Below, in pieces: positions 1-64,000 of a stretch of DNA of 64,000 bases. Position numbers and translations under genes: made by a program. Origin of the DNA: Gemmatimonadota bacterium (GTDB lineage Bacteria > Gemmatimonadota > Gemmatimonadetes > Longimicrobiales > Gaopeijiaceae); NCBI GenBank assembly GCA_028874995.1, contig JAPPGM010000001.1, forward strand, positions 4,871 through 68,870, given 5' to 3'. Every line of letters begins with the position of its first letter. The first letter of the stretch is position 1. The notes under the pieces were generated by a model. That model made no database searches and had not been told where the DNA came from. It saw only the letters and a list, made by a program, of their open reading frames with translations.

Positions 1-1303
1 GGCTGATGAAGATCCTGTAGGTCTTCACGGAACTCTCCTTGAGGGTGACGTTGCTGGCGCGGGCCAACGTGGTGTCTCGGCTCTCGCCTGACCGGAGGGC
101 TCCATACGATATGATAGCAATCGCGGAACCGGAAGGCCCGACATCGAACCGCGCCCTGGATCTGCCCCCCGCCCGCATTCGGATAACGAGGGCGGCATCC
201 GTGCCGAATCGAAGCGACGTGCTACATTGGACCATGACCACGACCGAGCTTCCGAGTTCCAGGCGGCGCGTGGCCGACCTCCTGCGCGACATCCCCGGGC
301 CAAGCAGGTACCAGCGCCTCATCTGGCCCAGCGACGCTCCGGCCTCGAGCCCGTGCCGGGCGATCCGTCCCTTCCGATCCATGGGGCGGCTCCGAGGTTG
401 CAGTCGATCTTGTCGAGCCCGCCCACAACGACCCATTCCGGGAAATCCTAGACCAGGTGATGCCCCAGTGGCGGCTCCGCGCCGAAGAGTTGAACTGCAC
501 CCGTCTCGCCGACGAGCGGTGGCGGGATCGCTGACCACCACGTAGAACCGGGACCGGCTAGGAATGGCAAGGCGACCAAGAAGTAAGACCACAATCGTCG
601 TTTGGTGTCCGAAGCGCCGGGTGTCGCCAACGATGTAGACGCCCGAGACCTATTGATCGTAGGCGAATCCATGGCGACCCGCATCGTAGCTAGCACTAGT
701 GGCCGCCGGTTGAGCGGTGAAATGACATGGACGGAAATCGAGAAGCGTGTCAGTTGTGAGACGGCGGTCAACGAGGCCAAGAAGTTGGTGGTTTTGCCTG
801 TCCGCAACCACCGAATCGAACGGCCACCTCCCGTCCGTGTATACGATGAAGGTGCGGAATCTTCGGTTTGTCACGCCATTTCAATTCAGTACCCCAACGT
901 GCCGCGAAGAGGAGGGCTAATCGTGCGGCCGATCAGAAGGACCGAACCGGGACCTCGAACGCCAATTGGAGTGAAGCCTGCGTTCTTCAAGACCGATAGG
1001 ACGGACTAATGAGGATGCTACTCCGGTGCTGGCGGTATCCCCCAAATCGCTGCGGTGCGCTGCCACCCTGCTGTCTCCAGGTGAATGCACCATGGCTCGT
1101 GACCTGATCGGCAACACGGGCAGTCTTCCCAAGGTGTGTAGAAGCTTGTAGATGGCAACCAACGGTGGTCGCTCGCGGCATGACGTAGTTGAGTGGGTAC
1201 GGGGATCGACCAGCGGTGGGAGCGCCGGACGCCCGACCCATCAGAGCAACGCGGGCAGTGAGTTCGAAAGACGCAGGGCTCCTGGGGTAAGCGTGAGACA
1301 CCT

Positions 1304-1324
1304 GCCAAATGTCTGCCATTTGGC
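1304..1324. repeat. 8-bp perfect inverted repeat (hairpin)
   Basis: GCCAAATG, a 5-nt loop (TCTGC), then CATTTGGC. It is followed on the plus strand by T-rich runs within about 25 nt, so it could act as a weak intrinsic terminator for plus-strand transcription or be part of a recombination-site structure next to the tRNA half. No gene upstream needs a terminator, so its role is unknown. Confidence 0.5.
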
Positions 1325-1369
1325 CCGATTTTCCGGCTTTTTCGGCCCGGCAGACCCTGACACGCCCCA

Positions 1370-1426
1370 ACGGCAAGAAGCGCAGATCGTGCAGTCCCAG
1401 TTAGACTTACAGTGATTTCTTGCCGT
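1370..1426. repeat. 10-bp perfect inverted repeat beside the tRNA half
   Basis: ACGGCAAGAA at 1370-1379 is repeated inverted as TTCTTGCCGT at 1417-1426, with a 37-nt spacer. The right arm ends 24 nt from the last tRNA-like base. Paired arms near a tRNA anticodon-loop breakpoint resemble the arm sites of a tyrosine-recombinase attachment region, but that is inference from position only. Confidence 0.5.
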
Positions 1427-1449
1427 GATTCGCGTCCCTTTGGCCTGGA

Positions 1450-1488
<39 letters not shown>

Positions 1489-1791
1489 GTTCAAAGCCGC
1501 TTCGAAGATCGAAGGGGGGCATCGCGGAGACAAGTGGCGGGTCAACCGGAGGCCGCGGACCGGCAACCTGCATCTGAACTTGGTCAGATTATCTAGTCAT
1601 ATTTGGCCATCTCGCAGTCGGCTGGTCCGTGGACGGAGCCGTGGGGGAAGCTTCCACCTTGCCTGCCGTGACGCCCGCACCCCGAAACCGTATCTTTTCG
1701 CCCGGACAACACGACGCCGCAGCAGCAGACCGCCCACCACCGGCCCAGCCCGTGCCCACGGCGACCGCCGACCGCAAGAGGAACTCTCAAG

Positions 1792-3665
1792 ATGACGATG
1801 AGCACCCTGATTCTCCTGCTGGCCACCACCTTCACCGGCCCCGACCGGATCGAACTCACCCCCGCCAGCATGACCATCGACGCTGGAGAGACGGTCTCCG
1901 TCACGGCCACCGCCTATGACGAAGACGGGACCGTGCTGCCGGACCCCCCCGTGCGCTGGATCGCGATGAACCCCGAGGTCGCAGCCGTGGACCAGACCGG
2001 GCAGGTGACCGGAGTCTCGCCGGGTGAGGCCCGGATCGCCGCCCGGGCGGGCAACATCATGGGATTCGCAACCGTGATCGTGCGGGCCCTCCCCGTCGCC
2101 GCACTGGAAGCCTCACTCCCCCAGTCCACGCTGGTTACGGGCATCAGCGCTCCGGTGCTCGTCAAAGCCACCGCACCCGACGGCGAGCCCGTCCGCAACC
2201 CCGTCCTCACCTTCTCGTCGAGCGACCAATCCGTCGCCGCCGTGGACGCCACCGGACGCGTCTACGCACGCGCCACAGGCGAGGCGACCATCGTCATCAC
2301 CGCAGGCCAGGCACGCGCCACCGTAACCGTCTCAGTCACTACCGGTGACCCCGGCACAGTCACGGTCACCCCGGCCGGGGCCCAGGCCCGCACCGGCGAT
2401 GTCATCCGCTTCCAGGCCGAAGCGTCGACCCGCCTCTACCCGGAGTGGACCGTCGGCGGAAGCGGTGCCCAGATCGAGGCCGACGGCCCCGAAGGCGTTT
2501 TCGTAGCCGAGGAACCCGGCACCTACCGGATCACCGCCATGTACGGCGAAGGCCGGGTCGCCGTCGCAACCGCCACCATCACAACCCGTATCGAGGAGGC
2601 CGAACTCGTCCGTATCGGCCGGGGCCCCGCCGCCGACCACCATTCGGGCGACACCTGGGTCTTCGAGGGCGCCAACGGCCGCGACTACGCCTACGTCGGC
2701 ACCTTCATGTACGACTGGATGAAGGTCTGGGACGTGACGGACCCCGGCGCTCCGGTCCTCACGGACTCGGTGCAGCTCGACGCCCGCCGCATCAACGACG
2801 TCAAGATCCACCCGAACAACCGCATCGGCATCCTCACCCGCGAAGGCGCGTCGGATCGCCGCAACGGCATCGTCATCCTGGACCTCTCCGAGCCGGCCCA
2901 CCCGACCATCATCTCCGAATACAAGCGCACGGTGCCGGGGGGCGTCCACAACGTGTGGGTCGAGGGCGACCTGGTCTACGCCGTCCACAACGGCACTCGC
3001 GACATCCACATCATCGACATCTCCGATCCCGCCAACCCGGACGAGGTCGGGCGCTGGGGGCTGCCCCCCTCCGACACCAAGTCGCTGCACGACGTCATCG
3101 TCCAGGACGGGTATGCGTACCTGTCCTACTGGGACGACGGCGCGGTCATGCTCGACGTGGGCGCGGGAACGCACGGCGGCACGCCGACCGAGCCCGCCTT
3201 CGTGTCGCGCTACAAGTACCCCGCGGGCAACACCCACACCGCCTGGCGCGCCGGCCGCTACCTCTTCGTGGGCGACGAGATCTTCCCCGACGACTGGAAC
3301 GCCGACGCGCCGATCGAGGCGCGGGGATACATCCACGTGCTCGACATGGAGGACCCGGAGAACCCCGTCGAGGTGGCCCGCTACGAGGTGCCCGAAGCCG
3401 GTGCGCACAACATCTGGGTGGAGGGTGACCGCCTCTACGTCGGCTACTACCAGGCCGGCCTGCGGGTCGTCGACATCTCCGCGGCGACCTCTACCGGCAG
3501 GGCAGGGAGATCGCCGTCCTCAAGACGACCGACGCCGAAACCACCGTCCCCAACTGGGGGATGACCTGGGGCGCGCAGATCCACAAGGGACACATCTTCA
3601 CCTCCGACCTGAACTCGGGGCTGTGGGTGGTCAAGCTGATCGAGGCGCAGCGGATCATCTCGTAG
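1792..3665 (+). CDS. Ig-like (BIG2) / LVIVD beta-propeller surface protein, frameshifted near the 3' end
   Basis: Starts MTMSTLILLL, a short hydrophobic leader. Residues about 15-265 hold three bacterial Ig-like (BIG2-type) units with the usual SSDQSVAAVDATGRV and WIAMNPEVAAVDQTGQV signatures. From about 275 onward there are LVIVD-type repeats (WVEGDLVYAVHNG, LYVGYYQAGLRVVDIS), a family found in secreted or surface beta-propeller-like proteins of unknown ligand. The first frame runs into a stop at 3564 with a nonsense tail. From about 3485 the next frame carries a perfect continuation (GDLYRQGREIAVLKTTDAE... ending KLIEAQRIIS) and stops at 3665. One base is missing, or two are extra, in tccgcggcgacc around 3480-3488: a true recent frameshift or an assembly error. 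Function unknown; probably extracellular. Confidence 0.75.
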
Positions 3666-3667
3666 TC

Positions 3668-4648
3668 ATGGACATCGCGGGGGCGCTCCGCCGAATCCGC
3701 CCGCTCGCGTGGGAGACGCCGGTGGTGCCGCTGGATCTCCCGGGCGCACCTCCCACGCATGTCAAGCTCGAGTCGCTGCAGCACACGGGCTCCTTCAAGG
3801 TTCGCGGCGCGGCCAACCGGCTGCTGAAGCTCGACGCGCGGCAGCGGGGCAGGGGAGTGGTCGCCGCTTCGTCCGGAAACCACGGCAGGGCGGTGGCGGA
3901 GGTGGCGGCACGTCTCGGGATCCCCGCCACCGTATGCGTGCCCGACTGGGTCGACCCCGTCAAGCTGCGCGCCATCGACGCGGCCGCGGCCCGGGTCGTG
4001 CGGGCGGGTCCCGGCTACGACCACGCCGAGGAGCGCGCGGCGGAGCTGGCCGCGATGGGGGAGATCGCGCTCGTGCACCCCTTCGACGATTTGGACGTCA
4101 TCGAAGGGCAGGGGACGGTGGGCCTCGAAGTCGCCGCCCGGTTGCCGGGCGTGGAAGAGGTGATCGTGCCGCTCTCGGGAGGGGGACTGGTGGCGGGGAT
4201 CGGGCTCGCCGTGAGGGAGCGTGGTGTGCGCGTCGTGGCCGTCTCGGCCAGGCGGGCTTCGGTCATGGCGCAAAGCCTCGAGCGCGGACGCCCGGTCCAG
4301 TTGCCGGAAGAGGAGACGGTCGCCTCGGCGCTCTCCGGGGGGATCGGACTGGGGAACCGGTTCAGCTTCGCTCTCTGCGGCCAGGTCATCGATGAGCACG
4401 TGGTCGTCGCCGAAGCTGACATTCGCTCGGCCGTGCGGCGAGCATTCCGGCAGTGTCGGCTGGTCGTCGAGGGCGGGGGCGCGGTGGGGCTGGCGGCGCT
4501 CTGGTCCGGACGCTACCGGCCTCGCGGTCGAGCGGCGGTCATCGTGACGGGCGGCAACATCGACCGGCGGCTGCTGGTGCCGGTCCTGCACGACTCAGCG
4601 CACCCGCGCGATCACGATTCGCACCGCCCCGACCTCATCGGTCGTTGA
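3668..4648 (+). CDS. PLP-dependent threonine/serine dehydratase-like enzyme
   Basis: A 326-residue fold-type II PLP enzyme, cytoplasmic. The Schiff-base lysine is K44 in GSFKVRGA, the phosphate/carboxylate-binding loop is SSGNHGRA (about 71-78), and the PLP phosphate loop is SGGGLVAG (about 169-176). This pattern fits catabolic threonine/serine dehydratases (IlvA/TdcB type without the ACT domain), which deaminate Thr to 2-oxobutyrate. Related hydroxyaspartate or hydroxyectoine-derived substrates are possible, so I give no symbol. The ATG lies 2 nt after the corrected stop of the LVIVD gene. The last ~18 codons overlap the convergent peptidase gene (4595-4648) and look unlike the family C-terminus, so the true reading may end earlier or carry a small indel. 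Confidence 0.85.
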   Translation: MDIAGALRRIRPLAWETPVVPLDLPGAPPTHVKLESLQHTGSFKVRGAANRLLKLDARQRGRGVVAASSGNHGRAVAEVAARLGIPATVCVPDWVDPVKLRAIDAAAARVVRAGPGYDHAEERAAELAAMGEIALVHPFDDLDVIEGQGTVGLEVAARLPGVEEVIVPLSGGGLVAGIGLAVRERGVRVVAVSARRASVMAQSLERGRPVQLPEEETVASALSGGIGLGNRFSFALCGQVIDEHVVVAEADIRSAVRRAFRQCRLVVEGGGAVGLAALWSGRYRPRGRAAVIVTGGNIDRRLLVPVLHDSAHPRDHDSHRPDLIGR

Positions 4649-7123
4649 GATATCCAGCTCGATCCCCGAGCCCGTTCCGTCGGACTCGAATTCGTGGAAA
4701 CGTATGCCGCCCGGCGCCAGCGTGCCGCTGTAGAAGGCATCGTGGAAGCCGGCCGGCTCGGTGCCGGTATGGGCCCAGGGGTAAAGGCCCTCGGGCTGGT
4801 CGCCGGGACGGAAAAGTTCGGAGGTCGCGGACGGAAAATCGTAGGTAGTGAAACCGCGATCCGATTCGGGCGCACCGGTACCGTTGAGCATCATCGCCCC
4901 GGCATACCCGGCCACGATTTCGCCCATGCTCTTGCCGACGACGACCATGATGCCGTTGTCGCCGGGCGGAGTGGCGCCGTCGTTCAGCGCGGTGAAGAGG
5001 GCGCCATCGCCCCTCCCGGCTGCGTTTCCCCAGGCGTCTCCCAGGAAGCGGTGGAAGTGCCATGAGGTGCCGTAGAGATTGTGGGTGACGGTGGGGTTGA
5101 CGGTGATCGAGTTCAGCACCTCTGAGTACGACAGCGTCATTCTGGCCAGCCGCAGGAGGACACCGTAGTTCTCGGGCGTGATGATGATGCCGTTGCGCGG
5201 TGGATACGCGTCCCGGTCCAGGCGGTCCCCCCGTGCCACGCCCCCGGCAGCCTCCATGGCCCTGCGCGAGGAGATCTCGGTGGCAATCTCGGCCGTCCCC
5301 TCTTCGACCCAGAACGGATGATGCGCCCCCAGGCGAGTCCGGATATAGAGGGAACTGACGTGCTTGACTTCGTGCACCATCGTGGGCAACGCCTGGTAGT
5401 GCCCGCTGTCGGGCGCATTCTCCAGCGCGTCGAACATGCTCTCGTTGAAGTAGACCAGCTCCATCTCGTTGGACCAGGAACACACCTCTGCGGAGAGGAA
5501 GTCACCCGACCAGACGAAGGCGGCGGCCCACTCGGGGACGACCGGAGACACGAATACGTTGACCCGCTGGTCGCCGTTGATGTCCGGGACGCCGCCGAAG
5601 TACTCCCCGATCGTCTCGGCCCCGTACTCCTCGTAGTAGTCCAGCACCTGCCGCGCATCCGTCGCGCGGATCGGATCCGCGCCCTGTTGGACCGAGTCCT
5701 GGTAGATGGCCAGTTCGTCGTTGTAGGCGACGAGGTTGGCCGGCCTCGGGGTCGGCGGCGGATCCTCACAGGATTCGCGATAGAACAGGTAGGGACGGAA
5801 GGCCCTCCACTCCGGCGGCGGATCCTTTCGCATCGCCATACCCGGACCAATCCGATTCACCTCGGCCCGTCTGTCCGGCAGCACCGCCCCGGTGCCCAAT
5901 TCCCGAACGAGGCGCTCGGCGTCCGCGAGGAGACGCGCATGCAGCCTGGACGACTCGTCCGCAACCCGCAGGCCCGCTGACAGGGCGGGGGGGAGCCGGG
6001 GCGTGGGGCGAGGCACCGGCGTCGGGCCGAACCGGTGTCCTTGCGATGTCCCGCCACCCGCGCGGTTGACCTCTACCGCTACGGAAATCCGGGCGGGGTC
6101 TTCGACGACGTCCGTGCGCACCACCGCGACCCGATACCGGTCGCCGTTCTCACCGGCGGGCAGGAAGGAGGGACACCAGGAGACCCCGGCCGGGTTGTCG
6201 ACCGCGATCTCTCCCGGGTTCAGCAGGAGCGGCGCTTCACACACCCGAAGCTCCATCTCGCGGGAAGCCTCGCTGCCCTCCGAGTCGCGCACGCGAACGG
6301 TGAAGGTTGACCAGCCGGTCTCCGTGGGCATGCCGGCGATGAGGCCGGTGGTGTCCAGAGCCAGCCCCGCGGGCAGGGAGCCGGATTCGAGGGACCAGAA
6401 CAGCGGTTCGTACCCGCCCCTCGCTTCGATCACCTCGTGGTAGGGGACCGTCAACCGCCCTCGCAACAGGTCATTGGCCGGTATCGCCAACGGCGGGTTG
6501 GTGGCGGTCGCCGTGAATTCAACCGCGAAATCGCCCGCCGTTGCCCGCAGGGTCTGGATACCGGTAGGTAAACCCAGAATCCACGAGGTTGACGCTTCGC
6601 CATAGCTGTCCGTGGTCGTTCTCGGCGGGTCGGTGAAGCCACCGTTGGCAGCGTCGAATTCCACCGCGACGCCGGAGATCTGCGTCCCGTTCAGGTCGTG
6701 CACGCTTACCGTGGGCCTCGCCGGCAGGACGGTCAGCGCAGGTGCCGACTGGTCGTCTCCTGCCAGCTTCCGAAGCTCGCGAACCTCGAGGTCCGCGTTC
6801 AGCCTCGCATTGACCGCCAACGACTCGTGGCGCGCCTGGATGTGAGTCGATCCCTGCCCGACGACGGTCGCCAATCCCGAGCGCGACACCCTGGCGATGT
6901 GGGGATGCAGGGACCGCCAACGAATCTCGGCATCCGGGATCAACTCTCCCCGATCGTCGTAGACCCGGGCGGCGAACTGCACGTCCACGCCGGTCGTCAC
7001 GACGGTGACGGACGGTGGATCGATCTCCACCGTCGCGGGAACCGGGGGAGCCGGTGGTTCGCAGGCGCCAAGCATCACGGCGAGCAACGTGAGACGCGAG
7101 CTGCCCGAGCGATCCTTGCACAC
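4595..7123 (-). CDS. Secreted M30 (hyicolysin)-like metallopeptidase lipoprotein with Ig-like domains
   Basis: An 842-residue protein. Signal peptide with lipobox LAVMLGAC (Cys about 21) predicts an outer-membrane or surface lipoprotein. A BIG2-like domain (about 30-115) is followed by another beta-sandwich segment and a putative He_PIG Ig domain (YEPLFWSLESGSLPAGL region, about 230-290). The C-terminal half is catalytic: HEVKH at residues 584-588 is an HExxH-type zinc motif with E585 as base, followed about 15 residues later by WVEEGTAEIATE, the third-ligand region of gluzincins; the layout resembles peptidase family M30. Substrate unknown. It diverges from the TPR gene at 7305. The 3' end overlaps the dehydratase gene tail to tail. 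Confidence 0.75.
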   Translation of the reverse strand: MCKDRSGSSRLTLLAVMLGACEPPAPPVPATVEIDPPSVTVVTTGVDVQFAARVYDDRGELIPDAEIRWRSLHPHIARVSRSGLATVVGQGSTHIQARHESLAVNARLNADLEVRELRKLAGDDQSAPALTVLPARPTVSVHDLNGTQISGVAVEFDAANGGFTDPPRTTTDSYGEASTSWILGLPTGIQTLRATAGDFAVEFTATATNPPLAIPANDLLRGRLTVPYHEVIEARGGYEPLFWSLESGSLPAGLALDTTGLIAGMPTETGWSTFTVRVRDSEGSEASREMELRVCEAPLLLNPGEIAVDNPAGVSWCPSFLPAGENGDRYRVAVVRTDVVEDPARISVAVEVNRAGGGTSQGHRFGPTPVPRPTPRLPPALSAGLRVADESSRLHARLLADAERLVRELGTGAVLPDRRAEVNRIGPGMAMRKDPPPEWRAFRPYLFYRESCEDPPPTPRPANLVAYNDELAIYQDSVQQGADPIRATDARQVLDYYEEYGAETIGEYFGGVPDINGDQRVNVFVSPVVPEWAAAFVWSGDFLSAEVCSWSNEMELVYFNESMFDALENAPDSGHYQALPTMVHEVKHVSSLYIRTRLGAHHPFWVEEGTAEIATEISSRRAMEAAGGVARGDRLDRDAYPPRNGIIITPENYGVLLRLARMTLSYSEVLNSITVNPTVTHNLYGTSWHFHRFLGDAWGNAAGRGDGALFTALNDGATPPGDNGIMVVVGKSMGEIVAGYAGAMMLNGTGAPESDRGFTTYDFPSATSELFRPGDQPEGLYPWAHTGTEPAGFHDAFYSGTLAPGGIRFHEFESDGTGSGIELDISTTDEVGAVRIVIARVR

Positions 7124-7211
7124 GTTCTTCCTCCCCGGATTCGGGTGCGCGACAGTAGGGGCCGCACGATCCTCCCGAAGGATGATGCTCGAAGGGGCGT
7201 CCGGGCAAGAT

Positions 7212-7240
7212 TTGACCCCGGTTCGGAGCCTCGATTAATG
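7212..7240 (+). promoter_or_regulatory. Putative sigma70-type promoter for the TPR gene
   Basis: TTGACC (7212-7217) and TTAATG (7235-7240) are separated by exactly 17 bp, about 65 nt before the ATG at 7305. The region is locally AT-richer than its surroundings. Motif match only. Confidence 0.4.
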
Positions 7241-7304
7241 TTCTTCGTTCAAACAACCCTTCGGATCCAAGCAAGCTCCGAGCAGAATCGAGCCGGTCAA
7301 CACC

Positions 7305-8003
7305 ATGCCAAGCTATCGCAAGCCGGGGACCCGTCCCGCGAAACCGGAAAGCCCACTCGACCAGGAGGACGCATTCGTTGCCGCCACCCTCGAGGCGAGC
7401 AACTGGGCGCAGAAGAATCGCCCGATCGTGACTCTGGGGGTGGTCGTGCTGGCCCTCGGCGTAGCGGCCTTCATGTACTACGGGCGATACAAGGAGAACC
7501 TGAATACCAACGCCGCGCTGCAGCTCGAAGAACTGCAGTTGCGTCTGATCTCCGACGAACCCGTCGTCCTTCAGGCCGATCTCGAGCTCTACCTGGACCG
7601 CTTCTCCGGCACCTCCTTCGCCGACGAAGCCCGCGTCACGCTGGCCCAGGTCAACGCCGATCTGGGCGACCATGACGCGGCCGCCGAAGTCCTGAGGCCG
7701 CTGGCCGGTGATGTCGACGACCCGCTGGGCGCACAGGCCGCGGCGATGCTCGCCGCCATATCGGAGGACATCGGCGACTTCCAGATGGCCGAAGGTCTCT
7801 ACGAACGTCTGGCGGACGGAGCCCGCCTCGGATTCCAGAGACGCGATGCGCTCGCCAGTGCGGCTCGGCTGAGGCGCGCACAGGGCGATCCGGCCGGGGC
7901 GCTGGCCCACTACGATCGATTGCTCGCCGAGATGGACGAGACGGATCCGGGCCGCAGCGTGGTGGAGATGCGCCGCGCCGAGGTCGCGGCGATGGCGCGG
8001 TAG
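7305..8003 (+). CDS. Membrane-anchored tetratricopeptide-repeat protein (YfgM-like)
   Basis: 232 residues: a polar N-terminus (about 1-38), one transmembrane segment (VTLGVVVLALGVAAFMYYG, about 42-62), then an all-helical region with TPR-like pairs (ADEARVTLAQVNADLGDHDAA, FQMAEGLYERLADGA, QGDPAGALAHYDRLLAEMDE). The single N-terminal TM followed by TPRs matches the YfgM / TPR_21 group, which in Escherichia coli associates with SecYEG and periplasmic chaperones; whether this protein does so is inference. It stands alone, with convergent neighbours downstream. Confidence 0.6.
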   Translation: MPSYRKPGTRPAKPESPLDQEDAFVAATLEASNWAQKNRPIVTLGVVVLALGVAAFMYYGRYKENLNTNAALQLEELQLRLISDEPVVLQADLELYLDRFSGTSFADEARVTLAQVNADLGDHDAAAEVLRPLAGDVDDPLGAQAAAMLAAISEDIGDFQMAEGLYERLADGARLGFQRRDALASAARLRRAQGDPAGALAHYDRLLAEMDETDPGRSVVEMRRAEVAAMAR

Positions 8004-8377
8004 GGAAACCGGGAAGCCGGAAGGACCCTCCCGGCATTCGAACGGGGCCACTCCCCACGGTCGTCAGCGCTTCAATGAATACGTCGCATAATAAGTATTA
8101 TGTAAAGTTTCTAATGGGAGATGGTCACCGCAGCACGTTTCCTCCGGTGTTCCCCCGTGTATTCCCCGTGGCTCCTTCCGAGGCCTGCGCGCAGGTAGAC
8201 TCTGCCCCCCGCATCCGTCAAGAGGCTCGGAGCGCTGATGAAGGGCCAGCCACTCCGGGACATCGACTCCGTCACCGGGCCGGAGAACCTCGCCCGCCTT
8301 GGGTTCGACATCGGGTTTCCTTCCGACTCCGATCTGATCGAGAGCCCGTAGTGTGCCCATCCCGGAAAAGACGAGAA
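8004..8377. other. Intergenic region between convergent genes with an AT-rich palindromic stretch
   Basis: Contains an AT-rich island at 8085-8115 with cataataagtattatg, which is nearly palindromic, followed by tgtaaag; it resembles more weakly the 21-nt repeat units found at 25.1, 40.8 and 55.2 kb. A 37-codon frame at 8238-8351 (MKGQPLRDIDSVTG..., ending DSDLIESP) has GC-rich third positions and could be a gene fragment, but I recognise nothing in it and see no clear ribosome site. No terminator with a T-run is obvious. Confidence 0.4.
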
Positions 8378-9721
8378 CTACGACCCGGAGAATCCGCCCT
8401 CGCCGACCACGTTGCCATTGACTTCGATCCAGTCGAACAGCGCGGTCTTTCCCGTACCATGGCTCACCAGCCCAATCAAAACCACGTGACTGAAGATCTC
8501 ATAACCGACCTGATCCGTCTCAAACCTGATACTGAAGAGTTCGGTGTCCCCGGCAACGCCCTTGAACAGCCCATCCATGAAGCTCAGCCTGATCGGGGTC
8601 AGCTCGCCCGCGCCGTCGTTGATCGCCGTCGAGTTCCCCGACGCGCCGACCAGGATGTGCCACCGATAATCTTCCACATCAAAGTACTGGAGAGTGTAGT
8701 TGTTGTCCTCGAGATTCCCGATGACGAATTCCGCTTTTCCGTATCTCTGGTGGCCCGTCCTCCACTCCAGGCCAACCCGCGAGCCGGTCGTCTGTTTGCG
8801 ACCCATACTGGTATCGAGCGTCCATGAGGTTATCGGATAGGTGGATCGCCGCGCTCCCCCCCGACTGCTCTGGGTGTGGTTTGTCAGTTCCAGCACCCCG
8901 TTGTTCAGCGCCGGGTGGGTGTTCGTGTAGCCCCATAGCACCACGCTCTCCAATGTGTCGAAGTCTTCCCGGTACCTGTAGGGTCCGCCGCGCGTGACGC
9001 TGACGGGCGCCTCCTGCGTCGCACTCAGGCCGCCAGGATCCGTGGCCGTGATCGTCAGGGTGGTCATTCCTTCGGCGAAGGCCCTGAACCTCACGATGCT
9101 GGCCGTCACCGAAACCGTGGCCACTCCGGTGTTGGACGATGTAGCGCCGTACGTCAACGCCTCTCCGTCCGGATCGGTGAAAGCCTTGGCCGCGTCAAAT
9201 CCCCCTCCCCAACCGACGAACGCCGCAATCGGCGGGATCGTGCCGGTCGGGCGCGGCGCCCGGTTCGGCACCGTGACCTGGAAACTCTGCTGACTCGCAA
9301 GGCCACCCGGATCAGTGGCCGTGACCGTTACCGAAGCACTTCCCGGTGCAAACGCGGTGACGGTGACGCTGGTGCCCGCAAAGGTTGCCGCCGCCACGCC
9401 GATATCTGAAGACGTGGCCGAGTAGCTCAGCATGTCGCCATTCGGATCATCGAAGCACGCGGTGACGTTGGCTGTTTCACCAGTGTGGAGAGTCACTTCC
9501 GACATGGGGCCGCAAGCCGCGGGGGGCTGCGGGCTCTCGCACGCGACCGCCCAGAGGACGATCAGCGCCGCCGCGGCGGCACCCACGCGCTGAAGACGTG
9601 TAGATCCAGGTCCACGCCGGATGTCCGTCCGCTGGCGCGGTGCGCCGGTGGCTCGCAACGTGTCGCCCAGGCAGCCGATCTGCGGGGCACTCAGTGGTTC
9701 ATGGAGGATGGTTTTCAGCAT
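8378..9721 (-). CDS. Lipoprotein with tandem cadherin-like Ig domains
   Basis: 447 residues. The hydrophobic segment VGAAAAALIVLWAVAC ends in a lipobox-like cysteine about residue 61, so the ATG chosen gives a long n-region; a GTG at 9586 is an alternative but leaves no positive charge. Two Ig/cadherin-like repeats follow (LSYSATSSDIGVAAATF and LTYGATSSNTGVATVSV, each ending SVTVTATDPGGL or LTITATDPGGL), then a C-terminal module of about 190 residues (YREDFDTLESVVLWGYTNT onward) that looks like a concanavalin-like beta-sandwich of the kind seen in LamG-type domains. Probably surface exposed, binding partner unknown. Confidence 0.65.
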   Translation of the reverse strand: MLKTILHEPLSAPQIGCLGDTLRATGAPRQRTDIRRGPGSTRLQRVGAAAAALIVLWAVACESPQPPAACGPMSEVTLHTGETANVTACFDDPNGDMLSYSATSSDIGVAAATFAGTSVTVTAFAPGSASVTVTATDPGGLASQQSFQVTVPNRAPRPTGTIPPIAAFVGWGGGFDAAKAFTDPDGEALTYGATSSNTGVATVSVTASIVRFRAFAEGMTTLTITATDPGGLSATQEAPVSVTRGGPYRYREDFDTLESVVLWGYTNTHPALNNGVLELTNHTQSSRGGARRSTYPITSWTLDTSMGRKQTTGSRVGLEWRTGHQRYGKAEFVIGNLEDNNYTLQYFDVEDYRWHILVGASGNSTAINDGAGELTPIRLSFMDGLFKGVAGDTELFSIRFETDQVGYEIFSHVVLIGLVSHGTGKTALFDWIEVNGNVVGEGGFSGS

Positions 9722-10038
9722 GGTGAACTCCTGGAAGCAGTTGGCGGTGAGACCAGGGAGAATCGACTATTCCGATACTCCATCGCGGCTCTGTCGAACT
9801 CCATCGTCACCATACCAACAGTTCCCGGCGAAAAAACGTGCAGTCGTGTAGTTCCCGGCCCGGAACGCGGTGCATCCAGGACCTCGTTGACCACTTCGCC
9901 GATCAGGCTAAGCCCGGGTCGGATCTCTCGATGATTGCTGCCCGCGTTCCGGGCGACTGCACACTTCGGTCTCTCGTCCTGTTGATCTGGTAGACGGCTA
10001 GTGGCACGCTGCCCATCCAACTGTACCGGAGCACCAGG
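9722..10038. other. Divergent intergenic region
   Basis: 317 bp between the divergent lipoprotein and membrane-protein genes, so promoters for both should be here. I see no clear -35/-10 pair, no sigma54 -24/-12 element and no strong hairpin. Confidence 0.4.
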
Positions 10039-10836
10039 ATGACACCCAGAGACCTGCAACCCCAAACCGGAATCTGGCGGCCGGTCGCGAAGACGATGTT
10101 CCCCTTCCTGCTGTTCGTCGCGGTCAGGCCAATAGTGCTAGTGTACCTCGGATCGCCTCCGAGCGAGCTCGCCCAACCCTTTCTGTTCTGGCTGCTGCTC
10201 GCCACTGCGGACCTGGCTCTCATCCTTCCTTTCGCGCTTTTCCCCGCTGGTGTGGTGCTGGCGCGCAAGCTGGGGCGGTCACGTCGTCTATTCAGGGCAG
10301 CTGCCACGGTTGGAATCCTGATGAGTGTCGCGTCATACGTGTTGGGAGCGTGGGTGAAACCGGTGATGGAGGACCGCTGGCTGGGCCCGATCGAGGAATT
10401 GGCCGCGCTGGGGTTCACGCCCGCAACGCCGTTGGCGACCGCCCGGCTTCTCCGACTCGTCGAGGCCAATCCCCCGGAAGAGTACAGCCTGCGAATCGAC
10501 GCTCCGCGCCAGTGGCCACCGAATGTCCTTCGTTGGGAGCTGCATACCCCAGTAGCCTGGGCGGCTTTCGGGCTGATCAACGTGCTGCTCGGGACGTTGA
10601 CCGCCGCGCTGACCGCGGACCTCACGCGGGGGAGACGCCGCAACGCCTGCCTGGGCATCGGATTCGTCGGTGCAGTCGCGTTTCTCGCGTGCGTCTACGG
10701 GGCCGCCCCCGCTTTGGCCTTTTTGCGCGGCGGTACCATGCTTCCGGCAATCGTCGCCGCCTGGGGGCCGCTGGCCGTGCCGGCTGCCGGGGCGCTCCTG
10801 CTCGGGGTCCTGGTGCGGAGGAGGATGTACGGGTGA
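10039..10836 (+). CDS. Six-helix membrane protein of unknown function, first gene of an ECF sigma locus
   Basis: 265 residues with about six hydrophobic helices (around 20-42, 48-76, 85-106, 170-195, 203-230, 236-258) and a hydrophilic loop of some 60 residues between helices 3 and 4 (PVMEDRWLGPIEELAALGFTP...). I do not recognise the family. Its stop overlaps the GTG of the ECF sigma factor by 4 nt, so it is translated with the sigma and anti-sigma genes. It may be a sensor or a target of the system; that is inference. Confidence 0.6.
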   Translation: MTPRDLQPQTGIWRPVAKTMFPFLLFVAVRPIVLVYLGSPPSELAQPFLFWLLLATADLALILPFALFPAGVVLARKLGRSRRLFRAAATVGILMSVASYVLGAWVKPVMEDRWLGPIEELAALGFTPATPLATARLLRLVEANPPEEYSLRIDAPRQWPPNVLRWELHTPVAWAAFGLINVLLGTLTAALTADLTRGRRRNACLGIGFVGAVAFLACVYGAAPALAFLRGGTMLPAIVAAWGPLAVPAAGALLLGVLVRRRMYG

Positions 10837-11420
10837 GCCGAAAGCCTGCCGCCGACGACGACGCCTTCGACATCGATGCCTTCCGGCGGGGCGATCCCGA
10901 GTGTTTTCGCCAGGTGCTCAAGGGCTTCGGACCGATCATTCGGGACATCGTCGCTTCCTACGCGCGAGCGGGTGACGACCAGGACGAGTTGTACCAGCTT
11001 GTCAGCATTCGGTTGCTGACTCAGCGGGGACGATACGAGGAATGGGGAGCAATGCGGGGCTGGGTCGCCAGGCTGGCGCACAATTGCTGCCGCAACTGGT
11101 TCGAGGCTCGAAAGGCGCGCCAATCGGCGTTGGACAGGTACGCGGTTCAAGTGATCCCGATCGAGGACTCGGGTGCCCTTATGGAAGATCCGGCGCGACT
11201 GCTCGACTACCGGAGGTTCCTGGAGCGCCTGGAGAATGCACTGAACGGGATTCCGCCGCGGCAAGCGCAAGCCTTCAGGCTCGTCCACATCGAAGGACGC
11301 ACGCCAGCCGACGCGGCACGGAAGATGAAGGTAGGGGCCGCGACGGTTCGGTCCCATATCCGATCCGCGAGAGAGAACCTTCGAGAACTGTTGGAGGAGG
11401 AGAGACATGTCCTGTCCTGA
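10833..11420 (+). CDS. ECF-type RNA polymerase sigma factor
   Basis: 195 residues with sigma70 region 2 (FRQVLKGFGPIIRDIVASYARAGDDQDELYQLVSIRLL..., about 22-90) and region 4 (LENALNGIPPRQAQAFRLVHIEGRTPADAARKMKVGAATVRSHI, about 140-185) and no region 1 or 3: the ECF layout. The GTG start at 10833 overlaps the upstream stop (GTGA). The next gene, an anti-sigma factor, overlaps its 3' end by 14 nt. It likely directs transcription of its own operon and envelope or surface genes in response to a signal held by the anti-sigma protein. Confidence 0.9.
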   Translation: MSRKPAADDDAFDIDAFRRGDPECFRQVLKGFGPIIRDIVASYARAGDDQDELYQLVSIRLLTQRGRYEEWGAMRGWVARLAHNCCRNWFEARKARQSALDRYAVQVIPIEDSGALMEDPARLLDYRRFLERLENALNGIPPRQAQAFRLVHIEGRTPADAARKMKVGAATVRSHIRSARENLRELLEEERHVLS

Positions 11421-11859
11421 CCTGTCCAGCCTGGCTCGTGCCGGCACGCCGCAAGCGGAGCCGGCGGTAGTTGAACACATTCGCAACTGCGAATCCTGTT
11501 GGCTCGATTGGCAGATCCAGCAGGGCGCTCGCTTCCTGGTGCACCCGCGGGTCAGCGCCGCGACGGACCTGGATGAACGAATCGTAGCCCGGGCAGCGCT
11601 GATCGCACGTCATTCCGACCGGCCGGCGAGTTGGCGGCGCCTCGCGGTCACGGGCGCCCTGGTTGCGGCAATCGCCTTCCTGTTGCTCATGATCCCGAAC
11701 GGATTATCGGGTCCGATGCCGGTTCCCCATTCAGTCCTGGGCGCGCTTTTCGTGGGCGCTGCGTCAGTGCTTTATATCAGGAGGCGAGACGAGAAGGAAT
11801 GCGGCGTGATGCGGAAGGATGCGGTGGAGGCTTCCAGAGCCGGGGGTGGCGACCAGTAG
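11407..11859 (+). CDS. ZAS-type membrane anti-sigma factor
   Basis: 150 residues. Near the N-terminus it has HIRNCESC, the Hx3Cx2C zinc motif of ZAS anti-sigma domains (about residues 24-31), then a cytoplasmic linker, a transmembrane helix (LAVTGALVAAIAFLLLMIP, about 80-99) and a second hydrophobic stretch (VLGALFVGAASVLYI, about 108-123). It would hold the ECF factor of 10833-11420 at the membrane until a signal releases it. Overlap with the sigma gene supports a stoichiometric pair. Confidence 0.8.
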   Translation: MSCPDLSSLARAGTPQAEPAVVEHIRNCESCWLDWQIQQGARFLVHPRVSAATDLDERIVARAALIARHSDRPASWRRLAVTGALVAAIAFLLLMIPNGLSGPMPVPHSVLGALFVGAASVLYIRRRDEKECGVMRKDAVEASRAGGGDQ

Positions 11860-11894
11860 TGCGGTGGACTGCGAACTCGCGGAGTGACGTCCCG

Positions 11895-13079
11895 CTAATT
11901 CGCTTCCGAAGCCATCCGGAACATCTCCTCGACCCGCCCCGCCAACGCGTTGCCGACCGGCGCGCTCGAAAGGTTCGCCACGATCGCCACGATCAACCCC
12001 GTGTCGCGGTTGAGGGTCAGCACCGTGCGTCCCCCCACCGATCCCCCCGTGTGCGAGACGATCCTCTCACCGTGCTCGTTCACGGCGGATCGCCAACCGA
12101 CGCCGTAACCCGTTTCGGTACCGTCGCGAAGCCGTTGCGACGCGAAAAGCACCTCGAGCGTCCCGGCCTGCAGGAATCCCGGCTCCAGGTGGGCGTTGGC
12201 GAAAACCAGCATGTCTTCGGGGGTGGAAAGGAACCCTCCCCCTGCCCACTTGTAGCTGTTGTCTACGTAGGGGGCGTTGAAGACCTGCCCCGTCGAATCC
12301 GCCATGTAGAACCGGGTGCGGTCCGGGATGATCGGTCCGTTCCAGTCGGCCACCGTCCGGTCCATCCCCAGCGGGTCGAAGACGACCCGTTCCATGTATT
12401 CCAGGAAGGCCTCGCCGCTGGCCCCCTCCACCACAGCGCTGATCAGGTTCCAGGCGTAGGACGAGTACGAAAACGCGGTCCCCGGCTCGTTGATGAGCGA
12501 GTCATCAGCGAAGATTGCGAGTCCCGACAGAACCGTGGGATAGCGCGTGCGTGAGAAATTTTCCATGCCCCGGTAGTGGCGAATGCCGCCCAGGTGTCCC
12601 GCGAGTTGTCGCGTGGTCACCGGCCAGCGCTTCTCCGGAAACGAGGGGACGTAGTCCTGGACCGGCGCGTCCAGGTCCAACGCGCCCGCCTCGACCAGAA
12701 TCCCCAGGGCCGCGGCCGTGATGGGCTTGGAGACGCTGCCCACCCGGAACTTCGTCAAGGGTGTGACCATCACATTGTGTGTAAGATCAGAAAATCCAAG
12801 TCCTTCCGACCACAATAGTTGCGTCCCACGTCCAATCGCTACGGACAAGCCGGGAACGGCTTCGGCCAGCATGAGCGAATCGAGGAGCGCACGAGCCTCC
12901 TCGATCGCGTCAGCATGGGGGTTTTCGTACTCCGCGGTCGAAGCTCGGTCCCCTGCCGGCTGGCCACAGCCGAGCGCCAGCAGCATGACGAAGGCAAGTA
13001 CCCATCGGGCCGGGTTGACCCATGCACCGACAGCCCCCCGCGACTCGCGGCCGGACGCCTGATTCACCAGGCGGATCAT
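11895..13079 (-). CDS. Beta-lactamase-fold serine hydrolase lipoprotein (class C / PBP-like)
   Basis: 394 residues. The signal peptide ends in a lipobox-like VMLLALGC (about residue 38). SVSK (in RVGSVSKPITAAALG) is the SxxK nucleophile motif, YSSYAW gives the YxN-like tyrosine motif (Y-S-S variant), and HTGGSVGG near the C-terminus is the third motif. The fold is shared by class C beta-lactamases, D-amino-acid peptidases and esterases, so the substrate is open. The ATG at 13079 has GGAGGAAG just upstream and overlaps the ProDH stop. Last gene of a seven-gene operon. Codons at about 12770-12830 are unusually AT-rich. Confidence 0.85.
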   Translation of the reverse strand: MIRLVNQASGRESRGAVGAWVNPARWVLAFVMLLALGCGQPAGDRASTAEYENPHADAIEEARALLDSLMLAEAVPGLSVAIGRGTQLLWSEGLGFSDLTHNVMVTPLTKFRVGSVSKPITAAALGILVEAGALDLDAPVQDYVPSFPEKRWPVTTRQLAGHLGGIRHYRGMENFSRTRYPTVLSGLAIFADDSLINEPGTAFSYSSYAWNLISAVVEGASGEAFLEYMERVVFDPLGMDRTVADWNGPIIPDRTRFYMADSTGQVFNAPYVDNSYKWAGGGFLSTPEDMLVFANAHLEPGFLQAGTLEVLFASQRLRDGTETGYGVGWRSAVNEHGERIVSHTGGSVGGRTVLTLNRDTGLIVAIVANLSSAPVGNALAGRVEEMFRMASEAN

Positions 13080-14017
13080 GATCTTCCTCCAAACGGCACC
13101 ATGCTGCGCAGTACAAACGCCACGTTGGCCGGACGCTCCGCCAGCCGGCGCACGTACCACGGGAACCAGTGTCTCCCGTAGCTGATCAGCACCCGTATCC
13201 CCCGCCCCTCCCCCGCCAACCGGCCCTGTTCGTTCTCGGAAATGCCGTAAAGCATCTGGTACTCGTAAGCATTCCGTCCCACTCCATTCGCTTCGGCCCA
13301 CGCGTCGACACGCCGGATGAGCGCCGTGTCGTGGGTCGCGAGACCGGTGCGCAACCCTGCTTCCCGGGCATCCGGAGCGAGCATCCGCAGCGAGAGGTCG
13401 TAGAATGCCTGGTCGACGTCGGCCTTGACCGGCAGGGCGACATCCGACGGCTCGGCGTAGGCGCCCTTCACCAGCCGGATCGCGGGCCCCAGCGGGATCA
13501 GCGACTCGAGGTCCGCGGGCGTCCGGTGGAGATAGGCCTGCAGGCAGATCCCGAAGTGCCTGTGATCGGCGCGGATGGCCCGGTACAGCTCCAGCGTGGG
13601 ATCCACGTAGCGGCTGTACTCCATGTCCATCCACACCCAGTTGCCGTGGGCTTCGGCAGCGGCCGTGATCCGGCGGATGTTCTCCTCGGCCACGCCAAGC
13701 CCCAGATCGAGTCCCAGGTGCGTGGGTTTCACCGAGATCTCGGCGTCCAGGCCGCGGGCCGCCACCTGCCCGGCCGCGTCCACGTAGTGGTCCGCCACCT
13801 CGCGCGCCTCGGCCTCGTCCGCGACGTTCTCGCCCAGGAAGGTGACGAGGGACGGGATCCCGCGTCCGTTTTCCAGTGCGCGTGCGGCGTCGAGCGCGTC
13901 ACAGAGCGTCTCTCCGGGCATGAACCTGCGCACAGCCCGCCGCACGAAGCCGTACCTGGGCAGCGTATCCTTGCACCAGCTGTTTTCCGAGATCCAGAGC
14001 AGGGTGGAGCGCATCAT
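13076..14017 (-). CDS. Proline dehydrogenase (monofunctional)
   Basis: 313 residues, the FAD-dependent (beta-alpha)8 domain of ProDH/PutA, oxidising L-proline to 1-pyrroline-5-carboxylate and passing electrons to the quinone pool at the membrane. Seen motifs: FGICLQAYLHRT, IRLVKGAYAE, TGLATHD and NAYEYQMLYGI, all in family order. No P5C dehydrogenase domain is fused and none is nearby. The ATG at 14017 overlaps the acyltransferase stop (ATGA) and its own stop overlaps the next start, so it is firmly inside an envelope-type operon, an odd place for an amino-acid catabolic enzyme. Confidence 0.88.
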   Translation of the reverse strand: MMRSTLLWISENSWCKDTLPRYGFVRRAVRRFMPGETLCDALDAARALENGRGIPSLVTFLGENVADEAEAREVADHYVDAAGQVAARGLDAEISVKPTHLGLDLGLGVAEENIRRITAAAEAHGNWVWMDMEYSRYVDPTLELYRAIRADHRHFGICLQAYLHRTPADLESLIPLGPAIRLVKGAYAEPSDVALPVKADVDQAFYDLSLRMLAPDAREAGLRTGLATHDTALIRRVDAWAEANGVGRNAYEYQMLYGISENEQGRLAGEGRGIRVLISYGRHWFPWYVRRLAERPANVAFVLRSMVPFGGRS

Positions 14018-14673
14018 GGGGCTGAAAGTGGCGTCGCGGCACCTCGTGCGCCAGCATCCGGGGGACCGCTCAGACGCGCCAGTTCGGATGAAATCCTCTC
14101 GGCGGCCGCGTCGAAGGCCGCCTCCCGCTCCGCACGCGTATCGTGCACCCCGAACACGATCGGCCGGCCGAATCGGAGCGATACCCGGGACCGGTGACGC
14201 GTGGGGCTCCAGCGTGGTTTCGCCTCGAAGGAACCCGAGATTCCGCAGGGCACAACCGGCACTCCGGCCTTCAGCAGCAGGCGCACCGATCCGCGCCGCA
14301 GGGGTTGCGGAGCACCGTCCCAGCTGCGCTCGCCCTCCGGGTAGATGCACACGCCCTCGCCCGCCTCGAGGAGGCGCAGCACCGTGCGAACCACCTGGGG
14401 ATCGACCTTGTAGCGGCGCGTGGGGACCGCGAGGACGCGGGGTAGAAGCCAGGCGTAGAACCGGCCCGACGCGAATTGCGTGCTCTTGGCCAGTGCGTGG
14501 AAGCGCCGGGGGCAGGCCGCCATCATCAGAATCGGGTCCACGAAACTCAGGTGGTTCACGATCAGCAGGAAGGGGCCTTCGCGGGGGACGTGTGACCTGC
14601 CGGCCACCTCCAGCCGCACGAGTCTCCAGGCGACGACCTTCGCCACCACCCGAAAGAAGGTGTACCAGCGCAA
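14014..14673 (-). CDS. 1-acyl-sn-glycerol-3-phosphate acyltransferase (PlsC family)
   Basis: 219 residues. Contains the catalytic NHx4D motif (NHLSFVD) and the glycerophosphate-binding IYPEGERSWDG motif, with a hydrophobic N-terminus (WYTFFRVVAKVVAWRL) for membrane association. The family transfers a second acyl chain onto lysophosphatidate; homologues in glycan clusters can acylate other lipids. Reading begins at a TTG (14673), 6 nt after the upstream stop. Confidence 0.85.
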   Translation of the reverse strand: MRWYTFFRVVAKVVAWRLVRLEVAGRSHVPREGPFLLIVNHLSFVDPILMMAACPRRFHALAKSTQFASGRFYAWLLPRVLAVPTRRYKVDPQVVRTVLRLLEAGEGVCIYPEGERSWDGAPQPLRRGSVRLLLKAGVPVVPCGISGSFEAKPRWSPTRHRSRVSLRFGRPIVFGVHDTRAEREAAFDAAAERISSELARLSGPPDAGARGAATPLSAP

Positions 14674-14679
14674 GCTATC

Positions 14680-15294
14680 CTACCCCGTCACGATCCGTGG
14701 CTGAAACTCGACCACCCTTCCCCGGCCCGCGCGCTCGTACGCGTCGCTGATCAGGCGCCGCATCAGAACCTCCCAGCGTCTCGGCGAATCGTTCACGAAG
14801 CTGAGCTGAACGAGCCGGTCCCCGGGCAGCGAGAGCTGCAGCGACTTCGATGCGGCCTGCACGGCCCCAATGTCGAGGAGCCGCCAGCGGCCGCTCGCGG
14901 GACGGCCGTCATCGACAGCCACCGCCTCACCTTCGACCGTGATGGTGCCCGCAGCCTTCGGCCCCATGCTCTCGGCGAACCCCAGCAGCGCGCCCCGGTG
15001 CCACACAGGCTGTTCGGAAATGCGCCAGCAGACCTCGGCCCGGGCCGAATACCGCACGCTCCCGTCGGCGCGAGTCGCGCGGGTCATGGGACCGCCGTGT
15101 TCATATACTTTTCTATATAGATCAACCACTTTGATATCGAATTGTATATCGTTTTCCGAAGAAACCATCGTGAGCCGACCCTGACGGCGTTCGATCCGCA
15201 CCCCGCACGACTCGCACCAGGCCGCGTCCCCCTCCCCGCTCATGGGATCGTGGCCGCACTCCGGACAACGGTAGCAGAGGTCGACGAGCGCCAT
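14680..15294 (-). CDS. Zinc-ribbon protein of unknown function
   Basis: 204 residues. The N-terminus has two CxxC pairs (CYRCPECG and WCESCG), a zinc-ribbon of about 30 residues. The remainder (KVVDLYRKVYEHGG... to the C-terminus) is a mixed alpha/beta region with no motif I recognise. A 59-nt stretch at about 15100-15158, just after the ribbon, is strikingly AT-rich (ATA, AAA, TAT, AGA codons) compared with both sides. It sits between a GT2 gene and a PlsC-like acyltransferase in the same operon. Confidence 0.65.
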   Translation of the reverse strand: MALVDLCYRCPECGHDPMSGEGDAAWCESCGVRIERRQGRLTMVSSENDIQFDIKVVDLYRKVYEHGGPMTRATRADGSVRYSARAEVCWRISEQPVWHRGALLGFAESMGPKAAGTITVEGEAVAVDDGRPASGRWRLLDIGAVQAASKSLQLSLPGDRLVQLSFVNDSPRRWEVLMRRLISDAYERAGRGRVVEFQPRIVTG

Positions 15295-15307
15295 GGCCGC
15301 GGGCCGC

Positions 15308-16036
15308 CTACAACTTCCCCAGAAGGTCGAGCAGGCGCAGTTTCCACACCCGCCACACGGCCTCGCGGATGATCCTGCCGGACATCTTCGATTCGCCGCT
15401 GTCGCGTTCGGTGAAGACGATGGGAACCTCCCGCAGGGTGAATCCCGCCCGCCAGGCCCGTAGCTTGAGTTCGATCTGGAAGCTGTACCCGTTCGACTGG
15501 ATCTTCTCGAGTCCGACCGTTTCCAGCACCCTTCGGCGGAAGGCGTTGAAGCCGCCGGTGGCGTCGTTGACGGGCAGGCGGGTGATCATGCGGGCGTACC
15601 ACGATCCGAAGAGGCTGATCATCAGCCGCCTGAGCGGCCAATTGACGACCGTGATGTTGCCCCCGACGTAGCGCGATCCGACCGTGACGTCGACGTCCTC
15701 GAGGGCCGCGACCAGGGCCGGGAGACGGTCCGCGGGGTGGGACAGGTCCGCGTCCATCTCGATCAGAACATCGAAGCCATGCTCCAGTCCCCACCCGAAG
15801 CCTGCCACGTACGCCGCGCCCAGACCCTGTTTGCCCGGGCGGTGGAGCACGTTCACCCGCTCATTCCGGGACGCCATCGCGTCGGCCACATCCCCGGTCC
15901 CATCGGGGGAGTTGTCGTCGACCACCAGGATGTGGAAGGCGTCGCCCTGAGCCAGGACCAGCGGCACGACGCGCGGCAGGTTGTCGCATTCGTTGTAGGT
16001 GGGGACGATCACCAGGACGCGCTTCCCGGCGCTCAT
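15308..16036 (-). CDS. Polyprenol monophosphomannose synthase-like glycosyltransferase (GT2)
   Basis: 242 residues with GT2 motifs: VLVIVPTYNECDNLPRV, VVDDNSPDGTGD, HRPGKQGLGAAY, MDADLSHPAD (the DxD metal site) and the RYVGG / INRxxS-like region (SRYVGGNITVVNW). Lacking C-terminal membrane helices, it matches the soluble Dpm1/Ppm1 type that moves a hexose from a nucleotide sugar to polyprenyl phosphate. The product would serve membrane glycosyltransferases such as the YfhO-like protein in the same operon. ATGA overlap with the flippase-like gene. Confidence 0.85.
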   Translation of the reverse strand: MSAGKRVLVIVPTYNECDNLPRVVPLVLAQGDAFHILVVDDNSPDGTGDVADAMASRNERVNVLHRPGKQGLGAAYVAGFGWGLEHGFDVLIEMDADLSHPADRLPALVAALEDVDVTVGSRYVGGNITVVNWPLRRLMISLFGSWYARMITRLPVNDATGGFNAFRRRVLETVGLEKIQSNGYSFQIELKLRAWRAGFTLREVPIVFTERDSGESKMSGRIIREAVWRVWKLRLLDLLGKL

Positions 16037-17100
16037 GGCGTGCCCCCGGGGGCCGGTACGGCGGCCTCGGTGTCGGCCTGGGCGGAAGAGATCGCGCCGG
16101 GCTCGGCACCTGTCCCGGGGGTGGTGGGGCCCGACACCGCGGGCCGGCGCAGGACGAGGGCGCCTGCCGCAGCCCCCAACAGCTCGGCGGCCGTGATCCA
16201 GACCCGCTGGAGAACGGCAAGCACGACGCTGGGCTCCATTCCGAGGACCGGGGTCAGAAAGAGGGTCAATCCGGACTCCCGGATGCCGATTCCCCCCGGA
16301 GCGATCATGACCACGTACCCCATGAAGTACGCGGCCGCAAACGCCGTGGCCCCGACGCCGAAGCCGACATCCAGGCCGATCCCCCGGCTCAGGCAGACGA
16401 ATGCGGCACCGTGGACCAGCCAGTTGGCGATGTAGCCGGGAAGCAGGCGAAGCAGATTGCGGCCACTGGAGTCCGGCAGCTCACCGGTGTGGCCGCTTCG
16501 CCGCAGGACCCACCGGAGCAGGGCCCCTGCCCCACCGAAGTACAGAAACCCGGCCAACCCGGCCACGATCGCCACGCCCACCGCAATCTTCCACGCCTCG
16601 GAGGGACCCGCCCACCAGACAGCCACCCACACCCCCACCGCAGCCGCGCCCAGCAGGTTGACCATCTGCGCCGTCACCGCCGCCCCCGTCGCGCGCACCC
16701 CGGACATGCCCCTGCGGCGCGCCAGCACGGCTACCCCCGCGAGCGCCAGAATCTTGCCCGGCACATACCGGCCCAGATTCGCGATCAGGAGTATCGCGGC
16801 CCCCTCGGCCACCCCCACCCTCCGTTCCCCGAACTCCGCCAGATTCCGCGACCACAGCACGGCCGCGATGCCGAACGTCACGAAGAGGAGCGCCACGGAG
16901 AGTACCAGGTACGGCGCGTTCAGCCGCACCAGCCCCCAGTCGGTGACCGTTCCCACTTCGCCCAGCCTGATCCCCGCACCACGCAGAATCAGCCACGTGA
17001 CGCACACGGTGAGGACCAGCTTGACCGGCAGCACCCACCACCGTCTCCGTGCCACCCGGCCCCCCTTCCCCCCCTCCCCCGCCGACTCTCGACCGCTCAT
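16033..17100 (-). CDS. UPF0104 / lysylphosphatidylglycerol-synthase-like flippase-type membrane protein
   Basis: 355 residues with about eight transmembrane helices and the LPG_synthase_TM pattern (LVLSVALLFVTFGIAAVLWS; NLGRYVPGKI; MIAPGGIGIRESGLTLFL). The G-R-Y-x-P-G-K and PGGIGxRE elements are diagnostic of this family, often found beside Dpm1-like enzymes and thought to help move lipid-linked sugars or lipids across the membrane. ATG 17100 overlaps the YfhO-like stop; an upstream in-frame start at 17127 is possible but would overlap further. Confidence 0.8.
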   Translation of the reverse strand: MSGRESAGEGGKGGRVARRRWWVLPVKLVLTVCVTWLILRGAGIRLGEVGTVTDWGLVRLNAPYLVLSVALLFVTFGIAAVLWSRNLAEFGERRVGVAEGAAILLIANLGRYVPGKILALAGVAVLARRRGMSGVRATGAAVTAQMVNLLGAAAVGVWVAVWWAGPSEAWKIAVGVAIVAGLAGFLYFGGAGALLRWVLRRSGHTGELPDSSGRNLLRLLPGYIANWLVHGAAFVCLSRGIGLDVGFGVGATAFAAAYFMGYVVMIAPGGIGIRESGLTLFLTPVLGMEPSVVLAVLQRVWITAAELLGAAAGALVLRRPAVSGPTTPGTGAEPGAISSAQADTEAAVPAPGGTP

Positions 17101-19541
17101 CCCGACCTTCGCCCAAGCGGCAGCCACGCGGGCAGGCCGCGCACGAACGACAATCCGAACAGAAGGACCGTGATCGCCGACGCGACGATGCTGAGCCGCA
17201 GCGCGCTCTTCACCGTCGGCGCCGTAAACCGGAGTGTGACCGTGTGCTCACCCGCCGACGGGATCTCCACGGCCTGGAGCGTGAGATTGGCCCTGCGCAC
17301 CTCGGCGGGCTCACCGTCGATATCGGCCACCCAGCCCGGGAACCAGTTCTCGGACACGACCAGCAGCGCCGCGCCGGTCGTGGTGACGCGCAGGCGGCGC
17401 TCGTCGGGATCGTTGAGTTCCCAGGTGGCGGTGCCGGTGACGGACGGATCGGGCGCAAGCGACGCGGGCTCGGCCAGGACCGCCTCGCGCGAGGGATCGA
17501 ACGCGGCCGACAGGATCCTCGCCAGAGCGGCATCATCGTCCAGGACCGTGGCCGCACCGACCAGCCAGGCCTTGTCCAGCCCGGGATACGCGTAGACCGC
17601 CTCGACGCCACGCGGCGTCCGCGCGGTGCTGACCGCCTGAGCCCCCTCCCAGGGAGGACCTCCCGCCGCCTGGAGCGGCCAGGCCAGGTACTTGACGTTC
17701 ATGATCCTGAGCACGTTGGGGTCGCGGCTATTGCTGCCCTGCCGCACGCTGGCCTGGAGTCCCAGGAGCGTCCGGTACCGCGCCAGGTCGTTGGGGTGAT
17801 GCCCGACCAGAATGTCCAGCCCATGCATCGCCAGGTCGACGTTCTGCTCGCTGCCGCGCAGGTCCGCGACCCGGAACGGCTGGTCGCCGTCGCGGCGGGC
17901 CTGCAGGAAGCGGATGTTCTCGTCCGGGGCGGCCCATGCGTGAAAGTCCAGCGTGCGGATGAACGCCCGGTCGATCCGGCCGAGATCGACGGCGACCAGC
18001 GCCGCCAGACCCGCCAGCCCGGCCGTGAGGGGAATCCTGCCCCGGCGCACCGCCCAGATCCCCGCGCCCGCCAGCCCGGCGATCAGGAAGGCGATGCCGA
18101 ACCCCCGCGTGATGAACGGCGCGGCCGCCTCCAGCGCCGCCATCTGGCGCTGTCCGGCGTCGTCGTAGATCGTGTTCGTCCAGATGTCCGTCAGTGCGCC
18201 GGACGCCTGCAGCAGCGCCCCCAGCAGCAACAGCCCCACGAAACCGAGCACCACCCGCCCGCGCCGCGTCCGCAGGAACGGTTCACGCCCCGGCGCCTCC
18301 CGCGCGAGGTCGTCCACGCCCATCGCGAACAGCGTGGTCACCCCGAAGCTCACCAGGAACATGCAGATCGCGGGGACGCGGAAGAGGCTCATCCCCGGCA
18401 CGACCTCGTAGAAGATCCGCCACACGGGCGTATGCGTGCCGAGGGCATAGAGGAGCCAGACCCCGCTCATTCCGGCCATGAACCACCTCGGTCCCCTGCC
18501 CCGCCGACCCAACAACCCGAAGAGCGCCAGCACCACGACCGAGACGCCGAGGTATTCGTGGTTGAGCTTGATCGCGTTGCGTCCCCAGTACGTGCCGCGC
18601 GCCCACTCGGCGTCGGCGTTGCTGTTGCCGACGAACTCCGGAACGACCAGCGACACGGCCTCTTCCGGGTGGAAGGACCAGGAGCTGGAGTAGGCGATCC
18701 GTTCTTCGGGGGTCGCCTCGACGGTGGTCGCGGTACGCCGGGAGAACTCGCCCACGTAGGAAGCCGCGGGCAATACCTGGAACGCCGCGATCCCTCCCCC
18801 CAGGAGCGACGCGCCCAGGAAGACCCCGAAGGGCAGCAGCGCCCGCCGGGCACCCGCCGCCCGACTGGCGCCGCCGGTCGAACGCCACATCCGTACTCCG
18901 CGGAAGAGGGCGTACGCGCCGGCCGAACCGAAGAGGAAGTACGCGGTCTGGAACTGGGTGACGAGGCAGACCACGGCGACCGCGCCGGCCATGCCCGCGA
19001 CCGTGCGGCCCGACGGCGCCCGCAGGACCGCCTCCGTGGCCCAGAAGACCAGAGGGGTCAGCGCGGCCACCATGAGCTTCCCGTCGTTCCCCGGCAGGAC
19101 CAGGGTGACCATGACCGGGGCCATCAGCCAGCCGAGCCCGCCGACCGTCGCGCCCACGCGGCTCAGCCCCAGGCTGCGCGCCCACCCGTACATGAAGAAA
19201 CCCGCCGCGAGCACATGCACGACCATCCTCCACCCGACCGCGCGATAGCTGTCCATGACGAAGTAGAGGAGGCTCGTCGGGTACACGCCGTCCGCCGCGG
19301 AAATGGACTCGAGCGTCGGCACGCCGCCCAGCAGCCGCGGGGCCCACAGGGGGAAGTCGCCCGCCGACAGCCGCTCGGCGAAGAAATCCCGTCCCATGTA
19401 CCCGAGGGCGAGGATGTCGTCGCCGTGGAGCATCCGGTCCGAGAAGATGAACTCGCCGAAGAGGGCGACGGTGGCCAGCAGGAACAGGCTGCCGGGGAGC
19501 CACCACTGGATGGGGACGGGGTTCCGTTCTTTGCCGGCCAT
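17097..19541 (-). CDS. YfhO-family membrane protein (GT-C-like glycosyltransferase)
   Basis: 814 residues. About 12-14 transmembrane helices fill residues 10-540, starting WWLPGSLFLLATVALFGE, with the early luminal loop GDDILALGYMGRDF and SAADGVYPTSLLYF typical of YfhO/GT-C proteins, then a soluble C-terminal beta-rich region (about 560-780) and a last helix. YfhO proteins glycosylate lipoteichoic acid in Firmicutes using polyprenyl-phosphate sugars; in a diderm the acceptor is unknown, but the adjacent Dpm1-like enzyme could make the donor. I place the start at MAGKERNP (19541) and not at an upstream ATG with a poor N-terminus. First gene of the seven-gene operon. Confidence 0.8.
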   Translation of the reverse strand: MAGKERNPVPIQWWLPGSLFLLATVALFGEFIFSDRMLHGDDILALGYMGRDFFAERLSAGDFPLWAPRLLGGVPTLESISAADGVYPTSLLYFVMDSYRAVGWRMVVHVLAAGFFMYGWARSLGLSRVGATVGGLGWLMAPVMVTLVLPGNDGKLMVAALTPLVFWATEAVLRAPSGRTVAGMAGAVAVVCLVTQFQTAYFLFGSAGAYALFRGVRMWRSTGGASRAAGARRALLPFGVFLGASLLGGGIAAFQVLPAASYVGEFSRRTATTVEATPEERIAYSSSWSFHPEEAVSLVVPEFVGNSNADAEWARGTYWGRNAIKLNHEYLGVSVVVLALFGLLGRRGRGPRWFMAGMSGVWLLYALGTHTPVWRIFYEVVPGMSLFRVPAICMFLVSFGVTTLFAMGVDDLAREAPGREPFLRTRRGRVVLGFVGLLLLGALLQASGALTDIWTNTIYDDAGQRQMAALEAAAPFITRGFGIAFLIAGLAGAGIWAVRRGRIPLTAGLAGLAALVAVDLGRIDRAFIRTLDFHAWAAPDENIRFLQARRDGDQPFRVADLRGSEQNVDLAMHGLDILVGHHPNDLARYRTLLGLQASVRQGSNSRDPNVLRIMNVKYLAWPLQAAGGPPWEGAQAVSTARTPRGVEAVYAYPGLDKAWLVGAATVLDDDAALARILSAAFDPSREAVLAEPASLAPDPSVTGTATWELNDPDERRLRVTTTGAALLVVSENWFPGWVADIDGEPAEVRRANLTLQAVEIPSAGEHTVTLRFTAPTVKSALRLSIVASAITVLLFGLSFVRGLPAWLPLGRRSG

Positions 19542-19638
19542 GGCTGAGAAGCTCGGTCTTGGGAGAGGAGGGCGCGAGGGCGTGCCGGATGCTGGGGCGG
19601 ACCAGCGCACGCAGGTGATCACACTATAGTCGCTGGGG

Positions 19639-19690
19639 CGGGGGTTCAAGGTTGGCCGCGTCGGCGTCTCGACGGTTCCTCGAACCCCCG
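19639..19690. repeat. 9-bp perfect inverted repeat in a divergent promoter region
   Basis: CGGGGGTTC (19639-19647) and GAACCCCCG (19682-19690) with a 34-nt spacer, lying between the start of the YfhO-like operon (minus, 19541) and the methyltransferase (plus, 19804). Position suggests a regulatory or mRNA-structure role for the plus-strand cassette; no T-run follows it. Confidence 0.4.
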
Positions 19691-19803
19691 GGGGCGCCCC
19701 CGAAAGCGCCCTTGTGAGGGTCCCTCCCGGTCGCTAACCTTCGCGGCATCGCCATTCTTCCCGGCACGGAAGTCCTTCCGGCGGGTCTCCCCAAACCAAT
19801 CCA

Positions 19804-20697
19804 ATGCCGCTCGCCTCCCTCCAACTTCGAGATGGGGTCCCCCTCAAGCACGAGCGCGAGACCGTGTTGCAATCGAAGGTCTTCCGGGAGATGAAAGCGT
19901 TTTCCGAGGGGTTCCTGGAGAGGAACCGGGATGTCCTTGCGGGCTACGCTGCCAAGTGGGGGGCGGACAACCCGCTCCATTCGTGGAGTCGGCAATGGGA
20001 GTACCCGTACGTGTTCGCCAGGGTGGCCGAAGTGGTGCGAGCGAATCCGCGGGCACGAGTGCTGGACGCGGGCTCGGGCGCTACCTTTCTGCCCTTCTAT
20101 CTCAAACGCCGTTTCGAGGGTACGACGGTCGCCTGCTGCGACACGGACGAAACGCTGACGGACGTGTTCGCGTCGCTCAACCGCAACATGGGCGCCGATG
20201 TCGAGTTCTCGGCCGCGGACATCAGGGCGCTGCCCTACGGCGACCGATCGTTCGATCTGGTCTATTGTGTTTCCGTGCTTGAACATACGGACAGCTACGA
20301 AGACATTCTGAACGAGTTTTCGAGGGTCTCGAACGGGGGCGGGCTGGCGATCACCTTCGATGTCAGCCTGGATGGCACGCGAGACATGCGCCTGAAGGAT
20401 CTGGACAGGATGTTGAAGGCGATGGCCATCGTTTTCGACAAGGATCCGGACCTGTGCCGTACCGTGAGATCGGAACTGTCGAATCCCGACATCGTTACCA
20501 CCCACGCGGTCGACCCGGAACTCCTGCCATGGCGAGGCCCGCCGCTTCTCCACCGCCTCAAGTCATCCCTGGCCAACCGCCGTCTCGTCCGGTGGCCGCC
20601 GCTCCTGACCGTCTGTTGCCTGAGTGGAGGCCGCTTCCCCACCGCGGCGGCGAGCCGGGAGCCCACCCGCGGGAAGCGATCCGCAACCAACTCATGA
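19804..20697 (+). CDS. Class I SAM-dependent methyltransferase
   Basis: 297 residues. The AdoMet-binding glycine motif is VLDAGSGATFLPFYL (about 80-94), with the acidic residue after strand 2 (CCDTDE) and motif III/IV LPYGDRSFDLVYCVSVLEHT. The pattern is that of Methyltransf_11/25 enzymes acting on small molecules or sugars. First gene of the plus-strand cassette that includes FkbH-like, ACP, deacetylase and acyltransferase genes, so a glycan or acyl-ACP substrate is likely. The last 40 residues are Arg/Ser/Pro-rich and probably not part of the fold. Confidence 0.8.
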   Translation: MPLASLQLRDGVPLKHERETVLQSKVFREMKAFSEGFLERNRDVLAGYAAKWGADNPLHSWSRQWEYPYVFARVAEVVRANPRARVLDAGSGATFLPFYLKRRFEGTTVACCDTDETLTDVFASLNRNMGADVEFSAADIRALPYGDRSFDLVYCVSVLEHTDSYEDILNEFSRVSNGGGLAITFDVSLDGTRDMRLKDLDRMLKAMAIVFDKDPDLCRTVRSELSNPDIVTTHAVDPELLPWRGPPLLHRLKSSLANRRLVRWPPLLTVCCLSGGRFPTAAASREPTRGKRSATNS

Positions 20698-20782
20698 ATG
20701 CCGACCGGGAGCCCGGCCACCGCTATCGATGCCGGATTACCGTGACCCCGGACCCCCGCCCCACTCACGGCTTCGAATCCGG

Positions 20783-22642
20783 ATGGGTGAGGTGAGCGCG
20801 TCCCCGGAGCCGCCTGCGGACGGCCATCCGTCATCACCCGCCGAGTGGGGCGCCATTCTTCGCCGGGCTGCAGCGGAGCTGGTCGGCGCCCCGTCCCACG
20901 CGAAGGCGAACGAACTGTTCGGGCTCGGCAGGCAGGCACCGGCGGCGGTCGAGGGGCTTCGCAGCGTCAACGTCGGCATCCTCAGGAACGCGACCGTGGA
21001 GCCGTGGCTGCCCGAATTGTACGCGGCACTCCTCAACGAGGGGATCAAGGCGGAGTTCAGCGTGGGCGACTTCGCGGTCTACGAGCGCTACGCGGCCTCT
21101 CCCCGTGAGCTCCGCGACCCGCCCCCGGACATCATTCTGCTGTACTTCGAACCCGCCTCCTTGGTGGGGGATGCCCGCCACGATCCGCCGGAGAAGACCG
21201 CGGAGTCGATTCTGGCCCGCGTGGACGCGGTCGTGACCGGACTGCTGAACGGCACCGCCGCGACGATCGTCGTCTCCAATCTCGCCCCCGACCCCATCCG
21301 GTTTCACCAGCTGCATGCCGACCAGGACCCCGGAAGCTGGCCGCAGTTGCGAAGACAGGTAAACGCCGCATTGCTGGAACGGCTCCACGCCCAGCCCCGG
21401 GTGGCGATCCTGGACCTCGGCCGGATCGTCGCCGAGTACGGGGCCGCGCGAGCCTTCGATCCCCGCATGTACCTCATGGCCCGGAACCCCTTCGCGGTGG
21501 ACTTCCTGCCCCGCCTGGGCCGGGCTTTCGCGGCCATCGTGGCCGCCGTGGCGGCCCCGCCGAGAAAGTGCGTGGTCGTGGACTGCGACAACACGCTGTG
21601 GGGCGGGGTTCTGGGCGAGGACGGGCCCGAACGTGTCGCGATCGGCACGGACTATCCCGGCGAGGCCTACCGCGAGTTCCAGCAGTTCCTGGCGGGGCTC
21701 GGCCGCAGGGGGTTCCTCCTGGCGATCAACAGCAAGAACAACGAGGACGACGTGCTGTCCTTTCTGGCCGAATCACCGGACATGGTCCTGCGTCCCGGGG
21801 ACTTCACGGCGCACCGCATCAACTGGGAGGACAAGGGGCAGAACCTGGCCGAGCTCGCGGAGGAGATGAACATCGGCCTCGATTCGATGATCTTCGTGGA
21901 CGACAGCCCGGTCGAGTGCGCCAGGATCTGCTCCGCGTTCCCTGAAGTCCTGGTCGAACAGTTTCCGGCGAATCCGGCCGACATTCCCGGGTTCATCGGC
22001 CGCATGGGGGGAACACAGCGCCTGCGCGTCGAGGCGGAGGACCTGAAGAGGGCGCAGTCTCTGCGAGCGAACGCCGGGCGTGAGAGTCTGAAGCGGAGTG
22101 CGCCCGACCCGGAGACCTTTCTCCGCAGCCTCGAGATCAGGCTGGTGATCGAGCGGCAGAACCGGGCCGCGATTCCCCGGGTGAGCCAGCTCACGCAGCG
22201 CACCAACCAGTTCAATCTGACCACGAAACGCTACACGCCGGGCGACATCGAGCGCCTCATGGATGACGGCATCGTGTACACCATGAGCATGGGGGACCGC
22301 TTCTCCGACTACGGGATCGTGGGTGTGGCGATCGTGACGGATATACGGACCCACAGCTGGGAGATCGACTCCTTCATGTTGAGTTGCAGGGCCTTCGGCC
22401 GGAATATCGAACGTGAACTGCTCGCCGCGGTGCTGGCCGACGCCGCCGACGCGGGCGCCGGAATCGTGCGGGCCCGCTACGCCGCCACGGCGAAGAACGG
22501 CATGACCCGGGACTTCTTTCCCGCAAACGGATTCATCCGGACCGAACGGACCGACGGGGAAACCCGGTTCGAAGCGGAGCCCCGCGACCGTTCCGCGGAA
22601 ACCGGCCGGGAACTCTATCAGGTATCACACAGGGGTCATTGA
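20783..22642 (+). CDS. FkbH-like HAD-IIIC protein with C-terminal GNAT domain
   Basis: About 619 residues. The N-terminal FkbH domain (VNVGILRNATVEPWLPELY, about 60-230) is followed by a HAD-IIIC domain with VVVDCDNTLWGG (DxDxT nucleophile, about 265-275), INSKNNEDD and FVDDSPVECARI, then a GNAT-like region with the family marks SQLTQRTNQFN and SCRAFGRNIE. In polyketide pathways FkbH proteins dephosphorylate 1,3-bisphosphoglycerate and load a glyceryl group on an acyl carrier protein. A stand-alone ACP gene starts 1 nt after this stop, so the same chemistry is likely here. Start at 20783 chosen because residues upstream are low-complexity; a GTG at 20792 is possible. Confidence 0.85.
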   Translation: MGEVSASPEPPADGHPSSPAEWGAILRRAAAELVGAPSHAKANELFGLGRQAPAAVEGLRSVNVGILRNATVEPWLPELYAALLNEGIKAEFSVGDFAVYERYAASPRELRDPPPDIILLYFEPASLVGDARHDPPEKTAESILARVDAVVTGLLNGTAATIVVSNLAPDPIRFHQLHADQDPGSWPQLRRQVNAALLERLHAQPRVAILDLGRIVAEYGAARAFDPRMYLMARNPFAVDFLPRLGRAFAAIVAAVAAPPRKCVVVDCDNTLWGGVLGEDGPERVAIGTDYPGEAYREFQQFLAGLGRRGFLLAINSKNNEDDVLSFLAESPDMVLRPGDFTAHRINWEDKGQNLAELAEEMNIGLDSMIFVDDSPVECARICSAFPEVLVEQFPANPADIPGFIGRMGGTQRLRVEAEDLKRAQSLRANAGRESLKRSAPDPETFLRSLEIRLVIERQNRAAIPRVSQLTQRTNQFNLTTKRYTPGDIERLMDDGIVYTMSMGDRFSDYGIVGVAIVTDIRTHSWEIDSFMLSCRAFGRNIERELLAAVLADAADAGAGIVRARYAATAKNGMTRDFFPANGFIRTERTDGETRFEAEPRDRSAETGRELYQVSHRGH

Positions 22643-22643
22643 C

Positions 22644-22880
22644 ATGACTGGCGACGCGTCACAGGTGCTGGAGCGGATCTTCCGCAGCGTGCTCAAGGCG
22701 GGACCGGACACGGAGATCACAACCCTGTCCGTGGACTCGCACGGCGGGTGGGACTCCATCGCGCACCTGAACCTGATACTGGCCGTCGAACAGGAGTTCC
22801 GGTTCATGATGACGCCGGAGGAAGCGACGGCGGCGCGTTCCTTCGGGGACATGCTGGCGCTGGTCGAGAGCCGGCGCTGA
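22644..22880 (+). CDS. Stand-alone acyl carrier protein of the glycan cassette
   Basis: 78 residues with the four-helix ACP pattern and the phosphopantetheine serine S38 in GGWDSIAHLNLI (the D-S-L position reads D-S-I). It is clearly different from the housekeeping AcpP at 47902-48141 ([13 protein letters not shown]). Its ATG follows the FkbH-like stop by one base, which makes the two almost certainly a pair: the carrier for the glyceryl-type unit made by the FkbH-like enzyme. The hexapeptide acyltransferase two genes downstream is a candidate to move that unit to a sugar. Confidence 0.85.
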   Translation: MTGDASQVLERIFRSVLKAGPDTEITTLSVDSHGGWDSIAHLNLILAVEQEFRFMMTPEEATAARSFGDMLALVESRR

Positions 22881-22906
22881 GCGGGCACCAGCGGGAGACC
22901 ACGGCC

Positions 22907-23791
22907 ATGTCACCGCGCAGGCGCGGAACATTCGCCTTCCGCCTGGATGTCGACTCGCTCATCTGCCTCGAGCAGGGGATTCCCAACCTGCTGAGGCTGG
23001 GTGAGCGGCACGGTGTCCGCTTCACCTTCTTCGTGAACATGGGACGCAGTTTCAGCTGGCGGCACACGATCGCGAATGTTCTCCGGCGAAGGCAGGACGG
23101 ACGCAGAGCCGGTCCGGCAAGCACGCCGGTGCCGTACAAGCTGTCGGCTGCCCGCAAGCTGGGCCGCGGCGGCACCCTGAGAACGGTGGTCTTCAACCCG
23201 CGCCTTGGTCGGCGGTACCGCGCGGCGCTGGACTTGTTGCACCGGGAGGGCCACGAACTCGGACTTCACGGAGGCTCCAACCATCCGGCGTGGCAATACC
23301 GCCTGGATGAACTCGGGGATGACGGGCTCGAGCGGCTCTTCCGCCCGGCATTCGAGGAGTTTCGCGATCGCTACGGGCATCCGCGGGGATTCGCGAGCCC
23401 GGGATTCCGCTACAACCAGGCGGTCCTCGGCCTCCTCGACAACGAGGGCTTCGAGTACGCCTCGGACATGGCCGGCGAGGTTCCCTTCCGCCCCGGGCGC
23501 CGCGATGGAGCATCCCGTCATACGCACTTCCAGGTACCGGTCAACGTCATCGGGGAGCGCCGGGTGCCCGTCATCGAGCAGGGTCTCGCCCGCGGCCAAT
23601 CGGACGGGCGCATCGTGCAGGACGCCGTCGAACGAATCAGGGCCCGCCCCTTCGCCCTCATGTACGGCCACCCCTACGTCGAGGGCGTTCACACCCGGCA
23701 GCTCGCGGCGATACTATCAGAGGTGGCGGACGACTACGACGTGGTCACCGTCAAGGAATACCTGCGGCGCTGGAAGGAGACGACGGCCTGA
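22907..23791 (+). CDS. Divergent polysaccharide deacetylase (NodB-like)
   Basis: 294 residues. NodB-type features: FRLDVDSLICLEQGIPNLL at the N-terminus (first acidic motif, normally TFDD), FTFFVNMG, EGHELGLHGGSNH (metal-binding histidine motif, H-x4-H spacing instead of HSxxH), SPGFRYNQ and a late YGHPY. It probably removes an acyl group from a sugar, but the changed first and second motifs leave activity open. Start ATG at 22907 with GGGAGACC upstream. The next ATG follows its TGA directly. Confidence 0.75.
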   Translation: MSPRRRGTFAFRLDVDSLICLEQGIPNLLRLGERHGVRFTFFVNMGRSFSWRHTIANVLRRRQDGRRAGPASTPVPYKLSAARKLGRGGTLRTVVFNPRLGRRYRAALDLLHREGHELGLHGGSNHPAWQYRLDELGDDGLERLFRPAFEEFRDRYGHPRGFASPGFRYNQAVLGLLDNEGFEYASDMAGEVPFRPGRRDGASRHTHFQVPVNVIGERRVPVIEQGLARGQSDGRIVQDAVERIRARPFALMYGHPYVEGVHTRQLAAILSEVADDYDVVTVKEYLRRWKETTA

Positions 23792-24274
23792 ATGGGCAGG
23801 ATCATACGCTATCTGGCTTCGATGCTGCCCTTCCCGCTGGGCGTGCGTGCTTCACTGTACCGTCTCAGCGGTGTGAGGATGGGGGCCAGGGTGACGATCG
23901 ACCGCAACGTCCAGGTTACCAGGGCCGACAGGGTGGTGATCGGTTCGCGTGTGACCATCGCCAACGCGGTCTCGATCCTCGGCGAAATCACGGCGGTCCA
24001 CTCTCACCTTGAACGGGAGTACGGGATCACCAAAGCCGCCCCGGTGGTGATCGAGGACGATGCGTACATCGGTGTCAAGGCGACGATCCTGCCGGGTGTT
24101 CGCATCGGCCGAATGGCGACGGTCGGGGCGAACACGCTGGTGATTTCGGACGTGCCCCCGTACGGTGTGATCCTGGGGGTACCGGGGCGCGTGATGATGG
24201 TACGTCCCCATGCGTCGGCAATCGAGGAATCGGCGGCTACGGAAACCCCACCGCGAGCCGAGTCCCCCGGATAG
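23792..24274 (+). CDS. Hexapeptide-repeat (left-handed beta-helix) acyltransferase
   Basis: 160 residues built of LbH hexapeptide repeats (VTIDRNVQVTRADRVVIG, VVIEDDAYIGVKATILPGVRIG, ATVGANTLV) and the closing GVPGRVMM. The family includes maltose/galactoside O-acetyltransferases and sugar O-acyltransferases such as WbbJ. A conserved-type histidine sits in ITAVHSHLERE. Likely cytoplasmic sugar O-acylation. Coupled to the deacetylase (TGA directly followed by ATG). Its 3' end overlaps the convergent methyltransferase gene by 38 nt. Confidence 0.85.
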   Translation: MGRIIRYLASMLPFPLGVRASLYRLSGVRMGARVTIDRNVQVTRADRVVIGSRVTIANAVSILGEITAVHSHLEREYGITKAAPVVIEDDAYIGVKATILPGVRIGRMATVGANTLVISDVPPYGVILGVPGRVMMVRPHASAIEESAATETPPRAESPG

Positions 24275-25091
24275 CCCGCACCCTGGTGTGCCGTGAGCAC
24301 TCGTCGACGGCCCGGCTGACATCTTCCAGCATCCCGTAGTCGTGCCAGACAATGGCTCCCCCGGGACGGATCACCCGGAGCGCGTTGCGGGTGTCGGAAA
24401 CGGCGTACCTGTACGAGTGGCACCCGTCGATCAGGATGAAGTCGTATGGGCCGTGCTCGTCCCAATCGAACTCGGCGGAGTCGCCCCATAGCTGGGTGAT
24501 CCTTTTCGCGTGCGACGAATCGAGAAACTGCAGTCCCGTGCGGCTCCTCACACCGGCGTTATCGTGAATGCCCGGAACGTCGAGCACATAGCGCCGATCC
24601 CAGTCGGGCGGCAGGTCCAGGGTGAACACGTGTGCGGCGGAGGGGGCGTTGGCCGCCAGGTTGATCGTCGTGTTGCCCTCGAAGGTGCCGATCTCCAGGA
24701 GTCGCCGGGGTTCAAGGAAGGCGACCATCGCGCCGACCGCCAGCACTTCGGCCGGTGTCATCGAGAGCAGCGGATCCCGGTCATAGGAGTGGACGACACG
24801 CACCTCGGTGCGTTCGATGCCCGGGAAAAGCGCGTTGAGCGGCTCCCGCTCGAGTTCCCCGAAGGACCAGCGGATGACACGCCTGAACTCGGCGTCCGGG
24901 GCCTTTCCGGCGAAGGGGCCGTAGCGGGGCCAAAGCATCTTCCAGGCCGCGACCGGATTTCGCACGGTTTTCCTGACCGCATTCCTCAGGCGCCTCAGGG
25001 TCTGGGTGGCGCGACCGCCGCCACTGCCGGCGCTGCGTCCCTCCCATGGCGGCGGCGACCTGCCCGCAGAATCCGTCGATTCGATGCTCAC
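24237..25091 (-). CDS. Class I SAM-dependent methyltransferase (Methyltransf_24 type)
   Basis: 284 residues. After a basic N-terminal region, LLEIGTFEGNTTINLAANA is the AdoMet-binding motif, HVFTLDLPPDWD the acidic loop, and DFILIDGCHSYRYAVSDTRNALRVIRPGGAIVWHDY the motif IV-VI block typical of cephalosporin-hydroxylase/Methyltransf_24 enzymes, common in polysaccharide clusters. The start region lies 15 nt downstream of a tandem AT-rich 21-nt repeat (25107-25148), which occupies its likely promoter. Confidence 0.8.
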   Translation of the reverse strand: MSIESTDSAGRSPPPWEGRSAGSGGGRATQTLRRLRNAVRKTVRNPVAAWKMLWPRYGPFAGKAPDAEFRRVIRWSFGELEREPLNALFPGIERTEVRVVHSYDRDPLLSMTPAEVLAVGAMVAFLEPRRLLEIGTFEGNTTINLAANAPSAAHVFTLDLPPDWDRRYVLDVPGIHDNAGVRSRTGLQFLDSSHAKRITQLWGDSAEFDWDEHGPYDFILIDGCHSYRYAVSDTRNALRVIRPGGAIVWHDYGMLEDVSRAVDECSRHTRVRAIRGTRLAVGFP

Positions 25092-25106
25092 ACGTCTTTC
25101 CCTGGC

Positions 25107-25148
25107 AATGTAACGTACAGTTTACATAATGTAATGTTCGATTTACTT
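25107..25148. repeat. Tandem pair of 21-nt AT-rich quasi-palindromic units
   Basis: Units at 25107-25127 and 25128-25148 match at 16 of 21 positions and abut exactly. Each has the form AATGTAA-N7-TTTAC. The same two-unit architecture occurs at 40747-40788 and 55153-55194. Position just upstream of the methyltransferase start (25091, minus) fits an operator; overlap by 6 nt with the 3' end of the GT4 gene fits an interspersed repeat that lands at gene ends. Confidence 0.7.
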
Positions 25149-26270
25149 TTCGGCGGTCTTGTGGCCCATCCCCCCCACCAACTCCCCGTACACCTCTTCG
25201 TGACGGTCCACAAGCCGCTCGTTGCTCCACCGGGCCACCACCGTCTCCCTCCCCCTCTCCCCCCTCCCACCCAGCCCCCCGTCCGCGAGCAATTCGAGCG
25301 CCTTCTCCGCCAGCGCTTCCGGATCCCCCGGCGGGAACAGCCCGCCCACCGAATCGTTCACGATCTGGGGCAACCCGCCCACCGCCGACGCCGCCACCGG
25401 CAGCCCGCACGCCATGCACTCCAGCGCCGCCACCGAGGTGGCCTCCACGAGCGACGGAAACACCGCCATGTCCCCCGAGCAGAGCAGACCCGGCATCTCG
25501 GCGTGGGGCCGCGCTCCTAGGAATTCGATCCGGTCCGCCACCCCGAGTTCTGCCGCCAGCGCCTCCAGCCTGTCCCTTTCCGGCCCGTCCCCGATGACGA
25601 TCACGTCCACATCCGCTCCTGCCGCGATCATCGGCAGCGCCCGCACGAAGTACTCGACACCGTTCTTGGGGAAGAGTCTGCGCGGCACCACCAGGCGGCG
25701 CCGGCCATCCGTACGCGGGATCGCGCCTCGGACCGGCCTGAAGATCCCCGTGTCGACCCCGTTTACCAGAACCTCGACGGAGATGGTTGGACCAAGACTT
25801 TCGCCGACATCAGCTATCTCCTTGCTGGCAGCGAAATTGTAGTCACTCAGCTCGATCAGTTTGCCAAGTGCCGGGGCGACGACGGGGTTGGCGGCCAGGC
25901 GCAGAAAATGGGAAGTGTGTATAGTACACACCAATGGTGTACTCATGCCCGCCAGCGCCAGCGCGCACGGGAGGAGCGACGGGAAGGCCTGCGCGTGGAC
26001 CACATCCGCGCCCGCGACGGCCGTCCGGGTGCGCGGCGTGGAGCCCACCGCGTGCATGGACCAGCCCAGCGGCGTGCGCGACGGTAACGGGGTGCGGTAT
26101 ATGTTGATACCGTCCATGACCTCATGTAGTGCCAGACCCGGTTGGGAGAGCGAGGTGACGACGGTGACCTCGTGTCCCCGCGCAACCAGTCCGCGGCAGA
26201 GGTAGTGGACGTGACTCTCCAGTCCCCCGACCTCCGGCGGGAAGTACACGCAGTGGACGACGATCTTCAC
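25143..26270 (-). CDS. Glycosyltransferase family 4 (GT4)
   Basis: 375 residues, GT-B fold. N-terminal glycine-rich loop FPPEVGGLESHVHYLCRGLVARGHEVTVVT; C-terminal nucleotide-sugar site RLFPKNGVEYFVRALPMI, DVIVIGDGPERD, EFLGARPHAEMPGL and FPSLVEATSVAALECMACGLPVAAS (the Ex7E motif), all classic for GT4. GTG start at 26270 overlaps the wecB stop (GTGA). A 40-nt AT-rich patch at about 25905-25945, coding TPLVCTIHTSHFL, contains two overlapping perfect 7-bp inverted repeats. Donor and acceptor sugars unknown. Confidence 0.88.
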   Translation of the reverse strand: MKIVVHCVYFPPEVGGLESHVHYLCRGLVARGHEVTVVTSLSQPGLALHEVMDGINIYRTPLPSRTPLGWSMHAVGSTPRTRTAVAGADVVHAQAFPSLLPCALALAGMSTPLVCTIHTSHFLRLAANPVVAPALGKLIELSDYNFAASKEIADVGESLGPTISVEVLVNGVDTGIFRPVRGAIPRTDGRRRLVVPRRLFPKNGVEYFVRALPMIAAGADVDVIVIGDGPERDRLEALAAELGVADRIEFLGARPHAEMPGLLCSGDMAVFPSLVEATSVAALECMACGLPVAASAVGGLPQIVNDSVGGLFPPGDPEALAEKALELLADGGLGGRGERGRETVVARWSNERLVDRHEEVYGELVGGMGHKTAEK

Positions 26271-27433
26271 GGTGCGCTCCAGTCTTCGAGCCGGCGGGAA
26301 GCTCCGGTGAGTTCCGCGAGGAGGATGTCGGCGATGCGCTCGCCGGCGCGGCCGTCGCCGTACGGGTTTCCCGCCGGGCAGGCCGCGCGCCCACCGCTCA
26401 GGTGGGCGGTGGCCTCGGCGAGGATCCGGTCCGCGTCGGTGCCGACCAGGGTGGCCGCGCCCGCGCGCACCCCCTCCGGGCGCTCCGTCACCTCTCGGAG
26501 GACGAGCGTATGCACACCGAAGGCGGGCGCCTCTTCCTGGATGCCGCCCGAGTCGGTCAGTACCAGATTCGCGCGGCCTAGGACGGCCACCAGGTCGCCG
26601 TAGTCGAGAGGATCGGTGAGGTGGACCCGGGGGCGGCCGCCCAGGATGCGGCGGGCGGGCTCCAGGACGCGGGGATTCGGGTGCACGGGGTAGAGGATCT
26701 CGATGTCGTCGAACCGCTCCGCCAGCGCGGCGACCGCGCCGAAGACGCGCTCCAGGGGTTGGCCGAAAGACTCGCGGCGGTGGGCGGTCAGGAGGACCAG
26801 GCGGCGGTTCGATTCGGCCAGTTCGGCGGCGCAGCCGTTGCGGACGGTGGCTGGACGGGCCCGCATCTGGTGCAGCGCGTCGACGACGGTGTTCCCGGTC
26901 ACGAAGATCCGCTCCGCCTCGACCCCCTCGGCCTCCAGGTTCTCCGCCGCCTCCCGGGTCGGCGCGAAGCAGAAGTCGGAGATCGTGTCGGTCATGCGGC
27001 GGAGCATCTCCTCCGGGAAGGGCGACCACTTCCGGCGGCTGCGGAGCCCCGCCTCCACGTGCGCCAGCCTGCCCTGCTGGAAGAAGGTGACGACGCCGGC
27101 GAAGAAGACCGTGGCCGTGTCGCCCTGCACGATCGTCACATCCGGCACGAAGTCCTCCGCGACCTCGCGCAGGCCGTCCATGCACGCGTGTCCCACGTCG
27201 TAGAGGCTCTGGCCCGGCTTCATCAGGTTGAGGTCGTAGTCGGCCTCGAGCCCGAAGCCGTCCAGCACCTGGTCCACCATCTCCGTGTGCTGTCCGGTGA
27301 GCGCCAGCCGGTGGACACACCCGCCCCTTTCGCCCAGCGCGCCGATGACCGGCGCCATCTTGATCGCCTCCGGGCGGGTGCCGATCACCGACAGGACGCG
27401 GGGCCGGGGGGGGATTCCGTCCGCGGGCCGCAC
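26267..27433 (-). CDS. wecB: UDP-N-acetylglucosamine 2-epimerase (non-hydrolysing)
   Basis: 388 residues. Motifs: VIGTRPEAIKMAPVI, LTGQHTEMVDQVL, VQGDTATVFFAG, HVEAGLRS, TVVDAL and LTDSGGIQEEAPAFG with VTERPEG. The enzyme interconverts UDP-GlcNAc and UDP-ManNAc, feeding ManNAc or ManNAcA into surface polysaccharide. GTG start at 27433 overlaps the upstream GT2 stop (TAGTG). The next gene is a GT4, so the ManNAc-derived sugar is probably used within this locus. Confidence 0.9.
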   Translation of the reverse strand: MRPADGIPPRPRVLSVIGTRPEAIKMAPVIGALGERGGCVHRLALTGQHTEMVDQVLDGFGLEADYDLNLMKPGQSLYDVGHACMDGLREVAEDFVPDVTIVQGDTATVFFAGVVTFFQQGRLAHVEAGLRSRRKWSPFPEEMLRRMTDTISDFCFAPTREAAENLEAEGVEAERIFVTGNTVVDALHQMRARPATVRNGCAAELAESNRRLVLLTAHRRESFGQPLERVFGAVAALAERFDDIEILYPVHPNPRVLEPARRILGGRPRVHLTDPLDYGDLVAVLGRANLVLTDSGGIQEEAPAFGVHTLVLREVTERPEGVRAGAATLVGTDADRILAEATAHLSGGRAACPAGNPYGDGRAGERIADILLAELTGASRRLEDWSAP

Positions 27434-28464
27434 TACCGCTCCCCCGCCCCGCTTCCCCGTCCCCCGTCCCCCCGCTCCCGCCGCATCGCGTCCAGCTCGT
27501 CGTGGACCGACGCGATCATCTCCCCCAGGAGCCCCGCCGCGAAGCACAGCACGCCCACCGTGACCAGCAACACCACCAGATACAGCAGCGGCCGAAACCC
27601 CTGCCCCATCACGAAACGCAGGAAGAGCGCCGCCAGGCCCGTGAGCACCCCGGCCGCCATCAGGAACACCCCGGGCAGGCCGAAGGCCACCATCGGCTTG
27701 CGGGAGAAGCGCAGCTGGAACCAGACGGCCATCAGATCGAGCACGCCCCCGACGATGCGGCTCTTCCCCGAGTACTTCGGCTCGCCGGCGCGGCGGGGAT
27801 GCAGCTCGATGTCGATCTCGGTGGCGCTGAACCCCTTCCGGTACGCGAGCACCACGAAGAACCGGTGCCAGTCGTGGCGCAGCCGCACCGCCTTGAGCAC
27901 GTCGGACCGGAAGGCCTTCATGGAGTTGAGGTCGCTCACGGGCACCTTGAAGATGCGGCGGCTGAGCGCGTTGTATATCGACGAGACCGCCCGCTTGTCG
28001 TAGCGCCCGACCTTCCGCCCGGTCACGATGTCCCACCCTTCCTCGAGCTTGTCCAGGTAGCGGGGAATCTCGGCCGGGAGGTGCTGGAGGTCGGCGTCGA
28101 AGAGGACCAGGTACTTCCTGTCGGTCGCCTCGGCGGCCGTGAGCAGCGCCTCGGTCTTGCCCAGGTTGACCCGGTGGCTGAGCACGCGCAGCCGGTCCCA
28201 ACCGCCGCCCTCGGACCGGGCCAGCTCGGCCGTTCCGTCGGTCGAGCCGTCGTCCACGACGATGACCTCTCCGGTCAGCCCGAACTCCTCGAAGGCGGCG
28301 CGCACCTCGGGGATGAGGTGGGGGATGTTGGGTGCCTCGTTGTAGGCGGGCACGACGAGCGCGAAGTCGTGGTAGGCGCGCGGAGGGGAGGACGGCGCGT
28401 GGTCGTCGCGGGCCATTCCGGGAAAGCCGCCGCCGGATTCATGTGTCGAGGGAGTCGTCCGCAC
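27433..28464 (-). CDS. GT2 glycosyltransferase with two C-terminal membrane helices (GtrB/DPMS-like)
   Basis: About 343 residues. GT2 catalytic domain: FALVVPAYNEAPNIPHLI, EVIVVDDGSTDGTAE, NLGKTEALLTAAE, LFDADLQHLPAEI (DxD). The C-terminus has two hydrophobic helices (LPGVFLMAAGVLTGLAALFLRFV and PLLYLVVLLVTVGVLCFAAGLLGEMI), as in polyprenyl-phosphate glucosyltransferases (GtrB/ArnC type) that charge the membrane carrier with a sugar. The reading begins at a GTG, 6 nt after rpoN; an ATG at 28416 is an alternative start. Confidence 0.8.
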   Translation of the reverse strand: MRTTPSTHESGGGFPGMARDDHAPSSPPRAYHDFALVVPAYNEAPNIPHLIPEVRAAFEEFGLTGEVIVVDDGSTDGTAELARSEGGGWDRLRVLSHRVNLGKTEALLTAAEATDRKYLVLFDADLQHLPAEIPRYLDKLEEGWDIVTGRKVGRYDKRAVSSIYNALSRRIFKVPVSDLNSMKAFRSDVLKAVRLRHDWHRFFVVLAYRKGFSATEIDIELHPRRAGEPKYSGKSRIVGGVLDLMAVWFQLRFSRKPMVAFGLPGVFLMAAGVLTGLAALFLRFVMGQGFRPLLYLVVLLVTVGVLCFAAGLLGEMIASVHDELDAMRRERGDGGRGSGAGER

Positions 28465-28470
28465 GGGCTG

Positions 28471-29973
28471 CTACACGCGCTTTCTCATTCGGGCCGGCAG
28501 GATCCCCAGCTGGTCCCGGTACTTGGCCACGGTGCGGCGGGCGATCTTGATGCCCTCGCTCTTGAGAAGGTTCACGAGAGCCTGGTCCGTCAAAGGGCGG
28601 CGCGTGTCCTCCTCGTCAACCAGATTCCGGATCCGGGCCTGGACGCCGCGGGTGGAGATGTCCCCGCCCATCACCGTCGGCAGCCCCCCGGAGAAGAAGA
28701 ACTTGAGCGGGTAGACTCCCCCCGGCGTCTGCACGTATTTCTCGTTCGTGACGCGCGAAACGGTGGATTCGGCCATCTCGATGTGCTCGGCCACCTGCCT
28801 CAGCGTGAGCGGCTTCAGATGGTGCACGCCCTTGTCGAAGAACTCGCGCTGGGCGGTCACGATGAACCGCATGACTTCGAGCATCGTCCGGCGGCGCTGC
28901 TCGATCACGCGGATCAGCCACTGCGCCGCGTTCAGCTTGTTGGCGATGAACTCCTTGTTGGCACCGACGAACTTCTCCCTGTCCGCGACCACCTCCCTGT
29001 AGGAGCGGGAAAAGCGGAGGCGCGGCAGGCCCGTGTCGTTGGCGAAGACCATGTACTCGCCTCCGATGAGATCCACGACCAGATCGGGAATCACGTACTG
29101 TTCCGGCTCGGCGGCGTAGCGGCTGCCCGGCCGCGGATCGAGTTTTGCGATCTCGTCGGCCGCGTCCTGAACCTCCCTCCGCGAGATTCCCATCTCCCGC
29201 GCGATTTCGGTCCACCGCCGGTTCACGAATCCGTCGAAATGCTCGTCCACCAGCCGGTGGGCCAGCGTGTCCTCCAGCCCCAGCCTGGACAGCTGTATCA
29301 TCAGGCACTCCCGCAGGTCGCGCGCGGCCACACCCGGCGGGTCCAGGGACTGTACCACCCGCAACAGGGTTTCGACTTCGTCGGCGCCGAGCGGGGCGAA
29401 GAGCCGGTTCAGCGCCTCGATTTCCGCCTCCCGCGCCTCGGCGCCGTCGATCTCCCCCGCGTCCGAGAATAGCTTCTCCCGCACGGACGCCAGCGCGGCC
29501 TCGACTCCCGAGGCCACGTCCTCCAACGAGCACGACAGGAGTCCGTCGTCATCGATGTTGCCCACGATCTCCCCGGCGATCTGCAGCTGCCGCTCATCAA
29601 GGTGGAGCAGGCCGATCTGCTCGGCCAGGAAGTCATGGAGATTCCGGTCCTCCACCACCACCGGCTCCAGGTATTCCCGCGGCTCGTACGGGGTCCTCGG
29701 CCCGCCCACGTCGAAGTCGTCCAGCATGACCTCTTCCCAGTCCACCTCGTCGTCGGCGTCATCCTGACCCTCCTCCTCCACCTGCAGGTCTTCCTCGTTG
29801 TCGGGCTCGGACAGCTCGAGGAAGGGGTTTTCGGCGAGTTCCTGCTCCAGCCGGCTCTGGAGCTCCAGCAACGGAATGTAGAGGAGGTCCATCGCCTGGT
29901 AGAGGCGCGGATTGGCCTTCAGCTCCTGCCGGATGCGGGCCTCGGTGTGGAGCCCCGGCTTGAATTCGTTCAC
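28471..29973 (-). CDS. rpoN: RNA polymerase sigma-54 factor
   Basis: 500 residues. Region I glutamine/leucine-rich activator-interacting part (LKANPRLYQAMDLLYIPLLELQSRLEQELAENP), an acidic region II (NEEDLQVEEEGQDDADDE), the core-binding and HTH region (LTLRQVAEHIEMAESTVSRVTNEKYVQTP) and the RpoN box (ARRTVAKYR) near the C-terminus. Length is normal. It follows lptB, an order shared with many diderm genomes. No obvious -24/-12 promoter is visible in the window, so targets lie elsewhere or are hard to see by eye. Confidence 0.95.
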   Translation of the reverse strand: MNEFKPGLHTEARIRQELKANPRLYQAMDLLYIPLLELQSRLEQELAENPFLELSEPDNEEDLQVEEEGQDDADDEVDWEEVMLDDFDVGGPRTPYEPREYLEPVVVEDRNLHDFLAEQIGLLHLDERQLQIAGEIVGNIDDDGLLSCSLEDVASGVEAALASVREKLFSDAGEIDGAEAREAEIEALNRLFAPLGADEVETLLRVVQSLDPPGVAARDLRECLMIQLSRLGLEDTLAHRLVDEHFDGFVNRRWTEIAREMGISRREVQDAADEIAKLDPRPGSRYAAEPEQYVIPDLVVDLIGGEYMVFANDTGLPRLRFSRSYREVVADREKFVGANKEFIANKLNAAQWLIRVIEQRRRTMLEVMRFIVTAQREFFDKGVHHLKPLTLRQVAEHIEMAESTVSRVTNEKYVQTPGGVYPLKFFFSGGLPTVMGGDISTRGVQARIRNLVDEEDTRRPLTDQALVNLLKSEGIKIARRTVAKYRDQLGILPARMRKRV

Positions 29974-30052
29974 CGGCGCTCGGCCCGTGCAGCCGGTGGA
30001 CGGAGTCCCCCCGGTGCGGACGCACCGCCGCGCGGATGACGGGAGGGGTCTT

Positions 30053-30922
30053 TCACGGGCTTCCGGGCTCGGGTTGCGGGAACCTCGACCTCATGCGCGC
30101 CGTCAGCGACGGTCCCAGGTACAGGTCGGCCACCTCGTCGTTCCAGACGAGTTCCGACACGGTGCCGCTGACCCGGATCCTGCCCTCGTACATGATGTAC
30201 GCACGATCGACGATCTCCAGGGTCTGTTCGACGTTGTGGTCCGAGATGATGACGCCGATGTCCCGGTTCTTGAGTTCCGCGACGATCTCCTGGATGTCGT
30301 GCAGCGCGATGGGGTCGATTCCCGCGAAGGGCTCGTCCAGGAGCATGAACTTGGGGCGCTGGACCAGGGCACGGGTAATCTCCAGTCTGCGGCGCTCGCC
30401 GCCGGACAGCGAGAAGGCCTTGGCGTTGCGCAGGTGGCCGATGGAGAGCTCGCCCAGAAGCTCCTCCAGTCGCTCCGCGCGCTCCTTCCGGGTGAGGTCG
30501 AGCGTCTCCAGAATCGCCATCACGTTCTGCGCCACGGTGAGCCTGCGGAAGACCGAGGGCTCCTGCGCCAGGTAGCCGACCCCCATCCTGGCCCGCCTGT
30601 ACATGGGGATCGAGGTCAGCTCGGTATCGTCCAGGAAGACCCTGCCGCCGTTCGGCGCGATCAGGCCGACCAGCATGTAGAAGGTCGTGGTTTTCCCTGC
30701 CCCGTTGGGCCCCAGCAGCGCGACGATTTCGCGTTGGCGGACCCGAATGTCCACCTCCGATACGACCCGGCGCTTCTTGTAGATCTTGGTGAGGCTGCGG
30801 CCGAAAAGCGTCGAATGCGTGTTTGCATCGATCCCGGGATCGGCGACCGCCAAGGCCGCTTCGCCCGCGGCGAGTGAAGGGATGCCATCGGGAGTCGAGG
30901 GGGTGGCCGTGTCGGGGTTCAT
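30053..30922 (-). CDS. lptB: LPS export ABC transporter ATP-binding protein LptB
   Basis: 289 residues. Walker A LLGPNGAGKTTTFYMLVG (the LptB-typical TTTFYM form), Q-loop YLAQEPSVFRRLTV, signature SLSGGERRRLEI, Walker B FMLLDEPFAGIDP and switch histidine ISDHNV. It powers lipopolysaccharide extraction from the inner membrane with LptF/G (not in this window) and LptC. A roughly 40-residue N-terminal extension before LFGRSLTKIYKKR is unusual. The ATG overlaps the LptA-like stop. Confidence 0.93.
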   Translation of the reverse strand: MNPDTATPSTPDGIPSLAAGEAALAVADPGIDANTHSTLFGRSLTKIYKKRRVVSEVDIRVRQREIVALLGPNGAGKTTTFYMLVGLIAPNGGRVFLDDTELTSIPMYRRARMGVGYLAQEPSVFRRLTVAQNVMAILETLDLTRKERAERLEELLGELSIGHLRNAKAFSLSGGERRRLEITRALVQRPKFMLLDEPFAGIDPIALHDIQEIVAELKNRDIGVIISDHNVEQTLEIVDRAYIMYEGRIRVSGTVSELVWNDEVADLYLGPSLTARMRSRFPQPEPGSP

Positions 30923-33366
30923 CCGTGCCCTCCCGTGCTGCGGATCGAATGGGTGAGTCGTGCGGCCCGCCGTGGACGCATCGTCGGCCGGTCGCGCAGG
31001 GTGTTCCGTCGACGGGCCGGCGGATCCGAGAGGGCGTATCCCGGTGCGCTGGTCGTGGAGCGGGGTGGTGGTGGGGGGCGGACGGTGTCTGGTGGTGGGG
31101 TGGTCGTATCGGTTGGAGTGGCGACCGAGTCGGCGGAAACGGCCGAGTCCGCGGCGGCCGACTCGCAATCGGGGCGAACCGGCTCGAAATGATACCCCAT
31201 GGTCCGTCCCGTTACCTCCATCTTCACCACCTTCCGCCCCTCGAGGAAGATCGTGATCTGATTGCCGCTCACATAGTGCAGCTCCGGGCGGCGTTCGCCA
31301 TCGATCCCGGTGGTGTCGCATTCCGGCGGAGTCGAGCCATTCTCCTCCTGGGGCGGGTCGGGCTCGTCCGCAGCCGTGGTGGAATCCTCCCGGGGCGGGT
31401 CCGGTTCGTCCGCGGCCGTGACGGAATCCTCCCGAGGCGGGTCGGGCTCGTCCGTCGCCGTGGTGGAATCCTCCCGAGCCTCCGCGAGTCCCTCCGGCGG
31501 CGGACCGGGTTCGTCGGCCGCGACCGGTGCCAAATCCGACGTGTCTGCCTCCGCCTGCGTGGTATCCGCGCTGTGGAGACGGTAGAAGCTGCGCGCATCG
31601 GTGATCGCGGTCAGCGTTTCGAGACGTGCGCGCCTTCCTGCGGGACCGGGATCGCCCGCCGTCGAATCCCCTTCGGATTCGGCCGACACGAATCGGGCGA
31701 TGATGGTCTCTCCCTCCATCCAGTCGTTTCTGGCGATCTCCGGCAGGTCTTGATGGATCACCGAATCCTGGTCCATCGCGTCGGCCCGCGCCGCTCCGAC
31801 GGCGGTGACGACGTCCAGCACCTGACCGGGCGACAGGACCTCGATCGAGTCCCCGGTCAGGTTGAACTGCGCGGCCACGACGGAGGGCCGCGGGAGGGAA
31901 TCCGGTGCGTTCAGCGAGTCCTCCTCCGCTGCCGCGGCGGCGGCCGCCTCGGCCATTGCCCGTACTCTCGCGGCGTCGCCGGGCGTCAGTCCCGTGGTGT
32001 CCAACGCTTCGGCGCCGTCGCCCGGAAGGGGAGGAACCGTCGGCAGCGCCACGAGTCGGCCGACCTTGCCGTCCTCGAGAAACAGACGGATGGCGGGTGC
32101 GGTCATGAGGACGTCGTCGCCGGTGAGGACGGCTTCCTCCCGGGCCAGGATCTCCTCGTTGAGGCCGGCGGTCGGCGTCATGGAGACGGACAGCCCCTTC
32201 AACTGGAAGCCGCTGTCCTCGACGCTCGCGCCACCCAGGATCAGCATCGCGCCGACTTCCTGGTCGTAGTCGAGCGAATCACCGACTGCGCGGAGGGAAT
32301 CGCGTGTCACGACCACTCCCCCACCGGCGCGAAAGAACCGGCGCCCATCGATCATGATGCGCGGCGCCTCGACTTCGTAGGGGAGCGGCGTAACCGAATC
32401 GACGGGGGCGTCGGCGGGTGCGGCCTCTTCCCCGGATTCGGCACCGCCTTCTTCGGACGGCTCGGGGAGAAGGCCCGCGAGACTGTCCAGCCTGGCAAGC
32501 TCGGGGAACCCGCCCTCGAGGCCCGTGACCGGCGGCTGGTCCGGGTTCGCTCCGGTCATGCTGTCGATCACCGGATCGTCGGCGGCGACCTCCAGGCTGT
32601 CCTCTCCGGGCGCTTCAGCCTCCTCGACGGTGCTGTCGGTTGCCGCCCCGGCCTGCTCCTCGAGGGTGTCCGCGGCGGGAGCCTCAGTCTCTCCCGCAAG
32701 ACTGTCCGCCGCAGCGTCTTCCACCCGGTCGCCCAGGCGTTCCCCGGCCGAATCCATGCCCTCGGCCGTCAGGCTGCCCGGCGCCGCATCGACCTCCTCC
32801 GTGTCGCCCTCCGCCTCTTCGGTGCCGTCGCCCCCCGCCTCGGCCACGGGGGCGGGAGCCGCGGGACGCCGCGCCGGATAGACGACGGCGCGGGGACTGC
32901 CCCCGTAGACCACAATCCGATCCTCCTTCCTGAACCGCGACTCGGAGAGGTAGCTGAGGGTCTGTCCCCGGATGACCGCGCCACCCTTGCGGTCGGTGAG
33001 CACCACGTTCGAATACGCGATCAGTTCCTGGGTATTGTCCCAGTAACGGGCTGAATCCGCGTTCAGTTCGGTGTCCGGATCCTCGAAGTGCACATTGCCG
33101 AAGAAGTACGCATTCCCGCTGTGCTCCCAGACGACCGCGGAATCGGCCAGGACCCGCGTGCCGTCCGTGCACCGGTAGTCTATGCCGCCCGACGCCCGGT
33201 GCGTGTAGTTCACGGAGTCCTGGCGTCGGCTTTCGGTGTAGCCGCCCACCCCGACGAGCTTGCAGTCTCTCTCCTGACCGGGAGCGAACCCCTGCCAGAG
33301 GGAGATTCCCAGAAGGACGGTCGCCACGCCGCCGACGTTCGCGAAGCTGGACTCCCGGCGCTTCAT
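30919..33366 (-). CDS. LptA/OstA-like LPS transport protein, greatly enlarged with acidic repeat region
   Basis: 815 residues against about 185 for E. coli LptA. An N-terminal signal (VGGVATVLLGISLWQGF) is followed by an OstA beta-jellyroll segment (TRVLADSAVVWEHSGNAYFFGNV... about 55-150), an Asp/Glu/Ala-rich linker (about 160-320), a second OstA-like segment (APRIMIDGRRFFRAGGGVVVTRDSL... about 325-440), a third (FNLTGDSIEVLSPGQVLDV, about 500-560), the 14-residue repeat insert, and a last strand pair (ISGNQITIFLEGRKVVKMEV-like). Flanked by lptC and lptB with 4-nt overlaps on both sides, it takes the LptA place: the periplasmic LPS bridge. It may also cover part of the N-terminal LptD domain role. 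Confidence 0.75.
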   Translation of the reverse strand: MKRRESSFANVGGVATVLLGISLWQGFAPGQERDCKLVGVGGYTESRRQDSVNYTHRASGGIDYRCTDGTRVLADSAVVWEHSGNAYFFGNVHFEDPDTELNADSARYWDNTQELIAYSNVVLTDRKGGAVIRGQTLSYLSESRFRKEDRIVVYGGSPRAVVYPARRPAAPAPVAEAGGDGTEEAEGDTEEVDAAPGSLTAEGMDSAGERLGDRVEDAAADSLAGETEAPAADTLEEQAGAATDSTVEEAEAPGEDSLEVAADDPVIDSMTGANPDQPPVTGLEGGFPELARLDSLAGLLPEPSEEGGAESGEEAAPADAPVDSVTPLPYEVEAPRIMIDGRRFFRAGGGVVVTRDSLRAVGDSLDYDQEVGAMLILGGASVEDSGFQLKGLSVSMTPTAGLNEEILAREEAVLTGDDVLMTAPAIRLFLEDGKVGRLVALPTVPPLPGDGAEALDTTGLTPGDAARVRAMAEAAAAAAAEEDSLNAPDSLPRPSVVAAQFNLTGDSIEVLSPGQVLDVVTAVGAARADAMDQDSVIHQDLPEIARNDWMEGETIIARFVSAESEGDSTAGDPGPAGRRARLETLTAITDARSFYRLHSADTTQAEADTSDLAPVAADEPGPPPEGLAEAREDSTTATDEPDPPREDSVTAADEPDPPREDSTTAADEPDPPQEENGSTPPECDTTGIDGERRPELHYVSGNQITIFLEGRKVVKMEVTGRTMGYHFEPVRPDCESAAADSAVSADSVATPTDTTTPPPDTVRPPPPPRSTTSAPGYALSDPPARRRNTLRDRPTMRPRRAARLTHSIRSTGGHG
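31345..31475 (-). repeat. 42-nt tandem repeat encoding 14-residue acidic/proline units
   Basis: About three copies of a 42-nt unit encoding DEPDPPREDSTTAA (variants REDSVTAA, REDSTTAT, QEENG at the end) inside the LptA-like gene. High nucleotide similarity between copies suggests recent slippage and possible copy-number variation between strains. Confidence 0.75.
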
Positions 33367-33932
33367 CGTTCGGGACAATCCCTTTCGCGCGTGCCCCAGA
33401 GTTTCACCTGGTCGAACGAAATGTCGGATTCGAGGCGGTCACCCTCGATCTCGCACCCCCCTTCGCGCATCACCACCGGCACGTCGCTCCAGACCCGGTC
33501 CGATTCCTGGGAGAAGTTCAGCACCTCGGTGCGGATCTCCCGGTCCTGGCCGGGGATGGTGAGCATCGCGTTGCCAACGGCCATCAGTTCGTTGGTGGAC
33601 ATGTCGAACCGCCCCCGGTCGGCCGTGATCGTGGCCCGCCGGCCGCCCTGGTCATCGAAGACGAACAAAGTCATCCCCATCACCCAGGTGTGTGTGGAAT
33701 CGTTCCACATCAACATGCTGTCCGCCTGCAGCTGCGCTTCCCGGATGCCGTCCTTGGACATGTTGTGCGACACGCCGTACATGACATCGTCGGCCGAGCT
33801 CTCCTGGAACTCGGTGCCGGCCGTATCGTCCGCCTCGTTGAGGCACGCCAGGGCCACAACGGCAGCGAGCGTCGCGAACCCCGCCGAACAGGCGCCCGAA
33901 CAGGCGCGGGGCCGTCCCCTGAGCGGGACCAT
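33363..33932 (-). CDS. lptC: LPS export system protein LptC
   Basis: About 189 residues. A hydrophobic N-terminus with cysteine (AVVALACLNEADD) reads as a lipoprotein or anchor in place of the usual single TM, then the LptC beta-jellyroll (DDVMYGVSHNMSKDGIREAQLQADSMLMWN... GRRATITADRGRFDMSTNELMAVGN... to VKLWGTRERD). It links LptB2FG to LptA in the periplasm. ATG 33932 overlaps the kdsD stop; a GTG one codon upstream is also possible. Confidence 0.8.
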   Translation of the reverse strand: MVPLRGRPRACSGACSAGFATLAAVVALACLNEADDTAGTEFQESSADDVMYGVSHNMSKDGIREAQLQADSMLMWNDSTHTWVMGMTLFVFDDQGGRRATITADRGRFDMSTNELMAVGNAMLTIPGQDREIRTEVLNFSQESDRVWSDVPVVMREGGCEIEGDRLESDISFDQVKLWGTRERDCPER

Positions 33933-34996
33933 CACACGGCTCCAGCCCGGAGGAGATCGTGCAGGTGAACGATTCCCACCAACCGGGCCGCGTCTACGAC
34001 GGGCAATGCCATGATTCCATGCTCCTCCATTCTGTGCACCGCGGCGGCTCCAGGTTCCTCCGACGACGCCGTCTTCGGGGACCGGGACATGAAGTCGGCG
34101 ACCGGGGCGTCAAGGAAGTCTTCGTTGCTCTCCATGAATCTGGTCAAATCTCCCGCAGTCACAACGCCCACCACCGCGCGGTCCCCGTCGATCACCGGCA
34201 CCGTCCCGCGCATGCGGGCCAGCGGTGCGATGATATCGCGTGCCGGGCAATCCGGAGGAACCGCGGGGTATTCCTCGGCCTCCATCACGTCGCGAACGCG
34301 CAGGTTCAGGCGGCGGCCCAGCGATCCGCCGGGGTGGATGCGCGCGAAGTCTCCCGAATCGAAGCCGCGCCGCTTGAGCAGCGCGACGGCGAGCGCGTCG
34401 CCCATCGCGAGGGCGGCGGTCGTGGAGCTGGTGGGCGCCAGGTCGTGGGGACATGCCTCGGTGGCCGCCCCGCAGTCGAGGACGGCTGCGGCCCGTCGTG
34501 CCAGGGGCGAATCGGTCCGGCCCGCCAACGCCACTACCGGGACTTCATGTGTCGCGGCGAAGGCCAGCAGTCCTTCGAGCTCGCGGGTGGCGCCGCTCTT
34601 CGACAGCACGATCATTACATCGTGGCCGCCGACGATGCCCAGATCCCCGTGGAGCCCCTCGACCGGGTGCAGGAACACGGCCGGCGTCCCGGTCGAGGTC
34701 AGGGTGGCGGCCACCTTGCGGGCGACGAGCCCCGACTTGCCGATCCCCGACACCACCACCCTTCCCCGGCACGCGAAGACGAGGTCCACGGCGCGCGCGA
34801 AGTCGCGTCCGAGACGGTCGGCCAGCGCAGCCACCGCCTCGGCTTCCAAACGCAGCACGCGGCGCCCTTCCTCGACAATTCCCCGGTCCGTCGGCACGGT
34901 CACGTCCGCCTCGCCGCGCGGTGCACCGGCCTCGTACCCGGCACGGGACGCCGTTTCAGCCGCCGCGCGCACGACAGTACTCCTCCACCAGTCCAT
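33932..34996 (-). CDS. kdsD: D-arabinose-5-phosphate isomerase (KdsD/KpsF)
   Basis: About 354 residues: an SIS domain (VVVSGIGKSGLVARKVAATLTSTGTPAVFLHPVEGLHGDLGI..., SKSGATREL) plus two C-terminal CBS motifs (VRDVMEAEEYPAV and VADFMSRSPKTA). It converts ribulose-5-P to arabinose-5-P, the first step of Kdo synthesis; the histidine in GLHGDLG is a family residue. The start is uncertain: ATG at 34996 overlaps kdsC by 41 nt, and internal GTG codons at 34903 or 34897 would remove the overlap. Confidence 0.9.
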   Translation of the reverse strand: MDWWRSTVVRAAAETASRAGYEAGAPRGEADVTVPTDRGIVEEGRRVLRLEAEAVAALADRLGRDFARAVDLVFACRGRVVVSGIGKSGLVARKVAATLTSTGTPAVFLHPVEGLHGDLGIVGGHDVMIVLSKSGATRELEGLLAFAATHEVPVVALAGRTDSPLARRAAAVLDCGAATEACPHDLAPTSSTTAALAMGDALAVALLKRRGFDSGDFARIHPGGSLGRRLNLRVRDVMEAEEYPAVPPDCPARDIIAPLARMRGTVPVIDGDRAVVGVVTAGDLTRFMESNEDFLDAPVADFMSRSPKTASSEEPGAAAVHRMEEHGIMALPVVDAARLVGIVHLHDLLRAGAV

Positions 34997-35519
34997 CCCA
35001 CTGCCCCCGCGCATGCAGGAGCGCCTCGGCGAATTCCCGAACCGCGCCCCGCCCCCCCTCCCGCGTACTCTGCCAGGTGGCGACCCGGCACACTTCCGGC
35101 ACCCCGTTTGCGACCGTTCCGGCCAGCCCCACCCGCCTAAGCGCGGGCAGGTCGGCCAGGTCGTCGCCTACGAGCGCGACCTCGTCCCACCCGACACCCC
35201 GCGCGGCCAGGAGCTTCTCCAGCACGGGGATCTTTCGCGCCCCGGCGTCCTGGTACACATCCTCGATACCGAGTTCCGCGGCACGGATATCCGTCGCCGC
35301 CGAGACCCTTCCGGACACGATCGCCACATGCAGGCCCGCGCTGCGCATCATCCTGATTCCCAGGCCGTCCTGCACGTCGAAACGCTTGAACTCCGTCTCA
35401 TCTCCGTTGCCGGCTCCGATGTAGATTCCACCGTCGGTGAGAACACCGTCCACGTCCAGTACGACCAGCCGTATCCGCGTTGCGGTTGCCTTCGGGATCT
35501 CCATCGGGGCGTGTGTCAC
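34956..35519 (-). CDS. kdsC: 3-deoxy-D-manno-octulosonate 8-phosphate phosphatase (KdsC)
   Basis: 187 residues, HAD superfamily C0 type without a cap: LVVLDVDGVLTDGGIYIG (DxDGV nucleophile), FDVQDGLGIRMM, VSGR, and LVGDDLADLPALRRVG. It removes phosphate from Kdo-8-P made by KdsA. GTG start at 35519 overlaps the kdsA stop; an ATG at 35504 is an alternative. Confidence 0.92.
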   Translation of the reverse strand: MTHAPMEIPKATATRIRLVVLDVDGVLTDGGIYIGAGNGDETEFKRFDVQDGLGIRMMRSAGLHVAIVSGRVSAATDIRAAELGIEDVYQDAGARKIPVLEKLLAARGVGWDEVALVGDDLADLPALRRVGLAGTVANGVPEVCRVATWQSTREGGRGAVREFAEALLHARGQWDGLVEEYCRARGG

Positions 35520-36373
35520 GATGCCGCCCCCCGGGGCAGCGCCGCACGGACGGCCGCCGCCTCCCGCAGCAGTGGGAGCAGCCCGTCAAGAGGGAGCATG
35601 TTGGTCGAGTCGGACGGGGCAGAGGGGGGATCGGGGTGCACTTCGAGGAAGAGCCCGTCGCATCCCGCCGCCACGGCACCCCGAACCAGCGCGCCGATGT
35701 GCTCTGGCGCGCCGCCGGTGGATCCGTCGGCCAGTCCGGCCGGCTGCTGGACCGAGTGCGTGCCGTCGAAGACCGCGGGCGCGCCCGTGGCCTGACGGAT
35801 CCGCGAGAAGTTCCGCATGTCCACCACGAGGTCGCCGTAGCCGAACGATGTCCCCCGCTCGGTCACGAAGACCTGTTCGGAGCCCCCGGCCCGCACCTTT
35901 TCGACCGCTCCGGCCATCGCAGCGGATGACATCCACTGTCCCTTCTTGATGTTGACCGCCCGCCCGGTTTCGCCCGCCGCCACCAGCAACGCCGTCTGCC
36001 GGCAGAGGAAGGCGGGGATCTGGAGCACGTCGGCCACTTCGGCCGCGGGGGCGGCCTGGGCCGGCTCGTGGATGTCCGTCAGGATGGGAAGTCCGGTTTC
36101 GCCACGGATCCTGGCGAGCTGCTCGAGGCCGCGCGAAAGACCGGGTCCGCGCGCGGAGGCGAGGCGTGACCGGTTGGCCTTGTCGAAGGACGCCTTGAAG
36201 ACGACCGGCATGCCCAGCTCGCGCCCGGCTGCCCGCACGCCTCTCGCGACGGTGATGTTCAACTGGTCGTGTTCGAGCACGCAGGGGCCCGCGAAGAGAA
36301 AGAGCGCGCCATGGTCGAACCAGGGCGAAGCCTTGTCCGGGACCCTGCTACCCGCCAGTCCGGAATCCACCAC
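35516..36373 (-). CDS. kdsA: 3-deoxy-8-phosphooctulonate synthase (KdsA)
   Basis: About 285 residues. Family motifs LFAGPCVLEHD, VFKASFDKANRS, ILTDIHEP, LQIPAFLCRQTALLVAA, NIKKGQWMSSAAM, TERGTSFGYGDLVVDMR, FDGTHSVQQP and LEVHPDP. Condenses PEP with arabinose-5-P to Kdo-8-P. The FGYGD stretch carries G-Y where metal-dependent and metal-independent forms differ, so I do not assign a class. GTG start 8 nt after the pyrG stop. Confidence 0.93.
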   Translation of the reverse strand: MVDSGLAGSRVPDKASPWFDHGALFLFAGPCVLEHDQLNITVARGVRAAGRELGMPVVFKASFDKANRSRLASARGPGLSRGLEQLARIRGETGLPILTDIHEPAQAAPAAEVADVLQIPAFLCRQTALLVAAGETGRAVNIKKGQWMSSAAMAGAVEKVRAGGSEQVFVTERGTSFGYGDLVVDMRNFSRIRQATGAPAVFDGTHSVQQPAGLADGSTGGAPEHIGALVRGAVAAGCDGLFLEVHPDPPSAPSDSTNMLPLDGLLPLLREAAAVRAALPRGAAS

Positions 36374-36381
36374 GGGCTTGC

Positions 36382-38932
<2,551 letters not shown>

Positions 38933-39053
38933 GAAGGCACCCCGGAGGGGGCGCGAAGACCCGGATCGTTAGTGCGAATCACGGACCTTAATCTACCCGG
39001 GAACCGTGGGGCTGGCAACGGGAGGACGAGGGTCCGCGGGGTCCCGCCGGGCC

Positions 39054-39635
39054 TCAGTCCCGGGCAAGATCGAGGAAATTCCGAAGCAGTCGGCGTCCCC
39101 CCCTGGTGAACCACGACTCGGGGTGAAACTGGACACCCCAGACGGGATGCTCCCGGTGGCGGAGCGCTTGGATCCCATCCCCGTCCGACGGATCCGTGCT
39201 CCACGCGATCGGCTCGAGTGCCCGCGGCAAAGGCGCCGACACAACCAGCGAATGGTAGCGCGTGACCTGCATCGGCGAAGGGATCCCGGCGAAGAGCGGG
39301 TCGGCGTTGTGACGGATCGCCGAGACCTTGCCGTGCACCGTGCGGGGGGCGCGGACCGTGCTCCCGCCGTATGCCTCGGCGATGGATTGATGGCCGAGAC
39401 ACACGCCCAGCGTCGGGGTCGTGGGGCCCAGCTCGCGAATGGCCTCGACGCTGACGCCCGCCTCCGCCGGCGTGCACGGCCCGGGTGACACGACGAGTCT
39501 TCTGGTCCCCAGGCGCCTCAACTCCTCGGCGGTGACCGCGTCGTTGCGAAAGACCCGCGGTGCTTCGCCCAGCTCGCCCAGGATCTGGACCAGGTTCCAG
39601 GTGAAGGAGTCGTAGTTGTCGATGACCGCCAGCAT
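39054..39635 (-). CDS. Anthranilate/aminodeoxychorismate synthase glutamine amidotransferase subunit
   Basis: 193 residues, class I glutamine amidotransferase: VIDNYDSFTWNLVQ, SPGPCTPAEAG, LGVCLGHQSIAEAYGG (catalytic Cys), VTRYHSLVV and VQFHPES. This family (TrpG/PabA) supplies ammonia to TrpE or PabB. Neither partner is in the window, so it could serve tryptophan, folate or both. Confidence 0.92.
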   Translation of the reverse strand: MLAVIDNYDSFTWNLVQILGELGEAPRVFRNDAVTAEELRRLGTRRLVVSPGPCTPAEAGVSVEAIRELGPTTPTLGVCLGHQSIAEAYGGSTVRAPRTVHGKVSAIRHNADPLFAGIPSPMQVTRYHSLVVSAPLPRALEPIAWSTDPSDGDGIQALRHREHPVWGVQFHPESWFTRGGRRLLRNFLDLARD

Positions 39636-39672
39636 GGCCGCTCCCGTCGGGCTTCAAAGGCGAGGTCCACTG

Positions 39673-39691
39673 ACTGCGTATAATATGCAGT
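39673..39691. promoter_or_regulatory. Palindrome ACTGC-N9-GCAGT containing a TATAAT element
   Basis: Perfect 5-bp arms (39673-39677, 39687-39691) enclose GTATAATAT, a consensus -10 element on the plus strand. Transcription from it would start close to 39691, only a few bases before the ATG at 39697, giving an almost leaderless mRNA with operator-like symmetry. No good -35 is seen at 17 bp. Confidence 0.45.
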
Positions 39692-39696
39692 TCATC

Positions 39697-40725
39697 ATGA
39701 GCATGTACCGCAAGTGCCTGGTCTGCGGGCGCGACTTCGCCCCCAACGACGCCCTCGACCACCTCGACCGGGGCCGGCGCGTCGCCTACGACCCCGACCG
39801 GGGCCGCCTCTGGCTGATCTGCCGAGGGTGCTCCCGGTGGTCGCTGGTCCCCATGGAGTCGCGCTGGGAGGCCCTCGAGGAACTGGAGAAGCTCGTGACC
39901 GACCAGGGCCGCTTGTTGTCGAGCACCGACAACGTGGCGCTGCTGCGCGCGGGGCCACTCGAAGTGGTGCGCGTCGGCAGGGCGGAGCTCAGGGAGGAGG
40001 CTTGGTGGCGGTACGGCCAGGAACTGCGGCAGCGGAAGGAGCGTTTTCGGAAGCTGTCGGTGGCGGGAAGCGTCGGCGCGGCGGTTGCCATCGGGGGCTC
40101 CTGGGCCACCGGCGGCCTGAGCTTCATCGGCGCGTGGCTCCTTTGGGAGAACGCTCCCGGGCTCGTCACCGGGGGGGCGCGGCTGCTTCGCTTCGGGCGC
40201 ACGGCGTGGCGGGGCTCGGGCGAGTGCGTGCGATGCGGTCGCGCGGTCCACCGGGTAGCGTACTCGAATCGCAAGGACGTCGTGTTCCGGGCCGTGGACG
40301 ATTCGGTCGAGATCCTCGTCTTCTGCCCCTTCTGCGGCGTGGGAAACGAGAGGGGATTCCAACTGCGCGGCCAGGAGGCAAACCGCACGATGAGAAAACT
40401 CCTGGCCTACCACCACTTCGCGGGCGCTTCGGAGAAGCGGGTCGACAAGGCGGCCAGGCTCATCGAGGCCGCGGGCGGGGCGGCCCGGCTGCCTTCGCGC
40501 ATCCTGCGCAAGCCGACACCGCTCGACGATGTCGGGCGCGTCGGCCGGGTGGCGCTGGAGATCGCCGTCCATGAAGAGAACGAGGCGCGCCTGCTGTCGA
40601 TGGAGGTGGCCGAACTCGAGGCTCACTGGCGCCGGGAGGAGGAACTGGCGCGGATCATGGACGGAGAGCTGACATTCCTGCGCATTCGGGGGCGACAGGG
40701 GGGCCGGTCGAAGCCAACGCCCTGA
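39697..40725 (+). CDS. Uncharacterised protein with four CxxC knuckles and a hydrophobic middle segment
   Basis: 342 residues. Four CxxC pairs, CLVCG and CRGC near the N-terminus (about residues 4-40) and CVRCG and CPFCG near the middle (about 170-220), suggest two zinc-ribbon-like sites. A hydrophobic segment (VAGSVGAAVAIGGSWATGGLSFIGAWLLW, about 123-152) lies between them, and a charged helical C-terminus follows. I do not recognise the family. The start is uncertain among ATGs at 39685, 39697 and 39703; none has a clear ribosome site, which fits the near-leaderless promoter proposed just upstream. Confidence 0.6.
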   Translation: MSMYRKCLVCGRDFAPNDALDHLDRGRRVAYDPDRGRLWLICRGCSRWSLVPMESRWEALEELEKLVTDQGRLLSSTDNVALLRAGPLEVVRVGRAELREEAWWRYGQELRQRKERFRKLSVAGSVGAAVAIGGSWATGGLSFIGAWLLWENAPGLVTGGARLLRFGRTAWRGSGECVRCGRAVHRVAYSNRKDVVFRAVDDSVEILVFCPFCGVGNERGFQLRGQEANRTMRKLLAYHHFAGASEKRVDKAARLIEAAGGAARLPSRILRKPTPLDDVGRVGRVALEIAVHEENEARLLSMEVAELEAHWRREEELARIMDGELTFLRIRGRQGGRSKPTP

Positions 40726-40746
40726 TTCGTGTGCACAGAGTCCAAA

Positions 40747-40788
40747 ATGTCAATCGCAGTTGACATTATGTCAACCGTAGTTGTCTTT
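40747..40788. repeat. Tandem pair of 21-nt quasi-palindromic units (AT-rich)
   Basis: Units at 40747-40767 and 40768-40788 abut and agree at 17 of 21 positions. With the preceding A, unit 1 is a perfect inverted repeat AATGTCAA-N6-TTGACATT, and GTTGACAT-T-ATGTCAAC spans the junction. It lies between two convergent genes, so it is not placed as a promoter. Same family as 25107-25148 and 55153-55194. Confidence 0.75.
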
Positions 40789-40815
40789 TCGCTGTCCTGA
40801 CGGGGCCGTGTCAAT

Positions 40816-42600
40816 CTAATAGTCCACCGGCCTCAGATACCCTTCCCCGATCGCGCTCTCGGAAAGCAGCGCCACGGTGGGCAGTTCGCGCTTCCAGTGC
40901 GTCGACGAGAGCCGCTTCCAGACGATCGCCACCTCGTCCCGGCGAAAGCCGAGCCTGACCATCGAGTCGATGTCGCGGCCCTTCAGCAGCCAGTGCAGAA
41001 TCGGGTCGGCCAGGTGGTACGAAATGCCGAGCTCATCCTCGTCGTGAATACCTCGCACCAGGTCGGCGCTGGCCGGCTTTTCCACAACCTCCGAGGGCAC
41101 ACCGAGATACCGTGCCAGCGTCCACACCTGCGTCTTGAGGAGGTCGCCCAAAGGGTTGATCGGGGGAGAATCGTCGGCGTGCCAGGTGAAGTAGCCGAGC
41201 AGGCGCTCGCTCTTGTTTCCGGTCCCCAGCGGGAGCGCGTTCAGCCTGGCCGACTGGTCGAAGAGGACCACCGCGCGCTGGCGCGCCGCGATGTTGCCGC
41301 GGCGCATGTCCGTCACGTCGGGCTCGTGCGCGTCGATGTACGCGTCCACCGCCCCCGTGATGTCGATCGTGCGTTCCCGCGCACCGGCCGTCTCGATCAC
41401 GAGCGCCCCGTGGGAGAGGCTCTCGGGACTGGAGGTCGCGTACGGGAGACGGAAGGCGAACACGTTCTGCGGGCCCAGGGCCCGGCACGCGAGGAACAGC
41501 GACACCGCCGAGTCCACGCCGCCCGAGACGCCGATCACGACCTTGGAGAAACCACGATGGCGGGCGACTTCCTCGCGTATGAACTCCACGAGGGCCGCCT
41601 CGACCAGCGCCGGCTGGATGGCGAGCAGCTCACGGTCCACCTCGCTGGGCCGGTCGCCGGTGCCCTCGGCCGGCCGCCGGGACGGGGTGGACTTCGCCGC
41701 GGCCGGTGGCGCCACGCTTGCCCTGTCGCGCGATCGATCCCCCACCCGGGATTCGTCGAGGGAGCGCTGCAGGTGCGGTAGCGCCGTCCTCAGGTCGGAC
41801 AGGAACGGCGACTCGGTGCGCGCGCGGGTGATTTCGTGAAGGTCGAGGGTGACGGGGGTGCTGCCGTCCCCGAAAAGGGGTCCGCGGCCCAGCAGCGTCC
41901 CGTCCGGTCCCCACGCGGTCGACCCTCCCGCGAAGAGCTTGCCGCCCTCGGACCCCGCCAGATGCGACAGCAGAACGAAGATCCCGTGCTCCTTGGCGGT
42001 GCGTGCCGCGATCCGGTCCCACTCGGCCAGGTTGGCCGGGCGCGCCCGGGAAGCCTCGTACCCGCGAGCCGGCGACGCGCAGCCGCACAGAAGCAGGTCG
42101 GCGCCGTCGAGGGCCAGAATCGTCGGGGTCATCGAGTGCCAGAGATCCTCGCAGATCAGCATCCCCACCCTCCCGAAGCGTGTCTCGAAGGCGTGGACCT
42201 CGCGGCCCGGTTCCACGAACCTGGCCTCCTCGAAGATCCCGTAGGTGGGCAGGAAGACCTTGCGGTGGATGTGGACGATCTCGTACCGGCCGTCGCCGGG
42301 CGTCAGGTAGGCCATGCTGTTGCGTACGCTGGTCCGGCCGCGCTCGTAGAAGCCGATCACCACGTCGCCATCGCATCCGGTGGGAGGCGGGCCGAGCGCA
42401 TCCACCAGTCCGCCGGGCGAGAGGGCGACTTCGAGTGCCGCTCCCTCGACGAAGTATCCGGAGAGCACCGTCTCCGGAAAGACCGAGATGTCGGCACCCG
42501 GCACCAGCGCCTCGCGCACGGCCGCGATGTTCGCCTGGACATTGCCCTTGCGGGGCTTGACTTGGCAGAGTACGGCCCGTAGGGAATGCCCGTCTTCCAT
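40816..42600 (-). CDS. nadE: Glutamine-dependent NAD+ synthetase
   Basis: 594 residues. N-terminal nitrilase-type glutaminase: E in FPETVLSGYF, K in HRKVFLPTYGIFEE, C in LICEDLWHS. C-terminal ATP-pyrophosphatase/amidase: VIGVSGGVDSAVSLFLACRALG (P-loop SGGVDS), LGTGNKSERLLGYFTWHADDS and GDLLKTQVW. Makes NAD from deamido-NAD using Gln. I start at MEDGHSLRAVLCQVKP (42600), where nitrilase homology begins; an ATG at 42660 would add 20 residues. A Ser/Arg-rich linker of about 45 residues joins the domains. Confidence 0.93.
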   Translation of the reverse strand: MEDGHSLRAVLCQVKPRKGNVQANIAAVREALVPGADISVFPETVLSGYFVEGAALEVALSPGGLVDALGPPPTGCDGDVVIGFYERGRTSVRNSMAYLTPGDGRYEIVHIHRKVFLPTYGIFEEARFVEPGREVHAFETRFGRVGMLICEDLWHSMTPTILALDGADLLLCGCASPARGYEASRARPANLAEWDRIAARTAKEHGIFVLLSHLAGSEGGKLFAGGSTAWGPDGTLLGRGPLFGDGSTPVTLDLHEITRARTESPFLSDLRTALPHLQRSLDESRVGDRSRDRASVAPPAAAKSTPSRRPAEGTGDRPSEVDRELLAIQPALVEAALVEFIREEVARHRGFSKVVIGVSGGVDSAVSLFLACRALGPQNVFAFRLPYATSSPESLSHGALVIETAGARERTIDITGAVDAYIDAHEPDVTDMRRGNIAARQRAVVLFDQSARLNALPLGTGNKSERLLGYFTWHADDSPPINPLGDLLKTQVWTLARYLGVPSEVVEKPASADLVRGIHDEDELGISYHLADPILHWLLKGRDIDSMVRLGFRRDEVAIVWKRLSSTHWKRELPTVALLSESAIGEGYLRPVDY

Positions 42601-42706
42601 GGTCTTTCTCGAGCTTGCGGGAGGAGGATTTGCGACCGGGTAGTACCGGTAGCGTGACATATTCCCTAATCTAGAGAGACCGCCGTTACCCACAATCGAA
42701 AGTTCC

Positions 42707-44293
42707 ATGTACAGAATCCGCCACTGCCTGGTTGCAACGGCCGCCTTCCTCCTCCTCGGTACTCCGGTCGCCGCCCAGGAACCCGGCAACCGCAAGGACA
42801 TTCTGGAGACCGACGAAGCCCGGGTCTTCCTTGAGGCATTTCGCACCATCTCGAGGTTCCACTCGTCGGCACTCGGCGATTCCGTGCTCTGGGAACGCGC
42901 CCTCCAGGGCTTGATCGAGCAACTCGACGACCCCTACGCGACCGTTTTCACTCCGGTGGAATACGATCAGTTCCGCGAACAGACCACAGGCAACTACGCC
43001 GGAATCGGCGTCCAGATCGGACGACTCGGGGCGCGGGTGACCGTGACCGCCGTGTTCCGGGGCTACCCGGCGGACGGCGCGGGGATGATGGTGGGCGACC
43101 GCATCGTGTGGGTTGAAGGCCACGACGCGACCGACTGGTCGCTGGACCAGGCGCGGGACTCGATCCGCGGCCCCCCGGGCACGGTGGTCCGGATCCGGGT
43201 TGCGCGCGACGGGATCCAGGACCCGATCCCCATGGACATCGTGCGGGACAACGTGCACGTGTCGGCTCTGGAGGCTACGGAGATCGAAGACGGGGTGGCC
43301 CATATCGCCATTGAACGGATCGCTCGGGGCGTGGCCGGCGAACTCGCGGAGACCCTCACGGAATACGACGACGCCAGTTCGGTGATCATGGATCTGCGGG
43401 GCAATCCCGGGGGATACCTGGACGAGGCGCTGGATCTGGTCGACCTCCTGCTTGCGCCCGGACAGACGGTGGCGAGCGCCGAGGGGATCAACACGTGGGG
43501 TGAGGTTGAGCGCCAGTCCTTTCCCGCCAGCTCTCCACCCCTCCTGGCCGACAAACCGTTCATCGTCCTGGTGGACGGATACAGCGCCTCGGCCGCCGAG
43601 ATCATCGCCGGTGCCCTGCAGGACCACGACCGTGCCGTAGTAGTGGGTCAGCGCACATTCGGGAAAGGGGTGGTGCAGACGGTGTATCCCCTGCCCGCCG
43701 GACGCCAGATCCGGATCACGACCGGATCGTGGTTCACGCCCCTGGGCCGGTCGCTGCACCGCGCGCGCCACCATGACGGCACGCTTGTAGCTGAAGACGA
43801 GACGGCGGCCGAACGGGTGGCCACCGCCTCGGGAAGGCTGCTTCGCACCGGCGGCGGGGTCTTCCCCGACCTCGAAGTGCCGCTGGACTCTCTGAAACAG
43901 GAGGAGCTGGCGCTGTTGAACGACGCCAACCGGGCGCAACTGCCGTTCAACGTCCGGATCGAGGAGTACGCCTTCGAACTCGCCAAGGACGCGATCGCGG
44001 CCGGAGGCGCCGTCCGTCTCCCTTCATCGGCCTTCGACGATCTCGCGCGCACCTTGGTAGAGGACGGAATGGACGCGGAAGTCGTAAACAACCCGGTGGC
44101 GAGAGCCTACCTCGACTGGAGGACCCAGATGCGCTACCTCGACCGCGCGGACGCGCGCAGTCTCGCCCTGCTGGTCCAGTCCGAGCGAGACACCGCCCTG
44201 GCCGAGGCGTTGCGGCTCGCGCGCTCTGCGCGTACGCCCGGTGAGTTGTTTGCGCTGGTGGGCGAGGGGACCTCGGAGTCGTCCGGCCGCTAG
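42707..44293 (+). CDS. C-terminal processing peptidase-like protease (S41 family)
   Basis: 528 residues. Signal peptide ending PVAAQ; PDZ domain (GNYAGIGVQIGRLGARVTVTAVFRGYPADGAGMMVGDRI, about 95-190); S41 catalytic domain with GGYLDEALDLVDLLL, nucleophile Ser in VDGYSASAAEIIAGAL and lysine in GQRTFGKGVVQTV. The Ser-Lys dyad acts in the periplasm, trimming or degrading proteins in envelope quality control. A helical C-terminal tail of about 150 residues follows. Divergent from nadE. Confidence 0.9.
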   Translation: MYRIRHCLVATAAFLLLGTPVAAQEPGNRKDILETDEARVFLEAFRTISRFHSSALGDSVLWERALQGLIEQLDDPYATVFTPVEYDQFREQTTGNYAGIGVQIGRLGARVTVTAVFRGYPADGAGMMVGDRIVWVEGHDATDWSLDQARDSIRGPPGTVVRIRVARDGIQDPIPMDIVRDNVHVSALEATEIEDGVAHIAIERIARGVAGELAETLTEYDDASSVIMDLRGNPGGYLDEALDLVDLLLAPGQTVASAEGINTWGEVERQSFPASSPPLLADKPFIVLVDGYSASAAEIIAGALQDHDRAVVVGQRTFGKGVVQTVYPLPAGRQIRITTGSWFTPLGRSLHRARHHDGTLVAEDETAAERVATASGRLLRTGGGVFPDLEVPLDSLKQEELALLNDANRAQLPFNVRIEEYAFELAKDAIAAGGAVRLPSSAFDDLARTLVEDGMDAEVVNNPVARAYLDWRTQMRYLDRADARSLALLVQSERDTALAEALRLARSARTPGELFALVGEGTSESSGR

Positions 44294-44334
44294 CGTTAGC
44301 GCAGGCAGCACGCGGATGGGTTCCCCCGGCTTCG

Positions 44335-44359
44335 ACCCGCAAGCTCGTGCTTTGCGGGT
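44335..44359. terminator. Hairpin between convergent genes
   Basis: ACCCGCAA (44335-44342), 9-nt loop, TTGCGGGT (44352-44359): a perfect 8-bp stem between the S41 protease (plus) and xerD (minus). No T-run follows on either strand, so it may be a bidirectional, factor-assisted or U-less terminator. Confidence 0.4.
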
Positions 44360-44407
44360 GGCCGCTTGAGGGCGCGACAGGCCGTTCAGGTCGTCGGCGC
44401 GCAAGAC

Positions 44408-45334
44408 TCAGAGGCTCCCCCGGGGATGAAACCGCCGGTGCGTCTCGCGCAGGTATTCCCGGTCAAGGTGGGTGTAGATCTGGGTGGTGGAGATGTCGGC
44501 GTGACCGAGCAGCTCCTGCACCGCCGCCAGGTCGGCGCCCCCTTCCAGGAGGTGAGTGGCGCAGGAGTGGCGCAACGTGTGTGGCGAAATCCGCCGCTCG
44601 ATCCCGGCGCGTTCCGCCGCCCGGGACACGATCGTCCACACGGACATGCGGCTCAGGCGCGTGCCCCGCTGATTCAGGAAGAGGGCCCCCTTCCCCACCC
44701 CCCGGTCGAGCCGCGGCCGAACCGAGTCCAGATAGCGGCCGACAACCTTCAGCGCCACCGCGCCGACGGGCACCAGACGTTCCCGGCCCCCCTTGCCGAG
44801 AACCAGCGTGTTGCCATGCTCGGCGTCCACGTCGCCCAGCGACAGCCCTGTCAGTTCGCTGACGCGCATCCCGGTGGCGTAGAGGAGTTCCAGCACCGCG
44901 CGGTCCCTCCAGTGGACCGGAGAATCCGGGTCCACCGCCTCGACCAGCCGCGCGGCCTCGTCCCGGCTCAGGAATTCGGGGAGCTTCCTGGCCGCCCTGG
45001 GGCGGGCCATACGGCCGGTCGGGTCCTCGGGTACGATCCCCTCGGCCGCGAGGAAGCCGAAGTAGGCGCGCAGCGCGGACTGCGCCCGGCGGATCGTCGT
45101 GGCGGCGAGGCCCCGCCGCAGGAGGTCGGCGGCGTATCCGTCAAGGGTCTGGTGGCCTACCTCCCCAGGGCCTCCGACGCCGGTCTTTTCCAGGTAGGCG
45201 AGGAACCTGCCGATATCGCTCTGGTACGCCTTGCGTGTCCGCGGCCTCAATCCCCGTTCGAGGGCAAGGAAGTCGAGGAACGGTTCCAGGTAGTAGCGGC
45301 GGGCGAGCGCATCGGCGCGGCTCTCACGCGGCAC
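44408..45334 (-). CDS. Site-specific tyrosine recombinase XerD/XerC
   Basis: 308 residues. N-terminal SAM-like DNA-binding domain (FLDFLALERGLRPRTRKAYQSDI) and catalytic domain with Arg (ATGMRVSELTGL), Lys in the beta-hairpin (LGKGGRERLVPV), HxxR (HTLRHSCATHLLEGG), His (LGHADISTTQIY) and the Tyr nucleophile in QIYTHLD. Likely resolves chromosome dimers at dif rather than being a phage integrase, given length, context and lack of nearby att-like repeats. GTG start at 45334 overlaps the DedA stop by 11 nt. Confidence 0.9.
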   Translation of the reverse strand: MPRESRADALARRYYLEPFLDFLALERGLRPRTRKAYQSDIGRFLAYLEKTGVGGPGEVGHQTLDGYAADLLRRGLAATTIRRAQSALRAYFGFLAAEGIVPEDPTGRMARPRAARKLPEFLSRDEAARLVEAVDPDSPVHWRDRAVLELLYATGMRVSELTGLSLGDVDAEHGNTLVLGKGGRERLVPVGAVALKVVGRYLDSVRPRLDRGVGKGALFLNQRGTRLSRMSVWTIVSRAAERAGIERRISPHTLRHSCATHLLEGGADLAAVQELLGHADISTTQIYTHLDREYLRETHRRFHPRGSL

Positions 45335-45956
45335 CGGTCCGATCCCCCCTGGCGGCCCGGCGACGAGCTCGCCACCAGACGGCCACAAGCACGATCGCAA
45401 GTGCCGCCGAAGCCGCAAGGAGGCCCCGGTTGGCCCGCGACATGGTCTCCTTCACCGCATCCAGATTGTCACCCGCCAAGTGCCCCAGGCGTACCAGCGC
45501 CCCGTACCAGATCGCCGACGCCACCGCCAACGGGGGAATCACCCGCCCCCACCCCACCCCCGCCACCCCCGCAAACACCGGCACCAGGGCGCGGAAACCG
45601 GGCAGGAACCGCCCAGCGAAGATCGCGGCCACCCCCCAGCGTGCGTAGAAGGCCTCGAGACGTCGCATCTGTCGCTCGGCCAGCAGGTGGCGTCCCCGCC
45701 CCGAGGTGAAGAACTCCGGTCCGTACCTGCGCCCGACGGCGTAGACCGCCAGGGCACCCGCGACGTTGAAACCCCACACGGCCAGGAAAACCGGTATGGC
45801 ACCCCCCGCACCCAGCCCGGCGATGAAACCGCCCGTCACGATGATCGTGTCCGCCGGCACTACCGGCAGAACGTTCTCGACCGCCGCGCCCACTCCCAGA
45901 ACGACGTACAGAAGGAGCGGCGGCAGGTCGCTCAGAAAGGCGATTGTCTGTTCCAT
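45324..45956 (-). CDS. DedA-family membrane protein
   Basis: 210 residues, about five to six TM segments. Family marks: VENVLPVVPADTIIVTGGF, the AVYAVGRRYG segment and FAGRFLPGFRALVPVFAGVAGVGW (F/Y-x-G-R-F-x-P-x-x-R). DedA proteins are thought to return undecaprenyl phosphate or other lipids across the inner membrane, which would fit an envelope-rich window. 9 nt upstream lies the ispF stop region on the same strand order ispF-DedA-xerD reversed (DedA reads toward xerD). Confidence 0.85.
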   Translation of the reverse strand: MEQTIAFLSDLPPLLLYVVLGVGAAVENVLPVVPADTIIVTGGFIAGLGAGGAIPVFLAVWGFNVAGALAVYAVGRRYGPEFFTSGRGRHLLAERQMRRLEAFYARWGVAAIFAGRFLPGFRALVPVFAGVAGVGWGRVIPPLAVASAIWYGALVRLGHLAGDNLDAVKETMSRANRGLLAASAALAIVLVAVWWRARRRAARGDRTGAA

Positions 45957-45965
45957 CGGGCGGCT

Positions 45966-46496
45966 CTACCCGTCCCCGGACGCACCCGGACCGGAGCGGT
46001 CCGCTGTCCGCCCGCGATCCTCCATGACAAGCGCCACCGCGTGCACGGCAATCCCCTCCCCGCGGCCGATCCACCCCATCTTCTCGTTGGACTTGCCCTT
46101 GACCGACACCGCCTCGGGCGCCACACCCACTCGTTCGGCCAGAAGGCGGCGCAACTCATCGACCCTGGAGCCGATCCTCGGGGTCTCGCAGATGACCGTG
46201 ACGTCCACGTTGCCCACGAGCCAGCCTTCCGTGCGCAGCATCGCCGCTGTCCGCGACAGCAATTTCATCGAGTCGGCACCGCGCCACCGTTCGTCTCCCG
46301 GCGGGAAGTGCGTGCCGATGTCGCCGAGGCAGGTCGCGCCCAGGAGCGCGTCGATCACCGCGTGGGCCAACGCGTCTCCGTCCGAAAAGCCGCTCAAGCC
46401 GGGATGCCCCGGGAAGTGCAGTCCGCCCAAGATGAGTGGACGTGCCGGATCGAACCGGTGGGAATCATAGCCGGTCCCCACTCGGAATGCCGTCAC
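45966..46496 (-). CDS. ispF: 2-C-methyl-D-erythritol 2,4-cyclodiphosphate synthase
   Basis: 176 residues. VGTGYDSHRFDPARPLILGG, GFSDGDALAHAVIDALLGA, LGDIGTHFPP and the late GKSNEKMGWIGRGEGIAV match IspF, a trimeric zinc enzyme of the MEP isoprenoid pathway, supplying precursors for undecaprenyl phosphate and quinones. No ATG fits; the GTG at 46496 directly precedes TAFRVGTGYDSH. The C-terminus has a short extra acidic tail. Confidence 0.93.
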   Translation of the reverse strand: MTAFRVGTGYDSHRFDPARPLILGGLHFPGHPGLSGFSDGDALAHAVIDALLGATCLGDIGTHFPPGDERWRGADSMKLLSRTAAMLRTEGWLVGNVDVTVICETPRIGSRVDELRRLLAERVGVAPEAVSVKGKSNEKMGWIGRGEGIAVHAVALVMEDRGRTADRSGPGASGDG

Positions 46497-46555
46497 GCCG
46501 CCACCCCTGGAAGATCCCACGCGAATCCCGGGTGGAGTCCCTCCACGAGCCGATG

Positions 46556-47818
46556 CTACTCCTCGTATCTCCGGACCACCAGGCAGGCGTTGTGCCCGCC
46601 GAAGCCGAAGGAGTTGCACAGGGCCGCCCTCACGGGGCGCTCGACCGGGCCGTCGTGCGCGTAGTCGAGGTCGCAGGCCTCGTCCTTGTCGCGGAAGTTG
46701 ATGGTCGGCGGAATCCGGCCGTCCCGGCAGGCCATCACGGACATGACCGTCTCGATCGCGCCCGCGGCGCCGAGAAGGTGTCCCGTCATGGACTTGGTGG
46801 ATCCGACCACGATCTCATACGCGCGTGCACCGAGGACGGCCTTGATGGCCGCGGTTTCCGACGGGTCGTTGGCCGGCGTTGAGGTGCCGTGCGCGTTGAT
46901 ATAGTCGATATCGCCGGGGGCGAGCCCCGCGTCGGCGATCGCGGCGTGCATGGCCTCCGCCGCGCCCTCCGCCTCGGGAGGCGGAGCCGTGATGTGGAAG
47001 GCGTCGCCGGTAGCTCCGTAACCGGCCAACTCCCCCAGGACCTCGGCGCCGCGGGCCCGAGCATGCTCCATCTCTTCGAGCACCAGACAGCCCGCGCCCT
47101 CACCGATCACGAAGCCGTCGCGTCCGGCGTCGAAGGGGCGGCTGGCGCCCGCGGGATCATCGTTGCGCCGGGACATGGCCTTCATGGCCGAGAAGCCGGC
47201 GATGCAGATGGGTGTCACCGCCGCTTCGGCACCACCGGCGAGCATGATTTCGGCATCGCCCGAGCGGATGTATCGGGCGGCGTCGCCGATCGCATGCGCG
47301 GCCGATGCGCACGCGGACACCGTGGCGTAGTTGGGTCCCCGCAGTCCGTACCGGATCGAGACGAGCCCGGCGATGATGTCGGGTATGAACATGGGGATGA
47401 AGAACGGGCTCACCCTGCCGGGCCCCCTGTCCTTCAGGATGTTGCAGTTCGCCTCCAGGGTGATGATCCCCCCCACACCACTCCCCAGGATCACGCCGAA
47501 GTCGGTTGGAGAGCATCCGGGCGGAGGGCCGGAAAGTCCCGCCGAGTCCATGGCCTCACCGGCGGCGGCGACGCCGAGCTGTGCGAAGCGGTCGTAACGG
47601 CGGGCTTCCTTCCGGGACATGTGGTTCAGCGGATCGAAGCCCTCGATCTCGCACGCGATTCGGGTCGCGTAACCCTCGGCGTCGAATGCGGTGATCGGAC
47701 CCCCGCCCGGTGTTCCCGCGAGGAGCGCTTCCCAGCTCGACTCCGCATCCGGGCCGACCGGGGTCACCATTCCGATTCCGGTGATCGCAACCCTGCGCCC
47801 GTGTCCGCCTTTACCCAT
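46556..47818 (-). CDS. fabF: Beta-ketoacyl-ACP synthase II
   Basis: 420 residues. Thiolase fold with catalytic Cys in VSACASAAHAIGDA, His in NAHGTSTPANDPSE and His in NSFGFGGHNACLV. Elongates acyl-ACP with malonyl-ACP. Length and motifs are those of FabF. It follows acpP in the direction of transcription by 83 nt, within the fab cluster. Confidence 0.95.
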   Translation of the reverse strand: MGKGGHGRRVAITGIGMVTPVGPDAESSWEALLAGTPGGGPITAFDAEGYATRIACEIEGFDPLNHMSRKEARRYDRFAQLGVAAAGEAMDSAGLSGPPPGCSPTDFGVILGSGVGGIITLEANCNILKDRGPGRVSPFFIPMFIPDIIAGLVSIRYGLRGPNYATVSACASAAHAIGDAARYIRSGDAEIMLAGGAEAAVTPICIAGFSAMKAMSRRNDDPAGASRPFDAGRDGFVIGEGAGCLVLEEMEHARARGAEVLGELAGYGATGDAFHITAPPPEAEGAAEAMHAAIADAGLAPGDIDYINAHGTSTPANDPSETAAIKAVLGARAYEIVVGSTKSMTGHLLGAAGAIETVMSVMACRDGRIPPTINFRDKDEACDLDYAHDGPVERPVRAALCNSFGFGGHNACLVVRRYEE

Positions 47819-47901
47819 GTCCCTCGGTAGCTGTCCGGGACGACTCCCGCGCCGGCCGGCATCCTCCCCGATTCACCGTCGGTTCCGGTTCGGTGCGTTC
47901 G

Positions 47902-48141
47902 CTATTCGGCGTTCTTCTTGATGTAGGAGATGGCGTCGCCAACGGTACGCATCCGCTCGGCGTCCTCATCGGGAATGTCGATCCCGAACTCCTCTTCGAA
48001 CGCCATGACCAACTCGACGGTGTCGAGGGAGTCGGCACCAAGGTCGTCCACGAACGAGGCATCCGAGGTCACCTTGTCGGCTTCGACCCCGAGCTCCTCG
48101 ACGATGATCTCCTTGACCCTGGCTTCCGTTGTGTCGGACAT
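47902..48141 (-). CDS. acpP: Acyl carrier protein (housekeeping)
   Basis: 79 residues. The phosphopantetheine site is [30 protein letters not shown], the standard AcpP sequence. Carries acyl chains for FabD/G/H/F and PlsX in the same cluster. ATG at 48141. Confidence 0.96.
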
Positions 48142-48206
48142 GCTCTTCTCTCCATACGGTTGGTGTAGGCACGGAAGGGCGGACAACCAACCCGATGCCG
48201 AACCGG

Positions 48207-48956
48207 CTATTGCATCGTCATGCCGCCGTCAACCGCGATGATCTGGCCCGTAATGTAACCCGCCCCCGGCCCCGCAAGGAACCGGACGACTACGGCCACG
48301 TCCGTCGGTTCACCCAGCCGCCCGGCGGGAATCCGGCCCTTCAACTCGTCGACGCTGGCCTGCGGGAGACCGGCGGTCATGTCCGTCCGGATGAACCCGG
48401 GCGCCACCGCGTTGCACCGGACGTTGCGCGACGCCAGCTCTCTCGCGACCGACCTGGTTAGCCCGTGCAACCCTGCCTTGGAGGCGGAATAATTGGCCTG
48501 GCCGGCGTTCCCCATCAGGCCGATGACCGAGGTCACGTTAACGATGGATCCGGCGCGGCGCTTCATCATTCCCCGGGTCACGGCCCGAATCATGTTGAAG
48601 GCGCCACCGAGATTCGTGTCGATCACCCGGGACCAGTCGTCGTCCTTGAGGCGCAGTACGATGTTGTCGCGGGTGATCCCGGCGTTGTTCACCAGGATCG
48701 TCACGGGGCCCTGCCCGGACTCGACGGCGCGAACCGTTTTCGTGCAGGCGCGTGAATCGGCGATGTCACACGAGTAGGCGGCGTGGCCGTCGCCCTCCAG
48801 TTCGGCGGCGGCGGCCGCCGCCCGCTCACCGTCCCGCGCGACGACCGCGACACGGGCGCCTGCGCGGGCCAGTTCGTGGGCGATCCCCAGCCCGATGCCG
48901 CGCGATCCGCCAGTCACGATTGCCACACCCCCAGCGAGTTCCGCGGTGTCGGTCAT
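48207..48956 (-). CDS. fabG: 3-oxoacyl-ACP reductase
   Basis: 249 residues, short-chain dehydrogenase: [12 protein letters not shown] (cofactor loop), NNAG, catalytic Ser in [14 protein letters not shown], and YSASKAG (YxxxK). Reduces beta-ketoacyl-ACP with NADPH. ATG overlaps the fabD stop. Confidence 0.95.
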
Positions 48957-49882
48957 GTACGTTGCTCCAGTGATTCGATGGACCCGGGCGTTCCCAGGGC
49001 CAAGGTAGGTATACCTCTGGCGTTTCGCCGGTTCAAGCCCGCGAGAACCTTGCCGGGGCCCAGCTCCGCGAACCGGGAGGCACCCAGGGACCGCAACGCC
49101 TCGACGCATTCGATCCAGCGAACGGGCGCCGTCAGCTGCCGCACGAGCAGCTCGCGGATGCGGTCCGGGTCGTCGACCGCCCGGGCGGTGACGTTGGACA
49201 CGACGGGAAAGGACGGTCGACGGAAGCGAATCCCGTTGAGGGCCGCGGCGAACTGCTCCGCGGCGGGTCCCATGAGGGGCGAATGAAAGGCGGCGGAAAC
49301 CTTCAGCGGCATGATCCTCCTGGCGCCCCGGCTCTTGGCTGCCGTTGCCACCCAGCTGATGCCCCAGACATCGCCGCTGACCACAACCTGACCGTCTGCG
49401 TTGAGGTTCGCTGCAACCAGAGTGTGCCCCTGCCGCTCTGCCTCCCGGCAGAGTTCGTCCACCCTGTCCACCCCCAGACCCAGGATCGCCGCCATGGTGC
49501 CGGGCGTCTCCTCGCCAGCTCGGGCCATAAGTTGTCCACGGCGTCGTACCGCACGCAGTCCGTCGGCGAACGAGTAGGTGCCGGCGGCCGCGTGCGCGGA
49601 CAGTTCTCCCAGGGAATGCCCCGCGGCCCCGGCCACCGTCCCGATGCGGGCCCGCACCACCCGGTAGGCAGCCACGGAGTGCACGAAAAGCGCCGGCTGG
49701 GCATTCTCGGTCGCGGTCAGGACCTCCTCCGGACCCTCCCATGCGAGCCCGGACAACCCGAACCCCAGAGTATCGTCCGCCTCCGCGAAGGTATCCCGCG
49801 CCTCCGCAAAACGCTCGGCCAGCGCCTGTCCCATTCCGACATGCTGGGAACCCTGGCCTGGAAAGAGAAGCCCGGTCTTCAC
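48953..49882 (-). CDS. fabD: Malonyl-CoA:ACP transacylase
   Basis: About 309 residues. LLFPGQGSQHVGMG, catalytic Ser in GHSLGELSAHAAAG, His in SAAFHSPLM, and ELGPGKVLAGL. I choose the GTG at 49882 (MKTGLLFPGQGSQ), which matches the family N-terminus; a GTG at 49990 coupled to the fabH stop would add a 36-residue low-complexity leader. Confidence 0.93.
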   Translation of the reverse strand: MKTGLLFPGQGSQHVGMGQALAERFAEARDTFAEADDTLGFGLSGLAWEGPEEVLTATENAQPALFVHSVAAYRVVRARIGTVAGAAGHSLGELSAHAAAGTYSFADGLRAVRRRGQLMARAGEETPGTMAAILGLGVDRVDELCREAERQGHTLVAANLNADGQVVVSGDVWGISWVATAAKSRGARRIMPLKVSAAFHSPLMGPAAEQFAAALNGIRFRRPSFPVVSNVTARAVDDPDRIRELLVRQLTAPVRWIECVEALRSLGASRFAELGPGKVLAGLNRRNARGIPTLALGTPGSIESLEQRT

Positions 49883-49989
49883 GGGAGAAGACCGGTCCGC
49901 TGCCGGGTCGGCGGGTCCGGCTCGATCCGCCACCGCTGGTCCCACCGCCGATCTGCCGGCGACCTCCCCGGATCGCCCTCCGGTGGTCA

Positions 49990-50985
49990 CTACCAACGCA
50001 TCGCCATGGCGCCCCAGGTGAGGCCGGCGCCGAATGATGTCATGAGAACCAGAGAACCCGGCGCGATCAGCCCTTCCTCTTCAGCCTCGTCCAGGCCGAC
50101 GGGGATCGTCGCCGACGAGATGTTGCCGTAACGGTCGAGGTTGACGAATACCTTCTCCATCGGGATTCGCGAATACCTGGCCGTGGACTCGATGATGCGG
50201 ATGTTGGCCTGGTGGGGCACCATGATGTCTACCTTATCCGCGTCCAGACCGGCCTCACGGAGAACGGTCTTTCCAGCTTTCGCCATGGATCGCACGGCCG
50301 ACTTGAACACCTCGCGGCCGGACATCTGCATCAGGTGTTCCTTCTCGCGCAGGACCGTCTCGTCCAGGGGCCGCGCGGCCCCTCCGGCCGGACGCTGCAA
50401 CAGGTCGGCCATGTCGCCGTCGGAGCGGTGGAAGCTGGAGAGGATCCCTTCCCCGTTCTCGGAAGGCTGAACGACCACGGCTCCGGCGCCGTCGCCGAAG
50501 AGGACGCAGGTGGCCCGGTCCTCCCAGTTCAGAATGGACGACATCTTCTCGGAGGACACGACCAGCACCACCTCGCCACGCCCCGCCGCCACGTATCCTT
50601 CGGCCATCGACAGCGCGTACAGGAAGCCCGTGCACGCGGCGTGAAGGTCGAAGGCCAGGGAACTCCGCGAAGCGCCGATGCGCGACTGGACCTCGCAGGC
50701 GGTCGAGGGCAGCCAACGGTCGGGCGTCGCGGTCGTGACGATGATCAGGTCCACGTCGGAGGGCTCGAGTCCGGCTTTGGCAAGAGCGCGGTGGGCCGCC
50801 CGAGCGCCCATTTCGGTCGTGGTTTCCTCCTCGGCCGCGATCCTGCGCTCGACGATTCCCGTGCGTTCCCGAATCCAGGAGTCGCTGGTGTCGACCATGC
50901 GTTCCAGATCCGCATTGGTCATCACACGGTCCGGCAGATACCTGGCGGCGGCCGAGATCTTTGCAACTGGGGCCCGTGCCTTCAT
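49990..50985 (-). CDS. fabH: Beta-ketoacyl-ACP synthase III
   Basis: 331 residues. Catalytic Cys in HAACTGFLYAL, His in VPHQANIRI, Asn in YGNISSATIP. Starts fatty-acid synthesis from acyl-CoA and malonyl-ACP. ATG overlaps the plsX stop (ATGA). Confidence 0.96.
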   Translation of the reverse strand: MKARAPVAKISAAARYLPDRVMTNADLERMVDTSDSWIRERTGIVERRIAAEEETTTEMGARAAHRALAKAGLEPSDVDLIIVTTATPDRWLPSTACEVQSRIGASRSSLAFDLHAACTGFLYALSMAEGYVAAGRGEVVLVVSSEKMSSILNWEDRATCVLFGDGAGAVVVQPSENGEGILSSFHRSDGDMADLLQRPAGGAARPLDETVLREKEHLMQMSGREVFKSAVRSMAKAGKTVLREAGLDADKVDIMVPHQANIRIIESTARYSRIPMEKVFVNLDRYGNISSATIPVGLDEAEEEGLIAPGSLVLMTSFGAGLTWGAMAMRW

Positions 50986-51962
50986 ACCTGGCTCTCTCTG
51001 GCCGCGGCGAGATCCCGCGCCATGTGTGCGACCATGCCGCTCCGTACGGCACGCGCGGCCACGCCGATTCCCGCCTTGATCGCCCGCGGAGAAGACCGCC
51101 CGTGGCAGATCACGCTCACGCCGTTGACGCCCAGGAGAGGCGCACCGCCGTGCTCGGCGTAGTCGAGATCGCGCAGCCGGTCCTGAATCTCCTCACGAAG
51201 CCCGTTCCCGCGCAAACCGGGAGGCGCGAGCTTGCGGACCACGAACGCAGCCACCGATTCGTAGAACTTCAGCAGGATGTTCCCGGTAAAGCCGTCGCAA
51301 ACCGCAACATCGCAGGCGTGCCGCAGGATGTCGCCGCCCTCGACGTTGCCGACGAAGTTGAGGCCGCTGCCCGCCAGGAGTCTGTATGCCGCCTGGAGCA
51401 CCTCGGTTCCCTTCTCGGACTCGGTTCCCACGTTCAGCAACCCGACCCTCGGGCTTTCGAGTCCCTGGAGGTCCTGCATGTAGATTGCGCCGAGACGCGC
51501 GAATTCCACCAGCTGACGGGGTTTGCACTCGATATTGGCTCCCACGTCCGCCACCAGGGTCGGTCCGTGATCGGTCGGAAACACGGTGGCGACGGGCGGG
51601 CGGTCCACGCCGCGGAGTGGGCGCAGCAACACCACCGACGCCGCCATGACGGCACCGGTCGAGCCCGCCGACACGAAGGCGTCGGCATCTCCCGCCTTCT
51701 GAAGGCTGAGCCCCACATTGATGGAGGATCCGGGCCTGCGAAGGGCGGATGTCGGCGTGTCCGAGGCCATGACGCGATCCGGTGCATGGACCACGGTGAT
51801 CCGGTTCCTGCGAGGAAAGCGGCTCAAGGCACCGGCGATGGCGGTCCTGTCACCCACCAGCAGGACGTGCACGCCGACATCGGCTTCCACGGCGGCTACG
51901 GCACCTTCAACCTCGCTGGAGGGGGCGTCATCCGTCCCCATCGCGTCGAGTGCGATCCTCAT
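50982..51962 (-). CDS. plsX: Phosphate acyltransferase PlsX
   Basis: 326 residues. RIALDAMGTDDAPSSEVEGAV at the N-terminus, then GSTGAVMAAS, TLVADVGANIECKP, LLNVGTESEKGTE, FVGNVEGGDIL and CDGFTGNILLKFYE, all PlsX motifs. Makes acyl phosphate from acyl-ACP for phospholipid synthesis. Between rpmF and fabH, the usual order. Confidence 0.95.
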   Translation of the reverse strand: MRIALDAMGTDDAPSSEVEGAVAAVEADVGVHVLLVGDRTAIAGALSRFPRRNRITVVHAPDRVMASDTPTSALRRPGSSINVGLSLQKAGDADAFVSAGSTGAVMAASVVLLRPLRGVDRPPVATVFPTDHGPTLVADVGANIECKPRQLVEFARLGAIYMQDLQGLESPRVGLLNVGTESEKGTEVLQAAYRLLAGSGLNFVGNVEGGDILRHACDVAVCDGFTGNILLKFYESVAAFVVRKLAPPGLRGNGLREEIQDRLRDLDYAEHGGAPLLGVNGVSVICHGRSSPRAIKAGIGVAARAVRSGMVAHMARDLAAARESQV

Positions 51963-51998
51963 GGGAAGCCAGATCTGACGGGGGGCAAGTCGGCCCGG

Positions 51999-52181
51999 CT
52001 ACTCGTCGGCGACTTCGAAGACCGCCTTCCCCCGGTATACGCCCGAGGTGGGACAGACCCGGTGGCGGAGCTTCGGATCACCGGTTTGGGAACAGGTCGC
52101 CAGCGTAGCTTCCGCCGCCTTGTAGTGGGTACGCCGCTTCCGCTTCCTCTGCTTGGACACCCGCTTCTTGGGAACGGCCAT
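51999..52181 (-). CDS. rpmF: 50S ribosomal protein L32
   Basis: 60 residues: MAVPKKRVSKQRKRKRRTHYKA is the L32 N-terminus. One zinc-knuckle-type cysteine pair is incomplete (CSQTGD and CPTSG single cysteines), so zinc binding is doubtful. ATG at 52181; 11 nt downstream of the YceD-like gene. Confidence 0.95.
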   Translation of the reverse strand: MAVPKKRVSKQRKRKRRTHYKAAEATLATCSQTGDPKLRHRVCPTSGVYRGKAVFEVADE

Positions 52182-52192
52182 GAGATGTCTTC

Positions 52193-52705
52193 CTAGTCGG
52201 TTTTCAGGGATTGAAGGACCGACCACCGGGGGTCGATGCCGGAACCGGTCTCTTCAGCGATTTGGTTGAAACGTTCCACGGGGTCGCCGCACTCGACGCA
52301 ACGACCGTCTTCTTCGTTCGGCAGAAGGTAACGAGGTACCTCCAGCACGATTTCCTCCCGGATCGCATCCGTCAGGTCCAGCATCGTCTGCTGGTACGCG
52401 ATGGTCCGCACATCCGGGTCCGCCGCCTCCCACCCGTCGGCCGGTGTGTAGACGAGGGTGAGCGGCCGCGTCACCACGACCTTCAGTTGTTCCAGGCAAC
52501 GACTGCAATCGTAAAGCAGCGCGGCCTCCCAGGAGCCGCTCACGACGACGCCTCCCTCGGCTGTCGCCGCGACCGAACCCGAAATCCGAACCGGGTCCGC
52601 AAGGGTCAGCTGGGTGCCGGTCCAAACTTCGGTGTCCGAGTCGATCCGTGCCTTCAGGGGGAGCGTTCGGCTTCGCCGCAGATGCCGCAGATCGATGCGC
52701 AACAT
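52193..52705 (-). CDS. DUF177 / YceD-family protein
   Basis: 170 residues. CSRCLEQLKVVVTRPLTLVYTP and the later CVECGDPVERFNQIAEETGSGIDPRWSVLQSLK carry the conserved cysteine pairs and the C-terminal DPRWxxL signature of DUF177. Nearly always next to rpmF; YceD has been linked to 23S rRNA accumulation. Leads the yceD-rpmF-plsX-fab run. Confidence 0.9.
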   Translation of the reverse strand: MLRIDLRHLRRSRTLPLKARIDSDTEVWTGTQLTLADPVRISGSVAATAEGGVVVSGSWEAALLYDCSRCLEQLKVVVTRPLTLVYTPADGWEAADPDVRTIAYQQTMLDLTDAIREEIVLEVPRYLLPNEEDGRCVECGDPVERFNQIAEETGSGIDPRWSVLQSLKTD

Positions 52706-52807
52706 AGACCTCTATTGTAGACAGAGCGAACGAGTTCAGTCAATCCGTGTCGGCGGCACTCTTCCCGGCACCCGAATGCGGCAGGGAAGCCGCCCCCACG
52801 GAGGCCG

Positions 52808-53224
52808 CTATCCCACCCGGTCGCACTCCGGGAAGAAGAACCCGATCTCCCGGCGGGCATTCTCGTCCGAGTCGGAACCGTGTATGGCGTTTCGTTCCTT
52901 CGACTCCGCGTAGAGCGCCCGCACCGTGCCGGGGTCCGCCTCGGCCGGGTCCGTGGCTCCGATGACCTGGCGCAGCCGGCGCACCGCGTCGGGCGCCTCG
53001 AGGGCCATGGGGATGCAGGGACCCGACGTCATGAACGCGACCAGGGATTCGTAGAATGGCCGCTCGCGGTGGACGTCGTAGAAGGACCGGGCCTGGGCGG
53101 GGGTCATTGTCATCAGGCGCGCGGCCCTGAGTGTGAAACCGGCGGATTCGAGCTGGGCGATGATCCGGCCGGCCGTGCCGTTTCCAACGGCATCGGGCTT
53201 GATGATGGTGAGCGTCTGGCTCAT
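52808..53224 (-). CDS. ndk: Nucleoside diphosphate kinase
   Basis: 138 residues. QTLTIIKPDAVGNG at the start and the active-site histidine in NAIHGSDSDENARREIGFFF. Transfers the gamma-phosphate among NTPs. Length is normal. 62 nt downstream of the CBS gene. Confidence 0.95.
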   Translation of the reverse strand: MSQTLTIIKPDAVGNGTAGRIIAQLESAGFTLRAARLMTMTPAQARSFYDVHRERPFYESLVAFMTSGPCIPMALEAPDAVRRLRQVIGATDPAEADPGTVRALYAESKERNAIHGSDSDENARREIGFFFPECDRVG

Positions 53225-53286
53225 GGGGTTTCCTGGTGAAAGATGTACCGCCGCTCGAACGCCGGGCGGGGTCCGCCCACGGATTC

Positions 53287-54120
53287 CTAGATGATAATCG
53301 CCTCGGCGAAGGCCCGCATGACCGTGCCGCGTGTCAGGAAACCGATGATCTCTCCGTCCCGCACGACCGGCAGCATCGAAACACCTCGCGCAATCATCGA
53401 CCTGCTGGCGACCAGGAGCGATTCGTCCTCGGATACGCAGAGCACGGATCGCGTCATCAGATCGCGGGCCAGCGGCGCCGTCCTTCCGGCTACGCTTCCG
53501 GACTCGCGACCGGACAGCGTGTAGGTCAGCACATCGGCGATCGTGATGACGCCCAACAGTTCATGATTGGCGCCCACGACGGGGAGCGCGGCCACCCCAC
53601 GGCGCATCATGAGCTGCTGGATCTCCGTCATCGGAGAGTCGGGGTAGATCCGATAGCTCAGGGGCGTGAGGACATCCTCTACCGTGACTTTGGTATGTAT
53701 GTTGCTTTCCAAAAACGTCTTAGATGATATGATTTCCTGTATTGCATGAGTATCTGATTCGTGCATCGCCACGGACGTTCGCGCAAGAAGCGGCACCAGG
53801 AAGAGATTGACGGAGGGTCTCGGCAGCCCCCATGTCACCCACGTCGCGCGGGCCGGAGGTCCCCCCTCTTCCCCACGCTTCGCGGCCAGGCACAGGATCA
53901 GACCCGGTGCTACGCCATCTCCGCACAGATCGAGGAGATCCACCCGGCAGGCCAGCGAGCCGAGCCGTGGTGTGCCGCCATCCCGGAGGAGCTGGCTCAC
54001 CGACAGCCGCAACCGGTGCTCCGCATCAAGCCCGGATACATGATTGCACAGGAACTCCCAGGCATCGTTCCCGGAACTCTTCAGGATCGGGGGCCGGGGC
54101 AGAAGCTGGCGCAGTCTCAC
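53287..54120 (-). CDS. CBS-pair protein with a long unrecognised N-terminal extension
   Basis: 277 residues if read from the GTG at 54120, 6 nt after the sucD stop. Residues about 145-277 are a standard CBS pair (VEDVLTPLSYRIYPDSPMTEIQQLMMRRGVAALPVV and ARDLMTRSVLCVSEDESLLVASRSMIARGVSMLPVV), which usually binds adenosine nucleotides. The first 116 residues match nothing I know, and an ATG at 53766 (MHESDTHAIQEII) just before the CBS part could be the true start. An AT-rich patch at about 53690-53766 marks the border between the two parts. Confidence 0.75.
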   Translation of the reverse strand: MRLRQLLPRPPILKSSGNDAWEFLCNHVSGLDAEHRLRLSVSQLLRDGGTPRLGSLACRVDLLDLCGDGVAPGLILCLAAKRGEEGGPPARATWVTWGLPRPSVNLFLVPLLARTSVAMHESDTHAIQEIISSKTFLESNIHTKVTVEDVLTPLSYRIYPDSPMTEIQQLMMRRGVAALPVVGANHELLGVITIADVLTYTLSGRESGSVAGRTAPLARDLMTRSVLCVSEDESLLVASRSMIARGVSMLPVVRDGEIIGFLTRGTVMRAFAEAIII

Positions 54121-54126
54121 GAACCG

Positions 54127-55014
54127 CTACCGCCCCAGCGCTTCTCCAATGAGGCCGGAGATTTCCACGGGGCGCTTCGCGACCTGGATTCCATTTTCCT
54201 CGAACGCCTTTGTCTTTTCCGCGGCTGTACCGGACGATCCGCTGATAATAGCACCCGCGTGACCCATGCGCGTCCCCGGCGGGGCCGTTCGGCCGGCGAT
54301 GAACCCGACGACCGGGATGTCGAGGTTCGCGCTGACCCATTCGGCGGCCTCCTGCTCGGCGGTTCCGCCGATCTCTCCGATCAGGACCACTGCTTCGGTA
54401 TCCGGATCCTCGGCGAAGGCGGCCAGGCAATCCACAAAGCTGGTCCCGATAAGGGGATCGCCGCCGATTCCCACGCAGGTGGTTTGGCCGAGACCGGCCC
54501 GGGTCAGGTGGTGCACGGCCTCGTAGGTGAGGGTCCCGGACCGCGAAATCAGCCCGACCGGCCCCGGGGTCACGATTCGGCCCGGAATGATCCCCAGCGT
54601 GGTCTTCCCCGGACAGATGATGCCGGGACAGTTGGGACCGAGCACGCGGCTCCCGCGGTCACGGGCCAGCGCGTGGGCACGGGTCATGTCCAGAACGGGA
54701 ATCCCCTCGGTCACGCACACGATGAACCTCACCCCCGCATCGGCGGCCTCCATGATCGCGCTCGCCGCGAAGGCAGGGGGGACGTAGACGACCGAACAGT
54801 CGGCGCCCGTCTCGGCCACCGCGTCGGCGACTGTGTCGAAGACCGGCACGGCCCGGCCATCCAGTCCCGCAAAATCGCGGCCGCCCTTGCCGGGCGTCAC
54901 CCCCGCGACCACGCGGGTGCCGTACGCCATCATCTGGCGCGTGTGGAAGGAACCGTCCCGGCCGGTGATCCCCTGGACCACGACCCGGCTGTTCCCGTCA
55001 ACGAATATCGACAT
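54127..55014 (-). CDS. sucD: Succinate-CoA ligase, alpha subunit
   Basis: 295 residues. Rossmann CoA-binding domain ([18 protein letters not shown]), [20 protein letters not shown] and the phosphohistidine loop [10 protein letters not shown]. Works with SucC in the TCA cycle, making ATP or GTP from succinyl-CoA. ATG at 55014. Separated from sucC by 267 nt of repeat-containing DNA. Confidence 0.95.
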
Positions 55015-55078
55015 GAGTCTCCCTGCAGTCCGTGGACAAGGCCCAGCGAGCACCGAGAGCGGCGAGGCGCCGGGCTGG

Positions 55079-55143
55079 CAAGGCGCGAGGAGGGGGGAAT
55101 AGCGGCGCTATTCGCCCGGGAAGCAACGCAGAGCGAAGCCTTG
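55079..55143. repeat. Intergenic palindromic (REP-like) element between sucC and sucD
   Basis: Outer arms CAAGGC (55079-55084) and GCCTTG (55138-55143) enclose a perfect 17-nt palindrome GAATAGCG-G-CGCTATTC (55097-55113). On the left are further GCGAG/CGGCG-rich repeats. It looks like a short interspersed palindromic element; copy number cannot be judged from this window. Confidence 0.55.
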
Positions 55144-55152
55144 GAGTGACAA

Positions 55153-55194
55153 GATGTATAGTGAACATGACATAATGTAATGTATGCTTTACAG
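55153..55194. repeat. Third locus of the tandem 21-nt AT-rich units
   Basis: Units at 55153-55173 and 55174-55194, abutting. The second matches the second unit at 25.1 kb at 16 of 21 positions (AATGTAATGT core). The pair lies downstream of sucC and 139-180 nt upstream of sucD, directly beside the palindromic element at 55079-55143. Confidence 0.65.
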
Positions 55195-55281
55195 TGTGGG
55201 TAGGTGAAGCGAAGCGGCCACCCCGAATGCATCGCTGCTCGAATGACGTGGGGATCTTGTCCACGGGCTGCCTGGTTCGCA

Positions 55282-56412
55282 TCATCCGGCCAGCCGCACC
55301 GCCCCCTGGACCACTTCATCCATGGACGCCACCGCCGCGAGCCCGGCCCCGGCGAGGATCTTTCTCGCAAGTTCCTCGTTGGTACCCGTAAGCCGGATCA
55401 CCAGCGGAACCTCGATATCGATCCTGCGGACGGCCTCGACGATCCCGTTGGCCACATCGTCGCACCGGGTGATGCCGCCGAAGATGTTGAAGAGTATGAC
55501 CCTGACCCCGGGGTCCGAGGTGATGATCTCCAGCGCCGCCACGACCTTATCCGGATTGGACGACCCGCCGATGTCGAGGAAGTTGGCGGGTTCGCCGCCG
55601 TAGTACTTGACCAGGTCCATCGTCGCCATTGCCAGCCCCGCCCCGTTGACGCAGCACCCCACGCTGCCATCGAGCTTGACGAAGCTCAGTCCGGCTTCCC
55701 TGGCCCGCACGTCGGCGGGGGACTCGGAGGCGGGGTCGCGCAACGCGGCGATGGCGGCGCGGCGGAAGAGTTCGTTGTCGTCGATGCTCACCTTTGCGTC
55801 GATCGCCTTCACCTGCCCTTCGGTCGTGGAGATCAGCGGGTTGATTTCGGCCATGGACGCACCGTTGTCGACGAACACGTCGTAGAGCTGCGAGATGATC
55901 CGTGCCCCCTGCCGCGCCAGTGCGGGATCGCCGTAGAGGCGGGTGGCGAGCCCATACGCCTGGTGCGGCAACAGCCCGTAGCGGGGATCGACGCGCAGGC
56001 GGTGGATGGCGTCCGGGTTGGTGGCCGCGACCTCCTCGATGTCGACGCCCCCCTCGGCGGAGACCATGAAGACGGGGCACTGCCCCTCCCGGTCGACCAG
56101 AACCCCCACATACGCCTCCGACGCGATGCTCTCGATGGGCGACACCAGAACCTCGTGGACGACGAGCCCGTTGATGGTCATGCCGAGGATGGAGCGGGCG
56201 TGCTCCTCGGCCTGCCCGGGTGTGCGCGCGAGCTTCACTCCACCCGCCTTGCCCCGCCCTCCGGAGTGGACCTGGGCCTTGACCACTGCGCTGCCGCCAT
56301 ACCCTTCCGCCAGAGCGCGCACGGTGCCGGGGTCGCGGGCGACTTCGCCGGGATTCACCGCCATGCCGGCTGCGCGGAAGAGTTCCTTGGCCTGGTATTC
56401 GTGAAGGTTCAT
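55282..56412 (-). CDS. sucC: Succinate-CoA ligase, beta subunit
   Basis: 376 residues. N-terminal MNLHEYQAKELFRAAG is the SucC start; ATP-grasp region VVKAQVHSGGRGKAGGVKLAR, then EINPLI, DAKVSIDDNELFRR, CCVNGAGLAMATMD and NIFGGITRCD. Partner of SucD. Divergent from iscS across a 273-nt gap in which I see no clear promoter pair. Confidence 0.95.
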   Translation of the reverse strand: MNLHEYQAKELFRAAGMAVNPGEVARDPGTVRALAEGYGGSAVVKAQVHSGGRGKAGGVKLARTPGQAEEHARSILGMTINGLVVHEVLVSPIESIASEAYVGVLVDREGQCPVFMVSAEGGVDIEEVAATNPDAIHRLRVDPRYGLLPHQAYGLATRLYGDPALARQGARIISQLYDVFVDNGASMAEINPLISTTEGQVKAIDAKVSIDDNELFRRAAIAALRDPASESPADVRAREAGLSFVKLDGSVGCCVNGAGLAMATMDLVKYYGGEPANFLDIGGSSNPDKVVAALEIITSDPGVRVILFNIFGGITRCDDVANGIVEAVRRIDIEVPLVIRLTGTNEELARKILAGAGLAAVASMDEVVQGAVRLAG

Positions 56413-56685
56413 CGGGATGGATGGTTCTTGCGGGAATCGGGAAACGAAAGGCGTCCGGTGCTGACGCCACGGGAACTCCGGGGTCTGTGGCTCCGGTCCC
56501 GAGCGTCCTCAAGTTACAGGGAAACGCGCGGGCATCAAACACCCCGCCGCGCGGGCACGAACAAGCGCGCGATCACCGCTTGAATGTCGCAGGGGTTCCG
56601 CCACACGGGACTGCAGACCGCGTCCCGCCAGGAACCGCATTGCGCCATATTGAGGGATCGTCCCCCGAAGCGGAGCGCCCCGCCG

Positions 56686-57849
56686 GTGTCCACCATTCCA
56701 TCGGCCATCTACCTGGATCACGCAGCCACCACGCCCGTGCGGCCGGAAGTGGCCGAAGCCATGTCGGCATTGCTGGCGGAGGATTTCGGCAATCCCTCCA
56801 GCGGCCATGCGTGGGGACGCCGTGCGCGGGGTCGCCTGGAAGCGGCCAGAGCTTCGGTGGCTGCGTCGCTGGGCGTGACTTCGGACCGGGTCCTCTTCAC
56901 CCGCGGCGGCACCGAGTCGGACAACCTGGCCGTGCTGGGACGAATCCGGCACGATCTGGCGGCGGGTATCACACCACACGTCGTGACCTCGGCCGTCGAG
57001 CACCCCGCGGTGCTGGAGGCGGCCGAGCGTGCCGTGCAGGAGGGCGGCCGGCACACCGTGATCGGCTTTCGCGGGGGAGCCTTCGACCTCGACGCGCTGG
57101 AGAGGACTCTCCGACACGACCGCCCGGGTCTGGTCTCCTGCATGTGGGTGAACAACGAGACCGGCCTGGTGCTGCCCATGGTGGAGATCGCGGCCCTGTG
57201 CCGGCGCTACGGGGCCGCACTTCACAGCGATGCGGTCCAGGCGGTCGGCAAGCTCCCGGTCGACTGGGCGGAGGCACCGACCGACCTGTTCACCATCACG
57301 GGTCACAAGATCTACGGCCCCAAGGGCACGGGCGCGCTCATCGCAAGGGACTTCGGCGCGCTGCGGCCGCTGCACTTTGGTGGGGGACAGGAGCGGGGGT
57401 TGCGTCCCGGGACCGAAGACGTGGCCGGGGCATCCGGTCTGGCCGAAGCCGTCCGTCTGGCCGTCGCCGAGGCGTCCGCCGAGTCGGCCCGACTGGAGGC
57501 GCTGCGGGATGCGGTCGAGTCGGGGCTCCTGGCGCGGATACCCGGTGCGCGGGTCAATGCGGAATCCCTTCCGCGGGCACCCCACATTCTCTCGCTGGGA
57601 ATCCCCCGGGCCGACTCCGACACCCTCCTGGCGGCATTGGACGCGTCGGGCATCGCCGCGTCGGGGGGGTCGGCGTGCGCCAGCGGTTCGAGCGGGCCCA
57701 CTCGCACCCTGGCGGCGCTCTACCCGGGCGACACGGCGGCGGCGCTCCGGCTCAGCTTCGGGCGGCTCAACCGAAGCCGGGACGCCGGGCAGATCGTGCG
57801 CGCGGTCACCGAGGCCGTCGAGCGCACCCGGGACCTGGTGCCGTCATGA
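56686..57849 (+). CDS. iscS: Cysteine desulfurase
   Basis: About 387 residues. IYLDHAATTPVRPEV, RGGTESDNLAVLG, SAVEHPAVLEAA, VNNETG, HSDAVQAVGKLP, PLP lysine in TGHKIYGPKGTGAL and the catalytic cysteine loop SGGSACASGSSGPTRTL. Donates sulfur, here most directly to MnmA, whose gene overlaps the stop (ATGA). I start at the GTG 56686 with GCGGAGCG upstream; an ATG at 56584 would add an unusual 34-residue leader. Whether it also serves Fe-S assembly is unknown; no IscU-like gene is near. Confidence 0.9.
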   Translation: MSTIPSAIYLDHAATTPVRPEVAEAMSALLAEDFGNPSSGHAWGRRARGRLEAARASVAASLGVTSDRVLFTRGGTESDNLAVLGRIRHDLAAGITPHVVTSAVEHPAVLEAAERAVQEGGRHTVIGFRGGAFDLDALERTLRHDRPGLVSCMWVNNETGLVLPMVEIAALCRRYGAALHSDAVQAVGKLPVDWAEAPTDLFTITGHKIYGPKGTGALIARDFGALRPLHFGGGQERGLRPGTEDVAGASGLAEAVRLAVAEASAESARLEALRDAVESGLLARIPGARVNAESLPRAPHILSLGIPRADSDTLLAALDASGIAASGGSACASGSSGPTRTLAALYPGDTAAALRLSFGRLNRSRDAGQIVRAVTEAVERTRDLVPS

Positions 57850-58955
57850 ACGCTTCGGGGGATCGTTTGCGCATCCTCGTGGCGATGTCGGGCGGGGTCG
57901 ACTCGTCGGTCGCCGCGGCGATGCTGGTCGAGGCCGGACACGATGTCGTGGGCGCGACCATGAAGACCTTCTGCTACAGCGGTGAAGCGGCCGAGAGCAA
58001 GAAGACCTGTTGCGGCCTCGAGGGCATCCGGGACGCCAGGCTGGTCGCGGACCGTCTCGGCATTCCCCACTACGTCTTCGATGTGGAGGAGGAGTTCACG
58101 CGCGACGTGATCGACGACTTCGTGACGGAGTACGGGCGGGGCCGCACGCCGAACCCCTGCGTACGCTGCAATTCGAACACGAAATTCAGGGATCTCCTGA
58201 GGCGGGGCCGGGTTCTGGGGTGCGACGGGGTCGCCTCGGGCCACTATGCGCGCCTCGACCGCGGCACCGGGGAGGCGCGGCTGCTCCGCGGATGCGACCA
58301 GTCCAAGGACCAGTCGTACTTCCTCTGGGGGCTCCCGGCCGACCTCCTTGGCCTCCTTCACTTCCCCCTGGGCGAACTCACCAAGTCCGAAGTGCGCGCG
58401 CGGGCGCGGGAACTCGGGCTCGAGACCGCGGACAAGCCCGAGTCGCAGGAGATCTGCTTCGTGCCGACCGGGAACTACCGGGACCTCCTGGCGAAGAAGC
58501 TGCTGCCGACCCACGCGGCCCTCTCGCCCGGCGCGATCGTCGACACGCGGGGCCGCATTCTGGGGCGCCACAACGGTTTTTCCGGCTTTACCGTCGGCCA
58601 GCGCAGGGGCATTGGCGGGGGGCGGGCGGAGCGATACCACGTCCTCGAAATCAGGCCTGATACGCGCGAGGTGGTGGTGGGGCCGCGCGAGTTGCTGGAG
58701 GTTGCCGGCGTCGTGGTCGGCGATCTCAACTGGCTCACGAAGGCGCCGGAGCCCGGGCGGCGGCTGGATGTTCAGATCCGGTATCGGTCGTCGGCACTCG
58801 CGTGCACGGTGGTGGGGCCGGGGGAGGGTGGGATCGAACTGCGGTTCGCGGAACCCGCCCGGGCGGTCACGCCGGGGCAGTCGAGCGTCTTCTTCGACGG
58901 AGACCGCGTCGTGGGCGGTGGACGCATCGACCGTGTGACCGGGACGCCCTACTGA
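57846..58955 (+). CDS. mnmA: tRNA-specific 2-thiouridylase MnmA
   Basis: 369 residues. PP-loop VAMSGGVDSSVAAAMLVEAGHDVVG, CCG in the N-terminal domain, catalytic Cys pair in NPCVRCN and the later CFVPTGNYRDLL, DQSKDQSYFL and FTVGQRRGIG. Makes s2U34 in tRNAs for Lys, Glu and Gln using sulfur from IscS. The KKTCCGLEGIRDAR insert is common in bacterial MnmA outside Proteobacteria. Confidence 0.93.
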   Translation: MNASGDRLRILVAMSGGVDSSVAAAMLVEAGHDVVGATMKTFCYSGEAAESKKTCCGLEGIRDARLVADRLGIPHYVFDVEEEFTRDVIDDFVTEYGRGRTPNPCVRCNSNTKFRDLLRRGRVLGCDGVASGHYARLDRGTGEARLLRGCDQSKDQSYFLWGLPADLLGLLHFPLGELTKSEVRARARELGLETADKPESQEICFVPTGNYRDLLAKKLLPTHAALSPGAIVDTRGRILGRHNGFSGFTVGQRRGIGGGRAERYHVLEIRPDTREVVVGPRELLEVAGVVVGDLNWLTKAPEPGRRLDVQIRYRSSALACTVVGPGEGGIELRFAEPARAVTPGQSSVFFDGDRVVGGGRIDRVTGTPY

Positions 58956-58975
58956 ACGGGACGGCGGCGGCGCGC

Positions 58976-60088
58976 CTACCACTTCATGTCGGCCGAGTTC
59001 GCGAACTCGCGGATCCGCGTCTCCTGTTCTTCGGTGAGAGACTCCGGGATCTCCACCTTGATCTCGACGTACTGGTCGCCGGTCTTCCCGTCGCGGTTGA
59101 TCCCCTGTCCGGCGATCCTGAAGCGTGTGCCCGGTTGCGTGCCCGCGGGGACACGAAGCACCACCTTCTTCCCCCAGATGGTACCCACCCGGATCCGGGA
59201 ACCCAGCGTCGCCTGGGCCAGGTTGACCGGCACCGTCACGTGAATGTCGGCGCCGTCGCGCTCGAAGAAACGGTGCGGCTCGACCTTGAAGGTGATGATG
59301 AGGTCGCCCGGAGCCCCTCCCTTCCGGCCGCGTTCGCCCCGGCCGGTCAGGCGGACCTTGGCCCCGGACTGGACGCCGACGGGAACGGAGACCTGGATCT
59401 TGCGCTGCTGGTGGACCTTGCCGGATCCACGGCACGCCCCGCACTCCTTTTCGGGTTCTTCCCCGCGTCCCATGCACGCGGGACAGGGACGGTTGACGGC
59501 GAACCCGCCCTGGCCGAAGGAGACGCTCCCCGATCCCTTGCACTCCGCGCACTTCTTCCAGTTCGTCCCCGGGGCCCCGCCCGAACCCAGACAGGTGGCG
59601 CATTCCTCGTTGATGGCAACGGAGACGGGGACCCTTCCACCCTTCACCGCCTTCATGAAGGGGACATCGACATCGAGTTCGACGTGCTCCCCCTTGCTGG
59701 GGCCCGACGGACGCGCGGGCCGGCTCTTCCGGCCGCGGTCGAAGATGGACGAGAAGATCTCCGAGAAGCCCCCGAGTCCCCCCAGATCCTCGAAGGAGAA
59801 ACCCGGTGTGGACGTCGATTCCGGCCGGGCCGATCCAGTCCGGGGCCCACCAAAACCGAAAGCGCCCAGCTTGCGCATCTGATCGTACTTCTTGCGCTTT
59901 TGCGGGTCCGAGAGGACTCCGTTCGCCTCGCCAACCTCCTTGAAACGCTCGGCCGCCCGCGGATTCCCGGGGTTCGCGTCCGGATGATACTGCTTGGCCA
60001 GACTGCGGTACGCCTTCTTGATCGCGGCGGCGTCGGCCTTCTCGTCAACGCCGAGGATCGCGTAGTAGTCCTTGTCGGCCTTCGTCAT
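58976..60088 (-). CDS. dnaJ: Chaperone DnaJ
   Basis: 370 residues. J domain with YHPDANP (HPD), a G/F-rich stretch, four zinc-binding CxxCxGxG repeats (CATCLGSG, CAECKGSG, CPACMGRG, CGACRGSG) and the C-terminal substrate-binding domains (GDLIITFKVEPHRFFERDGADIH). Co-chaperone of DnaK; dnaK is not in this window. 23 nt downstream of grpE on the same strand. Confidence 0.95.
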   Translation of the reverse strand: MTKADKDYYAILGVDEKADAAAIKKAYRSLAKQYHPDANPGNPRAAERFKEVGEANGVLSDPQKRKKYDQMRKLGAFGFGGPRTGSARPESTSTPGFSFEDLGGLGGFSEIFSSIFDRGRKSRPARPSGPSKGEHVELDVDVPFMKAVKGGRVPVSVAINEECATCLGSGGAPGTNWKKCAECKGSGSVSFGQGGFAVNRPCPACMGRGEEPEKECGACRGSGKVHQQRKIQVSVPVGVQSGAKVRLTGRGERGRKGGAPGDLIITFKVEPHRFFERDGADIHVTVPVNLAQATLGSRIRVGTIWGKKVVLRVPAGTQPGTRFRIAGQGINRDGKTGDQYVEIKVEIPESLTEEQETRIREFANSADMKW

Positions 60089-60111
60089 GAGGTGGGCTCT
60101 TCCACGGCCTG

Positions 60112-60777
60112 CTAGGCCTTGTACACGCTGACGCGAGCGGGGCGGACGAGCAGTCCCTTGAAGGTGTAGCCCCGCTGGAACACCCGCTCCACGATGTCGT
60201 CGTCCTCTTCCGAGCCGGCCGGTACCCGCATCATGGCCTCCATCGTGTTCGGGTCGAACGCCTCGCCCGCCGGGTCGACGATCTCGATCCCGGCCTCCTC
60301 CAGCACGCGGAAGAACTTGCGCTCCACCAGATCCACCCCTTCCACGATCGCCTCGACCGAAGCGCTTTCGGGCTCCAGCGCGGTTACCCGCAGGAGGTCG
60401 TCGAGTGGCTCGAGCATGCGGGAGACGAGATCCGCCTGGGCGCGGTCCCAGCGCTGGCGCAGCCTGTCCTCCGTACGCTTGCGGTAGTTGTCGAAGTCCG
60501 CAGCGAGGCGCAGGTGCCGATCCCGGGCCTGATCCCGCTCGATCCTGAGTCCCTCGGGATCCTCGGCGATGCGGACGGCTCCATCTCCGTCGGCCGGTGG
60601 CTTGCCTGCCTTCGCGGAATCACCTTCGCCGGACTCGGAATCGGCGGCGGAGCCGGCGCCGACCCCGTCTTCAGAGGACACTTCACCTCCCTCGCCATCG
60701 GCGGCGGAGGCGTGCCGGGGATCGGGCCCGGCCGCCTCCCCCGTCTGGTCCGCGGGATCGTATTCGGGTGGATTCAT
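60112..60777 (-). CDS. grpE: Nucleotide exchange factor GrpE
   Basis: 221 residues. A long acidic, low-complexity N-terminus (about 1-75), then the coiled-coil (IERDQARDRHLRLAADFDNYRKRTEDRLRQ) and C-terminal beta domain ending VERVFQRGYTFKGLLVRPARVSVYKA. Releases ADP from DnaK. No CIRCE element is visible in the 199-nt gap upstream and no hrcA precedes it. Confidence 0.93.
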   Translation of the reverse strand: MNPPEYDPADQTGEAAGPDPRHASAADGEGGEVSSEDGVGAGSAADSESGEGDSAKAGKPPADGDGAVRIAEDPEGLRIERDQARDRHLRLAADFDNYRKRTEDRLRQRWDRAQADLVSRMLEPLDDLLRVTALEPESASVEAIVEGVDLVERKFFRVLEEAGIEIVDPAGEAFDPNTMEAMMRVPAGSEEDDDIVERVFQRGYTFKGLLVRPARVSVYKA

Positions 60778-60976
60778 CTCGTCACTTGCTCGTATCTTGC
60801 CGGGTTTCCGGGCACTTTGCCGTCTGAACCTCTCGTCAGGCGTATGGGCTCGCTGCCATGGGGGCCGCCGCGTGCCGCATGGTTACGGCGGTGCACCGGG
60901 GAATGTTCGCGCGCCCGCGCCAAGGGCGTGCTCCAACTTGGTGAAATCGCCGCTTCCGGTCCACATCGGGGCGAGG

Positions 60977-61498
60977 TCAGGAGATCTCCCGCTCGATGAG
61001 GTCGACGGCCATGGACAGGACTTGCTCGACACTTCGGGCGCGCACGGTCGGCCGGTCACCCTCGAAGAGCGCCCGACGTGCCCAGCCGGTCCCGCGCAAC
61101 GAACCCACCGCCATCCAGACCGTTCCCACGGGCTTTTCCGGAGTCCCTCCCCCCGGTCCTGCGATTCCGGTCACTGCCATGGACAGATCGGCGCGGAATC
61201 GACGACATGCTCCGGCGGCCATCTGGAGCGCAACCGTCTCCGATACGGCACCGTCGGACTCCAGTGGGCCGGGATCGACACCGAGGTGCCGCACCTTGAT
61301 GTCGTTGGCGTAGGCCACGATGCCGCCCGCGAAACAGCCGGATGCGCCGGGGAGGTCCGTGATGGCCGCGGCAAGCAGGCCACCGGTACAGCTTTCCGCG
61401 GTGGCGACCTTCACACCACCGGCGATCGCCGCGGCTGACAGTTCCTCCGCCAGTCCGCGAGCCCGCACACCCGCTCCGTCATCCCCGCCATCACGCAT
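60977..61498 (-). CDS. pncC: Nicotinamide-nucleotide amidase (CinA C-terminal domain)
   Basis: 173 residues. VATAESCTGGLLAAAITDLPGASGCFAGGIVAYAN, then SETVALQMAAGACRRF and AVTGIAGPGGGTPEKPVGTVWMAV match CinA_C/PncC, which deamidates NMN in pyridine nucleotide salvage. No N-terminal MoeA-like domain is present. ATG at 61498 overlaps the pgsA stop by 8 nt. Confidence 0.9.
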   Translation of the reverse strand: MRDGGDDGAGVRARGLAEELSAAAIAGGVKVATAESCTGGLLAAAITDLPGASGCFAGGIVAYANDIKVRHLGVDPGPLESDGAVSETVALQMAAGACRRFRADLSMAVTGIAGPGGGTPEKPVGTVWMAVGSLRGTGWARRALFEGDRPTVRARSVEQVLSMAVDLIEREIS

Positions 61499-62120
61499 GG
61501 TCCCTGACCAGGGTCCTGTAACGCCACAGGTAGTCGCCCATGGAGAAGACGGTGAGCCCGACGGCAACGGCCAGTGTGATTCCAACCCATGCGGAATTGA
61601 AATGTCGCCAGGCATTCCAGATTCCGCCCGACCAGCCCCGGTCGGCCGCCGAACTCATGACCGGGTACCAGAAGAGCAGGCCGCCGATGAAGAAGTTCTG
61701 AAGCAGCGCCTTGTATTTGCCCGACTTTCCGGCGGCGATCACCACTCCCTGCCGAGCCGCGTAGCCGCGAAACACGGTCATGAGGAGTTCCCGCCCGAAA
61801 ATCACCGCCAGCACCCACACAGGCATGGTGCCCCACCATGGGATGGCCCCCAGGGCGTCGGGCCTGCGTGTGATGAAGTAGAACGGGATCAGGGTGCTCG
61901 CCAACAGCAGCTTGTCCGCGACCGGATCCAGCAACTTGCCGGTATCGGTAATCCATCCGTGCTTGCGCGCCAGGTGGCCGTCCCAGACGTCCGAGAGCGC
62001 CGCAACCAGGAAGAGGACGAACGCGGCGTAGCGACTCGCGACGCCGGGCGAAAGGGCAAGCCAGGAGATGACCGGACAGGCCGCGATCCGCGCCACGCTG
62101 ATGGCGTTGGGCAGGTTCAC
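61491..62120 (-). CDS. pgsA: CDP-diacylglycerol-glycerol-3-phosphate phosphatidyltransferase
   Basis: 209 residues, about four to five TM helices. The CDP-alcohol phosphotransferase motif DGx2ARx8Gx3Dx3D is complete: DGHLARKHG..., GKLLD, PVAD. Makes phosphatidylglycerol phosphate. Starts within the stop of the small HEAT-like gene (ATGA-type overlap). Confidence 0.92.
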   Translation of the reverse strand: MNLPNAISVARIAACPVISWLALSPGVASRYAAFVLFLVAALSDVWDGHLARKHGWITDTGKLLDPVADKLLLASTLIPFYFITRRPDALGAIPWWGTMPVWVLAVIFGRELLMTVFRGYAARQGVVIAAGKSGKYKALLQNFFIGGLLFWYPVMSSAADRGWSGGIWNAWRHFNSAWVGITLAVAVGLTVFSMGDYLWRYRTLVRDHA

Positions 62121-62416
62121 GCGGTTCGCGCTCCACGCCGCAGCTCCGTCTCCATGCGCTCCAGCACCGCCGCCGCCTGATTTCTCAGAAGGCGGCGCGG
62201 CTCCCAGGCCCTGAAGTCGCGCAGGACGGTCACCGCGTCCACCGTGGCGGGCTCGCCGTTCAGGTGCCTGAGCGCCGCCAGTCGGCGGACGGGGTTCGAG
62301 CTGAAGAGGTCCCGCCGGTGCCTGATCACCTGGTCGCGCAGCACGAGTGCGCCCAGAGCCGCCACCGTGCCGACCCCGAGGAGAAACAACCCGATCCGAC
62401 GCGCGCGGCGGCTCAT
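62117..62416 (-). CDS. Small membrane protein with a HEAT-like segment
   Basis: 99 residues. One N-terminal TM segment (IGLFLLGVGTVAALGALVLRD), then a HEAT-repeat-like helix pair (SNPVRRLAALRHLNGEPATVDAVTVLRDFRAWEPRRLLRNQAAAVLERME). Overlaps recR upstream and pgsA downstream by 4 nt each, so it is a genuine operon member. No known function. Confidence 0.7.
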   Translation of the reverse strand: MSRRARRIGLFLLGVGTVAALGALVLRDQVIRHRRDLFSSNPVRRLAALRHLNGEPATVDAVTVLRDFRAWEPRRLLRNQAAAVLERMETELRRGARTA

Positions 62417-63021
62417 GCGGGGCCTCTTCCCATTTCCTGCCTGCCGGCCAGAGCCTCGGCGATCGTGGTACCGTCCACGTACTCCAGATCGCTTCCTACC
62501 GGAATACCCCTGGCCAGCCGGGTGATCCGCACATCGTGCGGGCGCAGCAGTGTCTCCAGATAGACGGCGGTGGCTTCCCCCTCCACGCTCGCGTTGGTTG
62601 CCAGGATGACCTCCTTCGGTTTCTGCTCCGGATGGCTCATTCGCTCCAGCAGACCGTCGATGTCGAGCTGGCCGGGCCCCACGCCATCCAGCGGCGAGAG
62701 ACATCCGCCCAACACATGGAAGAGCCCCCTGTAGCGCCTGGTACGCTCGATCGCCCCAACTTCGTACGCCTCCTCGACCACGCAGATTACACTCCGGTCA
62801 CGCGACGGGTCGCGGCAGACCGGGCAAACCTCCGCACTGCAGTAGTTCCCGCACCGAGGGCAGGGATGGACTCTCTCCGCGACCTCCGCCAGTGCGGCGG
62901 CCAGACGGTGAATATCCTCCTTCGGGCCCTTGACCAGGTGAAACGCGAGTCGCTGCGCGGTCTTGGCCCCGATCCCCGGAAGCCTGCGCAACTCCCGGGT
63001 CAGGTCATTGATCGCGGACAC
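62413..63021 (-). CDS. recR: Recombination protein RecR
   Basis: 202 residues. HhH motif (LRRLPGIGAKTAQRLAFHLV), Cys4 zinc finger (CPRCGNYCSAEVCPVC), and Toprim domain (VICVVEEAYEVGAIERT..., EVILATNASVEGEATAVYL). Loads RecA with RecF/O at gaps. 23 nt after ybaB, the usual dnaX-ybaB-recR order. Confidence 0.95.
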   Translation of the reverse strand: MSAINDLTRELRRLPGIGAKTAQRLAFHLVKGPKEDIHRLAAALAEVAERVHPCPRCGNYCSAEVCPVCRDPSRDRSVICVVEEAYEVGAIERTRRYRGLFHVLGGCLSPLDGVGPGQLDIDGLLERMSHPEQKPKEVILATNASVEGEATAVYLETLLRPHDVRITRLARGIPVGSDLEYVDGTTIAEALAGRQEMGRGPA

Positions 63022-63044
63022 GGGCAGGCCAATTCGGGTTCGGA

Positions 63045-63362
63045 CTAGAACAGCCCCGGCAGATTCACCGGCAACCCGCCCGCCGCTCCCCGCATCCGCT
63101 CCTCCGAGAAGTCCCGCGCGCGGTTCTGTGCCTCCGCCACGGCCGCCACCACGAGGTCCTCCAGCATCTCCGGGTCGTCCGGATCGATCACCTCGCGGTC
63201 GATCGTGATGCTCTTCAGGTCACCCTTGCCCGTCACGCGGGCCGTCACCATGCCGCCGCCGGAGGAGGCGGCCAACTCCTCCGTCTGCAGGCTGTCCTGA
63301 AGCTCCCTGATCCTGTTCTGGAGCTGCTGCCCCATCTTCATCAGCTGTTGGATATTCGTCAT
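63045..63362 (-). CDS. YbaB/EbfC family nucleoid-associated protein
   Basis: 105 residues: MTNIQQLMKMGQQLQNRIRELQDSLQ, the GGGMVTARVTGKGDLKSITIDREV core, and ARDFSEERMRGAAGGL. Binds DNA as a dimer. Start at ATG 63362; an in-frame start at 63374 is possible. Confidence 0.92.
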   Translation of the reverse strand: MTNIQQLMKMGQQLQNRIRELQDSLQTEELAASSGGGMVTARVTGKGDLKSITIDREVIDPDDPEMLEDLVVAAVAEAQNRARDFSEERMRGAAGGLPVNLPGLF

Positions 63363-63438
63363 TCCAGCTCTCAATCCTCCCTTTTATCGTCTGTGATTGC
63401 TCTTGTTTTCCTGTTGTACACGTCGGCTCCTCCGACGA

Positions 63439-64000
63439 TCAGTCCACGAACTCGAGGTCGAGTTCGGCGACGGCCCGTTCAAGGTGCGGCGCTCGCCGGA
63501 CCAACTCCTCGAGCCGAGTCGCGCGGACCGTTTCCCGGCTCACTCTGGCCGAGGCGGCCCCGGCATCCGCGTCGGCCTTCGAACCACCGTCCTCGGCAAG
63601 GATTGAAATCTTGGCAGAATCCCGCCCCGAATGAAGTGCCAGGGCCTCTTCGAGCTTCGGAAGCACGTCGGCGTCCCCCAGCCTTTCGCTGCCCAGGTCA
63701 CCCGGCACGCGGAGCACCAGAACTCCGTTGCTCGTCTCCTCGACCACGGTGGCGGCGTGCAGAAAGGGGGTCAGTCCCCGTCCGATGCGTCTGCCGTCCG
63801 ACACCACGGCCTTCCATCCGTCCGCCAGGGAAGTTGAACGGGACGGCGGGACCGGGGGCTGGGCCGCGGACGCTCCGGGATCGGACTGCGGGTCCGCCGG
63901 CAAGGCCGTCGGCGGTGCCTGCCGCGGTGGCGACCCGGGTGTTCCCGACTGCGACGGCGAGGGCGCGGCCGAAGCCGGTGTCGGCGCCGGCGCCCCTCCC
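63439..64000 (-). CDS. dnaX: DNA polymerase III subunit gamma/tau (C-terminal part, cut by window end)
   Basis: The open frame runs past the right edge. What is visible is a Pro/Ala/Ser-rich linker (63,900-64,000) and a C-terminal domain with DGWKAVVSDGRRIGRGLTPFLHAATVVEE and the end of tau (RLEELVRRAPHLERAVAELDLEFVD). Identity rests mostly on position before ybaB-recR and the general look of the tau C-terminus; the AAA+ part is outside. Confidence 0.7.
   Translation of the reverse strand, partial: GGAPAPTPASAAPSPSQSGTPGSPPRQAPPTALPADPQSDPGASAAQPPVPPSRSTSLADGWKAVVSDGRRIGRGLTPFLHAATVVEETSNGVLVLRVPGDLGSERLGDADVLPKLEEALALHSGRDSAKISILAEDGGSKADADAGAASARVSRETVRATRLEELVRRAPHLERAVAELDLEFVD

Follow-up and report, generated by a model that had tools for sequence, protein, structure and literature searches.

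Genes and features of the locus

Five open reading frames, for a methyltransferase, an FkbH-like protein, an acyl carrier protein (ACP), a deacetylase and a hexapeptide transferase, had been annotated at positions 19804-24274 of the window (the whole stretch of 64,000 nucleotides analyzed). All five were verified at their coordinates, including the single nucleotide between the FkbH stop and the ACP start. The initial annotation had treated them as one unit. This holds for FkbH, the ACP, the deacetylase (DEAC) and the hexapeptide acyltransferase (HEXAP). The methyltransferase at the front is unlinked, and two further members had been overlooked: a second methyltransferase (MT24) and a MaoC-like hydratase. 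The features of the region are as follows:

15308-16036, minus strand: DPM-synthase-like GT2 (PF00535)
16033-17034, minus strand: LPG_synthase_TM/UPF0104 membrane protein (PF03706)
17097-19541, minus strand: YfhO-like membrane protein, probable GT-C (PF09586, 30.5 bits; cut-off 28.5)
19804-20697, plus strand: front class I methyltransferase, a neighbor unlinked to the cassette (PF08241, 58.4 bits)
20695-20756, plus strand: MaoC-like hydratase gene remnant that retains roughly its first 20 codons (aligned with relatives L031 and L033 at the protein and DNA levels)
20783-22642, plus strand: FkbH, predicted glyceryl-ACP synthase, with FkbH_N, HAD-IIIC and the C-terminal region of the FkbH domain (TIGR01686, PF21211)
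22644-22880, plus strand: dedicated ACP, attachment Ser38 (conserved WDS motif)
22907-23791, plus strand: DEAC, ArnD-like CE4 deacetylase (phmmer, fold match of the AlphaFold model)
23792-24274, plus strand: HEXAP, left-handed beta-helix (hexapeptide) acyltransferase (PF14602/PF00132, above cut-off)
24237-25091, minus strand: MT24, class I SAM methyltransferase (PF13578, 64 bits; cut-off 26.3)
25143-26270, minus strand: GT4, conserved border of the cassette site
26267-27433, minus strand: WecB, conserved border block
27433-28416, minus strand: ArnC-like GT2, conserved border block

For FkbH, the most plausible start is at 20783. The protein scored 288.7 bits against NCBIfam TIGR01686 (curated cut-off 146.65) and 37.8 bits against Pfam FkbH_N (PF21211, cut-off 27). 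Active-site changes that block loading had been considered in advance; the catalytic motifs are intact. The HAD catalytic residues D267, D269, S317, K351, D373 and D374 are invariant across 36 FkbH rows, as is C535, the Cys of the SCR motif. We would guess that C535 carries the acyl group. The sole solved structure matching FkbH is Bacteroides fragilis BF1531 (PDB 3slr, E = 4e-40), which was deposited as uncharacterized; the match is limited to residues 187-403. The ACP retains the attachment motif W-D-S38, with D37-S38 invariant, and scored 18.1 bits against Pfam PP-binding, slightly below the cut-off of 20.8. It shares 23% identity with the housekeeping AcpP (47902-48141), i.e., it is a distinct protein. 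AcpS is encoded in the genome.

DEAC matched the Pfam polysaccharide-deacetylase family weakly, and its identity as a deacetylase was confirmed across family searches. Its metal motifs had been described as altered from those of NodB. Instead, they are the motifs of ArnD and are not degenerate. A phmmer search yielded ArnD (8t0j, E = 3.7e-7). ArnD was also the top fold match of the AlphaFold model (pLDDT 84), with Z = 25.1 and 2.5 Å over 239 residues, ahead of other CE4 chains (Z 16-22, highest 22.4). Residues D14/D16, H121, H126 and H255, the FASPG loop and YGHPY all have their counterparts in the ArnD motifs. In the alignment, the three His residues are invariant and D16 is nearly so, with one row starting later. 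As both metal motifs and fold agree with ArnD, we rejected the assignment of DEAC as a dead enzyme. Orthology with ArnD was likewise rejected, since DEAC scored 60 bits against the ArnD equivalog NF011923 (cut-off 382).

HEXAP exceeds the cut-off for PF14602/PF00132. Its best NCBIfam matches are acetyl-CoA enzymes (e.g., EpsC and WcaF), all under their cut-offs. No His was invariant in the alignment at the position where the catalytic one is normally found, and the predicted structure was poor (pLDDT 47).

The distribution of the front methyltransferase excludes it from the cassette. It occurs in 3/10 FkbH-positive and 2/13 FkbH-negative genomes of the genus, and an intact copy is found in the FkbH-less relative L087. 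The cassette-linked methyltransferase is MT24, whose gene overlaps that of HEXAP tail to tail; the gene finder favors a start at 24965 over the longer 24237-25091 reading. MT24 had matches (E < 1e-100) in nine of the ten FkbH-positive genomes, whereas the 13 FkbH-negative genomes had none. In the tenth FkbH-positive genome (G053), the contig stops about 0.6 kb past HEXAP.

In most relatives, an intact MaoC-like hydratase gene with a DxNPxH motif lies directly upstream of FkbH (54.2 bits against PF01575 for the protein of one such relative). In the window, about 20 first codons are left, and the remainder, including the GDxNPxH motif, is deleted. This deletion could in principle be an assembly error. 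A different, internal deletion in relative L032, which takes out the catalytic motif and leaves FkbH, ACP, DEAC and HEXAP in place, argues for real decay. With the gene broken in both loci, the hydratase step is probably dispensable.

Co-inheritance and rearranged copies

The inheritance of the cassette was compared across 23 genomes of the same genus. FkbH is present in ten of these, and HEXAP in exactly the same ten. DEAC presence matched that of FkbH in all 18 genomes sampled (18/18), and YfhO was found in all 23. Among the genomes lacking FkbH, L095 and L096 exemplify the empty site, with YfhO directly adjoining GT4. The random chance of two genes agreeing on 10 of 23 genomes is about one in a million (1/C(23,10)), a value that ignores kinship. 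Because of this kinship, and with only about three changes of cassette state required in the tree of sampled rows, this value overstates the case, and few independent events underlie the co-occurrence of FkbH, HEXAP and DEAC.

The 13 cassette FkbHs form a single clade (support 100/100) among the 39 FkbHs of the phylum. Two of the cassette loci belong to other genera of the same family. L038 has the order YfhO-ACP-DEAC-HEXAP, in which YfhO and ACP share 4 nt; FkbH is encoded on the opposite strand, and neither MT24 nor MaoC is present. In L039, FkbH-ACP-DEAC lies opposite HEXAP-MT24, and MaoC is absent. Of the five genes proposed earlier, the four core genes recur in both loci, in rearranged order. 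That this gene content survives rearrangement is the strongest argument for a joint function of FkbH, ACP, DEAC and HEXAP. In these related Gemmatimonadota, the cassette is an accessory block that is gained and lost as a unit.

Some copies show further changes. One assembly (G343) contains two diverged copies of the cassette (L091 and L092), one with a shortened deacetylase; given the 6% contamination listed for this assembly, they could stem from mixed strains. In several relatives, the cassette is interrupted or directly followed by leucine-rich-repeat-like genes and other insertions (L034-L037 downstream of HEXAP; L032, 4913-7936). Relatives L099-L107 derive from the metagenome bins RHO, SB, APA and COS, which we take to be samples of marine sponges; the genus may therefore live in association with sponges.

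Glycan neighborhood and related systems

The cassette site lies between YfhO/UPF0104/DPMS-like genes on one side and GT4/WecB/ArnC-like genes on the other. The former flank is present with or without the cassette. Beyond the ArnC-like GT2 lie rpoN and putative lptB/A/C and kds genes, the latter two groups named by inspection of their sequences. Given this position, among lipid-linked-sugar genes and near lpt/kds, the probable target is an amino sugar that is lipid-linked or associated with LPS. In L067, from another family, the YfhO/DPMS and ArnC/RpoN borders flank a separate set of FkbH-ACP, a Methyltransf_24 protein and a hexapeptide protein; in the tree, its FkbH is only distantly related to those of the cassette. 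YfhO is the border of the insertion site and a candidate downstream partner.

Bacillus YfhO is proposed to act in extracellular sugar transfer from a polyprenyl carrier (PMC5836110). As in the multi-component glycosylation systems of Gram-positive polymers (PMC5836110), a GT2 and a YfhO-like protein are found close by. Both the polyprenyl-P-type GT2 (PF00535) and YfhO (PF09586) exceed their cut-offs within the same gene block, and their activities are predicted from these matches. The present neighborhood differs in being of the Gram-negative LPS type. No GtcA/GtrA-type flippase was found among the locus proteins scanned, and the UPF0104/LPG_synthase_TM protein (PF03706) takes the place of GtcA.

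DEAC-like proteins were also found without FkbH, so DEAC does not have to feed the ACP. Distant DEACs are encoded in a GT4-DEAC-WecB-NAD epimerase-methyltransferase-AsnB-like operon that recurs in Gemmatimonadales without FkbH (L113-L125). At the equivalent chromosomal site of genus g7 (L093 and L094, the same contigs as L127 and L131), an ArnD-like deacetylase lies beside a formyltransferase-domain protein (PF00551), not beside FkbH-ACP. These contexts suggest that DEAC strips an N-acyl group from a WecB-derived sugar, which may be lipid-linked.

FkbH-ACP is a known supply module of polyketide synthases (PKS), e.g., Mad7/Mad8 (PMC7489565). The glyceryl-ACP module of the tetronate/methoxymalonate antibiotics and the present cassette share an FkbH above the TIGR01686 cut-off and an adjacent stand-alone ACP. 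The cassette locus differs in having no PKS, FabH-like or dehydrogenase partners; neither of the two dehydrogenases of the methoxymalonyl-ACP operon was found among the genes next to FkbH-ACP. A deacetylase, a hexapeptide transferase and a glycan neighborhood are found instead. The absence of PKS and NRPS noted earlier is correct for the window region, which contains only fatty-acid synthase genes (about 46-52 kb), but not for the genome, since contigs C80 and C164, which lie outside the window, carry modular PKS ketosynthase regions. Such regions are conserved, at about three per genome, in 22 of the 23 genomes of the genus, independently of the cassette.

FkbH-ACP pairs occur in varied settings. 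Within the phylum, the pair in L040, L043, L044 and L053 is accompanied by a GNAT protein and by a second deacetylase-like protein, for which Pfam gave no match. Hexapeptide proteins neighbor other pairs, and that of L041 lies within an exosortase locus. ACP-FkbH is located near an MBOAT acyltransferase and VOC-family genes on Sinorhizobium meliloti pSymB and on a Rhodobacteraceae plasmid (L132, 4658-9692; L133, 7059-10826). FkbH is part of an exosortase glycan cluster in Aquisphaera and accompanies a PKS in Methylosinus. These contexts indicate that a glycan-related setting is common, although not the sole one. In the open-access literature searched, we found no functional study of an FkbH-ACP module for polysaccharide, LPS or glycan.

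A partial parallel comes from Campylobacter jejuni. Its flagellin glycan locus carries the FkbH-domain gene cj1302 (PMC7099621), and flagellin pseudaminic acid bears di-O-methylglyceric acid (PMC3958885). The gene may be connected to this substituent. The likeness lies in the presence of an FkbH gene in a glycan locus, in a species whose surface glycan bears a chemically established methylated glyceric acid; the glycan genes differ from those of the cassette.

Proposed acyl exchange on an amino sugar and its alternatives

The initial annotation had proposed carrier-dependent acylation of a glycan. Its five-gene set was wrong, but the idea itself fits the intact FkbH motifs, the co-inheritance of four genes, the LPS/lipid-linked-sugar neighborhood and the ArnD-like DEAC. 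The reading we favor, with belief and doubt about equally weighted, is that this accessory cassette replaces one acyl group by another on an amino sugar belonging to a lipid-linked glycan associated with LPS. FkbH, assumed from its family membership to use 1,3-bisphosphoglycerate, would remove the phosphate and load a glyceryl group on the dedicated ACP. In relatives, the MaoC-like hydratase may first alter the acyl-ACP. DEAC would take an N-acetyl (or N-formyl) group off the sugar supplied by the WecB/GT4/ArnC-like enzymes, probably on polyprenyl phosphate. HEXAP could then take the acyl group from the ACP and attach it to the liberated amine or, alternatively, to a hydroxyl. MT24 may O-methylate the acyl group or the sugar. 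Finally, export of the modified sugar and its attachment to the acceptor would fall to YfhO and its partners. The glyceryl group, the acceptor, the acyl-transfer step and this order of steps are our suggestions from gene families and context, whereas the families themselves, the intact motifs, the joint inheritance and the location were observed. The DEAC-like proteins without FkbH, the missing invariant His of HEXAP and the small number of independent events weigh against this reading.

Alternatively, DEAC and HEXAP may form a deacetylation/acetylation pair that uses acetyl-CoA, with FkbH-ACP (and MT24) adding a separate group via a transferase outside the list above (YfhO, or one encoded elsewhere). 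The DEAC homologues without FkbH or ACP agree with such a pair, as do the acetyl-CoA enzymes among the sub-threshold matches of HEXAP. However, HEXAP is confined to genomes with FkbH, and no other acyltransferase co-travels with the cassette in the loci examined. We regard this explanation as unlikely, though more probable than the other alternatives.

The acyl group may also be a dehydrated or reduced derivative (pyruvyl, lactyl or 2-methoxyacryloyl-like) formed on the ACP by the MaoC-like hydratase, rather than glyceryl. The intact hydratase that precedes FkbH in most relatives would suit this chemistry. Its loss in the window and in L032, where the other four genes remain, and its absence from L038 and L039 make a derivative of this kind quite improbable.

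The resemblance to the Arn pathway, which places L-Ara4N on lipid A, suggests a further possibility, namely that the locus yields a free cationic amino sugar on LPS and that FkbH-ACP are unrelated hitch-hikers. The fold and motifs of DEAC are nearest to ArnD, an ArnC-like GT2 and the GT-C-like YfhO are close by, and in genus g7 a formyltransferase sits beside the deacetylase. In contrast to the Arn pathway, the locus has no visible genes for Ara4N synthesis, and the cassette adds an ACP-linked acyl supply. The close DEAC clade (the genus plus L038 and L039) is always accompanied by FkbH-ACP, even when rearranged, which leaves little room for this scenario.

Supply of a C3 starter or methoxymalonyl-type unit in trans to a PKS elsewhere in the genome, for which the known role of the module (PMC7489565) and the ketosynthases on C80 and C164 could be cited, is very unlikely, because modular PKS domains occur in 22/23 genomes regardless of FkbH (including 12 of the 13 without it), the two dehydrogenases of the methoxymalonyl-ACP route are missing from the cassette, and the conserved neighbors are glycan genes.

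Beyond the favored acyl exchange, we tentatively suggest, as a proposition we hold less probable than its opposite, that FkbH-ACP is a general supply module which, in many phyla, channels a C3 acid from glycolysis into envelope glycans, independently of polyketide and peptide synthesis. Here, it would serve the exchange of N-acetyl for glyceryl or methoxy-glyceryl on a lipid-linked amino sugar, followed by YfhO-type placement. As the loading chemistry is best known from antibiotic pathways, the cassette would widen a known reaction and not reveal a new one. If the proposal is correct, central glycolysis would be tied directly to surface-glycan acylation via a carrier protein, and the glyceric-acid substituents of bacterial glycans would have a testable source. 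It would also call for caution in genome mining, since an FkbH gene would not always mark an antibiotic cluster.
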